From positions 1 through 42,034 of the forward strand of contig JALQUZ010000008.1 of assembly GCA_023263695.1 (NCBI GenBank): DNA of 42,034 bases, in the 5' to 3' direction. Positions 1 through 42,034 of the stretch are shown here, piece after piece. The notes beneath the pieces are model-generated. The model saw nothing but the letters and a program-made list of their open reading frames with translations, had not been told where the DNA came from and did not search any database. The translations under genes were made by a program, and so were the position numbers. The stretch comes from Ilumatobacteraceae bacterium (lineage in GTDB: Bacteria; Actinomycetota; Acidimicrobiia; Acidimicrobiales; Ilumatobacteraceae). Every line of letters begins with the position of its first letter. The first letter of the stretch is position 1.

Positions 1-268
1 AAACCAAAACGTCACCCAGGTTGCGCGAGCGGAGTTCCTCCATCACACGTGGAAATAACGTGAGATGCGCACCTGACAACAGCGACAGTCCAACTGCATC
101 GACGTCTTCCTGCAAAGCAGTTTCTGCAATTTGCTCTGGCAGCTGATGTAGCCCCGTATAAATCACTTCGAAACCATGATCGCGCAATGCACGAGTGATG
201 GTTTTGGCGCCTCGATCATGGCCATCTAGGCCAGGCTTGGCCACTACAACGCGGTAAGGACGTTTCAC
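1..268 (-). CDS. Cobalamin (B12)-binding mutase small subunit, 3' end cut by window edge
   Basis: The first 89 codons of a B12-binding domain protein are visible, reading off the left edge of the window. The protein begins [13 protein letters not shown] and continues with the DGHDRGAK stretch. That stretch is the DxHxxG motif in which His ligates the cobalt of adenosylcobalamin. A Rossmann-like core follows, including [10 protein letters not shown] and [10 protein letters not shown]. This is the small, stand-alone subunit of the methylmalonyl-CoA / isobutyryl-CoA mutase family, about 130-140 residues when complete. It pairs with a separate catalytic subunit that is not in the window. The start is GTG at 268 with AGGG about 12 bases upstream. 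Family assignment is secure. Whether the substrate is methylmalonyl-CoA, isobutyryl-CoA or another acyl-CoA cannot be told from this subunit. Confidence 0.85.
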
Positions 269-365
269 GACTACAGAACCCTACGCCCTTCGACGTGACC
301 GATACCAACCCGCGGTCTGCCCCGATAAGTAGGCGCCGGTCTGCCATTTCGGCAACACTGGAGAC

Positions 366-860
366 ATGGCACGATGGTCTAGTTCACCCTTTACCCGTGC
401 GGTATTGCCCATAATTGGGGGCATCGCGTTTTTCGCCGCGCTATTTGGTTTGACATGGCTGATGGCGACATTGGTCACGAACAAGGCCGAATCGACAACC
501 GTGCCCGGTGATCGAACATTCGTCGTTGGCCAGGTTGTAGACATCGCCAAATCGATAGATGAGAACGGACCGGTGCTGTACCCAGACCTTCGTGATCCAG
601 AGGGCAAGCGATCAATCGTGATTGAACACAACGGCACCGACGCGGCAAAAGGTTGGCAGGTGTATTACGCCTACCCCGCAGATAAAACTCCAGCGTGTCT
701 TGTCACCCAAATTCAAAAGACTCATACCTTCACCGATTGCGATGGTCGCACGCTGACCGTTGATCAATTGACGGCCCCAACTGATGTTCGTCCAATCGTT
801 GAAAACAGGACCACGCTGCTTATTGACTTACGGGGAACCATGAACCCCGTAACGCCGTAA
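366..860 (+). CDS. Hypothetical membrane-anchored protein
   Basis: This 164-residue protein is not recognised. Residues 1-12 are short and basic, about 13-37 form one strongly hydrophobic helix (IIGGIAFFAALFGLTWLMATL), and the rest is a soluble domain probably outside the membrane. The soluble part has a VVGQVVDI strand, a segment with GWQVYYAY, and two cysteines (C111 and C125) flanking His120 near CLVTQ and DCDGR. Those cysteines might form a disulfide. The spacing does not match a Rieske or haem motif. The start is ATG 366; a GGAG lies only 2 bases before it, so the ribosome-binding site is not convincing. The gene is divergent from the B12-binding gene and convergent with the helicase gene, whose stop is 6 bases away. 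A single-pass anchored extracytoplasmic protein of unknown function is the most I can support. Confidence 0.7.
   Translation: MARWSSSPFTRAVLPIIGGIAFFAALFGLTWLMATLVTNKAESTTVPGDRTFVVGQVVDIAKSIDENGPVLYPDLRDPEGKRSIVIEHNGTDAAKGWQVYYAYPADKTPACLVTQIQKTHTFTDCDGRTLTVDQLTAPTDVRPIVENRTTLLIDLRGTMNPVTP
828..852. terminator. Candidate bidirectional hairpin between convergent genes
   Basis: TTACGGGG (828-835) and CCCCGTAA (845-852) form a perfect 8-bp stem around a 9-base loop, inside the last codons of the plus-strand gene and just before the helicase stop at 867. No long U-run follows on the plus strand (CCGTAACC then AATTTTATT). It could stop transcription in both directions, but it overlaps coding sequence and may be coincidental. 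Confidence 0.35.
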
Positions 861-866
861 CCAATT

Positions 867-3089
867 TTATTGCCCAGATTTTTTGAGCGGTGCCCATGCA
901 AGTGAGAGATGTTTCTCGCCAACGAGGCGAAAACGAATTGCTGCTTCTGCTTTTTCACCTTGACCACGAATGTTGATGATGATTCCTTCACCAAACGTTG
1001 GGTGAACAATTTCATCGCCAATTCGCAAACCATGATTCTCGGTTTGCAAATGCGCAGTTGAAGCCGGAGCAACACTTGGACCAGTTCGTGACAAGCGCGT
1101 AGTTGGCGCGTAGCCCCGATCGGCTTGTGAGCGATAGCTATAGCGCTGAGAGTCGGCGCCGGAATCGGTGTTGCCTTCACGTTCAATAAGTTCGTCCGGA
1201 ATTTCGGCAAGAAAACGCGATGGCGGGTTGTAGTTGGTATTGCCGAAAAGACTTCTGCTCCAAGCATGACTGAGTACCAAGCGTTCTTTCGCGCGCGTTA
1301 TGCCCACGTACGCAAGTCTGCGCTCTTCTTCCAACTCGACCGGGTCGGTGAGTGCACGGTTGTGTGGAAAAATTCCTTCTTCAACTCCGACGATGAAGAC
1401 AACTGGAAACTCCAGACCTTTCGCCGAGTGCAAGGTCATCAGCGTGACGTGATTTTCGGAATCAATTTGATCGGTGTCGGCAACAAGTGCAACTTGTTCG
1501 AGGAATTCGTCTACTTGCATAAATTCGCTGGCAACGCCAATGAGTTCTTGCACATTTTCTTCACGACCGGCAGATTCAACAGTGTCTTCTGCAACAAGTT
1601 CCGCAAGGTAGCCACTTCGCTCCATTGCGTGGCGCAACACCGGACCAGGGCCTTCTTCAAGCATGGCTTGGCACTCATCAAGCAATTGGATGAACGTATT
1701 AATTCCACGTACACCTGCCGCCCCAACTCCTGCTTCGGCCGCACGACGCAAAGCAAGCGCAAATGAAATGCCGGTTTCGTTGGCAAATGTGTCAACTTTG
1801 GTAACCGTGGTGTCGCCAATACCGCGCTTAGGCACATTGAGCACCCGCTTAATGCTCACTTCGTCGAGCGGGTTCGAGGCAAGGCGCAAATACGCCAATG
1901 CATCTTTGATTTCACGGCGATCGTAGAACTTGGTTCCACCAACCACTTTGTAGGGAACTCCGCCGTGCGTTAACGATTCTTCAAGCACACGGCTTTGAGC
2001 ATTGGTGCGATAAAACACCGCCAGATCGCTCCACTTGCGATGTTCATCTTCGTGCAGTTCCTTCAATCGGGCAATCACCCACTTGGCTTCATCGAATTCA
2101 TCATTGGCGAAGTAGCGAACAATCTTTTCGCCTTTGCCCTGATCGGTCCACAAGTCTTTTGGTTTGCGCCCCGCATTATTGGTGATGACTGCATTTGCTG
2201 CATCCAGAATGGTTTGTGTGCTTCGGTAATTCTGTGCAAGCACCACAGTGGTGACTTCAGGAAATGCATTTTCAAATTCCAAAATGTTGCGGAAGTCTGC
2301 GCCACGGAATCGATACACACTCTGATCGGAATCGCCCACTACACATACGTTGTGATGCAAAGAACCCAACATGACCACAATGGCGTTTTGCGCCATGTTG
2401 GTGTCTTGATATTCGTCAATAAGGATGTGCTTAAAGCGCTCCTGATACACGCGCAGGATGTCGGGGTGCTGACGGAACAAGCGCACCACATTGGTGAGCA
2501 AATCGTCGAAGTCCATTGCTCCGGCACGCTCTAGGCGTTTCTGATATTCGCGATACACATCGACGTATTTCTGGTCGATGGTGTTATTCACCTGCTGAGC
2601 CGCATCGTGCGGAATAACGAGTTCGTTTTTCCACAAACTGATGCGAGCCTGCACTCCACGAGCGCTGTAGCGCTTTGGGTCAAGGCCTAAGTCGCGAATG
2701 CAGTAGCCAACCAATCGCTGTGCATCGGATTGATCATAAATAGAAAACGTTTTCGGATACCCCAAGTGCTCTGCCTGGGCACGCAAAATACGCACACAAG
2801 CCGAGTGAAACGTGCTGACCCACATTTGCTTGGCAACCGGGCCTACAAGCGCTTGCACGCGGTCGCGCATTTCCTGGGCGGCCTTATTCGTGAACGTAAT
2901 AGCCAAAATGTGCATGGGGTGTGCACCATTGGCAATGAGGTACGCAATTCGCTGTGTTAGTACTCGAGTTTTCCCCGAGCCCGCACCAGCAACGACAAGT
3001 AGCGGGCCGGTTGGATGCAGTACTGCATCGCGTTGATCTGGGTTTAGAGCATCCAGATCAATACTGGATGGCGGTTGCGAATGCGACAC
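867..3089 (-). CDS. pcrA: ATP-dependent DNA helicase PcrA/UvrD (superfamily 1A)
   Basis: A 740-residue 3'-5' DNA helicase of the UvrD/PcrA/Rep family, acting in nucleotide excision repair and removal of proteins from DNA. Visible motifs are the Q-motif region LNPDQRDAV (about 15-23), Walker A GAGSGKT (35-41), the TFTNKAA motif Ia, the Walker B-type DEYQDTN, motif III GDSDQSVYRFRGAD, the LAQNYRST motif IV, and the VTLMTLHSAKGLEFP and VGITRAKERL motifs V and VI. The C-terminus (IGDEIVHPTFGEGIII) matches the Tudor-like PcrA tail that contacts RNA polymerase. This makes PcrA/UvrD1 more likely than Rep. The start is GTG 3089, giving a normal length. It begins 3 bases after the P450 stop, so the two are probably co-transcribed although their functions do not obviously connect. 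Confidence 0.96.
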   Translation of the reverse strand: MSHSQPPSSIDLDALNPDQRDAVLHPTGPLLVVAGAGSGKTRVLTQRIAYLIANGAHPMHILAITFTNKAAQEMRDRVQALVGPVAKQMWVSTFHSACVRILRAQAEHLGYPKTFSIYDQSDAQRLVGYCIRDLGLDPKRYSARGVQARISLWKNELVIPHDAAQQVNNTIDQKYVDVYREYQKRLERAGAMDFDDLLTNVVRLFRQHPDILRVYQERFKHILIDEYQDTNMAQNAIVVMLGSLHHNVCVVGDSDQSVYRFRGADFRNILEFENAFPEVTTVVLAQNYRSTQTILDAANAVITNNAGRKPKDLWTDQGKGEKIVRYFANDEFDEAKWVIARLKELHEDEHRKWSDLAVFYRTNAQSRVLEESLTHGGVPYKVVGGTKFYDRREIKDALAYLRLASNPLDEVSIKRVLNVPKRGIGDTTVTKVDTFANETGISFALALRRAAEAGVGAAGVRGINTFIQLLDECQAMLEEGPGPVLRHAMERSGYLAELVAEDTVESAGREENVQELIGVASEFMQVDEFLEQVALVADTDQIDSENHVTLMTLHSAKGLEFPVVFIVGVEEGIFPHNRALTDPVELEEERRLAYVGITRAKERLVLSHAWSRSLFGNTNYNPPSRFLAEIPDELIEREGNTDSGADSQRYSYRSQADRGYAPTTRLSRTGPSVAPASTAHLQTENHGLRIGDEIVHPTFGEGIIINIRGQGEKAEAAIRFRLVGEKHLSLAWAPLKKSGQ

Positions 3090-3092
3090 GAA

Positions 3093-4310
3093 TTAAGCGC
3101 GTTGCGTAATTCGTACTGGCAATTTACGCGGGCCACGAACCTGACCAAGGCTCCACGTAACTGCACTTGCATCTGCAAGTTCAAACTTCGGGAAGCGCTG
3201 AATAAATACTTCAACTGCTACACGAAGCTCGAGGCGTGCAAGGTTTGAACCAAGGCAACGATGGATGCCGAGGCCGAATGCAACATGCCGATTCACTTCG
3301 CGATCGATAATTACTTTGTCAGCATCGGGAAACACCTGTGGATCACGGTTTGCAGCAGGGAACGGCAATAACACCGATTCTCCACGCTTCACGGGGCAAC
3401 CACCGATTTCTGCATCTTTGCTAATAATTCGCGCCATGGTGACTGGTGCGTATGCGCGAAGCAACTCTTCAATTGCAGTTGGGAGCAAATCTGGTTCGTT
3501 CACCATTCGCTGCAAGTCGGACGGATGCTGCGCAAGATGCCAAATTGATGAACCAATTGAACTCCACGTCGTGTCAATGCCAGCGACCATCAGCAAAATA
3601 ATGGTGCCAACAACATGTTGTGGAGACAACGGTTGATCATAAATTTTTGCATTCAATAAAAAACCGATGAGGTCGTCTTTGGGATTGTCAATGTGATCTT
3701 GCACATGCTTTCCTAAATACGCTTCTAACTTTTCGAAGCCACCTTGACGCTCGCCGAACTCGGCACCAATTTCTTCAAGTACTAGGTGCACGGTTTCACG
3801 GAAATAGTCACTGTCTTCCAATGGCAAGCCGAGCATGCGAGCAATGACATACACAGGAATGTTTTGCGCGTACTGCACCGCAGCATCAACGGTTTCGATA
3901 TTGCCCATGTTGTCGATGAGTTCGTTGCACAAGCGACGAATTTCTGGTTCCCATTCGGCAACTACCTGAGGACTAAATGCAGGCAGCAGGAGTCGACGCG
4001 CGTCAGCATGAAACGGCGGATCGGATGTAATGGGTGGAGCACCGCCAATAGGGGCCATAGAGACCCACTCTTCACGCGGTGGCCTGTTGGACAACACGGC
4101 TCCTTCGGATGAAAAATGATCGGTATCGCGAGCAATTGCCGAGACATCGGCATGAGTAACTGGCAACCATGCGCCGCCGTAACGATTGGTGTGGGCAACG
4201 GGGCATGTGTCACGCAATTGGTCCCAAATTTGAGGTGCGTTCTGGTTGTATGCCGGATCGGCGTGATCCCAGTCGGTTTCCCAACTTTGTACTGGTTTTA
4301 CGGTTGCCAT
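3093..4310 (-). CDS. Cytochrome P450
   Basis: A soluble bacterial cytochrome P450 of about 405 residues. All diagnostic elements are present: the I-helix oxygen-activation motif AGIDTT (243-248), the K-helix ExxR pair (E282-R285 in EELLR), and the haem-binding loop FGLGIHRCLG with Cys352 as the proximal thiolate ligand. There is no N-terminal membrane anchor. Such enzymes need separate ferredoxin and reductase partners, and none is encoded nearby. The substrate cannot be predicted from sequence alone; neighbours (helicase, YaaA) give no pathway clue. I start at ATG 4310. An in-frame TTG at 4316 would add two residues, and neither has a strong ribosome-binding site. The gene is divergent from yaaA, with only 15 bases between the two start codons. 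Confidence 0.95.
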   Translation of the reverse strand: MATVKPVQSWETDWDHADPAYNQNAPQIWDQLRDTCPVAHTNRYGGAWLPVTHADVSAIARDTDHFSSEGAVLSNRPPREEWVSMAPIGGAPPITSDPPFHADARRLLLPAFSPQVVAEWEPEIRRLCNELIDNMGNIETVDAAVQYAQNIPVYVIARMLGLPLEDSDYFRETVHLVLEEIGAEFGERQGGFEKLEAYLGKHVQDHIDNPKDDLIGFLLNAKIYDQPLSPQHVVGTIILLMVAGIDTTWSSIGSSIWHLAQHPSDLQRMVNEPDLLPTAIEELLRAYAPVTMARIISKDAEIGGCPVKRGESVLLPFPAANRDPQVFPDADKVIIDREVNRHVAFGLGIHRCLGSNLARLELRVAVEVFIQRFPKFELADASAVTWSLGQVRGPRKLPVRITQRA

Positions 4311-4325
4311 GCCCAAAGGATACTC

Positions 4326-5078
4326 ATGGGTAAGGCAGACTTTCGTGTCGTGGCGCCACTCTTCATACTCTTACCTCCCTCAGAGGGCAAGGCAGAAGGT
4401 GGAGTTACATCTGCAAAATGGCGTGAATCATCTGGTGTGTTTGGAAAGCAACTTGCGACTCAGCGCAAAGCACTAGTGGATCAATTGGCAAAAACCAAAG
4501 GTGGTGATGAAAAACTCCTTGGCGTCGGAAAAGCGCACCTTGCACGAGCCAAGTCGGCGAACATTTCATTACGCGGTGCGCCAACACTTGCCGCACATGA
4601 TCGATACACCGGCGTGGTGTGGGACCACCTTGATCTTGCAACTCTTACTGCGACACAACGAACTCGCGCACTACATAGCATCGTGGTGATATCTGGACTT
4701 CTTGGTGCCTTAAGTGCCCATGACCCTATTCCTGATTACCGATTGAAGATGGGCGCACGTTTTGCACCATTTGGTTTGCTGTCGAAATGGTGGCACGACT
4801 CGTTATCAGAAACTCTGAATACAGCATTTTCGGGTGCTGTAGTAATCGATTTGCTCCCCCAGGAACATCGCGCCGCATTCACTCTGGACGCCGAATTGCT
4901 CAGCAAATATTTCGTCGTTGGGCTAAATGAAAAAACTGGAAAAGCTGGCGGGCACGACGCCAAGGCTGCAAAGGGGAAACTCGCGCGCCACCTCGTCACC
5001 GAGTGCACCACCGCAAGTAAAGCTCTGCAGAGCCTAAAGAGTTTTCGTGATCCTCGTTTTGTTGTAGAAATTGAATAG
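4326..5078 (+). CDS. yaaA: YaaA family (DUF328/UPF0246) peroxide-stress protein
   Basis: A 250-residue member of the YaaA family. In E. coli YaaA limits intracellular free iron and protects DNA during hydrogen peroxide stress. Family hallmarks are the N-terminal ILLPPSEGK signature (about 14-22) and the central SGLLGALSAHDPIPDYRLKMG segment. The open frame runs upstream into the divergent P450 gene. I choose ATG 4326 because AAAGGA (4315-4320) sits 5 bases upstream and because the family signature then falls close to the N-terminus as usual. About 13 extra residues (GKADFRVVAPLF) precede it. The stop is 3 bases from the stop of the convergent dienelactone hydrolase gene. Family is certain; biochemical activity is inferred from the E. 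coli homologue. Confidence 0.9.
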   Translation: MGKADFRVVAPLFILLPPSEGKAEGGVTSAKWRESSGVFGKQLATQRKALVDQLAKTKGGDEKLLGVGKAHLARAKSANISLRGAPTLAAHDRYTGVVWDHLDLATLTATQRTRALHSIVVISGLLGALSAHDPIPDYRLKMGARFAPFGLLSKWWHDSLSETLNTAFSGAVVIDLLPQEHRAAFTLDAELLSKYFVVGLNEKTGKAGGHDAKAAKGKLARHLVTECTTASKALQSLKSFRDPRFVVEIE

Positions 5079-5103
5079 TAATTACTTCAGTAATTTCAAT
5101 TTC
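5067..5103. terminator. Candidate bidirectional terminator between yaaA and the DLH gene
   Basis: GAAATTGA (5067-5074) pairs with TCAATTTC (5096-5103), and AATTAC (5080-5085) pairs with GTAATT (5090-5095) around a TTCA loop. This gives 14 bp interrupted by a 5-base bulge. It covers both stop codons of the convergent pair, and both flanks are A/T-rich. The low GC of the stem makes it weaker than a classical intrinsic terminator. Confidence 0.45.
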
Positions 5104-5825
5104 AAAAATTCAAGCACGCGCACTACTCCCTCTTCCTGAATCTGTTCAGTAAGCACAGAGTGATCCTGCTTTGTTGACGACTCAAACTCCACTGCAACAA
5201 AAGCATCGCCAAGAAGTTTGCGCAATGATTCAAAACGAGTGCCAACTAACTTGTCGCCCGTAAAACGCAGGCCCAACACCTGGCATCCTGCTTGCGCACG
5301 TTCAACAATTCGTGCTTCGTCGCTTGGGCTGAGGTTGAGATCTGCTGAGCGATGTGCACCGATTGCAAACGGCATCGAAGGCTGAGACAACACGGGCGCG
5401 ACCATAATGTCGTCGACCATCATTCCAAGCGCAAACCCACCACTAAAACACATGCCCACTGCACCAACGCCAACGCCACCAACTTCACGGTGAAGCTGCT
5501 TCGCGAGTGCACGTAGCCACGAGATAATTGGCGAAGTTTTGCGCATTGCCATGGTGGTGAACTCGCGCGAAATGCAAATTTTGCTCATTGAAGAAGCGAT
5601 ATACCCGCCTGATGGTTCGCGTCCAACCTCGCCAACGAGTAATGGCATCACCACAGTGAATCCTTGCGCAACAACTCGTTCTGCAAACTCCAAAACCTTT
5701 GGCGTGATGCCTGGAATTTCATGCACAACGACTACGGCAGGTCCATTTCCCTTCCGATATGTCTGATGAGTTATGCCATCGTGAGTGAATGCAGAATGTT
5801 CCCAACCCGGAATGCTCATAGTCAT
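5082..5825 (-). CDS. Dienelactone hydrolase family protein
   Basis: A 247-residue alpha/beta hydrolase of the dienelactone hydrolase (DLH) family. The predicted catalytic triad is Cys126 in GMCFSGG, Asp191 in FTGDKLVG and His222 in KQDHSVL, in the order and spacing expected. The oxyanion region VVVVHEIPGI (31-40) is also typical. Classical DLHs open the lactone ring of dienelactone in chlorocatechol degradation, but most genomic homologues act on unknown esters, and no other catechol-pathway gene is nearby. I use ATG 5825, which lies 5 bases after the stop of the upstream NlpC/P60 gene. A second ATG at 5819 is equally possible, and an extended frame would overlap the upstream gene. It is likely translated from the same transcript as the endopeptidase. 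Confidence 0.9.
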   Translation of the reverse strand: MTMSIPGWEHSAFTHDGITHQTYRKGNGPAVVVVHEIPGITPKVLEFAERVVAQGFTVVMPLLVGEVGREPSGGYIASSMSKICISREFTTMAMRKTSPIISWLRALAKQLHREVGGVGVGAVGMCFSGGFALGMMVDDIMVAPVLSQPSMPFAIGAHRSADLNLSPSDEARIVERAQAGCQVLGLRFTGDKLVGTRFESLRKLLGDAFVAVEFESSTKQDHSVLTEQIQEEGVVRVLEFLKLKLLK

Positions 5826-5830
5826 ATTTT

Positions 5831-6934
5831 CTATCGCGGTCGAACTACGCCAACAACTTTGGACCAATACACGGCACTCACTTTCACCACATCGCCAGTT
5901 CGCGGAGCATGCACCATTTGACCATTGCCCAAATACATCGCCACGTGGTGGATTGGGTACCCACTAAAGATCAAATCTCCAGGCTGAATTGCAGCTGTTG
6001 GAATATGGTTCAGGCCTGCGTATTGCGTGCGCGAAGTTCGTGGAATTCCCACTCCAGCTACTCCCCACGCCCACGACGTAAGACCCGAGCAATCAAAAGA
6101 GCTGCCGGGAGACTTTGACCCGAATCGATAGCGAACTCCGAGTTGCGAAAGTGCTGCACGAATTGCCGCCCCAGCTTTTGACGATGCAGGAGCAACGTTT
6201 GCATACTTCGAGCCCTTAAATTTTGCAGCTTCTGCCTGAGCTGCTTCTAGTGCTGCTGCCTCTCGGCGCTGTCGCTCTGACTTCAATGCTGAACCCAAAT
6301 CCCGCTCTGCTTGCGCTTGCATTTGCTCGTATTGACTTGAAAGAGCTTCAGCCTTATCCAACTTTGCTGCCGCATAATCAGCCGCAGCTTCGGCTTTTTT
6401 CTTTTGCTTCTCTAACGTTGCGCGTTCCTTTGCTAGGTCGTCAATTACACCCTGCAGCGCATCCGTGTTTCCCACTCCCGTGTTAAGTGCTACTCCCGTC
6501 AAATACTTTTTGCGGACTATGTCACTGAGCGAACTCGTAGAGCCAAGAATGCTGGAAAGCCCACTTGACAAACCACCGTGAGTGAATGCCTTCAATGCAA
6601 CCTGCTTCAATTCTGCTTGCATCGTTGAAAGTTCAGCTTCTTTTTCTGCAATTCGCTTTTCGGTGTTTTTAATTTCAACGGCAATGTCTTCCATGTCGTT
6701 GGTTGCAAGTGCATAGTCTTCGCCAAGTGCGTCAATTTGTTCGCCGATGCGATCGAGTTCGGCAATGATTTGGTTGACTCGCTGTTGCTCGTCGTTCGAA
6801 GATCCATTTGCCGGCAATTGACCAACAGCATTGACGGGCGCAACGGGATAACCCACAGCCACCGAAGTGGTGAGGATGATGGCCACCAATACTGGTGCGC
6901 TTCGACGTATACGCCCAACGGCGTCACGGATCAT
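5831..6934 (-). CDS. Secreted NlpC/P60 peptidoglycan endopeptidase with coiled-coil region
   Basis: A 367-residue exported cell-wall hydrolase. Residues 1-36 look like a Sec signal peptide: basic start, hydrophobic LVAIILTTSVAV, and a VNA-type cleavage site. Residues about 45-240 are charged and heptad-rich, predicting long coiled coils interrupted by a Gly/Ser hinge (120-137). The C-terminal 110 residues are an NlpC/P60 cysteine peptidase with Cys282 (FDCSGL), His330 (HHVAMYLG) and His342 (VHAPRTG). This architecture matches RipA/CwlO-type DL-endopeptidases that cut peptide stems and help separate daughter cells, with the coiled coil used for regulation by an FtsEX-type complex. That partner is known from the family and is not in this window. 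ATG 6934 has TAGGAT about 11 bases upstream. Confidence 0.93.
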   Translation of the reverse strand: MIRDAVGRIRRSAPVLVAIILTTSVAVGYPVAPVNAVGQLPANGSSNDEQQRVNQIIAELDRIGEQIDALGEDYALATNDMEDIAVEIKNTEKRIAEKEAELSTMQAELKQVALKAFTHGGLSSGLSSILGSTSSLSDIVRKKYLTGVALNTGVGNTDALQGVIDDLAKERATLEKQKKKAEAAADYAAAKLDKAEALSSQYEQMQAQAERDLGSALKSERQRREAAALEAAQAEAAKFKGSKYANVAPASSKAGAAIRAALSQLGVRYRFGSKSPGSSFDCSGLTSWAWGVAGVGIPRTSRTQYAGLNHIPTAAIQPGDLIFSGYPIHHVAMYLGNGQMVHAPRTGDVVKVSAVYWSKVVGVVRPR

Positions 6935-7002
6935 GATGCATTCATCCTACCGATAGTTACGGTTTGATGTCATTCAGCGAAAAGCCCTGAAATTACGCGC
7001 TT

Positions 7003-7275
7003 TTATAGTTTTGAATTAACTTGTAAATCAATTTTTCCTTGTTCTGTAAATTTCCACCAAGGAAGCGACTCACCGGTCCGCAAAAAGTGTTTGACGGAAA
7101 GCAATGTGTAATAGACACAAGGATCATGGCGCTTCCCCATGACTGTGCGTAATTCGTCAAATATTGATAAAAGATTGCGCTTCTCAATATCGGAAGAAGA
7201 ATTAATTCCAATCTTCTTCAAGTCGGCTGCAATTGCCTTCCCAATATTTGGCAGGTCAGTAAGGCTGCAGTTCAT
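7003..7275 (-). CDS. Small helix-hairpin-helix protein, Cdd1/'pathogenicity locus' type
   Basis: A 90-residue protein with an N-terminal helix-hairpin-helix signature ([20 protein letters not shown], split here as [12 protein letters not shown] and KKIGI). The C-terminal part contains [13 protein letters not shown] and [10 protein letters not shown]. The combination fits the Cdd1 / TfoX-C-like family often labelled 'mitomycin resistance' or 'helix-hairpin-helix domain-containing' protein. The HhH fold usually binds DNA non-specifically, but the biological role of this family is poorly defined. The start is ATG 7275, which shares 4 bases (ATGA) with the guaA stop, and GGGA lies just upstream. 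An upstream GTG at 7281 is less attractive. The overlap implies translational coupling with GMP synthase. Codon use is more A/T-rich than in neighbours. Confidence 0.8.
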
Positions 7276-8834
7276 TCCCACTCAATGGTTCCTGGTGGTT
7301 TCGACGTCACGTCGTACACCACTCGGTTAATACCTTTCACTTCATTAATGATTCGTGACGACATTTTCTCGAGCAGCTCATATGGCAATCGTGCCCAGTC
7401 TGCCGTCATTGCATCTTCGCTAGTGACCGCACGAATGATGATTGGCCGACCATACGTGCGCTCGTCGCCCATCACACCAACTGAACGAATATCCGCAAGC
7501 ACTGCAAACGCTTGCCAAATTTCGCGCTCAAGACCCGCGAGTTTTACTTCTTCACGCACGATCGCATCTGCTTCTTGCAAAATCGCAACTTTGTCTGGGG
7601 TTACTTCACCAATAATGCGCACGCCCAGTCCAGGGCCAGGAAACGGCTGACGCCACACAATTTCGTCTGGCAATCCCAATTCGGTTCCCACTTTGCGCAC
7701 TTCATCTTTAAATAATGTGCGCAGAGGTTCGCACAACTTCAATGTCATGTCGTCTGGAAGTCCGCCAACGTTGTGATGGCTCTTAATCACGCTTGCAGTT
7801 CCGTCTACACCACCGCTTTCAATGACATCTGGATACAGCGTTCCTTGTACTAAAAACTTTGCGTCGGTGATGCCACCAGTGTGTTCTTCGAAAATACGAA
7901 CAAAGGTTTCTCCGATTGCCTTGCGCTTCGCTTCTGGCTCGGTAATGCCCTGTAGTTTTTCGAAGAATCGTGCACCTGCGTCAACATGAATCAATTCAAT
8001 ACCCATGTTGCGCTTAAACGTTTCAACAACTTGCGCGCTTTCGTTCTTGCGCATGAGTCCAATGTCTACATACACGCAGGTGAGTTGATTACCAATCGCT
8101 TTATGTACCAATGCTGCAGCGACCGCGGAATCCACTCCGCCCGACAATCCGCAAATCACACGCTCTTTTCCTACGAGTTCACGAATTGCAGCAACTTGCT
8201 CATCGACGATTGATGACATGGTCCACGAGCGCTCCGCACCAACAAGTCGATACAGGAATTGTTCCAACACATCTTGGCCGTGCTCGGTGTGCCCAACTTC
8301 TGGGTGATACTGCACTCCCCAAATTTTGCGAGCCGGACTTTCAATAATCGCCATCGGTGCATCGGGCGTTCTTGCTGTTGCAACGAACCCGCTTGGCAAT
8401 ACAGACACGGCATCGAAATGACTCATCCACACACTGAGTTGGGCTGGAATTGCATCGTGGTGTAATTGCGAAGTTGAACCCTCAATGCGCTGCAATGCGG
8501 TTCGCCCATATTCGCCTCTTCCCCCGCGAGCAACTTCTCCGCCTAGTTGCTGAGCAATGAGTTGGCAGCCATAGCAAATTCCCAAAATGGGAATGCCTAA
8601 TTCGTAGATCTGTAGGTCAAGAAGTGGTGCGCCTTCAACGTGCACGCTGGCCGGACCACCCGACAAAATGATGCCAATTGGCTTGCGTGCAAGTACTTCT
8701 TTGGCCGTTATGCGATGCGGCACTATTTCTGAGTACACCTGCGCCTCGCGCACTCGACGAGCAATCAATTGGGCGTATTGGGCGCCGAAATCGACCACCA
8801 AAACCGTGGGTTGCAGCGTGGATTCGGAAGCCAT
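7272..8834 (-). CDS. guaA: GMP synthase (glutamine-hydrolysing)
   Basis: A 520-residue GMP synthase that converts XMP to GMP using ATP and glutamine-derived ammonia, the last step of guanine nucleotide synthesis. The class I glutaminase domain holds the catalytic triad Cys87 (GICYGCQ), His177 and Glu179 (QYHPEV). The ATP-pyrophosphatase domain follows, with the PP-loop SGGVDS (231-236). The C-terminal dimerisation domain ends with the typical KPPGTIEWE. The open frame extends 37 codons upstream, but ATG 8834 gives the conserved N-terminus ([11 protein letters not shown]) and normal length. AAGG lies 12 bases before it. The stop codon overlaps the start of the helix-hairpin-helix gene. The upstream neighbour is divergent. 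Confidence 0.97.
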
Positions 8835-8895
8835 AGAGACACATGACCTTAGTTGAGGACTGGCATTTGAGCCCAAGAGGTGTGACGATACAGAG

Positions 8896-9168
8896 GTGAG
8901 TTCAGATACCACCCAACCAATTGCGCCAACAAGCGAAACCACCATTCCCGACTTATTAAATGGAATGGATTACAGCGCCTGTGTAGGTCTGTACCAAAAG
9001 CCTGGTTGCGGAACAAAGCCAGTGTTGTCGGGCGATCGCGGCGGGCCAATGCAAATTGCGGTGTTTGGAATTTTGATTGCCGGAATGACATTCATCGGAA
9101 TTCGAATAGCGCGCAGCGTGATGGCTCGCGACCGTGAACGCGACATCACTTCAGGCACGAAGCCTTAA
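8896..9168 (+). CDS. Small single-pass membrane protein, hypothetical
   Basis: A 90-residue protein of unknown function. The N-terminal half is soluble and contains [15 protein letters not shown], with two cysteines nine residues apart that could bind a ligand or form a disulfide. It is followed by GDRGG and one hydrophobic helix (about 53-70, [16 protein letters not shown]). The C-terminus is strongly charged ([11 protein letters not shown]) and probably cytoplasmic by the positive-inside rule, so the cysteine segment would be outside. The start is GTG 8896 with an AAGAGG 15 bases upstream; the exact start is uncertain. It is divergent from guaA, with 61 bases between start codons. Order, composition and a good transmembrane segment argue for a real gene, but I do not recognise the family. 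Confidence 0.65.
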
Positions 9169-9190
9169 CGCCAGCGACTAGTTTTTCCAT

Positions 9191-10105
9191 GTGTTGAAAA
9201 ACCGTGGAGTACTTGGAGTGCTGTTTGGACTTATCAGCGCAACGCTGTACGGCATTACTCCTATCTTCGTCTATCACGCATTTGATCATGGTGCAGATGC
9301 GTTCGGCCTGATGTGTTCTCGCTACATCATTGCCAGCTCAATTTTACTTATTGTGCGCTTTTTCAGAATTGGATTTCGCAGCTGGCCAGCAAGCAAGCAA
9401 ATGCTAAAACTCTTTTTGCTTGGATCAGTAGGTCTGTACTCAAACAGTATTTGTATGTTCACCGCATTGAAGTACCTGCCAAGCGGACTTTCCATGGTGC
9501 TGTTTTATTTTTATCCGATTCTTGTTGTGCTCTTTGGTTGGTTGTTTTATCGACATGTTCCACCAAAAATTATTTGGCCGTGTCTCGCAATCACACTGCT
9601 TGGTGTTGCACTCAGCGCAAGTGACTTATCGGGTGGGCAGGCTAAAGGCGTCGCCATCATTGTGTTCGGCGCATTTGCTTACGCCATGTATTCAGTACTC
9701 GCAGCAGCAACGATGCCAAAATCTGATCTGCTCACTGGCCTCATTTTCATTTTCGGTGGTGCAGGATTTTCTTTTGTTGTGGTGTGGCTGCTCGATCCGC
9801 CCGGGCTTCCCACTTCAATGCCATATGTTGCCGATGTATGGTTACCCGCCTTAGAAATTGGAATTGTTGGAACCATCGGCGCGATGGGAATTTTCTTTGC
9901 AGGAATGAATCTGATTGGTGCAAGTAAGAGCGCAGTGGTTCAAACTTGGGAAGTTCTGGTTGCCATCTGCAGCGGCGTCTTCTTCCTGAATCAAAGCTTC
10001 AGCATCCGGCAGTTATTTGGCGCCGTGCTTATTTTGAGCGGTGTAATCGTGCTACTTCGGGTAGAGGCCAAGCAAAATAACGCCGATATCCTGTTACCCA
10101 CATAG
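9191..10105 (+). CDS. EamA family (DMT superfamily) transporter
   Basis: A 304-residue integral membrane protein with about ten hydrophobic helices arranged as two EamA repeats (roughly 1-135 and 150-290), as in RhaT/YdcZ-type drug/metabolite transporters. Typical features are the N-terminal GLISATLYGITPIF, the end of the first repeat with ITLLGVALSAS, and the last-repeat LFGAVLILSGVIVLL. The family exports or imports small metabolites such as amino acids, so the substrate is open. It lies directly upstream of the FMN riboswitch on the same strand, but the riboswitch starts after this gene, so the transporter is not under its control. A role in flavin transport should not be assumed. The start is GTG 9191; the ATG two bases upstream hits a stop at once. 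Confidence 0.88.
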   Translation: MLKNRGVLGVLFGLISATLYGITPIFVYHAFDHGADAFGLMCSRYIIASSILLIVRFFRIGFRSWPASKQMLKLFLLGSVGLYSNSICMFTALKYLPSGLSMVLFYFYPILVVLFGWLFYRHVPPKIIWPCLAITLLGVALSASDLSGGQAKGVAIIVFGAFAYAMYSVLAAATMPKSDLLTGLIFIFGGAGFSFVVVWLLDPPGLPTSMPYVADVWLPALEIGIVGTIGAMGIFFAGMNLIGASKSAVVQTWEVLVAICSGVFFLNQSFSIRQLFGAVLILSGVIVLLRVEAKQNNADILLPT

Positions 10106-10116
10106 CAATGTGAGTA

Positions 10117-10240
10117 CTTCTTGCAGGGTTGGGTGAAATCCCCTACCGGCGGTGAAAGCCCGCGACCCCCACGAGCAATCGTGGGGCTGATCTGGTGAAA
10201 TTCCAGGGCCGACGGTCAGAGTCCGGATGGGAGCAGGAAG
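10117..10240 (+). promoter_or_regulatory. FMN riboswitch (RFN element)
   Basis: A complete FMN-binding aptamer upstream of ribD. The closing helix P1 pairs CTTCTTGC (10117-10124) with GCAGGAAG (10233-10240). Conserved segments include AGGGTTGGGTGAAATCCCC, TACCGGCGGTGAAAGCCCGCGA, the variable stem CCCCCACGAGCAATCGTGGGG, CTGGTGAAATTCCAGGGCCGACGGT, and CAGAGTCCGGATGGGAG. These are the hallmark blocks of the RFN element. By established knowledge, FMN binding to such elements represses riboflavin synthesis or transport genes, by termination or by blocking translation. Confidence 0.97.
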
Positions 10241-10369
10241 GCGAAGGTTGCGCTTGCGTTTGCACGTACCGCAGCTTGCGGTCTGTTCGCACATGCCGGT
10301 GTTGCTTTTGTCGTCTTCGCTCTGCCCTGCACCTCGTGCAAACTGCGCGAAAACAAAAGGGCAACACAC
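10241..10369 (+). promoter_or_regulatory. Riboswitch expression platform and ribD leader
   Basis: This 129-base stretch between aptamer and ribD has no gene. It contains a short hairpin ACCGCA-GCT-TGCGGT (10268-10282). GTGTTGCTTTTGT (10299-10311) is complementary to ACAAAAGGGCAACAC (10353-10367), giving 13 bp with a two-G bulge. That stem swallows the ribD Shine-Dalgarno AAAAGG (10355-10360). A small TGCAC-CTC-GTGCA hairpin (10328-10340) sits in its loop. No U-run follows, so the design looks like translational rather than transcriptional control. Which structure FMN favours is inferred and was not computed. Confidence 0.6.
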
Positions 10370-11359
10370 GTGAACACACTCGACGAACAACACATGCGCT
10401 TGGCGGTCACTACTGCCAACGATGCTCGTCTGCGTTCGCGGCCAAACCCATGGGTTGGTGCAGTTGTTGTGTCATTAAGTGGTGAAGAGTTCACCGGTTC
10501 AACGCGTGAACCAGGCAATGCACACGCAGAAATTGTTGCGTTGAGCGCGGCAGGAAACAAGGCCGCTGGCGCCACGTTGTATTCAACGCTTGAACCATGC
10601 AGCCACACTGGGCGCACTGGCCCCTGCACCAAAGCAATCATTGAATCTGGTGTCAAGCGTGTTGTCGTGGGAACCCTTGATCCCGATTCAAAAGTTTCCG
10701 GAAAAGGCGTGCAACAGCTGCGCAATGCAGGATTAACCGTTGACGTAGGCGTGCTTGAACACGAAGTGCGTGCACAACTTGCGCCTTATTTGCACCATCG
10801 TTCAACAGGGCTACCGTTTGTGGTTCTCAAAATGGCAAGCACCATTGATGGACGAATTGCGGCAGCCGACGGATCAAGCAAATGGATTACAGGTGAAACA
10901 GCACGCAAGCGCGTTCATCAATTACGTGCCGAAAGCGATGCAATTGTGGTTGGAGCCGGAACCGTTCGCGCCGACAACCCGTCGCTGACGGTGCGTGATG
11001 TTCATGGACCATCGCCACGTCGCATTGTGTTGGGCAGCATCAGCCCGCAAGCACATGTTCATCCGTGCATGGAGTGGACTGGATCGCTTACCGACTTGCT
11101 CGACACACTCGGCAACGACGGAGTTGTGCAACTTCTTGTAGAAGGTGGTGCGCGAGTTGCCGCATCATTTCATCGTGAACGCCTCATCAACCAATACGTC
11201 CTGCACATTGCACCCGTCATTGCAGGTGGAGACAATGCCGCAGGAATTTTTGCAGGGCCAGCAGCAGCCACTATGGCCGACATGTGGCGCGGGCGCGTGG
11301 TGTCAACCACCAATCTTGACGGCGATATTGAAATCATTCTCGAACCGAATCTCAACTAA
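10370..11359 (+). CDS. ribD: Bifunctional riboflavin biosynthesis deaminase/reductase RibD
   Basis: A 329-residue enzyme performing two consecutive steps of riboflavin synthesis: deamination of the diaminopyrimidine phosphate, then NADPH-dependent reduction of the ribosyl side chain. The N-terminal CDA-like zinc domain (about 5-145) has the HAE motif (His52, Glu54) and Cys77/Cys86 in [12 protein letters not shown]. The reductase domain begins near [16 protein letters not shown] and includes [15 protein letters not shown] and [13 protein letters not shown]. The reductase part looks a little short but has its nucleotide and substrate motifs. The start is GTG 10370 with AAAAGG nine bases upstream. 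It is the first gene after the FMN riboswitch and is followed by ribBA ten bases after its stop. Confidence 0.95.
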
Positions 11360-11369
11360 AGGACCCCAA

Positions 11370-12605
11370 ATGAGCAACAAGCAGGTTGAAATGTCACCAA
11401 TTGAAGATGTCGTTGCGGCCATTGCGCGCGGCGAAATGATCGTGATGGTGGACGACGAAGATCGCGAGAACGAAGGCGATCTCATCATGGCCGCACAGTT
11501 CGCAACCGCAGAGAAGATCGCCTTTATCGTGCGCCACACTTCTGGTGTTGTCGTTGCCCCATTGTCGGGCGAGCGCTGCGACGACCTCCGACTCCCCCTC
11601 ATGGTGGACAACAACACCGAGAGTCACCGCACGGCGTTCACCATTTCCGTTGACCTCTTGGAAGGAACCAGCACGGGAATTTCAGCTGCAGACCGCGCAG
11701 CAACCCTGCGTGGTCTTGCCGACCCAAACATTTCGCACTCTGCATTTGCGCGACCAGGGCATATTTTCCCACTGCGTGCACGCGAAGGCGGAGTACTTAA
11801 GCGCGCCGGACACACCGAAGCTGCAGTGGACCTTGCTCGACTTGCAGGTTTACAACCAGCCGGAATTATTTGCGAAATTCAAAACGACGACGGCACTATG
11901 TCGCGCTTGCCAGACCTCAAGAAGTTCTGCGCTGAGCACAACCTCTTGCTCTCCTCTATTGCCGACCTTGTTGAATACCGACGCCATCACGAACGCCTTG
12001 TTGAGCGCGTTGGGTCTGCAACTGTTCCTACCGAGTGGGGTGGCTTCACCTGTGTTGCATACAAGAGCACCATTGACGGAATTGAGCACCTTGCGTTTGT
12101 GAAGGGCGACGTCAGCGATGGCACTCCAGTGCTCACTCGCGTGCACAGCGAATGTTTAACCGGTGACGTGTTTGGCAGCAAGCGCTGCGATTGTGGTCCA
12201 CAACTTGCGGCTGCGATGCAACAAATTGATGAATCGGGCAAGGGTGTTGTTGTGTACTTGCGTGGACACGAAGGTCGCGGAATTGGAATCGGCCACAAGA
12301 TTCGCGCGTATTCGTTGCAAGATGAAGGTTTTGACACGGTTGATGCCAACACTGAATTAGGTCTGCCAGTAGATAGTCGCGAGTACGGCATTGGCGCACA
12401 AATTCTTGCCGACCTTGGTGCACGCGAACTTCGTCTTATGACGAACAACCCAGCCAAATACGGCGGCATCGCCGGATACGGTCTGCGCATTGTGGAACGC
12501 GTTCCACTGAGCATCGAACCAACGCCAGAAAACGAAGCGTATTTGCGCACGAAGCGCGAGCGCATGGGCCACGTTTTCGACTCGTCAGACATTTCAGGAA
12601 AATAA
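11370..12605 (+). CDS. ribBA: Bifunctional DHBP synthase / GTP cyclohydrolase II RibBA
   Basis: A 411-residue fusion supplying both precursors of riboflavin. Residues about 9-207 are 3,4-dihydroxy-2-butanone 4-phosphate synthase, with [11 protein letters not shown] (acidic metal-binding loop) and [11 protein letters not shown]. Residues about 212-405 are GTP cyclohydrolase II, with the zinc cysteines Cys262, Cys273 and Cys275 ([15 protein letters not shown]), the catalytic [10 protein letters not shown] loop and [11 protein letters not shown] 11370 follows AAAGGACC; the frame is open farther upstream, but that region overlaps ribD. In many actinobacteria ribE (riboflavin synthase) lies between ribD and ribBA. 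Here it is absent. Confidence 0.97.
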
Positions 12606-12615
12606 GGAGAACAAC

Positions 12616-13086
12616 ATGACCACATTTGAAGGATCACAAGACGGCAAGGGATTACGCGTTGGAATTGTGTGCTCGCGATTCAATGAATTCATTGTGAGCG
12701 CATTGCTGGATGGCGCAAAGCGCGGACTCGCGAATCATGGAGTGGCGGAATCTGACATCGACATCGCATGGGTACCTGGTGCGTACGAAATTCCGGTGAC
12801 CACAAAAGCAATGGCACTCACCGGCCGTTATGACACGCTCGTCACGCTTGGCGCAGTTATTCGTGGCGAAACCGCACACTTCGAATATGTGGCTGGCCCT
12901 GTTGCCGACTCCATCGCCCAAATTCAATTAGAGACGGGCATGCCAATCGGTTTTGCAGTGCTCACTGTTGAAAATGTTGAACAAGCAGTAGCGCGCTCTG
13001 GCCCTGGTGCAGGAAACAAAGGCGAAGAGGCAGCTGTTGGAGCACTTGAAATGGCAAACGTGCTGAAAGCAATTCGCACAAAATAG
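12616..13086 (+). CDS. ribH: 6,7-dimethyl-8-ribityllumazine synthase
   Basis: A 156-residue lumazine synthase, the penultimate enzyme of riboflavin synthesis. It condenses the ribityl-aminopyrimidine with DHBP to form lumazine and normally assembles into 60-meric capsids or pentamers. Recognisable elements are GIVCSRFNEFIV (substrate-binding Phe), VPGAYEIPV, LGAVIRGETAHFEYVA with the catalytic His in the ETAHFEYV segment, and FAVLTVENVEQA. ATG 12616 has a strong AAGGAG six bases upstream. It starts ten bases after the ribBA stop and is the last gene of the rib operon. The next gene is convergent. Confidence 0.97.
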   Translation: MTTFEGSQDGKGLRVGIVCSRFNEFIVSALLDGAKRGLANHGVAESDIDIAWVPGAYEIPVTTKAMALTGRYDTLVTLGAVIRGETAHFEYVAGPVADSIAQIQLETGMPIGFAVLTVENVEQAVARSGPGAGNKGEEAAVGALEMANVLKAIRTK

Positions 13087-13098
13087 TCAAAGATCAGA

Positions 13099-13115
13099 TA
13101 ACCCGCACTGGGTTA
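13099..13115. terminator. Weak hairpin after the rib operon
   Basis: TAACCC (13099-13104) pairs with GGGTTA (13110-13115) around GCACT, twelve bases after the ribH stop and before the convergent dioxygenase gene. It is short and is not followed by a U-run on the plus strand, though TATTTGTTTATAAATA lies farther on. It is the only candidate end signal seen here. Confidence 0.3.
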
Positions 13116-13131
13116 AAGAAGCAATATTTGT

Positions 13132-13962
13132 TTATAAATATGGTTTGTCGCCAAGAATTGTTGCGCGATGCATTACTCGACGATGCGGCATGTAGTCGGC
13201 AGTTGCATAATGTTGCGTGAGTCGATTGTCCCAGAACGCAAGGTCGTACTGCTTCCACTTCCATCTCACGGTGAACTCTGGCTTAGACACGTGCGATGTC
13301 AAATAGCTGAGGACCATTTCACTCTCGCGGGTTGATAGCTCCATAATTCGCGTAGTAAACGAATAATTGACAAAGATTCCGCGTTGTTTGCTTACAGGGT
13401 GAGTTCGAACAACTGGATGCACCACCGGTGGGTTTTTTACTCGCGCGCTCTCCACCATTTTGCGAGTCTCTAGTGAATTGCCATAGCGCTCTATCGTGAA
13501 TGAAGCAGCAATGTCGTGTTCTGCAGTCAAGGTGAGAATGAAATCTTTAAATGAATCAGAAAGAGCCTCATACGCAGCGATGCCACTTGCCCACAATGTG
13601 TCGCCACCGAATGGTGGCAATACTCGAGCAGAGAGCAGCGCCCCTAGTGGAGGTCGTTCGATGAAAGTCACGTCTGTATGCCACTCATCACTGTCTGGCG
13701 GGTTCTTGTCATTTGTATCGAGCACAATGATTTCTTTGGCATCACCCGAATTGGGGTAGATGGGATGTACGTGCAATTCTCCAAATCGTTGTGCTAGATC
13801 TCGGTGCTGTACTGGAGTGAGTGGTTGATTCTCAAAAAATAAGACCTGATGTTCGACAAGATTTGCCGAAATTTCATCACGCAGGTCATCAGATACGGGC
13901 TGGCATAGGTCCACACCTGACACCAGCCCACCGAGAGCTGGAGATATACGGGTTACCTGCAT
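13132..13962 (-). CDS. TauD/TfdA family Fe(II)/2-oxoglutarate dioxygenase
   Basis: A 276-residue non-haem iron dioxygenase of the TauD/TfdA family. The 2-His-1-carboxylate iron site is His95 and Asp97 (EWHTDVTF) with the distal His251 (TQHYATADY). Arg266 (MHRATILGD) should bind the 2-oxoglutarate carboxylate. The C-terminal region closely follows the taurine dioxygenase pattern (DLAFWDNR, MPHRRVMHRATI). TauD releases sulfite from taurine, while relatives act on other sulfonates, phenoxyacetates or carnitine precursors, so the substrate is not certain and no sulfonate transporter is nearby. I prefer ATG 13962 (MQVTRISPALGG) because it matches the family N-terminus; ATG 13983 would add seven residues. 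It is convergent with ribH and divergent from the phospholipase gene. Confidence 0.9.
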   Translation of the reverse strand: MQVTRISPALGGLVSGVDLCQPVSDDLRDEISANLVEHQVLFFENQPLTPVQHRDLAQRFGELHVHPIYPNSGDAKEIIVLDTNDKNPPDSDEWHTDVTFIERPPLGALLSARVLPPFGGDTLWASGIAAYEALSDSFKDFILTLTAEHDIAASFTIERYGNSLETRKMVESARVKNPPVVHPVVRTHPVSKQRGIFVNYSFTTRIMELSTRESEMVLSYLTSHVSKPEFTVRWKWKQYDLAFWDNRLTQHYATADYMPHRRVMHRATILGDKPYL

Positions 13963-14081
13963 ACAAAAAAGATTAGCGACCATGCACCAAACGCCTCGAA
14001 GTGAATCTCCTGCGCACGCGCAACACGCTCAAGCACACATTGCCTACAGGGCACCCGCCCAACATAGGAAAGGCATCGATC

Positions 14082-14531
14082 ATGGGCATTGTGCTCAATT
14101 CGCTCGTTGCGGTCACGAGCCTGCTGACCGTCCATATTCCCCACCGCATCACACCGCCCACTTTTGAAACCCCAATTGAGGCAGTGAGTTATGTGGTGTT
14201 TGATCTCGATCTCGCCACTTTTTCACAAGAGAAGTTCTCGCTTAAACGTGCATTCCCCTCACTCGACTGGACAACGGATGGTTGTTCCGCACCTGTAGTT
14301 GGCAACGAAGGCCGGTCATTCAACTTCACACAGGCCTGCACTCGCCACGACTTTGGATATCGCAATACCAAAAGGCTTGGCCAGTTCACCGAATCCGTGC
14401 GCGCGAAATTGGATGAACAGTTTCACCGCGACTTAGAAACCTCCTGCGCAACTCAAGTACGCACCAGAAAGATTCGCTGCCTTATGTGGGCAGAAACATT
14501 TTTTATTGCGGTTCGTAATACTGGCGGCTAA
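14082..14531 (+). CDS. Secreted prokaryotic phospholipase A2
   Basis: A 149-residue protein of the bacterial/fungal phospholipase A2 family, which hydrolyses the sn-2 ester of phospholipids. The catalytic His89-Asp90 pair lies in CTRHDFGYRN. DGCSAP (66-71) supplies the family signature and Asp111 (KLDEQF) is the second conserved acidic residue. Four cysteines (68, 86, 122, 133) fit the two family disulfides, as expected for an exported enzyme. Residues 1-16 are hydrophobic (GIVLNSLVAVTSLLT) and may be a signal peptide or anchor, although the basic n-region is missing. I choose ATG 14082 because AGGAAAGG (14066-14073) lies eight bases upstream. A GTG at 14001 would add 27 residues of basic sequence, which could supply the n-region. 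The family is well supported; the role (lipid scavenging, self-remodelling or attack) is unknown. Confidence 0.88.
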   Translation: MGIVLNSLVAVTSLLTVHIPHRITPPTFETPIEAVSYVVFDLDLATFSQEKFSLKRAFPSLDWTTDGCSAPVVGNEGRSFNFTQACTRHDFGYRNTKRLGQFTESVRAKLDEQFHRDLETSCATQVRTRKIRCLMWAETFFIAVRNTGG

Positions 14532-14535
14532 ACGC

Positions 14536-15210
14536 TTAAGCCCAATCTTTTAACACCGCAATATTGATGAGTTGGTGCAACATTTTTCCTGTGGCACCCC
14601 ACACCGTTTCATCGTCTAAGTGGAAAAAGTGAATTTGATATTGATTCGGTGGAGTACCCCAATGTTCTTCTACATAGGTATCGTCGCGAACCAAGTCGAC
14701 AAGCGCAACAGAAAACACCCGATCAACCTCTGCGTTCACCGCACTCATGGACGGCGGTGTTTCTAAGTACGCCAATACCGGAACGATGTGGCTGTTGCTT
14801 ACATACGTTGACAACGCGCTGAGTTCGCCAATGACCTGCACATGTGCTGGGTCTAGATTGATCTCTTCGTACGCTTCGCGAATTGCAGCCTGAACGAATG
14901 TCTCTCCCTCATCCACTCGCCCGCCAGGAAACGACACTTCGCCTTTGTGGCTCGTAAGTGCTTTCGACCTTCGGGTGAGCACAACTTCTGGTCCGCTTGG
15001 TCCATCAAAAATTGGCACCAACACCGCTGAAGCTCGTGATCCTTCTGGTGGTGGTGTTTGCTCAAGCGTGTGAGTGAAGCGCTGCAGTCTGCCCAAAAAC
15101 TCATGGGTATTGCGCAGTGAAGAATGATTTAACCGCGCAAACGGATTAGTGGGACGCACCCATACGGCCGCTGGGCGCGGAATTTGTTGATCGCCGCCCG
15201 CGCGAAGCAT
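14536..15210 (-). CDS. NUDIX hydrolase, CoA pyrophosphatase type
   Basis: A 224-residue NUDIX enzyme resembling NudL/YeaB and Pcd1-type coenzyme A diphosphatases, which split CoA into 3',5'-ADP and phosphopantetheine. The Nudix box spans about residues 96-118 (GGRVDEGE then REAYEEINL), with the metal-binding glutamates in REAYEE. The preceding LTRRSKALTSHKGEVSFPGG is the CoA-subfamily signature. About 55 residues upstream of the fold contain no recognised domain. ATG 15210 lies ten bases after the stop of a 55-codon gene, so the two are likely co-transcribed. It is convergent with the phospholipase gene, stop codons four bases apart. CoA specificity is inferred from the motif. Confidence 0.9.
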   Translation of the reverse strand: MLRAGGDQQIPRPAAVWVRPTNPFARLNHSSLRNTHEFLGRLQRFTHTLEQTPPPEGSRASAVLVPIFDGPSGPEVVLTRRSKALTSHKGEVSFPGGRVDEGETFVQAAIREAYEEINLDPAHVQVIGELSALSTYVSNSHIVPVLAYLETPPSMSAVNAEVDRVFSVALVDLVRDDTYVEEHWGTPPNQYQIHFFHLDDETVWGATGKMLHQLINIAVLKDWA

Positions 15211-15219
15211 GGTGCAAAT

Positions 15220-15387
15220 TTACGCTTGAGGAGCCCAGCCGCTTGCAATCAGTTGGCGAATGACTTCATCGAGGCCAGCTGTTTTGAGGTTTGCAAGGGT
15301 TTTGCCAGGTTGCTCTTCGCCACGCTCCCAGGTTTCCCAAGCTGTACGAATTTTTTCAAGATCGGGTGCTGGTGTTGTGAAGCCCAT
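15220..15387 (-). CDS. 55-residue small protein upstream of the NUDIX gene
   Basis: A complete 55-codon frame runs from ATG 15387 to TAA 15220. The product starts MGFTTPAPDLEKIRTAWETW and ends IRQLIASGWAPQA. It is soluble, acidic at the front and predicted helical, with a repeated Trp/Glu-rich helix (AWETWERGEE) and a second helix (LDEVIRQLIASGW). The frame sits neatly between the stop of the membrane-protein gene (9 bases upstream) and the NUDIX start (10 bases downstream). This order and spacing support a real gene in an operon. The sequence before the ATG (TTAGGCTGAACTC) has only a weak ribosome-binding site. I do not recognise a family and propose no function. Confidence 0.7.
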   Translation of the reverse strand: MGFTTPAPDLEKIRTAWETWERGEEQPGKTLANLKTAGLDEVIRQLIASGWAPQA

Positions 15388-15396
15388 GAGTTCAGC

Positions 15397-15756
15397 CTAA
15401 CGACGAGGTGTTGATTGCGCACCACGCTTAGCGAAGTTGGTGCCAAGAACAACGACTCCGAGTACAAGACCAACCCCAAGCAGCGCGAGCCGTCCATTCG
15501 CTTCAATGTCGACCACAAACGACAACACCAGACAAGCAATAATGATGAGCCAATCGATCACGCGGTGCACTCCACGATTGATCCATTTGAACGCACTCAA
15601 TAATCCGTCGGTAATTGCAGTGTTTACCAACATGATCAGTCCCATTACTGCAGGAATAGTTGGTTCTTTTAACTGCGCCGACATCATGACCAGCCCGCCT
15701 GCAATGAAATACTCCACGAATTGATGCATCCAGAAACCGCGACCGTTACTTGCCAT
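15397..15756 (-). CDS. Four-helix integral membrane protein, hypothetical
   Basis: A 119-residue protein with four predicted membrane segments: FVEYFIAGGLVMMSA, AVMGLIMLVNTAI, VIDWLIIIACLVLSFVV and LALLGVGLVLGVVVLG. Charged loops (KWINRGVHR) lie between them and the tail is basic (FAKRGAQSTPRR). I do not recognise a named family, and no catalytic or transport signature is visible. I choose ATG 15756; the frame remains open to 15810, but that extension runs through the groEL terminator hairpin and encodes an implausible N-terminus. It is the first of three closely spaced genes with the small protein and the NUDIX hydrolase, and it follows groEL after a terminator. A membrane-protein assignment is firm; a function is not. 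Confidence 0.75.
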   Translation of the reverse strand: MASNGRGFWMHQFVEYFIAGGLVMMSAQLKEPTIPAVMGLIMLVNTAITDGLLSAFKWINRGVHRVIDWLIIIACLVLSFVVDIEANGRLALLGVGLVLGVVVLGTNFAKRGAQSTPRR

Positions 15757-15780
15757 AGTTCCACACACTAGAAGAGAAAT

Positions 15781-15814
15781 GAAAATGCCTCGGGCTTTCG
15801 CCCGAGGCATTTTC
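15781..15814 (-). terminator. Strong intrinsic terminator after groEL
   Basis: A perfect 15-bp stem, GAAAATGCCTCGGGC (15781-15795) with GCCCGAGGCATTTTC (15800-15814), closes on a TTTC loop. It lies 31 bases past the groEL stop. On the minus strand the stem ends in TTTTC followed by ATTTCTC, a usable though interrupted U-tract. It separates the groES-groEL operon from the membrane-protein operon. Confidence 0.9.
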
Positions 15815-15844
15815 GACTATTTGATGTTCGTTTGGGAAAACGAT

Positions 15845-17512
<1,668 letters not shown>

Positions 17513-17520
17513 TTAGAAAA

Positions 17521-17811
17521 TCAGGCAACAACTGCGAGTACGTCGCGGCTGGTGAGAATGAGAAGGTCGTCTCCGCCATGGGTGACTTCCGTTCCGCCGT
17601 ACTTGCTGTACAGCACTACGTCGCCAACTTTGATGTCGAGTGCGAAATGCTTGCCTTCGTCATCGCTCCAGCGGCCAGGTCCAACTGCAAGAACGGTTCC
17701 CTGCTGTGGCTTCTCTTTGGCGGTGTCTGGAATAACAAGACCAGATGCGGTGGTCTGCACTGCTTCGCTTGGCTTGACCACGATGCGGTCGTCTAGGGGC
17801 TTCAAGTTCAT
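17521..17811 (-). CDS. groES: Co-chaperonin GroES (Hsp10)
   Basis: A 96-residue co-chaperonin forming the heptameric lid of Gro[14 protein letters not shown] at the N-terminus, the mobile loop ([19 protein letters not shown]), and the [14 protein letters not shown] strand are typical. I choose ATG 17811: GGAGG lies nine bases upstream and the family begins exactly there. The open frame continues 22 codons into the leader, but that would cross the CIRCE region. It is the first gene of the groES-groEL operon. Expression should be controlled by HrcA through the inverted repeat about 55 bases upstream. Confidence 0.97.
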
Positions 17812-17866
17812 ATGTGAGGTCCTCCGTGTGGCGTGTTCCAAATGGTTCACGCGGTTGGTTTTTCGG

Positions 17867-17893
17867 TTAGCACTCAACGAGTGCGAGTGCTAA
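17867..17893 (-). promoter_or_regulatory. CIRCE operator for the HrcA repressor
   Basis: TTAGCACTC (17867-17875) and GAGTGCTAA (17885-17893) form a perfect inverted repeat with a nine-base spacer. This is the exact CIRCE consensus, TTAGCACTC-N9-GAGTGCTAA. By established knowledge, HrcA binds it and represses groE until heat shock. The hrcA gene is not in the window. Confidence 0.98.
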
Positions 17894-17922
17894 TGATACG
17901 GACCTAGGCCCCAATTTTCCAA
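17893..17922 (-). promoter_or_regulatory. Candidate sigma-A promoter of groES-groEL
   Basis: Reading the minus strand, TTGGAA (17917-17922) and TATCAT (17893-17898) are separated by 18 bases. The CIRCE operator directly follows and shares one base with the -10, so HrcA would cover the start site. The promoter overlaps the last codons of maf. The hexamers are reasonable but not perfect, so this is a candidate. Confidence 0.45.
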
Positions 17923-18533
17923 CTGAGCCCACATTTGGCAAGCAGGTCGGAAAGGGGCTCCAGAGGCAGTCCCACGACCGTGGTGAAGCTTCCCTGCACG
18001 GATTCCACCAGTTTCCCACCGTCGCCCTGCAGGGCGTACGCCCCTGCCTTATCCAGAGATTCCCCAATGGCCAAATACCAGTCCATGAGCTCGGGCGTGA
18101 TGTGCACCATCGTCACCGACGCCGAGTCCACGGTGTGGGCCTGTCGGTCCCCTCGAACAACCGAAATGGCCGTATGTACGCGATGCGTGCGACCTGACAT
18201 CTGGCTCAACATGCGGCGGGCATCGTCAAGATTTTCCGGCTTACCAAAAATTTCGCCTTCCACATCGACAGTGGTGTCGGCACCAATCACCACGACATCG
18301 TGTTCACCAAAACGCTGAGCAATGACGTGAGCTTTACTTTGTGCGAGTCGCTGCACATGCGCGAGTGGAGTTTCGTGAACGAACGGCGTTTCATCGATAT
18401 CAGCAGGCTCGATGTCAAATGTCATGTGGCCTTCGCCAAATGCTTCGTCTAACAACTTCGTCAACAAATCAATTCGTCGCGGTGAACGCGATGCGAGAAC
18501 AATTTTTGGTTGAGTGCTACTCGGAGGTTCCAT
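17904..18533 (-). CDS. maf: Maf family nucleoside triphosphate pyrophosphatase
   Basis: A 209-residue Maf protein. The family hydrolyses non-canonical or pyrimidine NTPs (dTTP/UTP, or m7GTP in the YceF branch) to monophosphates, a house-cleaning role. Signature elements are IVLASRSPRRIDLL near the start, VIGADTTVDVEGEIFGKP with the catalytic acidic residues, SGRTHRVHTAI, and DKAGAYALQGDGG. The AGAYAIQG motif places it with the dTTP/UTPase Maf group (YhdE type). I choose ATG 18533, close to the family N-terminus. A GTG at 18551 would overlap the dusB stop and is also possible. It is followed by the groE promoter, which lies partly in its last codons. Confidence 0.93.
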   Translation of the reverse strand: MEPPSSTQPKIVLASRSPRRIDLLTKLLDEAFGEGHMTFDIEPADIDETPFVHETPLAHVQRLAQSKAHVIAQRFGEHDVVVIGADTTVDVEGEIFGKPENLDDARRMLSQMSGRTHRVHTAISVVRGDRQAHTVDSASVTMVHITPELMDWYLAIGESLDKAGAYALQGDGGKLVESVQGSFTTVVGLPLEPLSDLLAKCGLSWKIGA

Positions 18534-18540
18534 GTCGAGA

Positions 18541-19707
18541 TCAGCCACCACTCAAGCGCATGACATCACCATCATCTGGAATGGTCATATCGTCACGGTC
18601 GTCTAGGTAACCCTCTGGCAAAATCACTTTGATCGGGCCATTGGTGTGCCCGCGAGCAATGCGTTCTCCGCCTTCAACGATTGGAGCATCCGCATCCAAC
18701 TGCGCAGCAAGAGCCCGTAGTTCTGCCAACGATTTCACTTCAGCAAACTTGCGGCGCATTTCTCCACCAACTGGGTACCCCGTGAGATACCAACTGGTGT
18801 GCTTACGGAAATCTCGAATGCCGCGATCCTCATCAAGATGTGCACACAGTCCTTCTGCGTGTTCAATCATGACCGACAACACTTCACCAAGTTTTGGAGT
18901 GCCACTCACTGGTCGTCCACTAAATACATCAACGAGATCACGGAACAACCATGGGCGACCCAAGCAACCTCTGCCAATCACCACTCCATCGCACCCAGTT
19001 TGTTCCACCATGCGCAACGCATCGTCAGCTTCCCAAATGTCACCATTGCCAAGAACTGGAATAGTTTTCACTGCTTGCTTCAGTTGACTAATGGCTTCCC
19101 AATGTGCGCTCGGTGCATAGTGCTGCTGTGCAGTGCGCGCGTGCAGTGCAACTGCAACTGCGCCTGCATCTTCGCAAATCAATCCTGTTTCAATAAATGT
19201 GATGAGTTCATCGTTAATGCCCATACGAAATTTGCACGTCACCGGAATTCCGTACTCTTTGCCCGCAGTTACTGCCGCTGTAACAATTGCACGCAATAAT
19301 TGACGCTTTAGTGGTACTGCCGCTCCGCCGCCGCGACGAGTCACTTTTGGCGCTGGACAACCGAAATTCAAATCGATGTGATCGACTGCGTTCGCCTGAC
19401 CAAGTTTGTGCACTGCGCGGCCAAGCATTTCGGGATCACTTCCATATAACTGCAACGAGCGGAAATCTTCATCTGGGCCAAACTTCAACATGGTGTCGGT
19501 TTTGCGATTGCCGTGCACAAGTCCAGTTGCCATGATCATTTCATTGACGTACACAAGCCCAGGCCCAAACTTTCGGCACAACGAGCGAAACGGCGCATTA
19601 GTGACGCCGGCCATTGGCGCAAGCACCACCGGTGGCCAAATGCTGCGCTCGCCCAGTTGCAGCGCAGGCACTGTTGTGGCAGTAGTTGGTGTGTCAGTTG
19701 CGGTCAT
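18541..19707 (-). CDS. dusB: tRNA-dihydrouridine synthase
   Basis: A 388-residue flavoenzyme that reduces specific uridines of tRNA to dihydrouridine with NADPH. The TIM-barrel domain begins with VVLAPMAGVTNAPFR. Cys117 in LNFGCPAPKVTRRGGGAA is the catalytic acid. VALHARTAQQHY and GNGDIW are FMN-binding strands. The C-terminal helical tRNA-binding domain includes FRKHTSWYLTGYPVG. About 40 further residues (DGDVMRLSGG end) are more than in E. coli DusB (321 residues). The start is ATG 19707, four bases after the tsaD stop. It runs into maf, whose possible GTG start overlaps its stop. The DusB rather than DusA/C assignment is by overall resemblance. Confidence 0.94.
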   Translation of the reverse strand: MTATDTPTTATTVPALQLGERSIWPPVVLAPMAGVTNAPFRSLCRKFGPGLVYVNEMIMATGLVHGNRKTDTMLKFGPDEDFRSLQLYGSDPEMLGRAVHKLGQANAVDHIDLNFGCPAPKVTRRGGGAAVPLKRQLLRAIVTAAVTAGKEYGIPVTCKFRMGINDELITFIETGLICEDAGAVAVALHARTAQQHYAPSAHWEAISQLKQAVKTIPVLGNGDIWEADDALRMVEQTGCDGVVIGRGCLGRPWLFRDLVDVFSGRPVSGTPKLGEVLSVMIEHAEGLCAHLDEDRGIRDFRKHTSWYLTGYPVGGEMRRKFAEVKSLAELRALAAQLDADAPIVEGGERIARGHTNGPIKVILPEGYLDDRDDMTIPDDGDVMRLSGG

Positions 19708-19711
19708 GGTG

Positions 19712-20737
19712 TTATGCAGTGGTTCGGTCGGTCAGCTTCAGATTTGGCATGGCACCCATGCTCAATGCGCTTGGTCCGTCCTGCAATAAACGGTACCAAC
19801 CAGCCGAGGCAATCATGGCTGCGTTGTCGGTGCACATGGCCATGCTGGGCAACACCAAACGCCACCCGTGCTGGGCACACATTGCGGTCATCTGTTGGCG
19901 CAACAGCGAGTTTGCGGCCACACCGCCACCAAGGGCAACGGTCTTTGCGCCAACGTGCTGTGCAGCCTTTACCGATTTAGCCACCAGTACATCAACCACC
20001 GCAGTTTGAAATGATGCAGCCACATCCTGCGTAGAAATCGATGGATACTTGCGCACGTAGTTAACGACTGCAGTTTTTAATCCACTAAACGAAACATCGA
20101 ATCCGTCATGCAACATTGCGCGCGGAAATTCAATTGCTTGCGCATTTCCCAACTTTGCTTCGCGATCAATGGCAGGACCGCCCGGGTGTCCAAGCCCGAG
20201 AAATCGCGCAACTTTGTCGAAGGCTTCGCCAGCAGCGTCATCAATTGTCTGACCAACAATTGAGTACTTGCCGTGCGATTCCATATTCACCAGCAACGTG
20301 TTGCCGCCAGATACCAACACGACCAACATGGGAAATTCAACATGTGGGTCGTCGAGTAGCGCTGCATATAAATGCGCCTCCAAATGGTTCACACCAATGA
20401 AAGGTTTGTTCAATGCAAGCGCAATCGACTTTGCTGCAGAAACTCCAACGAGCAACGCGCCAACAAGACCGGGGCCAACTGTTGCAGCAACCGCATCGAT
20501 GCGTTCAAAGCCAACACCCGAGTCGCTGATTGCTTTGCGAATAACAGGTGTCATTGCTTCAACATGGGCGCGACTGGCAATTTCAGGAACAACACCACCA
20601 AAACGTGCATGTTGCTCAATTTGAGTAGCAACAACCGATGACAGAACATCGTTGCCACCCATCACTACTGCTGCTGCAGTTTCGTCGCAGCTGGACTCAA
20701 TGCCAAGCACCACCGTTGCTTCATCGACACGAATCAT
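19712..20737 (-). CDS. tsaD: tRNA N6-threonylcarbamoyltransferase TsaD
   Basis: A 341-residue ASKHA-fold enzyme that transfers threonylcarbamoyl from threonylcarbamoyl-AMP to A37 of ANN-decoding tRNAs (t6A). The N-terminal LGIESSCDETAAAVV nucleotide loop, the metal ligands His118 and His122 (NHLEAHLY), PGLVGALLVG, the FSGLKTA segment and the C-terminal MCTDNAAM (third metal ligand Asp) are all present. Its ATG overlaps the rimI stop by four bases (ATGA), continuing the chain tsaE-tsaB-rimI-tsaD, whose three Tsa products form the t6A complex. dusB follows four bases downstream. Confidence 0.97.
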   Translation of the reverse strand: MIRVDEATVVLGIESSCDETAAAVVMGGNDVLSSVVATQIEQHARFGGVVPEIASRAHVEAMTPVIRKAISDSGVGFERIDAVAATVGPGLVGALLVGVSAAKSIALALNKPFIGVNHLEAHLYAALLDDPHVEFPMLVVLVSGGNTLLVNMESHGKYSIVGQTIDDAAGEAFDKVARFLGLGHPGGPAIDREAKLGNAQAIEFPRAMLHDGFDVSFSGLKTAVVNYVRKYPSISTQDVAASFQTAVVDVLVAKSVKAAQHVGAKTVALGGGVAANSLLRQQMTAMCAQHGWRLVLPSMAMCTDNAAMIASAGWYRLLQDGPSALSMGAMPNLKLTDRTTA

Positions 20738-21300
20738 GGTCTGGTCTTTTCAATGTTGCGCAACCGATCGCGGAATGCGTCATCTTGAATATCTTGACAC
20801 CACATCACAATGGCATCATCCGTATTCTCGTAATACTTGCGACGCACTCCTGCAGGAACAAAACCGAAACGTCGATACAGCTCTTGCGCAGCCGTATTGG
20901 TATGGCGAACCTCAAGTGTCAGTGCCTCGCATTTTCGTTGGCGAGCTTGCCATGCAAGTTCGAGCAAGAGCTCGGTTGCAATGCCGCGTTGCTGCCACTC
21001 TGGATGCACCGCAATATTGGTGACATGCGCATCGGTGTCGGCAAACAACAGGCCGCAATACCCCACTAATTCGCGACCAATGTGAGCTACGGCGTAATAG
21101 CGGTGGCCCCTATTCATCATTTCAATTTCGTCGGCAAACACTTTTTGGGTCCATGGCTTTGGATACACCACTTCTTCAATTGGCATGATGTCGCGAATGT
21201 GGCGGCGGTGCATTTGCGCAACCTCAAGCACGGGATGCACCAGTGATTGCTGAGTACTTCCAGCCTCTACCTTCTTAATCAAGCGGTCCAGAATGCTCAT
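20734..21300 (-). CDS. rimI: Ribosomal-protein-alanine N-acetyltransferase RimI
   Basis: A 188-residue GNAT acetyltransferase. The acetyl-CoA loop is in VTNIAVHPEWQQRGIATELL (Q/RxxGxG/A type), and LEVRHTNTAAQELYRRFGFVPAGVRRKYY carries the RimI signature for the region that follows. RimI acetylates the N-terminal alanine of ribosomal protein S18 in E. coli. In many bacteria it sits between tsaB and tsaD, as here, and is thought to have a broader role. About 30 residues precede the GNAT fold. Both ends overlap neighbours by ATGA (tsaB stop at 21297, tsaD start at 20737). The name is supported by both sequence and location. Confidence 0.92.
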   Translation of the reverse strand: MSILDRLIKKVEAGSTQQSLVHPVLEVAQMHRRHIRDIMPIEEVVYPKPWTQKVFADEIEMMNRGHRYYAVAHIGRELVGYCGLLFADTDAHVTNIAVHPEWQQRGIATELLLELAWQARQRKCEALTLEVRHTNTAAQELYRRFGFVPAGVRRKYYENTDDAIVMWCQDIQDDAFRDRLRNIEKTRP

Positions 21301-22010
21301 TGTGCACTCCGTGTTGCCCAGTTAATTTCGGCATCAGGTGCACGCAAATACATGGGAACCACTTCGTCAACGAGTACCCATTCGCCACGTAATGCACGTT
21401 CGTGGGCAATTTCAACCAGCGTGGAAGCCAGTGGCATTGAATACTTGTCGTCTGCAAATTCCAGCCCAGGAAGTACGGGGTTCAGTCGTTCGCGAAACTC
21501 GGTTTCGTGTTTTTGCGCACCGGTGCCAACGAGCAACGTTGACTGCCCACGATCAAGCACATCAACCGCGCACATTTCGGGCGAACCAATTTGCGGCTTG
21601 CCCACCTGTTTCAGTTTTCCATCCGACATGCGATACAGCGACCAATACACCTCGCTACGTCGAGCATCGACCACGGAAGCAATGACTTCGCTGTTCGTCT
21701 GCACTGCTGCGGCCAAGATGTCGAGGCTGGTGACAGGAATGATTGACACATCAATCACCTGCGCAATTGCCTGTGCAGAAGCAATACCAACTCTCATTCC
21801 TGTAAACAGGCCTGGACCAATATCAACAGCAATTCCACCAACATCCCACAGCTCAATGGATGCTTGTTTGCACACGAAGTCAATCATCGGCGTAAGTGCC
21901 TCGGCATGTTGACGGTCGCTGCGAATTTCACTGCTTGCAAGAACCACATCGCCATCGTGCAATGCAACGCTTACCGCATCGGTTGCCGTATCAATTCCCA
22001 AAATAATCAT
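21297..22010 (-). CDS. tsaB: t6A biosynthesis protein TsaB
   Basis: A 237-residue inactive ASKHA homologue of TsaD that dimerises with it and scaffolds the t6A complex. It starts MIILGIDTATDAVSVAL and contains IAVDIGPGLFTGMRVGIASAQAIAQ, the family core. ATG 22010 overlaps the tsaE stop by four bases. The frame is open 22 codons upstream but that would lie inside tsaE, and the family N-terminus matches ATG 22010. The nucleotide-binding metal motif of TsaD (HxExH) is absent, as expected for TsaB. It overlaps rimI by ATGA at its stop. Confidence 0.95.
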   Translation of the reverse strand: MIILGIDTATDAVSVALHDGDVVLASSEIRSDRQHAEALTPMIDFVCKQASIELWDVGGIAVDIGPGLFTGMRVGIASAQAIAQVIDVSIIPVTSLDILAAAVQTNSEVIASVVDARRSEVYWSLYRMSDGKLKQVGKPQIGSPEMCAVDVLDRGQSTLLVGTGAQKHETEFRERLNPVLPGLEFADDKYSMPLASTLVEIAHERALRGEWVLVDEVVPMYLRAPDAEINWATRSAQ

Positions 22011-22489
22011 GCCGACCACCGCGCGAGCGATGAACGGAGTTTGTCCCATCGCGATTCCCACTGCTTGCCGCGCCAACCAATTTCTATGTGCCGTGAGTCT
22101 TCGTTTCCCTCAACATGATTCAACGTAATGGTGAGTCCGTCGCCAATGTCATCACCCACAACATCGCCCCACTCCACCAATGCAACTCCACCTGCTTCCA
22201 CGAGTTCAGCAATTCCTAAGTCTGCAAGTTCGCCAGTGCGCTCTAGGCGATACAAGTCGGCATGATGCATGGGAAGTCGACCGCCCGAATAGTTGTGTAG
22301 CAAATTAAAAGTTGGCGAAGTGATTGGCTCGGATACGCCAAGTGATTTACCAAACTGTTGCGCAAAATATGTTTTCCCCACACCCATTTCGCCAATCAAC
22401 ACAAACATGTCTCCTGGTTTTGCCAAGCCAGCAATTGCGGCGGCAATGCCGGCGGTGTCTGTTTGGTGCGGTGCAGTCAAGGAAATCAT
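22007..22489 (-). CDS. tsaE: tRNA A37 threonylcarbamoylation ATPase TsaE
   Basis: A 160-residue P-loop ATPase that drives turnover of the TsaB-TsaD complex. Walker A is GEMGVGKT (33-40). SPTFNLLHNYSGG and MHHADLYRL are family strands, and VEAGGVALVEWGD holds the Glu-Trp-Gly motif. The last 45 residues (from LNHVEGNEDS) are a basic, Trp-rich tail (WRGKQWESRW) that is variable in the family. ATG 22489 has no strong ribosome-binding site; the 40 bases between alr's stop and tsaE contain no obvious gene or terminator. First gene of the t6A chain. Confidence 0.95.
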   Translation of the reverse strand: MISLTAPHQTDTAGIAAAIAGLAKPGDMFVLIGEMGVGKTYFAQQFGKSLGVSEPITSPTFNLLHNYSGGRLPMHHADLYRLERTGELADLGIAELVEAGGVALVEWGDVVGDDIGDGLTITLNHVEGNEDSRHIEIGWRGKQWESRWDKLRSSLARWSA

Positions 22490-22529
22490 GAGGAAAGGCG
22501 TATTCAGCCTAGGTAGTAACGCGGGCGAA

Positions 22530-23666
22530 CTAATTGATGTAGTTGCGCGGCATTCGAGCGCTCATTGAGCACACGATTTCGTAGCCAATAGTGCCCATTT
22601 TTTGAGCCCATTCATTGGCGGTAACAACTTCAGAACCCTGTGCGCCAATCAGCACCACCTCGTCGCCAACGCTCACTACATCATCTGCGCAGTTCACCAT
22701 GACCTGATCCATCGTGACTACGCCAGCAAATGAGCGGCGGATTCCACCGATCAGTACAGACCCGCTCTCCCACAGGCCACGCGGAACGCCGTCTGCATAG
22801 CCAAGCGGAATGGTGGCAACTGTTGAATCTTGTTCAATCACTCGTTTAAGCCCATACGACACACCTTGCCCCGCAGCAACTCGTTGCACGTGAGACACTC
22901 GCGCATGCACCGACATCACCGGACGAAGATCAAGTTGATGGGTAGCACCAAAAGAATTGGTGTGTGCATCGCCTGGAATTCCGTACATAGCAATGCCTAT
23001 TCGCGCCATGGTGCAACCAGCGCTTGCATCGAGCTTGCGAATTGCAGAAGCGGAATTTGAAACGTGTACGTGACGAACTTCAATTCCGCAAGCACGGACT
23101 TGTTCTACAGAACGCGAAAATACCGAAACTTGTTGTTGCGCAAACTGCGTATCGGCAACATCGGCAGTAGCCAAGTGCGTAAACATTCCTTCTAGTGACA
23201 GCCAAGGTGACTCAGCAATGAGTTTGGCAACCTTCGCTGCTTTTTCGGGCGACACACCTACTCGGTGCATTCCCGAATCCACTTTCATGTGTACCGTCGC
23301 CATAATTTCAAGTTCGTTTGCGGTGTTTGCAAATTGATCAATGGTTGTTTCGTTGTACAACGTGGCAATCAGTCCATACGAAATCATGTCGCGATGCTGT
23401 TCAGCTGGCTGCTCGCTCATGACCAGAATTGGAGCGTTTATACCGGCTTGGCGAAGCGCGATTCCTTCAGACACCAACGCAACGCACAGACCCTGTGCTC
23501 CTGACTGCAGAGCAACTCGCCCACATTCAACAGCACCGTGACCGTATGCATCTGCTTTGACAACTGCCCACAGTTGTTGCGAGCCAATATGGGTAGCAAG
23601 CGTTGCAACATTGTGGCGAAGCGCACCAAGATCAATTTGAGCCCAAGCCCAACGATGTGCATTCAT
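22530..23666 (-). CDS. alr: Alanine racemase
   Basis: A 378-residue PLP enzyme interconverting L- and D-alanine, supplying D-Ala for peptidoglycan. Lys37 in VVKADAYGHG forms the Schiff base with PLP, and Tyr271 in GQGVSYGLKR is the second catalytic base. HMKVDSGMHRVG is the substrate/PLP-phosphate region. MDQVMVN and the C-terminal GTIGYEIVCSMSARMPR complete the beta-domain. The length is typical. It lies six bases after acpS, and the acpS-alr-tsaE order is a common actinobacterial pattern, except that the NAD(P)HX epimerase/dehydratase gene often found between acpS and alr is missing. Confidence 0.97.
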   Translation of the reverse strand: MNAHRWAWAQIDLGALRHNVATLATHIGSQQLWAVVKADAYGHGAVECGRVALQSGAQGLCVALVSEGIALRQAGINAPILVMSEQPAEQHRDMISYGLIATLYNETTIDQFANTANELEIMATVHMKVDSGMHRVGVSPEKAAKVAKLIAESPWLSLEGMFTHLATADVADTQFAQQQVSVFSRSVEQVRACGIEVRHVHVSNSASAIRKLDASAGCTMARIGIAMYGIPGDAHTNSFGATHQLDLRPVMSVHARVSHVQRVAAGQGVSYGLKRVIEQDSTVATIPLGYADGVPRGLWESGSVLIGGIRRSFAGVVTMDQVMVNCADDVVSVGDEVVLIGAQGSEVVTANEWAQKMGTIGYEIVCSMSARMPRNYIN

Positions 23667-23672
23667 CGGTTT

Positions 23673-24038
23673 CTACTCAGCAGCAACGACAGCGACTGCC
23701 ACGCTGTCGGTATGTGAAATTGACACTTGCCACGACGTAATTCCACGAGCATCTGCAAGTTGTTTAGCGCGTCCTTCGATGCGCAACGTTGGCTGACCCG
23801 AGGACAACTTCATTACCGATACGTCGTGCAGATCAAATGCTCCCAGTCCAACGCCAAGGGCTTTCATCGTTGCCTCACGCACAGCAAAGCGTGCGGCAAG
23901 GCTAGAAACCTGGTCCGACTTGGCGCTCAGCGACTGCAATTCATCTGTTGTAAACAGACGATCTCGCAGCTGTGGGGTGCGTTCAAGTGCAGTACGAAAC
24001 CGCTCAATGTCTACCGCGTCGATGCCAATGCCCTGCAT
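23673..24038 (-). CDS. acpS: Holo-[acyl-carrier-protein] synthase AcpS
   Basis: A 121-residue 4'-phosphopantetheinyl transferase that activates the fatty-acid acyl carrier protein using CoA. The Mg-binding Asp7 (GIGIDAVDI) and Glu55 (RFAVREATMKALG) define the family, and the C-terminal SWQVSISHTDSVAVAVV is typical. The usual RFAxKEA motif reads RFAVREA, so an Arg replaces a commonly conserved Lys. The start is ATG 24038, preceded by a GTG at 24041. The start overlaps nothing but lies just after the giant glmS-like stop (TAG 24043-24041), so the genes are tightly coupled. Confidence 0.93.
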   Translation of the reverse strand: MQGIGIDAVDIERFRTALERTPQLRDRLFTTDELQSLSAKSDQVSSLAARFAVREATMKALGVGLGAFDLHDVSVMKLSSGQPTLRIEGRAKQLADARGITSWQVSISHTDSVAVAVVAAE

Positions 24039-24040
24039 CA

Positions 24041-27000
24041 CTATTTCCCGTTTTGCGTGGTGCGCCAGTGATTTGCCGATTCGCTGATTGGCAAAATAAG
24101 CAAGTCGGCAACCGAGACTTCAGCCAACCGATCTTCGCTGAATGAACCTTCAGTTTCCGTTACCCAGTCAACAAGTCGGTTGTACCGATCGTCATAACCC
24201 TGCAACACATTCTTCATGGTTGACGAAGGCAAACGATCGTGGAACAACACGTGCAGCAAAGTGATGCCAGTTGTTTCCGTTCCTTTTGCTTCTGGAACAA
24301 AGATCACGGTGCGGTCATCGCGGCGACCGCGGGCAACCAACACATTGCGATCGCTTGCAACACGATGCTTGGTTCCTACCAATACGGAATTGCCATCAAC
24401 TCGCGATGTGAGTTCAAGTGAAATGCCACCCCGATCAATCACCTTTACCGTGGCAGTATTTGCTTCAACATTGCCTTCAATGCCATAGCGAGTGAATCCA
24501 ACAATCGATGCAACAGCCGGATCAAGATCGGCAATCACTTTCAGCGTCTTGTACGACAAGCGATCGCGCGACACTCCTGCTTTCAGAACTTCTTGAACCA
24601 ACGAACGATCGAGCAATCCTTCATCGCTACGTGAAATTCCAACGGTGACCGTTTTCGCCTGATGTTTAATGGCGTCAACAGGACGTGTGAGTTCGTCGAT
24701 TGAATGAGTGAGTGCGCTGGTGAGATCATCAAGAATTGCTTCTGGTGTTCCAACCTTTCCGGAACTTTGTTGGTAAGCCTGCAGCGGATCATTCGACATC
24801 GCGTCGCGCAACATCGTGACTACACGAACCGCGGTGCTTGCTTCAAGGTTTCCGTCGTACATTCCCGTGGCCAGTGCTTCAAAGAACCTGGTTGCTGGGA
24901 CGCCAATTTCAGAGCGAACTTTGGCAAGCAGTTGGCTGCCTACACCACCACGTTCAACTGCATGTTCAACAACTTCTCGTGCCGAACGCAATGGACGTGC
25001 AAGCGAGTCAATTGCCAACGCAGCTTCGTAGCCAAACAAGTGTCCGACCATCACACTCAAAATGAACGCCACTCGTGGGTCAACTCGCGGTACAGAAATC
25101 ACTGCTGCAGCAGCATCGAAGCGTTGCTCCCCTTCTTGGGCAATCACAATTGGCAACGCCTTATGTGCACGATAAATAGCGATCTCTTTCGCCACGTCCG
25201 AAGCGGTGCCATCCGACAAACCTGTTGCGCACACGATGATCATGGGTTCGCACGACAAGTCAATGTGCTTCTTATCTTCAGTGATGTCACAGGCAATTGA
25301 CTTGTAACACAGCTCGGAAAGCTTGATTCGAACTTCTTCTGCAGCAACTGCATTGAAACCGTTTCCAACAACCGTCCAATAGCGACGAGCTGGAGCAAAC
25401 TGACGTGCTGCTTCGGAAATTTGTGGGCGTAGTGCTAACACCTGGAACATGGCGTCAGGAATTGTGCGCAATGCTGAAAGCAATTGATGACGCTCGTCGT
25501 TAGTACCGGTTCCCAGTGCTGCCGAAATCGCGCATGACAGCAAAGCGCCTGCAGCAACTTGCGAATAGAAGGCTTTTGTGCTGGCCACGCTCATTTCCAC
25601 GTCGCGGCCATCTGAGGTGAACAACACACCATCGGCTTTTGCCGACAGTTCGCTACCACGTCGGTTCACAATGGCTAATACAGATGCACCGCGCGTACGC
25701 GCTAAGTCGACCGTGCGATTGGTGTCAGTAGTAGTTCCACTTTGGCTAATTGCAATGATCAACGTGTCGGTCATATCAAGTTCCAACTGGAATCCCGACA
25801 ACTCGGTGGCTGGCAATGCATCTACTTGCACACGGTGGTCCACCATGGTGCGCAACAACTGCGCCAAGCTGCGACCAGCAATGGCTGCAGTTCCTTGACC
25901 AATTACACGAATACGCGTAAAAGTTCCGGCGGTGAGCTTTGCTCGAATGTCCTCTGGCAGCACCGTGGTGTCTAGCGTCGCTTCAAGCTGTCCGTTGCGC
26001 TCAGAAATTTTCCCACGCAACGTTTTGCGGAAGCTCAGCGGTGCTTCTGCAATTTCTTTCGACAGAAAGTGCTTGTGCTCGCCACGATCAATGTCGCGCG
26101 TCGTTACTTCGGCAATGTAAACGTTGCTGTCTTCAAGTGGAATTGACGTTCCATCGTAGGCAAGCATGCGCATGCCGGCAAGCGACCCCGCGTTATCGCC
26201 ATCAAGTGCAATGACCTGGCCGCGGCTAGACGGATTATTTGCATCGGCAAGTGACTCACCATCCATGCGCACGTACTGCAAGGTCTCTTCAACAACACCA
26301 TATGGCTCGCTGGCAACGATGAACCGATCTTCCGCAATACCGACATACAAACCTTGACCGCTTCCGCGTAGCGCAAGCATCATGGAGTTTGGTTCGTCAG
26401 CGCTTGCAACCGCAATTGCCACACTGCCTTCAAACTCGGCAACAGTTTCTCTAAACGAATCCACCAATGACATGCCAGCGGCGTTCTTGCGCGCGACAAC
26501 TGTTGGGATGACCTTTGCATCGGTGGTAATTGGTTCTGCAATGTGCAATCCATTGCGAACTTTGATGTCGGCATGGTTGTCTACGTCGCCGTTTAGTGCT
26601 GCCAACATGTACGGCGCTTCGGAATTGCCGCCCACTTCTTCACTGTTCACTGGGTGAGCATTTGGTTCAGAAATAATGCCCACACTCGCCCAACGGGTGT
26701 GCCCAAGGATGGACACTCGCGCCTGTGGCTGACTTACGAGCAAACGCAACAACTCGTCGCTTGCAACTGCAGTGCGCATTGCACGGGTGTTGTCACCAAG
26801 CTCGCCAATTTCAGCGGCAGCTTTGTACACAAACGACCACGCACGATTTCCAGCACCAACACGCACCGAGCCATTGGTGAACAGCACATCGTCAAGACGG
26901 CCATCAAGCAACGGAGCAACTCGCTTATCGGTTGCATCTAAGCCATGACCCCACACCAATACGTTCACACCAGCAGAATCGCGACCGCGAACCTCCATGC

Positions 27001-27466
27001 GATCAAGCGCCGAAAATGCCTGCTGAATAGATAGGTATGCGTTGCGAGCACTTGCGCTTGCGTCTTTGCCAGCCAATTCGCCAACAGCTTTTGCTGTGCG
27101 CAATCGGTCATTGCGCAACGACCAGGTGGCGTCACGCAGCGCGATCAGTTCGTTGCTTCGTCGTTCAACTTCGCGCGTCGACAACCCAGACTCCGATTCC
27201 AGCTGCGCTTCTGCCCCCGTTGCCAATGCATCCAATTGATCAACGCGCGACACCAAGCCAGTTACCAAAGCAACGTTGTCAATAAGGGTTCCAAGCCCAG
27301 ACTCACCGCGCAATGAAGCATCCGCTTCGCCTACTAAGCGGCCAGATTCAGCGATGTTTCCGGCAGTGCCAGCGGCAATTGCTCGGTCAAGGGCATCCAG
27401 AATGTCGGCGGCAAGTGGCAACGGTCTTGCCGAGGGCCGCGACACAACGCAGATGATGCCGCACAT
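24041..27466 (-). CDS. glmS: Giant GlmS-like glutamine--fructose-6-phosphate aminotransferase
   Basis: A 1141-residue protein, against about 610 for standard GlmS, which makes glucosamine-6-phosphate for peptidoglycan. Starting at ATG 27466 gives MCGIICVV, so Cys2 can be the N-terminal glutaminase nucleophile. The usual RGYDSAG motif appears as RGRDSAG only at about 160-166, so some 130 mostly helical, Arg/Glu-rich residues are inserted. The glutaminase continues with LGHTRWASVG (254-263) and ALNGDVDNH. GEHKHFLSKEIAEAP (about 462-476) leads to the first SIS domain (ISQSGTTTDT, STKAFYSQ). The second SIS domain has GNGFNAVAAEEVRIKLSELC, with K715, E718 and H734 retained. Residues about 840-1141 are an extra domain I cannot assign. 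The gene follows glmM by ten bases, which supports a GlmS role, but catalytic competence of the isomerase site is not proven. Confidence 0.85.
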   Translation of the reverse strand: MCGIICVVSRPSARPLPLAADILDALDRAIAAGTAGNIAESGRLVGEADASLRGESGLGTLIDNVALVTGLVSRVDQLDALATGAEAQLESESGLSTREVERRSNELIALRDATWSLRNDRLRTAKAVGELAGKDASASARNAYLSIQQAFSALDRMEVRGRDSAGVNVLVWGHGLDATDKRVAPLLDGRLDDVLFTNGSVRVGAGNRAWSFVYKAAAEIGELGDNTRAMRTAVASDELLRLLVSQPQARVSILGHTRWASVGIISEPNAHPVNSEEVGGNSEAPYMLAALNGDVDNHADIKVRNGLHIAEPITTDAKVIPTVVARKNAAGMSLVDSFRETVAEFEGSVAIAVASADEPNSMMLALRGSGQGLYVGIAEDRFIVASEPYGVVEETLQYVRMDGESLADANNPSSRGQVIALDGDNAGSLAGMRMLAYDGTSIPLEDSNVYIAEVTTRDIDRGEHKHFLSKEIAEAPLSFRKTLRGKISERNGQLEATLDTTVLPEDIRAKLTAGTFTRIRVIGQGTAAIAGRSLAQLLRTMVDHRVQVDALPATELSGFQLELDMTDTLIIAISQSGTTTDTNRTVDLARTRGASVLAIVNRRGSELSAKADGVLFTSDGRDVEMSVASTKAFYSQVAAGALLSCAISAALGTGTNDERHQLLSALRTIPDAMFQVLALRPQISEAARQFAPARRYWTVVGNGFNAVAAEEVRIKLSELCYKSIACDITEDKKHIDLSCEPMIIVCATGLSDGTASDVAKEIAIYRAHKALPIVIAQEGEQRFDAAAAVISVPRVDPRVAFILSVMVGHLFGYEAALAIDSLARPLRSAREVVEHAVERGGVGSQLLAKVRSEIGVPATRFFEALATGMYDGNLEASTAVRVVTMLRDAMSNDPLQAYQQSSGKVGTPEAILDDLTSALTHSIDELTRPVDAIKHQAKTVTVGISRSDEGLLDRSLVQEVLKAGVSRDRLSYKTLKVIADLDPAVASIVGFTRYGIEGNVEANTATVKVIDRGGISLELTSRVDGNSVLVGTKHRVASDRNVLVARGRRDDRTVIFVPEAKGTETTGITLLHVLFHDRLPSSTMKNVLQGYDDRYNRLVDWVTETEGSFSEDRLAEVSVADLLILPISESANHWRTTQNGK

Positions 27467-27476
27467 GGGTACTAGG

Positions 27477-28787
27477 TTACCGAACCCCGCCGAAGCGCTG
27501 TGATGCAACCTCAGCAAGCCCTTGCGCCACAGCATCTGCGGTTTCCTGCGATGCTGCTTCCACCATCACGCGAACAACTGGCTCAGTTCCGCTTGCGCGC
27601 AACAACACACGGCCTACTCCGTTCAATTGCTGCGTCGCTTGAGCAATTTCGGATGCAAGTTGTTCTGCAGGGTTACTCTCCACTTGCGCAACTCGAACGT
27701 TGATCAGTGTTTGTGGAAGCGACGTCATTGCGTTGCGCGCAAGTGTTGCCAGTGGTTGCGCTTCACGTCGCACCAAATCAACAAGCATCGCACCAGCTAG
27801 CAATCCGTCTCCTGTTGTTGCATGGTCACGATAAATAATGTGCCCGCTTTGTTCTCCGCCCAACACCAATCCATGTTCGTCAAAGGCGACAAGAATGTTT
27901 CTGTCGCCAACTGGCGTGGTAACCACATTGATTCCCACTTTGTCCATGGCTTGGTGAAAACCAGCGTTTGTCATGACCGTTACTGCAACCGAGTTTGACT
28001 TCAACTTTCCACGTTTGTGCAAATCAATTGCGGCAAGCGCTATGAGGTGATCGCCGTCAACCACATCACCAATATGGTCAACGGCAATCACGCGATCTCC
28101 GTCGCCATCAAAAGCAAGACCTAAGTCGGCTTTGTGCAAGCGAACTGCTTCGCTCACCACTTCTGGGTGTGTTGCACCACAACCTTCGTTGATGTTCTTC
28201 CCATTCGGTTGATCGTTCAACACAATGACCGTTGCACCAAGACGTGCAAACACCTCTGGCGCAACATCGCTCATTGCCCCATTGGCGCAATCCAATACCA
28301 CGCGAATGTTGGCAAACGCCAAAACTGGAAAAAGTCCAACAATGTGAGACGCATACTCGCCCATCAAATCAACTTGAGTGGCCAAAGCAGAAGCCACGGT
28401 TGCCGAACCAGTCATGTGTGATTCAATTGCGTCTTGTTGCGCATCGCTTAGCTTCAGGCCTCCATTGGCAAACAGCTTTACACCATTGTCTAAGTACGGG
28501 TTATGCGAAGCGGTAATTGCTGCGCTGGCACAGCCTCGTTTTGCAGCCAAAAATGCAATTGCGGGTGTTGGGGCTACGCCAAGTAGTTCAACCGAAACGC
28601 CACCGGCAAGCAATCCATTGGCGAGCGCAGTCTCCAACTGTTTGCCAGATTCGCGAGTATCGCGACCAACCAAAACTTTGGTGAAGCCAAGTTCACGCGC
28701 AGCAACCATCCCAAGTTCTGCAACATATTGCTCGGTGAGTTCCGTGAAGGCGACTCCACGTACACCGTCGGTGCCAAATCGAAGCAT
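27477..28787 (-). CDS. glmM: Phosphoglucosamine mutase
   Basis: A 436-residue member of the alpha-D-phosphohexomutase family that converts glucosamine-6-phosphate to glucosamine-1-phosphate on the UDP-GlcNAc pathway. The phosphoserine is Ser94 in TASHNP. The Mg-binding aspartates are D227, D229 and D231 in FDGDGDRV. The sugar-binding GGEQSGHII and the phosphate-binding LLRASGTEPVVRVMVEA loops are present. The start MLRFGTDGVRG is characteristic of GlmM. It lies directly upstream of the GlmS-like gene, so consecutive pathway steps are encoded together, and downstream of rpsI after 49 bases. Confidence 0.97.
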   Translation of the reverse strand: MLRFGTDGVRGVAFTELTEQYVAELGMVAARELGFTKVLVGRDTRESGKQLETALANGLLAGGVSVELLGVAPTPAIAFLAAKRGCASAAITASHNPYLDNGVKLFANGGLKLSDAQQDAIESHMTGSATVASALATQVDLMGEYASHIVGLFPVLAFANIRVVLDCANGAMSDVAPEVFARLGATVIVLNDQPNGKNINEGCGATHPEVVSEAVRLHKADLGLAFDGDGDRVIAVDHIGDVVDGDHLIALAAIDLHKRGKLKSNSVAVTVMTNAGFHQAMDKVGINVVTTPVGDRNILVAFDEHGLVLGGEQSGHIIYRDHATTGDGLLAGAMLVDLVRREAQPLATLARNAMTSLPQTLINVRVAQVESNPAEQLASEIAQATQQLNGVGRVLLRASGTEPVVRVMVEAASQETADAVAQGLAEVASQRFGGVR

Positions 28788-28836
28788 CGTTTACACACAC
28801 ATCCGCGCGACGAACATCGCGCGAACCAACACGTGA

Positions 28837-29232
28837 TTAACGCTTCGTGTACTGAGGCGCCTTGCGCGCCTTCTTGAGGCCGTACTTCTTGCTTTCCTTC
28901 TTGCGCGAGTCGCGAGTAAGCAAGCCGGCCTTGCGAAGCACTGCGCGCTTCGTGTCATCCAACTCAAGAATGGATCGAGCGATCGCCATGCGAAGTGCGC
29001 CAGCCTGGCCTGCGATTCCGCCGCCCTGAATGTCACAGTCAACGTCGTATGCGGTTTCTGCTTCTACAACGCGAAATGCTTCGGTTGCTGCAGCACGCTG
29101 CAATGCGTTTGGAAAATAATCTTCAAACTCGCGTCCGTTGATTACTACTTTGCCAGTGCCTGGACGCAAACGCACGCGTGCGACTGCTTCCTTGCGACGA
29201 CCGGTTGTCTGTGTCAGTGGCTTTGTTCCCAC
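28837..29232 (-). CDS. rpsI: 30S ribosomal protein S9
   Basis: A 131-residue small-subunit protein whose C-terminal tail reaches the P-site tRNA. GRRKEAVARVRLRPGTGKVVINGR and the invariant C-terminus KARKAPQYTKR are diagnostic. The start is GTG 29232 with GAGGAG five bases upstream, a strong ribosome-binding site. It follows rplM by 28 bases, the universal rplM-rpsI pair. Confidence 0.97.
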   Translation of the reverse strand: MGTKPLTQTTGRRKEAVARVRLRPGTGKVVINGREFEDYFPNALQRAAATEAFRVVEAETAYDVDCDIQGGGIAGQAGALRMAIARSILELDDTKRAVLRKAGLLTRDSRKKESKKYGLKKARKAPQYTKR

Positions 29233-29260
29233 GTTTACTCCTCTATTCGATCTTTGCTAA

Positions 29261-29710
29261 TCAGCGCGCTTTTGCGTGCGGGATGTTCAACACTTTTGGT
29301 GCTTGTGCTTCGTGACCGTGTTCTGGTCCTGCGTGAACCTTCAACTTCTTGATCATCTGACGACCAAGTGGTCCTTTTGGCAACATGCCGCGAATGGTGC
29401 GACGAATTGCGTCTTCTGGCTTACGGCTGAGCAAATTAGCGTACGTCTGTGAGCGCAAACCGCCTGGGTAACCGCTGTAGTCGTGTACGAGTTCTTTGTC
29501 TGCCTTGCCCTTGGTCATCACGATCTTCGAAGCGTTGACAATGACAACGTGGTCACCAGTGTCCATGTGCATGGAGAACATTGGCTTATGCTTGCCGCGC
29601 AAAATCGATGCAACTTCTGTGCACATGCGACCAAGTACCAAGCCGTCGGCATCAACAACATGCCACTCGCGCTTAATTTCACTTGCTTTTGGACTGTACG
29701 TGCGCATCAT
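29261..29710 (-). CDS. rplM: 50S ribosomal protein L13
   Basis: A 149-residue early-assembly large-subunit protein. REWHVVDADGLVLGRMCTEVA, GKHKPMFSMHMDTGDHVVIVNA and GMLPKGPLGRQMIKKLKVHAGPEHGHEAQ are family hallmarks. Two consecutive ATG codons (29710, 29707) could serve as the start. The leader before them is T-rich and holds two hairpins. First gene of the rplM-rpsI operon. Confidence 0.97.
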   Translation of the reverse strand: MMRTYSPKASEIKREWHVVDADGLVLGRMCTEVASILRGKHKPMFSMHMDTGDHVVIVNASKIVMTKGKADKELVHDYSGYPGGLRSQTYANLLSRKPEDAIRRTIRGMLPKGPLGRQMIKKLKVHAGPEHGHEAQAPKVLNIPHAKAR

Positions 29711-29733
29711 AAAAAACTACTTTCGAAAACTGA

Positions 29734-29790
29734 GGACTTGGCCAGAAAATCAGCCAAACGCTGCCCCTATGGACCGTTTCAGGATAGGGG
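29734..29790 (-). other. Hairpins in the truA-rplM gap
   Basis: The 90 bases between truA and rplM contain no gene. On the minus strand CCCCTAT (29784-29790) pairs with ATAGGGG (29764-29770) across a 13-base loop. Nearer rplM, TTGGC-TGATTTTCTG-GCCAA makes a second 5-bp stem. The first could end truA transcription; both could form a leader for L13 autocontrol, as known for some other L13 leaders. Neither match is strong enough for a firm call. Confidence 0.35.
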
Positions 29791-29800
29791 TCTAGAGGGC

Positions 29801-30580
29801 CTAATCACAATCGGCTGGGTAGCCAACTTCCCACAAAATCAAACCTTGCGGGGGTGCCACGGGTGCCGCCTGTGACCTATCGCCAGACACGATGAGCCCG
29901 CGCATATCGCTTGGTGGGCGCTTGCCAAGGCCGATCTCAATGAAGGTGCCGACCAGCGCACGCACCATCTGATGGCAGAACGCATTAGCCCGAATATCGA
30001 ACCTCAACACTCCCTCGCCAAGGTCGCGCCAATCAGCATTCATGACGTGCCGACGCATGGAGTGCTCAAACGTGTCATTTTCATCGGCAGGTTTTGGCTT
30101 ACGACAAAATGCCGAGAAATCATGTTCGCCAATGACCGCATCGGATGCGAGCTGCATTGCTCGGAGCTTGAGTGGCTTCATGATGTGCCAGGCCGAGTCG
30201 ACCATAAATGGGTTTGGCGTTTCTGTGTTCAACACGGTGTAGCGATACGAGCGCCACAGTGCGGTATATCGAGCATGAAAATCGGACTTTGTCCACACTG
30301 CTTCACGCACTGCAATAGATGGACCACATAACGAGTTCAGTTGCTTCATGAGCACGGGCAAATTCACGCGATCAGGTAGATCTGCGCCAATTATTTGTCC
30401 CCATGCGTGCACACCTGCATCGGTGCGACCTGCAGGAATGATCTTTACTTCCTCTTGCAAAATTTGTTCGAGCGCACCTTCAATCGTGGACGCGACGGTG
30501 TCAACTCCAGGATTAGTAGCAAAGCCATGAAATTGATCGCCCTTGTAGGCGATCGTCATGCGTGCGCGACGCATGGCCAT
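29801..30580 (-). CDS. truA: tRNA pseudouridine(38-40) synthase TruA
   Basis: A 259-residue enzyme that converts U38-U40 of the tRNA anticodon stem to pseudouridine. The catalytic Asp54 lies in GRTDAGVHAWGQ. YTALWRSYRYTV and RFDIRANAFCHQMVRALVGTFIEIG are the other family motifs, and the protein ends with the usual GLILWEVGYP. It begins six bases after rplQ, so it is the last gene of the alpha operon, the usual bacterial arrangement. The alternative ATG at 30574 (third residue) would be equally acceptable. Confidence 0.96.
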   Translation of the reverse strand: MAMRRARMTIAYKGDQFHGFATNPGVDTVASTIEGALEQILQEEVKIIPAGRTDAGVHAWGQIIGADLPDRVNLPVLMKQLNSLCGPSIAVREAVWTKSDFHARYTALWRSYRYTVLNTETPNPFMVDSAWHIMKPLKLRAMQLASDAVIGEHDFSAFCRKPKPADENDTFEHSMRRHVMNADWRDLGEGVLRFDIRANAFCHQMVRALVGTFIEIGLGKRPPSDMRGLIVSGDRSQAAPVAPPQGLILWEVGYPADCD

Positions 30581-30586
30581 GATGAA

Positions 30587-30958
30587 TCAGACGAGTTCGA
30601 TACGCGCCATAGGTGCATTGTCACCATGGCGTGGACCAAGCTTGAGCACGCGGGTGTATCCACCATTGCGGCCGGTATAGCGAGGTGCAACAACGTTTAC
30701 CAACTTGTTGGTCATTTCCTTGTCATTCAAGTACGACTGAATCTGACGAATGCGGTGAATGCGCATTGGGCCTTCGCCCTGCGCCTTGATTGCCTTCGTG
30801 ATCAACTTCTCTGCGATTGGGCGAAGTGCCTTGGCCTTGCCTTCGGTGGTCACAATGCCCTCTGCAGCAAAAAGTGATGCAGCGAGGTTTGCCATCAACA
30901 ATTTTTGATGGTGTGCGCTATGTCCGAAGTTTCGGGCTCGTCTTGGTGTTGCTGGCAT
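30587..30958 (-). CDS. rplQ: 50S ribosomal protein L17
   Basis: A 123-residue large-subunit protein located near the exit tunnel. HHQKLLMANLAASLFAAEGIVTTEGKAKALRPIAEKLIT is the family core. The C-terminal NGGYTRVLKLGPRHGDNAPMARIELV is diagnostic. It follows rpoA after 41 bases, as in the standard alpha operon. Confidence 0.97.
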   Translation of the reverse strand: MPATPRRARNFGHSAHHQKLLMANLAASLFAAEGIVTTEGKAKALRPIAEKLITKAIKAQGEGPMRIHRIRQIQSYLNDKEMTNKLVNVVAPRYTGRNGGYTRVLKLGPRHGDNAPMARIELV

Positions 30959-30999
30959 GTGTCATCGTCTCCTATGAAGTGGTGCGTATTGGTGCGCTA

Positions 31000-31929
31000 T
31001 CAGATGCGCAGTGACAATCCGCGTTCGTCGAGCTTCAACTTGATTTCATCCAACGACTTCTGACCGAAGTTGGTGATGTTCAAAAGATCTTCTTCACTAC
31101 GAAGCAGCAATTCGCCAACAGTGTTGACCTGTGCGCGCTTCAAGCAGTTACGTGGACGCTCGCTCAAGTCGAGGTCTTCGATGCTCAAGTCGAGGTCTGG
31201 CGAACCAGCACCCGTTCCCGCAAGCTCACCAAGTTCGAGTGCCATTGGCGCATCGCTCATGGTTGCTACAAGATCGACCAATGAACGAAGTGTTGCGCCC
31301 GCTGATGCAAGTGCTTCGCGTGGCTCAATGGTTCCATCGGTTTCAATGTCGATGACGATCTTGTCGTAGTTCGTTGACTGCTCAACACGTGTTGGCTCTA
31401 CGAGGTAGGTGCAACGACGTACTGGTGAGAAAATTGCGTCGATTGGAATGATGCCAATGACCTTGCGGGTGTCGCGATCGCTTGATGCGTAGCCTTTGCC
31501 TCGCTCAATCGTGAGGTCTACAACCAAACGACCCTTTGCCGACAATGTGGCAATGTGCTGTGACTTGTTCAGAATTTCAACACCGGTTGGGCACACGATG
31601 TCGGCTGCAGTGATGTCTGCTGGGCCCTTCACATCAAGTGTGATGACCACTGGTTCGTCACTTTCAGAGACAACAACAATGTCCTTCAAGTTCAAAATAA
31701 TTTCGGTGACATCTTCTGTGATGCCTTCGATGACATCAAACTCATGAAGAGCTGATTCAAACTTGACTGATGTGATTGCTGCGCCAGGAATTGACGACAA
31801 CAACATGCGGCGAAGGGAGTTTCCAATGGTGTGACCCAAGCCTGGCTCGAGTGGTCCAATCGAAAACTTCTGACGGTTGCCTTCTGGTGAACCGATTGCT
31901 TCAACTGATGGGCGCTGAATAACAAGCAT
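31000..31929 (-). CDS. rpoA: DNA-directed RNA polymerase subunit alpha
   Basis: A 309-residue RNA polymerase alpha subunit. The N-terminal assembly domain includes PLEPGLGHTIGNSLRRMLLSSIPGAAIT, the interface for the alpha dimer and beta/beta'. After an acidic linker (SPDLDLSIEDLDL) comes the C-terminal domain with LSERPRNCLKRAQVNTVGELL and NFGQKSLDEIK, which contacts UP elements and activators. Length and domain order are normal. It lies between rpsD and rplQ in the alpha operon. Confidence 0.98.
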   Translation of the reverse strand: MLVIQRPSVEAIGSPEGNRQKFSIGPLEPGLGHTIGNSLRRMLLSSIPGAAITSVKFESALHEFDVIEGITEDVTEIILNLKDIVVVSESDEPVVITLDVKGPADITAADIVCPTGVEILNKSQHIATLSAKGRLVVDLTIERGKGYASSDRDTRKVIGIIPIDAIFSPVRRCTYLVEPTRVEQSTNYDKIVIDIETDGTIEPREALASAGATLRSLVDLVATMSDAPMALELGELAGTGAGSPDLDLSIEDLDLSERPRNCLKRAQVNTVGELLLRSEEDLLNITNFGQKSLDEIKLKLDERGLSLRI

Positions 31930-31960
31930 TGATATCTCCTATTGCCAATTCGTTTAGGGG

Positions 31961-32578
31961 TTACTTCGAGTAAAGCTCAACAATGAGCTGTTCACGTACT
32001 GGTACATCGATTTGCTCGCGTGATGGAAGTTCGCGAACGGTGACCTGCTTGCCACCTTCTGCACGATCGATCCAACCAACCATCTTGTGGTCGAGGGTGT
32101 CAATGTTGTGCTGAATAACGATCATGTTTGCGGCCTTCTCGGAAAGCGTGACAACTTGTCCACGACCAACGCTGTATGAAGGAATATTCACGCGCTTGCC
32201 ATCGACCAATACGAGGCCGTGGCTTACGAACTGACGTGCCTGCGGACGGGTGTTTGCCCAACCTGCGCGGTACACCACGTTGTCCAAGCGGCACTCAAGC
32301 AAACGGAGCAAGTTTTCACCGGTTGGACCAGCCAAACGCGTTGCTTCTTCGTATGCCTTGCGGAACTGACGCTCGAGTACACCGTAGATGTACTTAGCCT
32401 TCTGCTTTTCCTGCAATTGCAAGAGGTATTCACTGCCAGCTCCACGACGACGTGTGCGGCCGTGTGTTCCTGGTGGGAATGGGCGACGCTCAAGAGCCTT
32501 TGAGCCCTTGGTGTTTTCGTAAATGTTGACACCGAGACGGCGCGAAATACGCACCTTTGGTCCTGTATAGCGAGCCAT
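31961..32578 (-). CDS. rpsD: 30S ribosomal protein S4
   Basis: A 205-residue primary 16S-binding protein and mRNA-entry helicase component. It starts MARYTGPKVRISRRLG and has an S4 RNA-binding domain around RLDNVVYRAGWANTRPQARQFVSHG. The N-terminal region lacks the CxxC zinc motif, so this is the zinc-free type. It starts three bases after rpsK's stop region. Confidence 0.98.
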   Translation of the reverse strand: MARYTGPKVRISRRLGVNIYENTKGSKALERRPFPPGTHGRTRRRGAGSEYLLQLQEKQKAKYIYGVLERQFRKAYEEATRLAGPTGENLLRLLECRLDNVVYRAGWANTRPQARQFVSHGLVLVDGKRVNIPSYSVGRGQVVTLSEKAANMIVIQHNIDTLDHKMVGWIDRAEGGKQVTVRELPSREQIDVPVREQLIVELYSK

Positions 32579-32581
32579 GAC

Positions 32582-32974
32582 TTACGGCCTCTTTCGCTTT
32601 GGCTGGAGGCAACCGTTGTGTGGAACTGGCGTTACATCTTTAATGCCAGACACTTCGATGCCAAGGTTTTGAATAGAACGTAGTGCGGTATCGCGACCCG
32701 AACCTGGGCCCTTTACATGCACTTCAACGCGACGAAGACCTTGTTCCATTGCTGCACGGCCTGCTTTTTCTGCTGCCATTTGTGCTGCGTATGGAGTTGA
32801 CTTGCGCGAACCGGAGAATCCAACGCCGCCCGACGATGCCCATGAAATGACATTGCCTTCTGTGTCGGTGATGGACACGATGGTGTTGTTGAACGAGCTC
32901 TTAATGTGCACAACGCCGGTCGCGATATTTTTGCGATCGCGCTTGCGCTTACGAGGTGCTGGTGCCTTTGCCAT
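32582..32974 (-). CDS. rpsK: 30S ribosomal protein S11
   Basis: A 130-residue platform protein that lies near the E-site codon. [48 protein letters not shown] and the C-terminus [21 protein letters not shown] are diagnostic. It lies between rpsM and rpsD, with three bases to each. Confidence 0.98.
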
Positions 32975-32977
32975 GAT

Positions 32978-33358
32978 TTACTTCCTCACTGCCATCTTCT
33001 TGTTGGCCACAGTCTTCTTCGGACCCTTGCGAGTACGAGCGTTGGTGTGTGTGCGCTGACCACGTACAGGGAGACCCTTGCGGTGACGCGTTCCTTGGTA
33101 TGAACCAATTTCAATCTTGCGCTTGATGTCGGTCTGCACATCGCGGCGAAGGTCGCCTTCAACCGTGAGGTTTTGTTCGATGTACATACGAATCTTGTTG
33201 ACTTCAGAGTCGGTGAGATTGCGAACACGGGTGTCTGGGTTGAGATCGAGTTCCTTGCACATCTTTTGCGCAGTGGTGTTACCAATGCCGAAAATGTAGG
33301 TAAGCGAAATCACCAAACGCTTTTCGCGTGGGATGTCTACTCCTGAAATACGTGCCAT
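32978..33358 (-). CDS. rpsM: 30S ribosomal protein S13
   Basis: A 126-residue head protein whose tail contacts the P-site tRNA and bridges to the 50[44 protein letters not shown] and [19 protein letters not shown] (here [10 protein letters not shown]) are diagnostic. It is preceded by rpmJ, 13 bases upstream. Confidence 0.98.
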
Positions 33359-33371
33359 CTGATGTTCCTTC

Positions 33372-33485
33372 TCAGCCTTGACGTTGCTTGTGACGAGGGT
33401 TTTCGCAAATCACCATCACGCGACCGTGCCGGCGAATGACCTTGCACTTTTCGCAAATTTTCTTGACGCTTGGTTTAACTTTCAC
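33372..33485 (-). CDS. rpmJ: 50S ribosomal protein L36
   Basis: A complete 37-codon frame from GTG 33485 to TGA 33372 encodes L36. The product begins [14 protein letters not shown] and ends [10 protein letters not shown]. The zinc ligands are Cys11, Cys14, Cys27 and His32, so this is the zinc-binding type. GAGG lies five bases before the GTG. It sits between infA and rpsM, its standard place. The gene is short enough to be lost by length filters. Confidence 0.97.
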
Positions 33486-33528
33486 TTCGGCCTCGTGATT
33501 GATGTTCGATTATGTGGTTATGAAATCT

Positions 33529-33753
33529 TTATTTATGTCGGTATGTAATGCGACCTCGTGTGAGGTCATATGGCGTTAGCTCTACTTGGACTTTGTCCCC
33601 TGGCAAAATACGGATGTAATTCATTCGCATCTTTCCTGAAATATGAGCTAACACTGTGTGTCCGTTTTCGAGTTCGACGCGAAACATTGCGTTAGGCAGC
33701 GACTCTGTAATTGTGCCTTCCAGCACAATTGCATCTTCTTTGTTTTTTGGCAG
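33529..33753 (-). CDS. infA: Translation initiation factor IF-1, probably CTG start
   Basis: A 74-residue IF-1 that binds the ribosomal A site during initiation. The S1/OB fold is canonical: [36 protein letters not shown] and the closing [16 protein letters not shown]. The frame contains no in-frame ATG near the N-terminus. If CTG 33753 starts translation, the product is [13 protein letters not shown], the expected length and sequence. A strong GAGGAG (33760-33765) is six bases away. In-frame GTG 33771 and TTG 33783 would add 6 or 10 unusual residues and have no well-spaced Shine-Dalgarno. I therefore favour CTG, an exceptional start codon. adk lies upstream and rpmJ downstream. Confidence 0.9.
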
Positions 33754-33759
33754 GGCTTT

Positions 33760-33765
33760 CTCCTC
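33760..33765 (-). promoter_or_regulatory. Ribosome-binding site deciding the infA start
   Basis: On the minus strand GAGGAG is followed by AAAGCC and CTG. The six-base spacing is ideal for initiation at the CTG and not for the upstream GTG or TTG, which lie before or inside it. Confidence 0.6.
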
Positions 33766-33821
33766 AAACACACGGACATACAAGCCAGTCGGAAGGAAAT
33801 CCCTCCAAAAGGCGAAGGGTT

Positions 33822-33849
33822 ATGCTACCGCCGCATTTCCCTGTCCCAA
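33822..33849 (-). promoter_or_regulatory. Candidate promoter in the adk-infA gap
   Basis: TTGGGA (33844-33849) and TAGCAT (33822-33827) on the minus strand are 16 bases apart in the gap of about 140 bases between adk and infA. Downstream GGAGGG-ATTT-CCTTCC (33791-33806) can form a six-pair hairpin in the infA leader. A separate infA-rpmJ-rpsM promoter would be reasonable where map is missing, but the evidence is only hexamer similarity. Confidence 0.3.
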
Positions 33850-33893
33850 AACCCCAAAACACAAGGAGATGGGTGAATTCAGCAGGGTCATGA

Positions 33894-34556
33894 TTAGCGA
33901 TTCTTGATGCCGGCAACAGCCGTATGGAGGCGGGCAAACACTTCATCAGGGGTGCCAAGGCCGTCGACTACAGCCAGTTTGTTCTGGTCCTTGTAGTAAG
34001 CAATCAAAGGCGAGGTCATGGCGTCATAGAGGTCGAGTCGATGATTGATGGCTTCAGGGGTGTCATCGGCCCGCTGCACCACTGATCCACCGCACTTCTC
34101 ACACGCCCAAGGGTTCGCTTCACTGCCAGTAGCCACATAATTGGCCTGGCATTGCTCACACACACGTCGCGCGGACAAGCGACTCAATACCAATTCACGC
34201 TTCACCTCAAGATCAATCACCATGTCGATTGGTCGAACTTCGCTGATGTGGTCGAGAGCCTGAGCCTGAGCAACAGTGCGCGGGAAGCCATCCAAAATGA
34301 AGCCATTCACACGTGCATCTTCTTCGCCAATGCGACCTTGCACCAGGCTAATCATGAGTTCATCGTTGACCAGTTCACCCTTGTCGAGCACTTCCTTTAC
34401 AGCTCGTCCGAGCGGAGAATCTTTACGCACTGCTGCGCGCAACATTTCACCGGTTGAAATATGTGGTGCGCCAAACTCTGCTGCGATACGCACACACTGT
34501 GTGCCCTTTCCTGCGCCTTGACGGCCAAGCATGATGATGCGAATTGCATTCGACAT
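33894..34556 (-). CDS. adk: Adenylate kinase
   Basis: A 220-residue kinase catalysing 2 ADP = ATP + AMP. The P-loop is GRQGAGKGTQ (11-20), the AMP-binding segment is HISTGEMLRAAV, and DGFPRT (89-93) is another family motif. The LID domain contains Cys133, Cys136, Cys152 and Cys155 (CEQC, CEKC), predicting a structural zinc. The long form with full LID is typical of bacteria. The first hydrophobic IIMLG begins the P-loop strand. It follows secY after 52 bases. map, which usually follows adk, is not present. Confidence 0.97.
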   Translation of the reverse strand: MSNAIRIIMLGRQGAGKGTQCVRIAAEFGAPHISTGEMLRAAVRKDSPLGRAVKEVLDKGELVNDELMISLVQGRIGEEDARVNGFILDGFPRTVAQAQALDHISEVRPIDMVIDLEVKRELVLSRLSARRVCEQCQANYVATGSEANPWACEKCGGSVVQRADDTPEAINHRLDLYDAMTSPLIAYYKDQNKLAVVDGLGTPDEVFARLHTAVAGIKNR

Positions 34557-34608
34557 GGTGGTGATTCTTTCGTGAAATTCGTGAAATGTGTTTCCTAAAG
34601 AGGAAACG

Positions 34609-35928
34609 TCACTTCAAGAAACCCTCGTAGTTGCGCTGCATCAACTGGCTATCAATTTGGCGCATCAGTTCGAGTGCAACACCCACTGCAATGAGCACTG
34701 TGGTTCCTGCAAATGGGAATGACTTCACATCGCCTACCCACAAAATGATGTACGGCAAGATTGCAATGAATGCAACAAACAATGCACCTGGAAGTGTGAT
34801 GCGGTTAACAGTTTTTGCCAAGAAACTTTCGGTCTGTGGTCCAGGACGAATTCCCGGAATGAATCCACCCTGTTTACGCAGTTGATCTGCTTGACGAATG
34901 GGGTCGAATGCGATGGAGTTGTAAAAGTATGCAAACGCAATGATCAACAGGAAGAAGATGGAGATATACAACATGTTTTGGCTGTTCACCAAGTAGTTGT
35001 TAACGAATGAAGCAATAGATCCGCGCCAACCTTCACCGCTACCAAGCATGTTTGACAACAGCACAGGTAACAACAGAACCGAGCTTGCAAAAATAATTGG
35101 CACTACACCGGCCTGGTTTACCTTCAACGGAATGTAGGTGTTCTGGCCACCGTATTGCTTTCGGCCAACTACACGCTTTGCAAATTGCACGGGAATTCGG
35201 CGGCTGCCTAGTTCAACACGAACAACAGCAAACAAAATTCCGATAGATACCGCAACTAACACAATGAACGTGACTGTTTTCTTGCTTTGCAACAGCGAGT
35301 AATAGTTGTACGGCAAACCGCTGACAACCGATGCAAAGATCAGCATCGACATGCCGTTGCCAATTCCGCGTTGGCTAATGAGTTCACCAATCCACATCAA
35401 CAATGCGGTTCCTGCAACAAGTGAAGGAATCACCAACAATGCACGAGGCATGAACGGGTTCAACAACACGACGTCTGGGGCTTTACCTGCTGCACCAAAG
35501 AATGCTGATCCCTTACCTTGACCAAAAATGAAGGTCAGACCAGCGCCCTGCAAGGTGGCAATACCAATTGCTACGTAGCGAGTCCATTGCGTGATCTTGC
35601 GTTGGCCAGTTGCACCCTCTTGTTGCCACTGCTCAAGCTTTGGAATAACAACACCCAGTACCTGCATGATGATGCTGGCCGTGATGTACGGCATGATTCC
35701 CAACGCAAAAATCGAGAAGCTTCCGAAAGCACCACCCGAAAACAAGTTCAAGAATCCAAGTGCGCCTTGCGAGTTTGATGCTTCGCGCAACTGGCGAACT
35801 GCTTGTGCATCAATACCAGGAACGCGAAGTGACGCGCCAAAGCGATACACAGCGATCATGGCAAAGGTGAACAACACCTTGTTACGAAGGTCTTCCACCT
35901 TGAAGATGTTCTTCACATTCGACAACAT
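34609..35928 (-). CDS. secY: Preprotein translocase subunit SecY
   Basis: A 439-residue, ten-helix central channel of the Sec translocon, located in the cytoplasmic membrane. FTFAMIAVYRFGASLRVPGIDA, the plug region with NLFSGGAFGSFSIFALGIMPYITASIIMQ, and LRKQGGFIPGIRPGPQTE are family hallmarks. Length is normal. ATG 35928 follows CAGGAGC, and a strong hairpin lies before it. The gene is in its usual position between rplO and adk. Confidence 0.98.
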   Translation of the reverse strand: MLSNVKNIFKVEDLRNKVLFTFAMIAVYRFGASLRVPGIDAQAVRQLREASNSQGALGFLNLFSGGAFGSFSIFALGIMPYITASIIMQVLGVVIPKLEQWQQEGATGQRKITQWTRYVAIGIATLQGAGLTFIFGQGKGSAFFGAAGKAPDVVLLNPFMPRALLVIPSLVAGTALLMWIGELISQRGIGNGMSMLIFASVVSGLPYNYYSLLQSKKTVTFIVLVAVSIGILFAVVRVELGSRRIPVQFAKRVVGRKQYGGQNTYIPLKVNQAGVVPIIFASSVLLLPVLLSNMLGSGEGWRGSIASFVNNYLVNSQNMLYISIFFLLIIAFAYFYNSIAFDPIRQADQLRKQGGFIPGIRPGPQTESFLAKTVNRITLPGALFVAFIAILPYIILWVGDVKSFPFAGTTVLIAVGVALELMRQIDSQLMQRNYEGFLK

Positions 35929-35951
35929 CGTGGGTGCTCCTGTACTTGAAG

Positions 35952-35971
35952 CGCGCCGGCGAACCGGCGCG
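35952..35971 (-). other. GC-rich hairpin in the rplO-secY gap
   Basis: CGCGCCGG (35952-35959) pairs with CCGGCGCG (35964-35971) around a four-base loop, which reads TTCG on the transcript. It lies between the rplO stop and the secY ribosome-binding site. No U-run follows on the minus strand, so it is not a standard terminator; it may pause polymerase, block exonucleases or tune secY translation. Confidence 0.5.
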
Positions 35972-35977
35972 ACATCA

Positions 35978-36466
35978 CTATCGGTTAGTGAACTGGTTGC
36001 CCTTAGCGGCTGGACGTGGGCCCTTGTGCGGCATTGGCAAGATCGTTACCGAACCACCAGCAGCAATAATTGCCTGCTCAGCAGTTTTCGATACAGCGTG
36101 TGCTGAAACACTGACTGCTTTGGTGATTTTTCCACGACCAAGAACCTTGATCAAGGTGTTCTTGTGAGCAGCGCTCTTGTCAACAAGTACCTTTGGGTTT
36201 ACTTCTGCAAGTCCCAAGGCTTCGATGACATCGAGGTTAACTGCGTAGTACTCAACGCGGAACGGGTTATTAAAACCCTTCAACTTTGGTACGCGTTGCT
36301 TCAATGGCATCTGACCACCTTCAAAGCCTCGCTTCACGGTGTTACGGGCGTACTGACCCTTGGTACCGCGACCTGCAGTCTTTCCACCCTTACCGCCGAT
36401 ACCACGACCGACGCGCTTTGGCTTCTTCGTTGATCCCTTTGATGGGGCGAGTTCATCTACGCGCAT
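35978..36466 (-). CDS. rplO: 50S ribosomal protein L15
   Basis: A 162-residue large-subunit assembly protein. GSTKKPKRVGRGIGGKGGKTAGRGTKGQ is the RNA-binding N-terminus (shown here in part: KKPKRVGRGIG), followed by GFEGGQMPLKQRVPKLKGF. The C-terminal SKTAEQAIIAAGGSVTILP is typical. The start is ATG 36466, three bases after rpmD's stop. Confidence 0.97.
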   Translation of the reverse strand: MRVDELAPSKGSTKKPKRVGRGIGGKGGKTAGRGTKGQYARNTVKRGFEGGQMPLKQRVPKLKGFNNPFRVEYYAVNLDVIEALGLAEVNPKVLVDKSAAHKNTLIKVLGRGKITKAVSVSAHAVSKTAEQAIIAAGGSVTILPMPHKGPRPAAKGNQFTNR

Positions 36467-36469
36467 GGC

Positions 36470-36808
36470 TTACTTGCCTTCCTTGATTTCAATGAGGTGT
36501 GGAACACGTGCGATCATGCCGCGAATTTCCGGACGATCTGGCAACGTGTTGGTGTGACCAATTCGGCGAAGTCCGAGAGCGCGCAACGTTGCACGGTTCT
36601 TTGGCTTGTTGCCGATTTCTGAACGCACCTGAGTAACGGTGATCGTTGCACCAGTTGGTTCAACCTTCACACGCTTTACTTTGCGAGTTGATGTGTTGCC
36701 AGATGCAGCCTTCAACGCAGCGGCTGCTGCGCGCTGTTCTGCTGCAGCCTTCTTAGCTGCTGGCTTACGGTCGCGAGTGGTGCGACCTGGTTTTTTAAAT
36801 GCTGCCAT
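36470..36808 (-). CDS. rpmD: 50S ribosomal protein L30 with N-terminal extension
   Basis: A 112-residue form of L30, about twice the usual 60. The L30 fold starts near residue 55 (TITVTQVRSEIGNKPKNR, LRALGLRRIGHTN) and ends VPHLIEIKEGK. The first 54 residues are Lys/Ala-rich (KPAAKKAAAEQRAAAAALKA) and resemble a basic, disordered or helical rRNA-binding tail. ATG 36808 is the natural start; the frame gives no obvious internal ATG for the short form. It lies between rpsE and rplO, its standard location. Confidence 0.93.
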   Translation of the reverse strand: MAAFKKPGRTTRDRKPAAKKAAAEQRAAAAALKAASGNTSTRKVKRVKVEPTGATITVTQVRSEIGNKPKNRATLRALGLRRIGHTNTLPDRPEIRGMIARVPHLIEIKEGK

Positions 36809-36810
36809 GA

Positions 36811-37380
36811 CTAGTGAGCACCTCCGTTTGACTTCTTACGCTCGTTGAACGCACGAAGGAGACCTTTTGGAACAAATGAATCGGCAGGAATTCCGCGACG
36901 CTTTGCAACTTCGTCTGGGCTCTGCAATTCCTTCAAACCGTTAATCGTTGCGCGAGCAACGTTGATTGCATTTGACGAACCAAGCGACTTCGCAAGTACG
37001 TCGTGAATGCCGGCTTCTTCAAGAATGATTCGAGCAGCTCCACCAGCAATTACTCCGGTACCAGGAGCAGCAGGCTTCAGAAGAACGCGGCCTGCGCCAT
37101 TGATTCCCAAAATTTGGTGGGTGATGGTTGAACCAGCAAGAGCAACGCTGAACAAGTTGCGCTTTGCTTCTTCGGTTCCCTTTTGGATTGCCAAAGGAAC
37201 TTCCTTTGCCTTTCCGTAACCAAGACCTACGCGACCAGCACCGTCACCGATAACAACCAGTGCGGTGAACGAAAAGCGACGTCCACCCTTCACTACTTTT
37301 GCCACGCGGTTGATGTGCACTACGCGTGATTCGCGAAGCTGACCTGGTTCGGTCGTGCGTGCGTTTGAAATGTCAGTCAT
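36811..37380 (-). CDS. rpsE: 30S ribosomal protein S5
   Basis: A 189-residue small-subunit protein important for decoding accuracy. [31 protein letters not shown] and [25 protein letters not shown] are the dsRNA-binding S5 domain. The fold-two region includes [29 protein letters not shown] 37380 overlaps the rplR stop by one base (TAATG). Confidence 0.97.
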
Positions 37381-37757
37381 TAGAACTCCAACCCTGCTTC
37401 TCGGGCAGCATCTGCTGCCGCTGCTACGCGACCGTGGTACAAGAATCCACCGCGGTCATAAACAACTTTTGTTACTCCTGCAGCCTTTGCACGCTGCGCA
37501 ACGAGTGTTCCGATGCGCTTTGCTGCATCAACGTTCGAACCGCCACCCAACTTGCGCTGGTCTGGTTCAACAGTTGAAGCCGAAGCGACGGTGTGTCCGT
37601 CGAGATCGTTGATCAACTGCACGGTGATGTGCTTGTTGCTGCGATATACGGCGAGACGTGGACGCTCGGCGGTGCCGGTGATCTTCTTACGTACGCGACG
37701 GTGGCGACGCAAGCGACCTGCATGGCGCTGGCTTGATACTGATGTCATAGTCGTCAA
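37380..37757 (-). CDS. rplR: 50S ribosomal protein L18
   Basis: A 125-residue 5S-rRNA-binding protein. [27 protein letters not shown] and [20 protein letters not shown] (here [13 protein letters not shown]) match the family, with [26 protein letters not shown] at the end. Its stop overlaps the start of rpsE by one base. rplF is upstream, nine bases away. Confidence 0.97.
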
Positions 37758-37766
37758 ATCTCCCGA

Positions 37767-38309
37767 TTACTTCTTGCCGGTCTTGCCTGCTTTACGCAGG
37801 ACCTTTTCATTGAGGTAACGCACACCCTTGCCCTTATACGGCTCTGGCTTGCGAATTTCGCGAATGTTCGCTGCAACTTGGCCAACAACTTCTTTATCGG
37901 CACCCTTGACGATGATTTTCGTCTGCGCAGGAACTTCGAATGTGACTCCTTCAGGAGCATCGATCACCACTGGGTGTGAAAAACCAAGAGCCAACTTCAA
38001 CTTGTTTGGACTCTGAGCTTCAGCACGGTAACCCACACCGATGATGTCGAGTTCCTTGGTGTAACCCTCGGTAACACCAATCATCATGTTGTTCACCAAC
38101 GTGCGAACCAAACCGTGACGCGCACGGGAGTCGCGCTCTTCGTTATCGCGAGTAACCACAATGGTGTTTTCTTCGCGAGCGATGGAAACTCCAGTTGGGA
38201 ACACACGTGACAGCGTGCCCTTCGGACCTTTTACGGTCAGCGAAAGACCAGCGATAGTGACGTCGACACCGTTAGGCACAACGACTGCTGCATTTCCGAT
38301 ACGTGACAT
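37767..38309 (-). CDS. rplF: 50S ribosomal protein L6
   Basis: A 180-residue large-subunit protein made of two related domains. MSRIGNAAVVVPNGVDV at the start, VKGPKGTLSRVFP, and the C-terminal signature VANIREIRKPEPYKGKGVRYLNE (here AANIREIRKPEPYKG) are diagnostic. I start at ATG 38309 because the family begins there; the frame runs 20 codons upstream into the gap after rpsH and would give an unrelated N-terminus. Confidence 0.97.
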   Translation of the reverse strand: MSRIGNAAVVVPNGVDVTIAGLSLTVKGPKGTLSRVFPTGVSIAREENTIVVTRDNEERDSRARHGLVRTLVNNMMIGVTEGYTKELDIIGVGYRAEAQSPNKLKLALGFSHPVVIDAPEGVTFEVPAQTKIIVKGADKEVVGQVAANIREIRKPEPYKGKGVRYLNEKVLRKAGKTGKK

Positions 38310-38340
38310 ATGAGTACTTCTTTCCTCTACTGGTTTCCGC

Positions 38341-38742
38341 TTACCAAACGAAGCACATGACTTCACCACCCACGTTGCGCTGGCGCGCTTCGCGGTCGGT
38401 CATGAGCCCGTGGCTGGTGGACAGGACAGCAACACCAAGACCACCCAAAACGCGTGGTACTTCAGTTGCATTGCGGTACACGCGAAGACCCGGTGTGGAT
38501 ACTCGCTTAATACCTTGAATGGTGCGCTTGCGATCATCGGAATACTTCAGACCGATCTTCAACGACTTACCCGGACCAGTTGGGTTGTCGATAAGACCGA
38601 AATCAGTGATGTATCCCTCTTTCTTCAGCACTTCTGCGAGAGCTGACTTCTGCTTTGAGGCAGGCATCAACACTTCGTCTTTCATTGCAGCATTCGCATT
38701 GCGAATGCGCGTAAGCATGTCGGCGATCGGATCAGTCATCAT
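38341..38742 (-). CDS. rpsH: 30S ribosomal protein S8
   Basis: A 133-residue central-domain protein and, in E. coli, translational repressor of the spc operon. [23 protein letters not shown] at the start and [34 protein letters not shown] at the end ([12 protein letters not shown]) are diagnostic. Two adjacent ATG codons (38742, 38739) could start it. It follows rpsN by seven bases. Confidence 0.97.
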
Positions 38743-38749
38743 GACGCAA

Positions 38750-38935
38750 TCACCAACTTGCCTTGGTCAAACCAGGGATTTCACCGGCATGGGCCATCTT
38801 GCGAAGGCACAGGCGGCACAATCCGAATTTGCGATACACAGCACGCGAGCGTCCACATTTCTGGCAACGCGAGTAACCGCGTACCTTGAACTTTGGCGTT
38901 GCGTTCGCCTTGTTAACGAGTGATTTCTTTGCCAT
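38750..38935 (-). CDS. rpsN: 30S ribosomal protein S14, zinc type
   Basis: A 61-residue zinc-binding S14. The CxxC pairs are Cys24-Cys27 and Cys40-Cys43 ([23 protein letters not shown]). This short form (also called rpsZ) is the main S14 in many actinobacteria and Firmicutes and sits between rplE and rpsH. The start is ATG 38935. Confidence 0.97.
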
Positions 38936-38947
38936 ATGGTCCTCTAC

Positions 38948-39574
38948 TTACTTCTTCTTCTTGGCTGAGCGTTTTGCCGCTCCGCGAGCTTTTTTGGATG
39001 ATGCTGGTTCTTCGCCCTTACGGAATGGGAAACCAAAAGCATCAAGAAGTGCTTTTCCATCGAGGTCGGTATTTGCGGTGGTGACAATGGTGATGTCCAT
39101 ACCGCGTGTGGTGTCTACCTTGTCGTAGCTCACTTCGGTGAATACCAATTGCTCAGTAAGACCGAACGTGTAATTACCATGACCATCCCATGACTTACCT
39201 GGGAGACCACGGAAGTCACGAATACGAGGGATTGCTACCGCGATCAAACGATCGAGGAACTCCCACATACGATCTCCGCGCAACGTAACTTTGCAACCAA
39301 TTGCTTGGTTCTCACGAAGTTTGAACGATGCGATTGAGGTTCGTGACTTGGTAACGATTGGCTTTTGGCCAGAAATCGCGGTGAGGTCAGCCACAGCGCC
39401 GTCAATGAGCGACGACTGCTGAGTTGCGCGACCGACACCCATGTTGATCACGATCTTTTCGAAGGTTGGCACTTGCATGACATTTGCAACGCCGAGTTGC
39501 TTAATGAGTTCGGCGCGCACGACGTCGTTGTAATGCGACTTCAAGCGTGGTTGGTAAGCGACTGCAGCAGTCAT
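38948..39574 (-). CDS. rplE: 50S ribosomal protein L5
   Basis: A 208-residue 5S-rRNA-binding protein. [59 protein letters not shown] ([13 protein letters not shown]) and [25 protein letters not shown] are diagnostic. Residues after GFPFRKGEE form a basic tail of about 20 ([15 protein letters not shown]) that is longer than in most L5. Its start overlaps the rplX stop by one base. Confidence 0.97.
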
Positions 39575-39879
39575 CAGATTTCATCTCCGGTGCTCTTGGC
39601 AACGCGCACCTTGGTGCCGTCTGCCTTGATCTTGTAACCAACACGAGTTGGCTTTCCCTTGTGCACCAACATCACGTTTGAAGCATCGACAGGCATGTCC
39701 TTGTCAATGATTCCGCCAGTGTTGGTGGTTTGTCCGCGGGCAGCAGTGTGACGTTTCGCGGTGTTCACACCAGCGACTTTCACTTTGTTGCTCTTTGGAC
39801 TCACTTCTGTAATTTCGCCCGTCTTGCCTTTATCTTTTCCGGCAATAACGATGACGGTGTCACCCTTTTTCAACTTCAT
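39574..39879 (-). CDS. rplX: 50S ribosomal protein L24
   Basis: A 101-residue early-assembly protein with a KOW motif ([20 protein letters not shown]). [21 protein letters not shown] and [14 protein letters not shown] are typical. It starts two bases after rplN's stop and its stop overlaps rplE's start by one base. Confidence 0.97.
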
Positions 39880-39881
39880 GG

Positions 39882-40250
39882 TTACAACACCTCCGGTGCA
39901 AGCGAAATGATTCGCATGAACTTCTTATCGCGGAGCTCACGGCCAACTGGTCCGAAAATACGGGTTCCACGTGGGGTGAGATCGTCCTTGATGAGTACTG
40001 CTGCGTTTTCGTCGAAGCGGATGTAGCTACCGTCTGGACGGCGCTTTTCCTTCTTCACACGAACTACTACGCAACGAACAACTTCGCCCTTCTTAACACC
40101 AGCGCCAGGAATTGCGTCCTTAACTGTGCCAATGAAGACGTCACCAATTGATGCGTAACGACGACGTGTTCCACCAAGAACCTTGATGCACAACACTTCT
40201 TTTGCGCCACTGTTGTCGGCAACGCGAAGACGGGACTCTTGCTGAATCAT
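39882..40250 (-). CDS. rplN: 50S ribosomal protein L14
   Basis: A 122-residue intersubunit-face protein. [27 protein letters not shown] and [29 protein letters not shown] are diagnostic, and the protein ends in [13 protein letters not shown]. Its ATG overlaps the rpsQ stop by four bases. Confidence 0.98.
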
Positions 40251-40540
40251 TTTGCACGCTCCAATACTTCAACGAGGCGCCAACGCTTTTGCTTCGACAT
40301 TGGGCGAGTTTCCATTACGCGAACGCGGTCTCCGATTTGTGCATCGTTGGCCTCGTCGTGTGCGTACAACTTCTTGGTGCGCTGAACGAACTTTGAGTAG
40401 CGCGGGTGACGCACTCGCTCAACGATTGAAATAACAATCGTCTTGTTCATCTTGTTTGACACCACGATGCCTTCGCGCACCTTGCGGGCGTTACGAAGAG
40501 CTTCGTCTGTTGTTGCAGATGTGGTTGTTGTTTCGGTCAT
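40247..40540 (-). CDS. rpsQ: 30S ribosomal protein S17
   Basis: A 97-residue 16S-binding protein. The S17 domain starts about residue 20 ([21 protein letters not shown]), preceded by a Thr-rich tail ([16 protein letters not shown]) that is disordered and variable. [25 protein letters not shown] is the typical end. It is seven bases after rpmC and overlaps rplN by four. Confidence 0.96.
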
Positions 40541-40547
40541 GACTTAC

Positions 40548-40766
40548 TCACTTCCCTGCTGATTCAGCAGCAGCGATTTCCTGCTGGCGAATGAGAGTGT
40601 TGATACGTGCAATTTGCTTCTTCACTGCACCCAACTCGGCGGTGTTGTCGAGTTGACCCGTCGCGTGACGGAAACGCAGGTTGAGAGCTTCTTGCTTTGA
40701 CTTACGGAGTTCGTCCACCAAGGTGGCGAGATCCATGTCGCGGAGATCGGCTAGTTCACGTGCCAT
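40548..40766 (-). CDS. rpmC: 50S ribosomal protein L29
   Basis: A 72-residue helical protein at the polypeptide exit. LRDMDLATLVDELRKSKQEALNLRFRHATGQLDNTAELGAVKKQIARINT contains the L29 signature (shortened: LRFRHATGQLDNT, VKKQIARINT). The tail (AAAESAGK) is slightly extended. It starts one base after rplP's stop. Confidence 0.97.
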   Translation of the reverse strand: MARELADLRDMDLATLVDELRKSKQEALNLRFRHATGQLDNTAELGAVKKQIARINTLIRQQEIAAAESAGK

Positions 40767-40767
40767 G

Positions 40768-41184
40768 TCAGATTGCCTCCTCGCGGCTTACGACGCGGGC
40801 CTTGATTGGCAGCTTTTGCACTGCGCGATCTAGCGCTTGGTGCGCAGTAGCTGCGTTTGGGTACGACAATTCGAACATGATGCGACCTGGTTTCACCACG
40901 GCAACCCACAATTCAGGATTTCCTTTCCCGGAACCCATGCGGGTTTCAGCCGGCTTCTTGGTCACAGACTTGTCAGGGAAAATGTTGATCCACACTTTTC
41001 CACCACGCTTGATATGACGGGTCATGGCAATACGAGCTGCTTCAATTTGGCGTGCGGTGATCCAGCCTGGTTCAAGAGCTTGAATTCCGTACTCGCCGAA
41101 AGCGAGTTCGTTTCCACCCTTTGACACACCGGTCATACGACCACGGTGGTGCTTACGGTGTTTTACTTTGCGAGGTGACAACAT
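40768..41184 (-). CDS. rplP: 50S ribosomal protein L16
   Basis: A 138-residue large-subunit protein near the A and P sites, involved in antibiotic binding. [54 protein letters not shown] ([14 protein letters not shown]) and [22 protein letters not shown] are diagnostic. It begins three bases after rpsC's stop. Confidence 0.98.
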
Positions 41185-41187
41185 GAT

Positions 41188-42034
41188 TTACTCCCGACCA
41201 AACTTCGGTGTCTCGTGGGTTTCCACGATTCGACGTTGAATGTCTTCTTCTTCCGCCAACAAGCGCTCGAACTCTGGATCGGCTTCCTTCACCAGTGGAA
41301 CGATTTCGGTGTCAGCAATGTCTGCAACACGCGGACCTGCTGAAGTAACCACCTTCAACGTTGCATCCGAATGTCCAGAGGTTTGACCAACAGCCATTGC
41401 AGCTTCACGGGCAATGCGATCGTCGTTAGGGCTCTTGTACGGAAGGATTTCACCCTTGTACAACCACACCTTTACGCCAATGCGGCCTGCTGAAGTTGCA
41501 GCTTCACGGAATCCGTAGTCGATGTCTGCACGCAAAGTGTGCAATGGAACACGACCTTCGCGATACCACTCGGTGCGGCACATTTCTGCTCCACCAAGAC
41601 GACCTGAACACTGAATTCGAATTCCTTCTGCGCCGTACTTCTGTGCGTTCTGCACTGCACGCTTCATGGCGCGACGGAAAGCAATACGATTCAACAACTG
41701 ATCAGCAACACCCTGTGCCACAAGTGCGGCATCAAGTTCTGCTTGCTTGATTTCGGTGATGTTCAACTGCACTTTGTTGTTACCGGTCATCGCGGTAAGA
41801 CCTGCGCGTAGTTCATCGGCCTTCTGACCTTTACGACCAATCACAATGCCCGGGCGAGCAGTGTGAATGTCGATGCGGAGCTTGTCTCGTGTGCGCTCAA
41901 TTTCAATGCGGCTTACTGCTGCATCGGCGAGCTGCACCGTGAGATAGTCACGAATCTTCCAGTCCTCGGTGAGGTAATGACGGTATTCCTTCTGGCTGAA
42001 CCAACGACTCTTCCAGTCGGTGGTGATTCCCAAA
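41188..42034 (-). CDS. rpsC: 30S ribosomal protein S3, 5' end outside window
   Basis: S3 at the mRNA entry site, incomplete at the window edge. The visible part starts [13 protein letters not shown]. In the family about ten residues (MGQKVNPHGFR-like) precede this, so the true start lies just past 42034, and the TTG at the edge is an internal Leu codon and not a start. KH-domain sequence [19 protein letters not shown] and the C-terminal domain ([32 protein letters not shown]) are clear. The acidic C-terminal tail ([15 protein letters not shown]) is longer than in E. coli. It is the start of the S10-spc run seen here. Confidence 0.97.

Follow-up and report, generated by a model that had tools for sequence, protein, structure and literature searches.

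In a 42,034-nucleotide stretch of DNA (the window) from a freshwater actinobacterium (Ilumatobacteraceae), we identified an extended GlmS that is, judging from its sequence and gene neighbourhood, very probably the organism's working GlmS. GlmS carries out the first committed reaction on the way to UDP-GlcNAc. We propose that in this enzyme the C-tail, an internal segment here, is held between a helical insert (insert 3) and a candidate sensor domain, and that the added parts regulate the enzyme; we give this statement as a whole, regulation included, a probability of roughly one half. Much firmer is the expectation that the protein makes glucosamine-6-phosphate by the standard route, in which we have high confidence.

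Locus and reading frame

A preliminary description of this DNA had reported a GlmS-like open reading frame of 1141 codons at 24041-27466, beside glmM. We agree with that assignment and add the strand, which was not given there: the gene is on the minus strand, with an ATG start at 27466 and a stop at 24041-24043 (Table 1). The plus strand has stops throughout this interval. A second in-frame ATG, upstream at 27535, would give a protein of 1164 amino acids and falls inside glmM. GlmS needs an exposed N-terminal cysteine. Since initiation at 27535 would overlap glmM and bury this cysteine, we prefer the start that yields MCGII. The GTG start codon of acpS shares one base with the glmS stop, which suggests translational coupling and a glmM-glmS-acpS-alr operon. 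Past alr lie tsaE, a second TsaD-family gene (tsaB-like by position and size) and tsaD; beyond glmM is a ribosomal-protein/rpoA cluster. The long glmS is conserved along its length, at 44-97% identity, in dozens of genomes, and hence is not a chance frame; its retention at full length in these genomes also rules out a two-gene fusion and a misassembly.

Table 1. Features of the extended glmS locus (positions in the window)
Feature	Position	Strand	Basis or remark
alr (alanine racemase), downstream of acpS	22530..23666	minus	TIGR00492
acpS, immediately downstream of glmS	23673..24041	minus	NF000832, above cut-off
extended glmS	24041..27466	minus	1141 codons + stop; NCBIfam PRK00331 E 2.4e-76, TIGR01135 E 1e-69, both under curated cut-offs
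new C-terminal domain, residues 943-1141 (~199)	24044..24640	minus	predicted PAS/GAF-like topology (model); without sequence match; weak structural matches
GlmS C-tail VDAIKHQAKTVTV, residues 930-942	24641..24679	minus	K938 = E. coli K603; A602, K603, V605, T606, V607 equivalents in 29/29 long forms
insert 3, residues 821-929 (~+109), helical, between second SIS domain and C-tail	24680..25006	minus	alignment, model
second SIS domain	25007..25429	minus	alignment; Foldseek match to E. coli GlmS; K715/E718/H734 = K485/E488/H504 equivalents
first SIS domain	25538..25915	minus	PF01380
remaining class-II glutaminase and linker, insert 2 within	26102..27022	minus	GATase_6 E 2.9e-10; R26, R73, N98, G99, D123 equivalents kept
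insert 2, ~residues 193-245, with conserved FVYKAAAEIGELGDNT	26732..26890	minus	alignments; +51 residues vs E. coli GlmS
insert 1, residues 10-148 (~+134), nearly all helical, between nucleophile strand and remaining glutaminase	27023..27439	minus	alignment, model
glutaminase N-terminal nucleophile segment MCGII (Cys2)	27440..27466	minus	Cys in 29/29 long forms
glmM (phosphoglucosamine mutase), upstream of glmS	27477..28787	minus	TIGR01455, 465 bits, cut-off 447.55 exceeded

Position of the additional residues

The protein is 532 residues longer than E. coli GlmS, and a MAFFT alignment with E. coli GlmS and canonical GlmS of the same class, from which we took the block boundaries, distributes the excess over four main blocks and scattered short additions. 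Several features had been recognised in the preliminary description. The roughly 130 extra residues that it reported between MCGII and RGRDSAG correspond to insert 1, such that RGRDSAG begins at residue 160 rather than at residue 27 (Met counted) as in E. coli GlmS, and the N-terminal Cys and both SIS domains, which it had seen, are present. Pfam finds the first SIS domain only; the second is recovered by the NCBIfam GlmS model, by MAFFT alignment and by structure comparison. The insertion within the glutaminase (insert 2) was absent from that description. Where it had about 300 extra residues following the second SIS domain, we find that an insert is followed by an ordinary C-tail and only then by a new domain. 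Likewise, one of two stretches that it could not place, IKHQAKTVTVG, is the GlmS C-tail (RNLAKSVTV in E. coli) with the Lys603 equivalent; the other, SVLVGTKHRV, does belong to the new domain, where it surrounds the invariant GTK. The domain and structure searches that it proposed for the N-terminal insert and the C-terminal part gave Pfam and PDB sequence matches that were nil or at chance level, and folds were predicted; inserts 1 and 3 have no sequence relatives in Pfam or PDB.

Conservation of the catalytic machinery

The catalytic roles of the GlmS residues considered here are well established. In all 29 of a diverse set of long forms, the equivalents of C1, R26, R73, W74, N98, G99, D123, S347, Q348, S349, T352 and S401, together with those of K485, E488, H504, A602 and K603, are unchanged. 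This conservation rules out a pseudogene and a divergent paralogue without catalysis. Other residues, which do not vary in the canonical sample, are altered in all or nearly all long forms (Y28R, H77V/I, H97L, E351T, K487S, G505I, N600H, L601Q), and hence kinetics or substrate preference could differ.

By family criteria the long GlmS has the glutaminase residues (the catalytic Cys, C1, with R26, R73, N98, G99 and D123), two SIS domains and the C-tail Lys603. It departs from the usual architecture of about 610 residues ending at the C-tail, since the sampled long forms have 1118-1167 amino acids and the sampled canonical forms 607-645, and its TIGR01135 score is 235.7 bits, under the curated equivalog cut-off of 418.05. 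We infer from such sub-cut-off scores that the long form is a divergent clade related to GlmS, outside the equivalog as curated. An AF2 model (pLDDT 88, pTM 0.76) has E. coli GlmS (2j6h) as its best PDB match, with an E value of 1.9e-27 and a TM-score of 0.81 over the target.

Search for a second GlmS

The organism's own genome (91% complete) yielded one GlmS-like and one SIS-domain protein, both of which are the product of this gene; no canonical GlmS was found elsewhere in it. MurA is present, so the organism needs UDP-GlcNAc. Of 17 other good long-form genomes, several assembled as a single contig, not one has a GlmS above the cut-off, whereas all 14 controls were positive. Secondary matches in these 17 genomes are N-terminal-only, of about 220 residues, consistent with PurF-type amidotransferases. 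In none of the long-form genomes searched did a second, normal glmS turn up.

Among the loci sampled in the class whose stretch extends far enough, almost all have glmM and acpS flanking glmS, whether long or canonical, so the two forms occupy the same slot; in sister families the glmM-glmS-acpS slot holds canonical glmS. It is this slot, the kept catalytic residues and the lack of another GlmS that make the extended gene very probably the working GlmS, a proposal of the preliminary description that is now strongly supported. That description had also suggested looking for an ordinary glmS of about 610 residues elsewhere in the genome, of which there was none, and had named such a gene, together with loss of glutaminase or isomerase residues, as the combination that would argue for a different function; we saw neither part of it. 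Four genomes of other classes (L185-L188; f72, f95) have a long glmS without a recognisable glmM in the stretch examined, in contrast to most loci of the class.

Distribution and history of the long form

The long form replaces ordinary GlmS across much of the class. In a sample of 197 genomes (Acidimicrobiia as named in the records), 79 have the long form, 114 have the canonical form and 4 have no match, and no family listed holds both. Across the phylum, we detected the C-terminal region in 39 of 397 sampled genomes, seven of these outside the class. The records of relatives name Ilumatobacteraceae, Acidimicrobiales and Acidimicrobiia. In a scan of genome contigs, the best 80 matches listed are apparently all actinobacterial; one of these 80, with 71% identity, is labelled Acidobacteria and is probably misnamed. 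No long glmS was found on plasmids. At one locus (L065; G046:C1:1178000-1184500) the long glmS is in two frames, with a break near residue 738 (812 + 431 aa), representing either an assembly frameshift or a two-gene form.

In a tree of the core, a fully supported branch sets all long forms apart; its length, 5.97 changes per site, is saturated. Mean core identity is 64% within long forms, 52% within canonical forms and 29% between the two. By these core comparisons the long forms are one clade, far from canonical GlmS. When mapped on a GlmM tree, which served as an approximate stand-in for the species tree, the form switches eight times by parsimony, and two of the changes are forced by well-supported branches; hence, GlmS form has probably been lost or exchanged more than once. 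The preliminary description had cautioned that its novelty would be reduced if the extended form were the norm across many bacteria. This applies in part, as many families of the class have the extended form as their norm. We found no relevant description of a long GlmS in Acidimicrobiia in the open-access literature searched. The long GlmS is thus a widespread variant rather than a one-off, and apparently an undescribed one.

A candidate sensor domain at the C terminus

Predicted alone, residues 944-1141 fold with high confidence (pLDDT 93, pTM 0.88). The order of elements in the model is helices, two strands, helices, three strands, helices (aa-bb-aa-bbb-aa), which matches the element order of PAS/GAF folds, where a sheet of five antiparallel strands has helices placed between the second strand and the third; structural matches are weak. 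The domain has no Pfam or PDB sequence match, a Foldseek search against the PDB returned nothing below E 1e-3, with listed TM-scores of at most 0.51, and no viral relative was found in BFVD below E 0.02. The top weak Foldseek match is a mycobacterial large glutamate dehydrogenase (E 3e-3, probability 0.99), and the weak matches are mostly to PAS, GAF, LOV and Cache sensor domains. We take the PAS/GAF-like resemblance as a lead on the fold, not as a family assignment, and regard the predicted domain as a possible sensor-like domain. The motifs GTK, D-R, GY and R-Y are strongly conserved within it. The suggestion in the preliminary description that the added domains are regulatory or partner-binding fits a separately folding PAS/GAF-like domain of this kind.

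Proposed mechanism and relation to known enzymes

In the standard route, which we expect with high confidence to apply here, Cys2 would hydrolyse glutamine, and the ammonia would reach fructose-6-phosphate bound between the two SIS domains, where K938, H734 and E718 take part. Insert 1 would probably form an extra helical interface on the glutaminase. A weaker step is that the C-tail would be gripped by insert 3 on one side and the PAS/GAF-like domain on the other; closure of the tail and coupling of the glutaminase and isomerase domains would then depend on the added parts and respond to a bound metabolite. In GlmS and GFAT the C-tail acts as the principal mobile segment linking the two domains and contributes residues to both active sites, and in E. 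coli GlmS a salt bridge formed by the terminal Glu608 restrains its movement (PMC8041777). In ordinary GlmS the C-tail is a free end, whereas in the long form it is internal, with insert 3 before it and the new domain after it, and it is this placement that points to control of tail closure. The model gives the C-tail low confidence (pLDDT <50 at 937-949) and so is no structural evidence for such gating. With moderate to low confidence, we suggest that the added parts regulate the enzyme.

The long form has in common with canonical GlmS (TIGR01135/PRK00331; E. coli 2j6h, 1jxa) the class-II glutaminase, two SIS domains, catalytic residues, C-tail lysine and, within the class, the glmM-glmS-acpS neighbourhood; it differs in its additional length, a core identity of 26-29%, a sub-cut-off score and a C-tail that is not C-terminal. 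Eukaryotic GFAT-1 (6r4e and others) has the same core and catalysis. It differs from the long GlmS in its length of about 680 residues, in being controlled at the isomerase domain and linker, and in lacking insert 1, insert 3 and the C-terminal domain. Regulation of GFAT acts through domain coupling, by UDP-GlcNAc (PMC7000685, PMC8041777), and the eukaryotic enzymes differ from the prokaryotic ones chiefly in being feedback-inhibited by UDP-GlcNAc (PMC7000685). In the mycobacterial large glutamate dehydrogenase mL-GDH180 (7jsr), an enlarged enzyme of nitrogen metabolism, PAS-type and ACT-like domains have been proposed as sensors (PMC8175468); its likeness to our C-terminal domain is one of fold only, and its catalytic core is unrelated. 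The SIS-domain sugar isomerases and NagB-II (8eol, 3hba) also have SIS domains and match the long GlmS with weaker scores. These enzymes are not known to have a glutaminase or the C-tail lysine.

A widespread bacterial GlmS with a possible sensor domain on its mobile C-tail would offer a natural test of control by domain coupling. A more extended reading, which we consider tentative and rather unlikely as a whole, is that of a separate bacterial GlmS lineage in which the C-tail, an internal segment lying between the two active sites, is tethered to a ligand-sensing PAS/GAF-like domain. Allosteric (possibly end-product) control of the first committed step towards cell-wall precursors would then have evolved independently of eukaryotic GFAT, and long and canonical forms would have replaced each other repeatedly at one chromosomal locus. 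Because the long GlmS scores far below the curated cut-off, automatic annotation may show an apparent gap in cell-wall precursor synthesis in these actinobacteria.

Alternative explanations

The strongest competitor to a regulated enzyme is a working GlmS in which the added blocks are structural, providing a different oligomer or replacing core contacts, without ligand sensing. We consider this a substantial possibility, somewhat less probable than our proposal: the helical inserts 1 and 3 could serve as interfaces in an oligomer, a core so far diverged (29% identity to canonical GlmS) would fit a rebuilt quaternary structure, and the C-terminal domain has weak structural matches, but the conserved motifs of that domain and its confident fold in isolation suggest a module more than a brace. 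It is improbable that the protein is instead a glutamine-dependent aminotransferase whose substrate is some sugar phosphate different from fructose-6-phosphate, with glucosamine-6-phosphate supplied by salvage or an unrelated enzyme. The very long branch from canonical GlmS and the several changed invariant residues would allow for it; however, the gene adjoins glmM in the canonical slot, the 17 good long-form genomes have no other GlmS, and the equivalents of K603, H504, E488, K485, S347, Q348, S349 and T352 are kept in 29/29 long forms.

We also considered whether the C-terminal domain performs the next step of the pathway, for example as an acetyltransferase that replaces the acetyltransferase half of GlmU, given that in the window's order GlmU stops short of its acetyltransferase catalytic residues. 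Members of the order with canonical GlmS also have a truncated GlmU, though, while long-form genomes outside the order keep the full protein, and neither Pfam nor the best Foldseek results include an acetyltransferase. Since the state of GlmU tracks taxonomic order and not GlmS form, we reject this replacement, which seems to us the most improbable of the readings weighed here. In the window's own genus there is no strong GlmU match (best E 1e-15 to 1e-17). Across the order, GlmU ends at about E. coli residue 347, short of the catalytic His363/Asn386 region, whichever GlmS form is present (G000 and relatives; L205-L210, L212), and in the tested genomes outside the order it is full length (L211).
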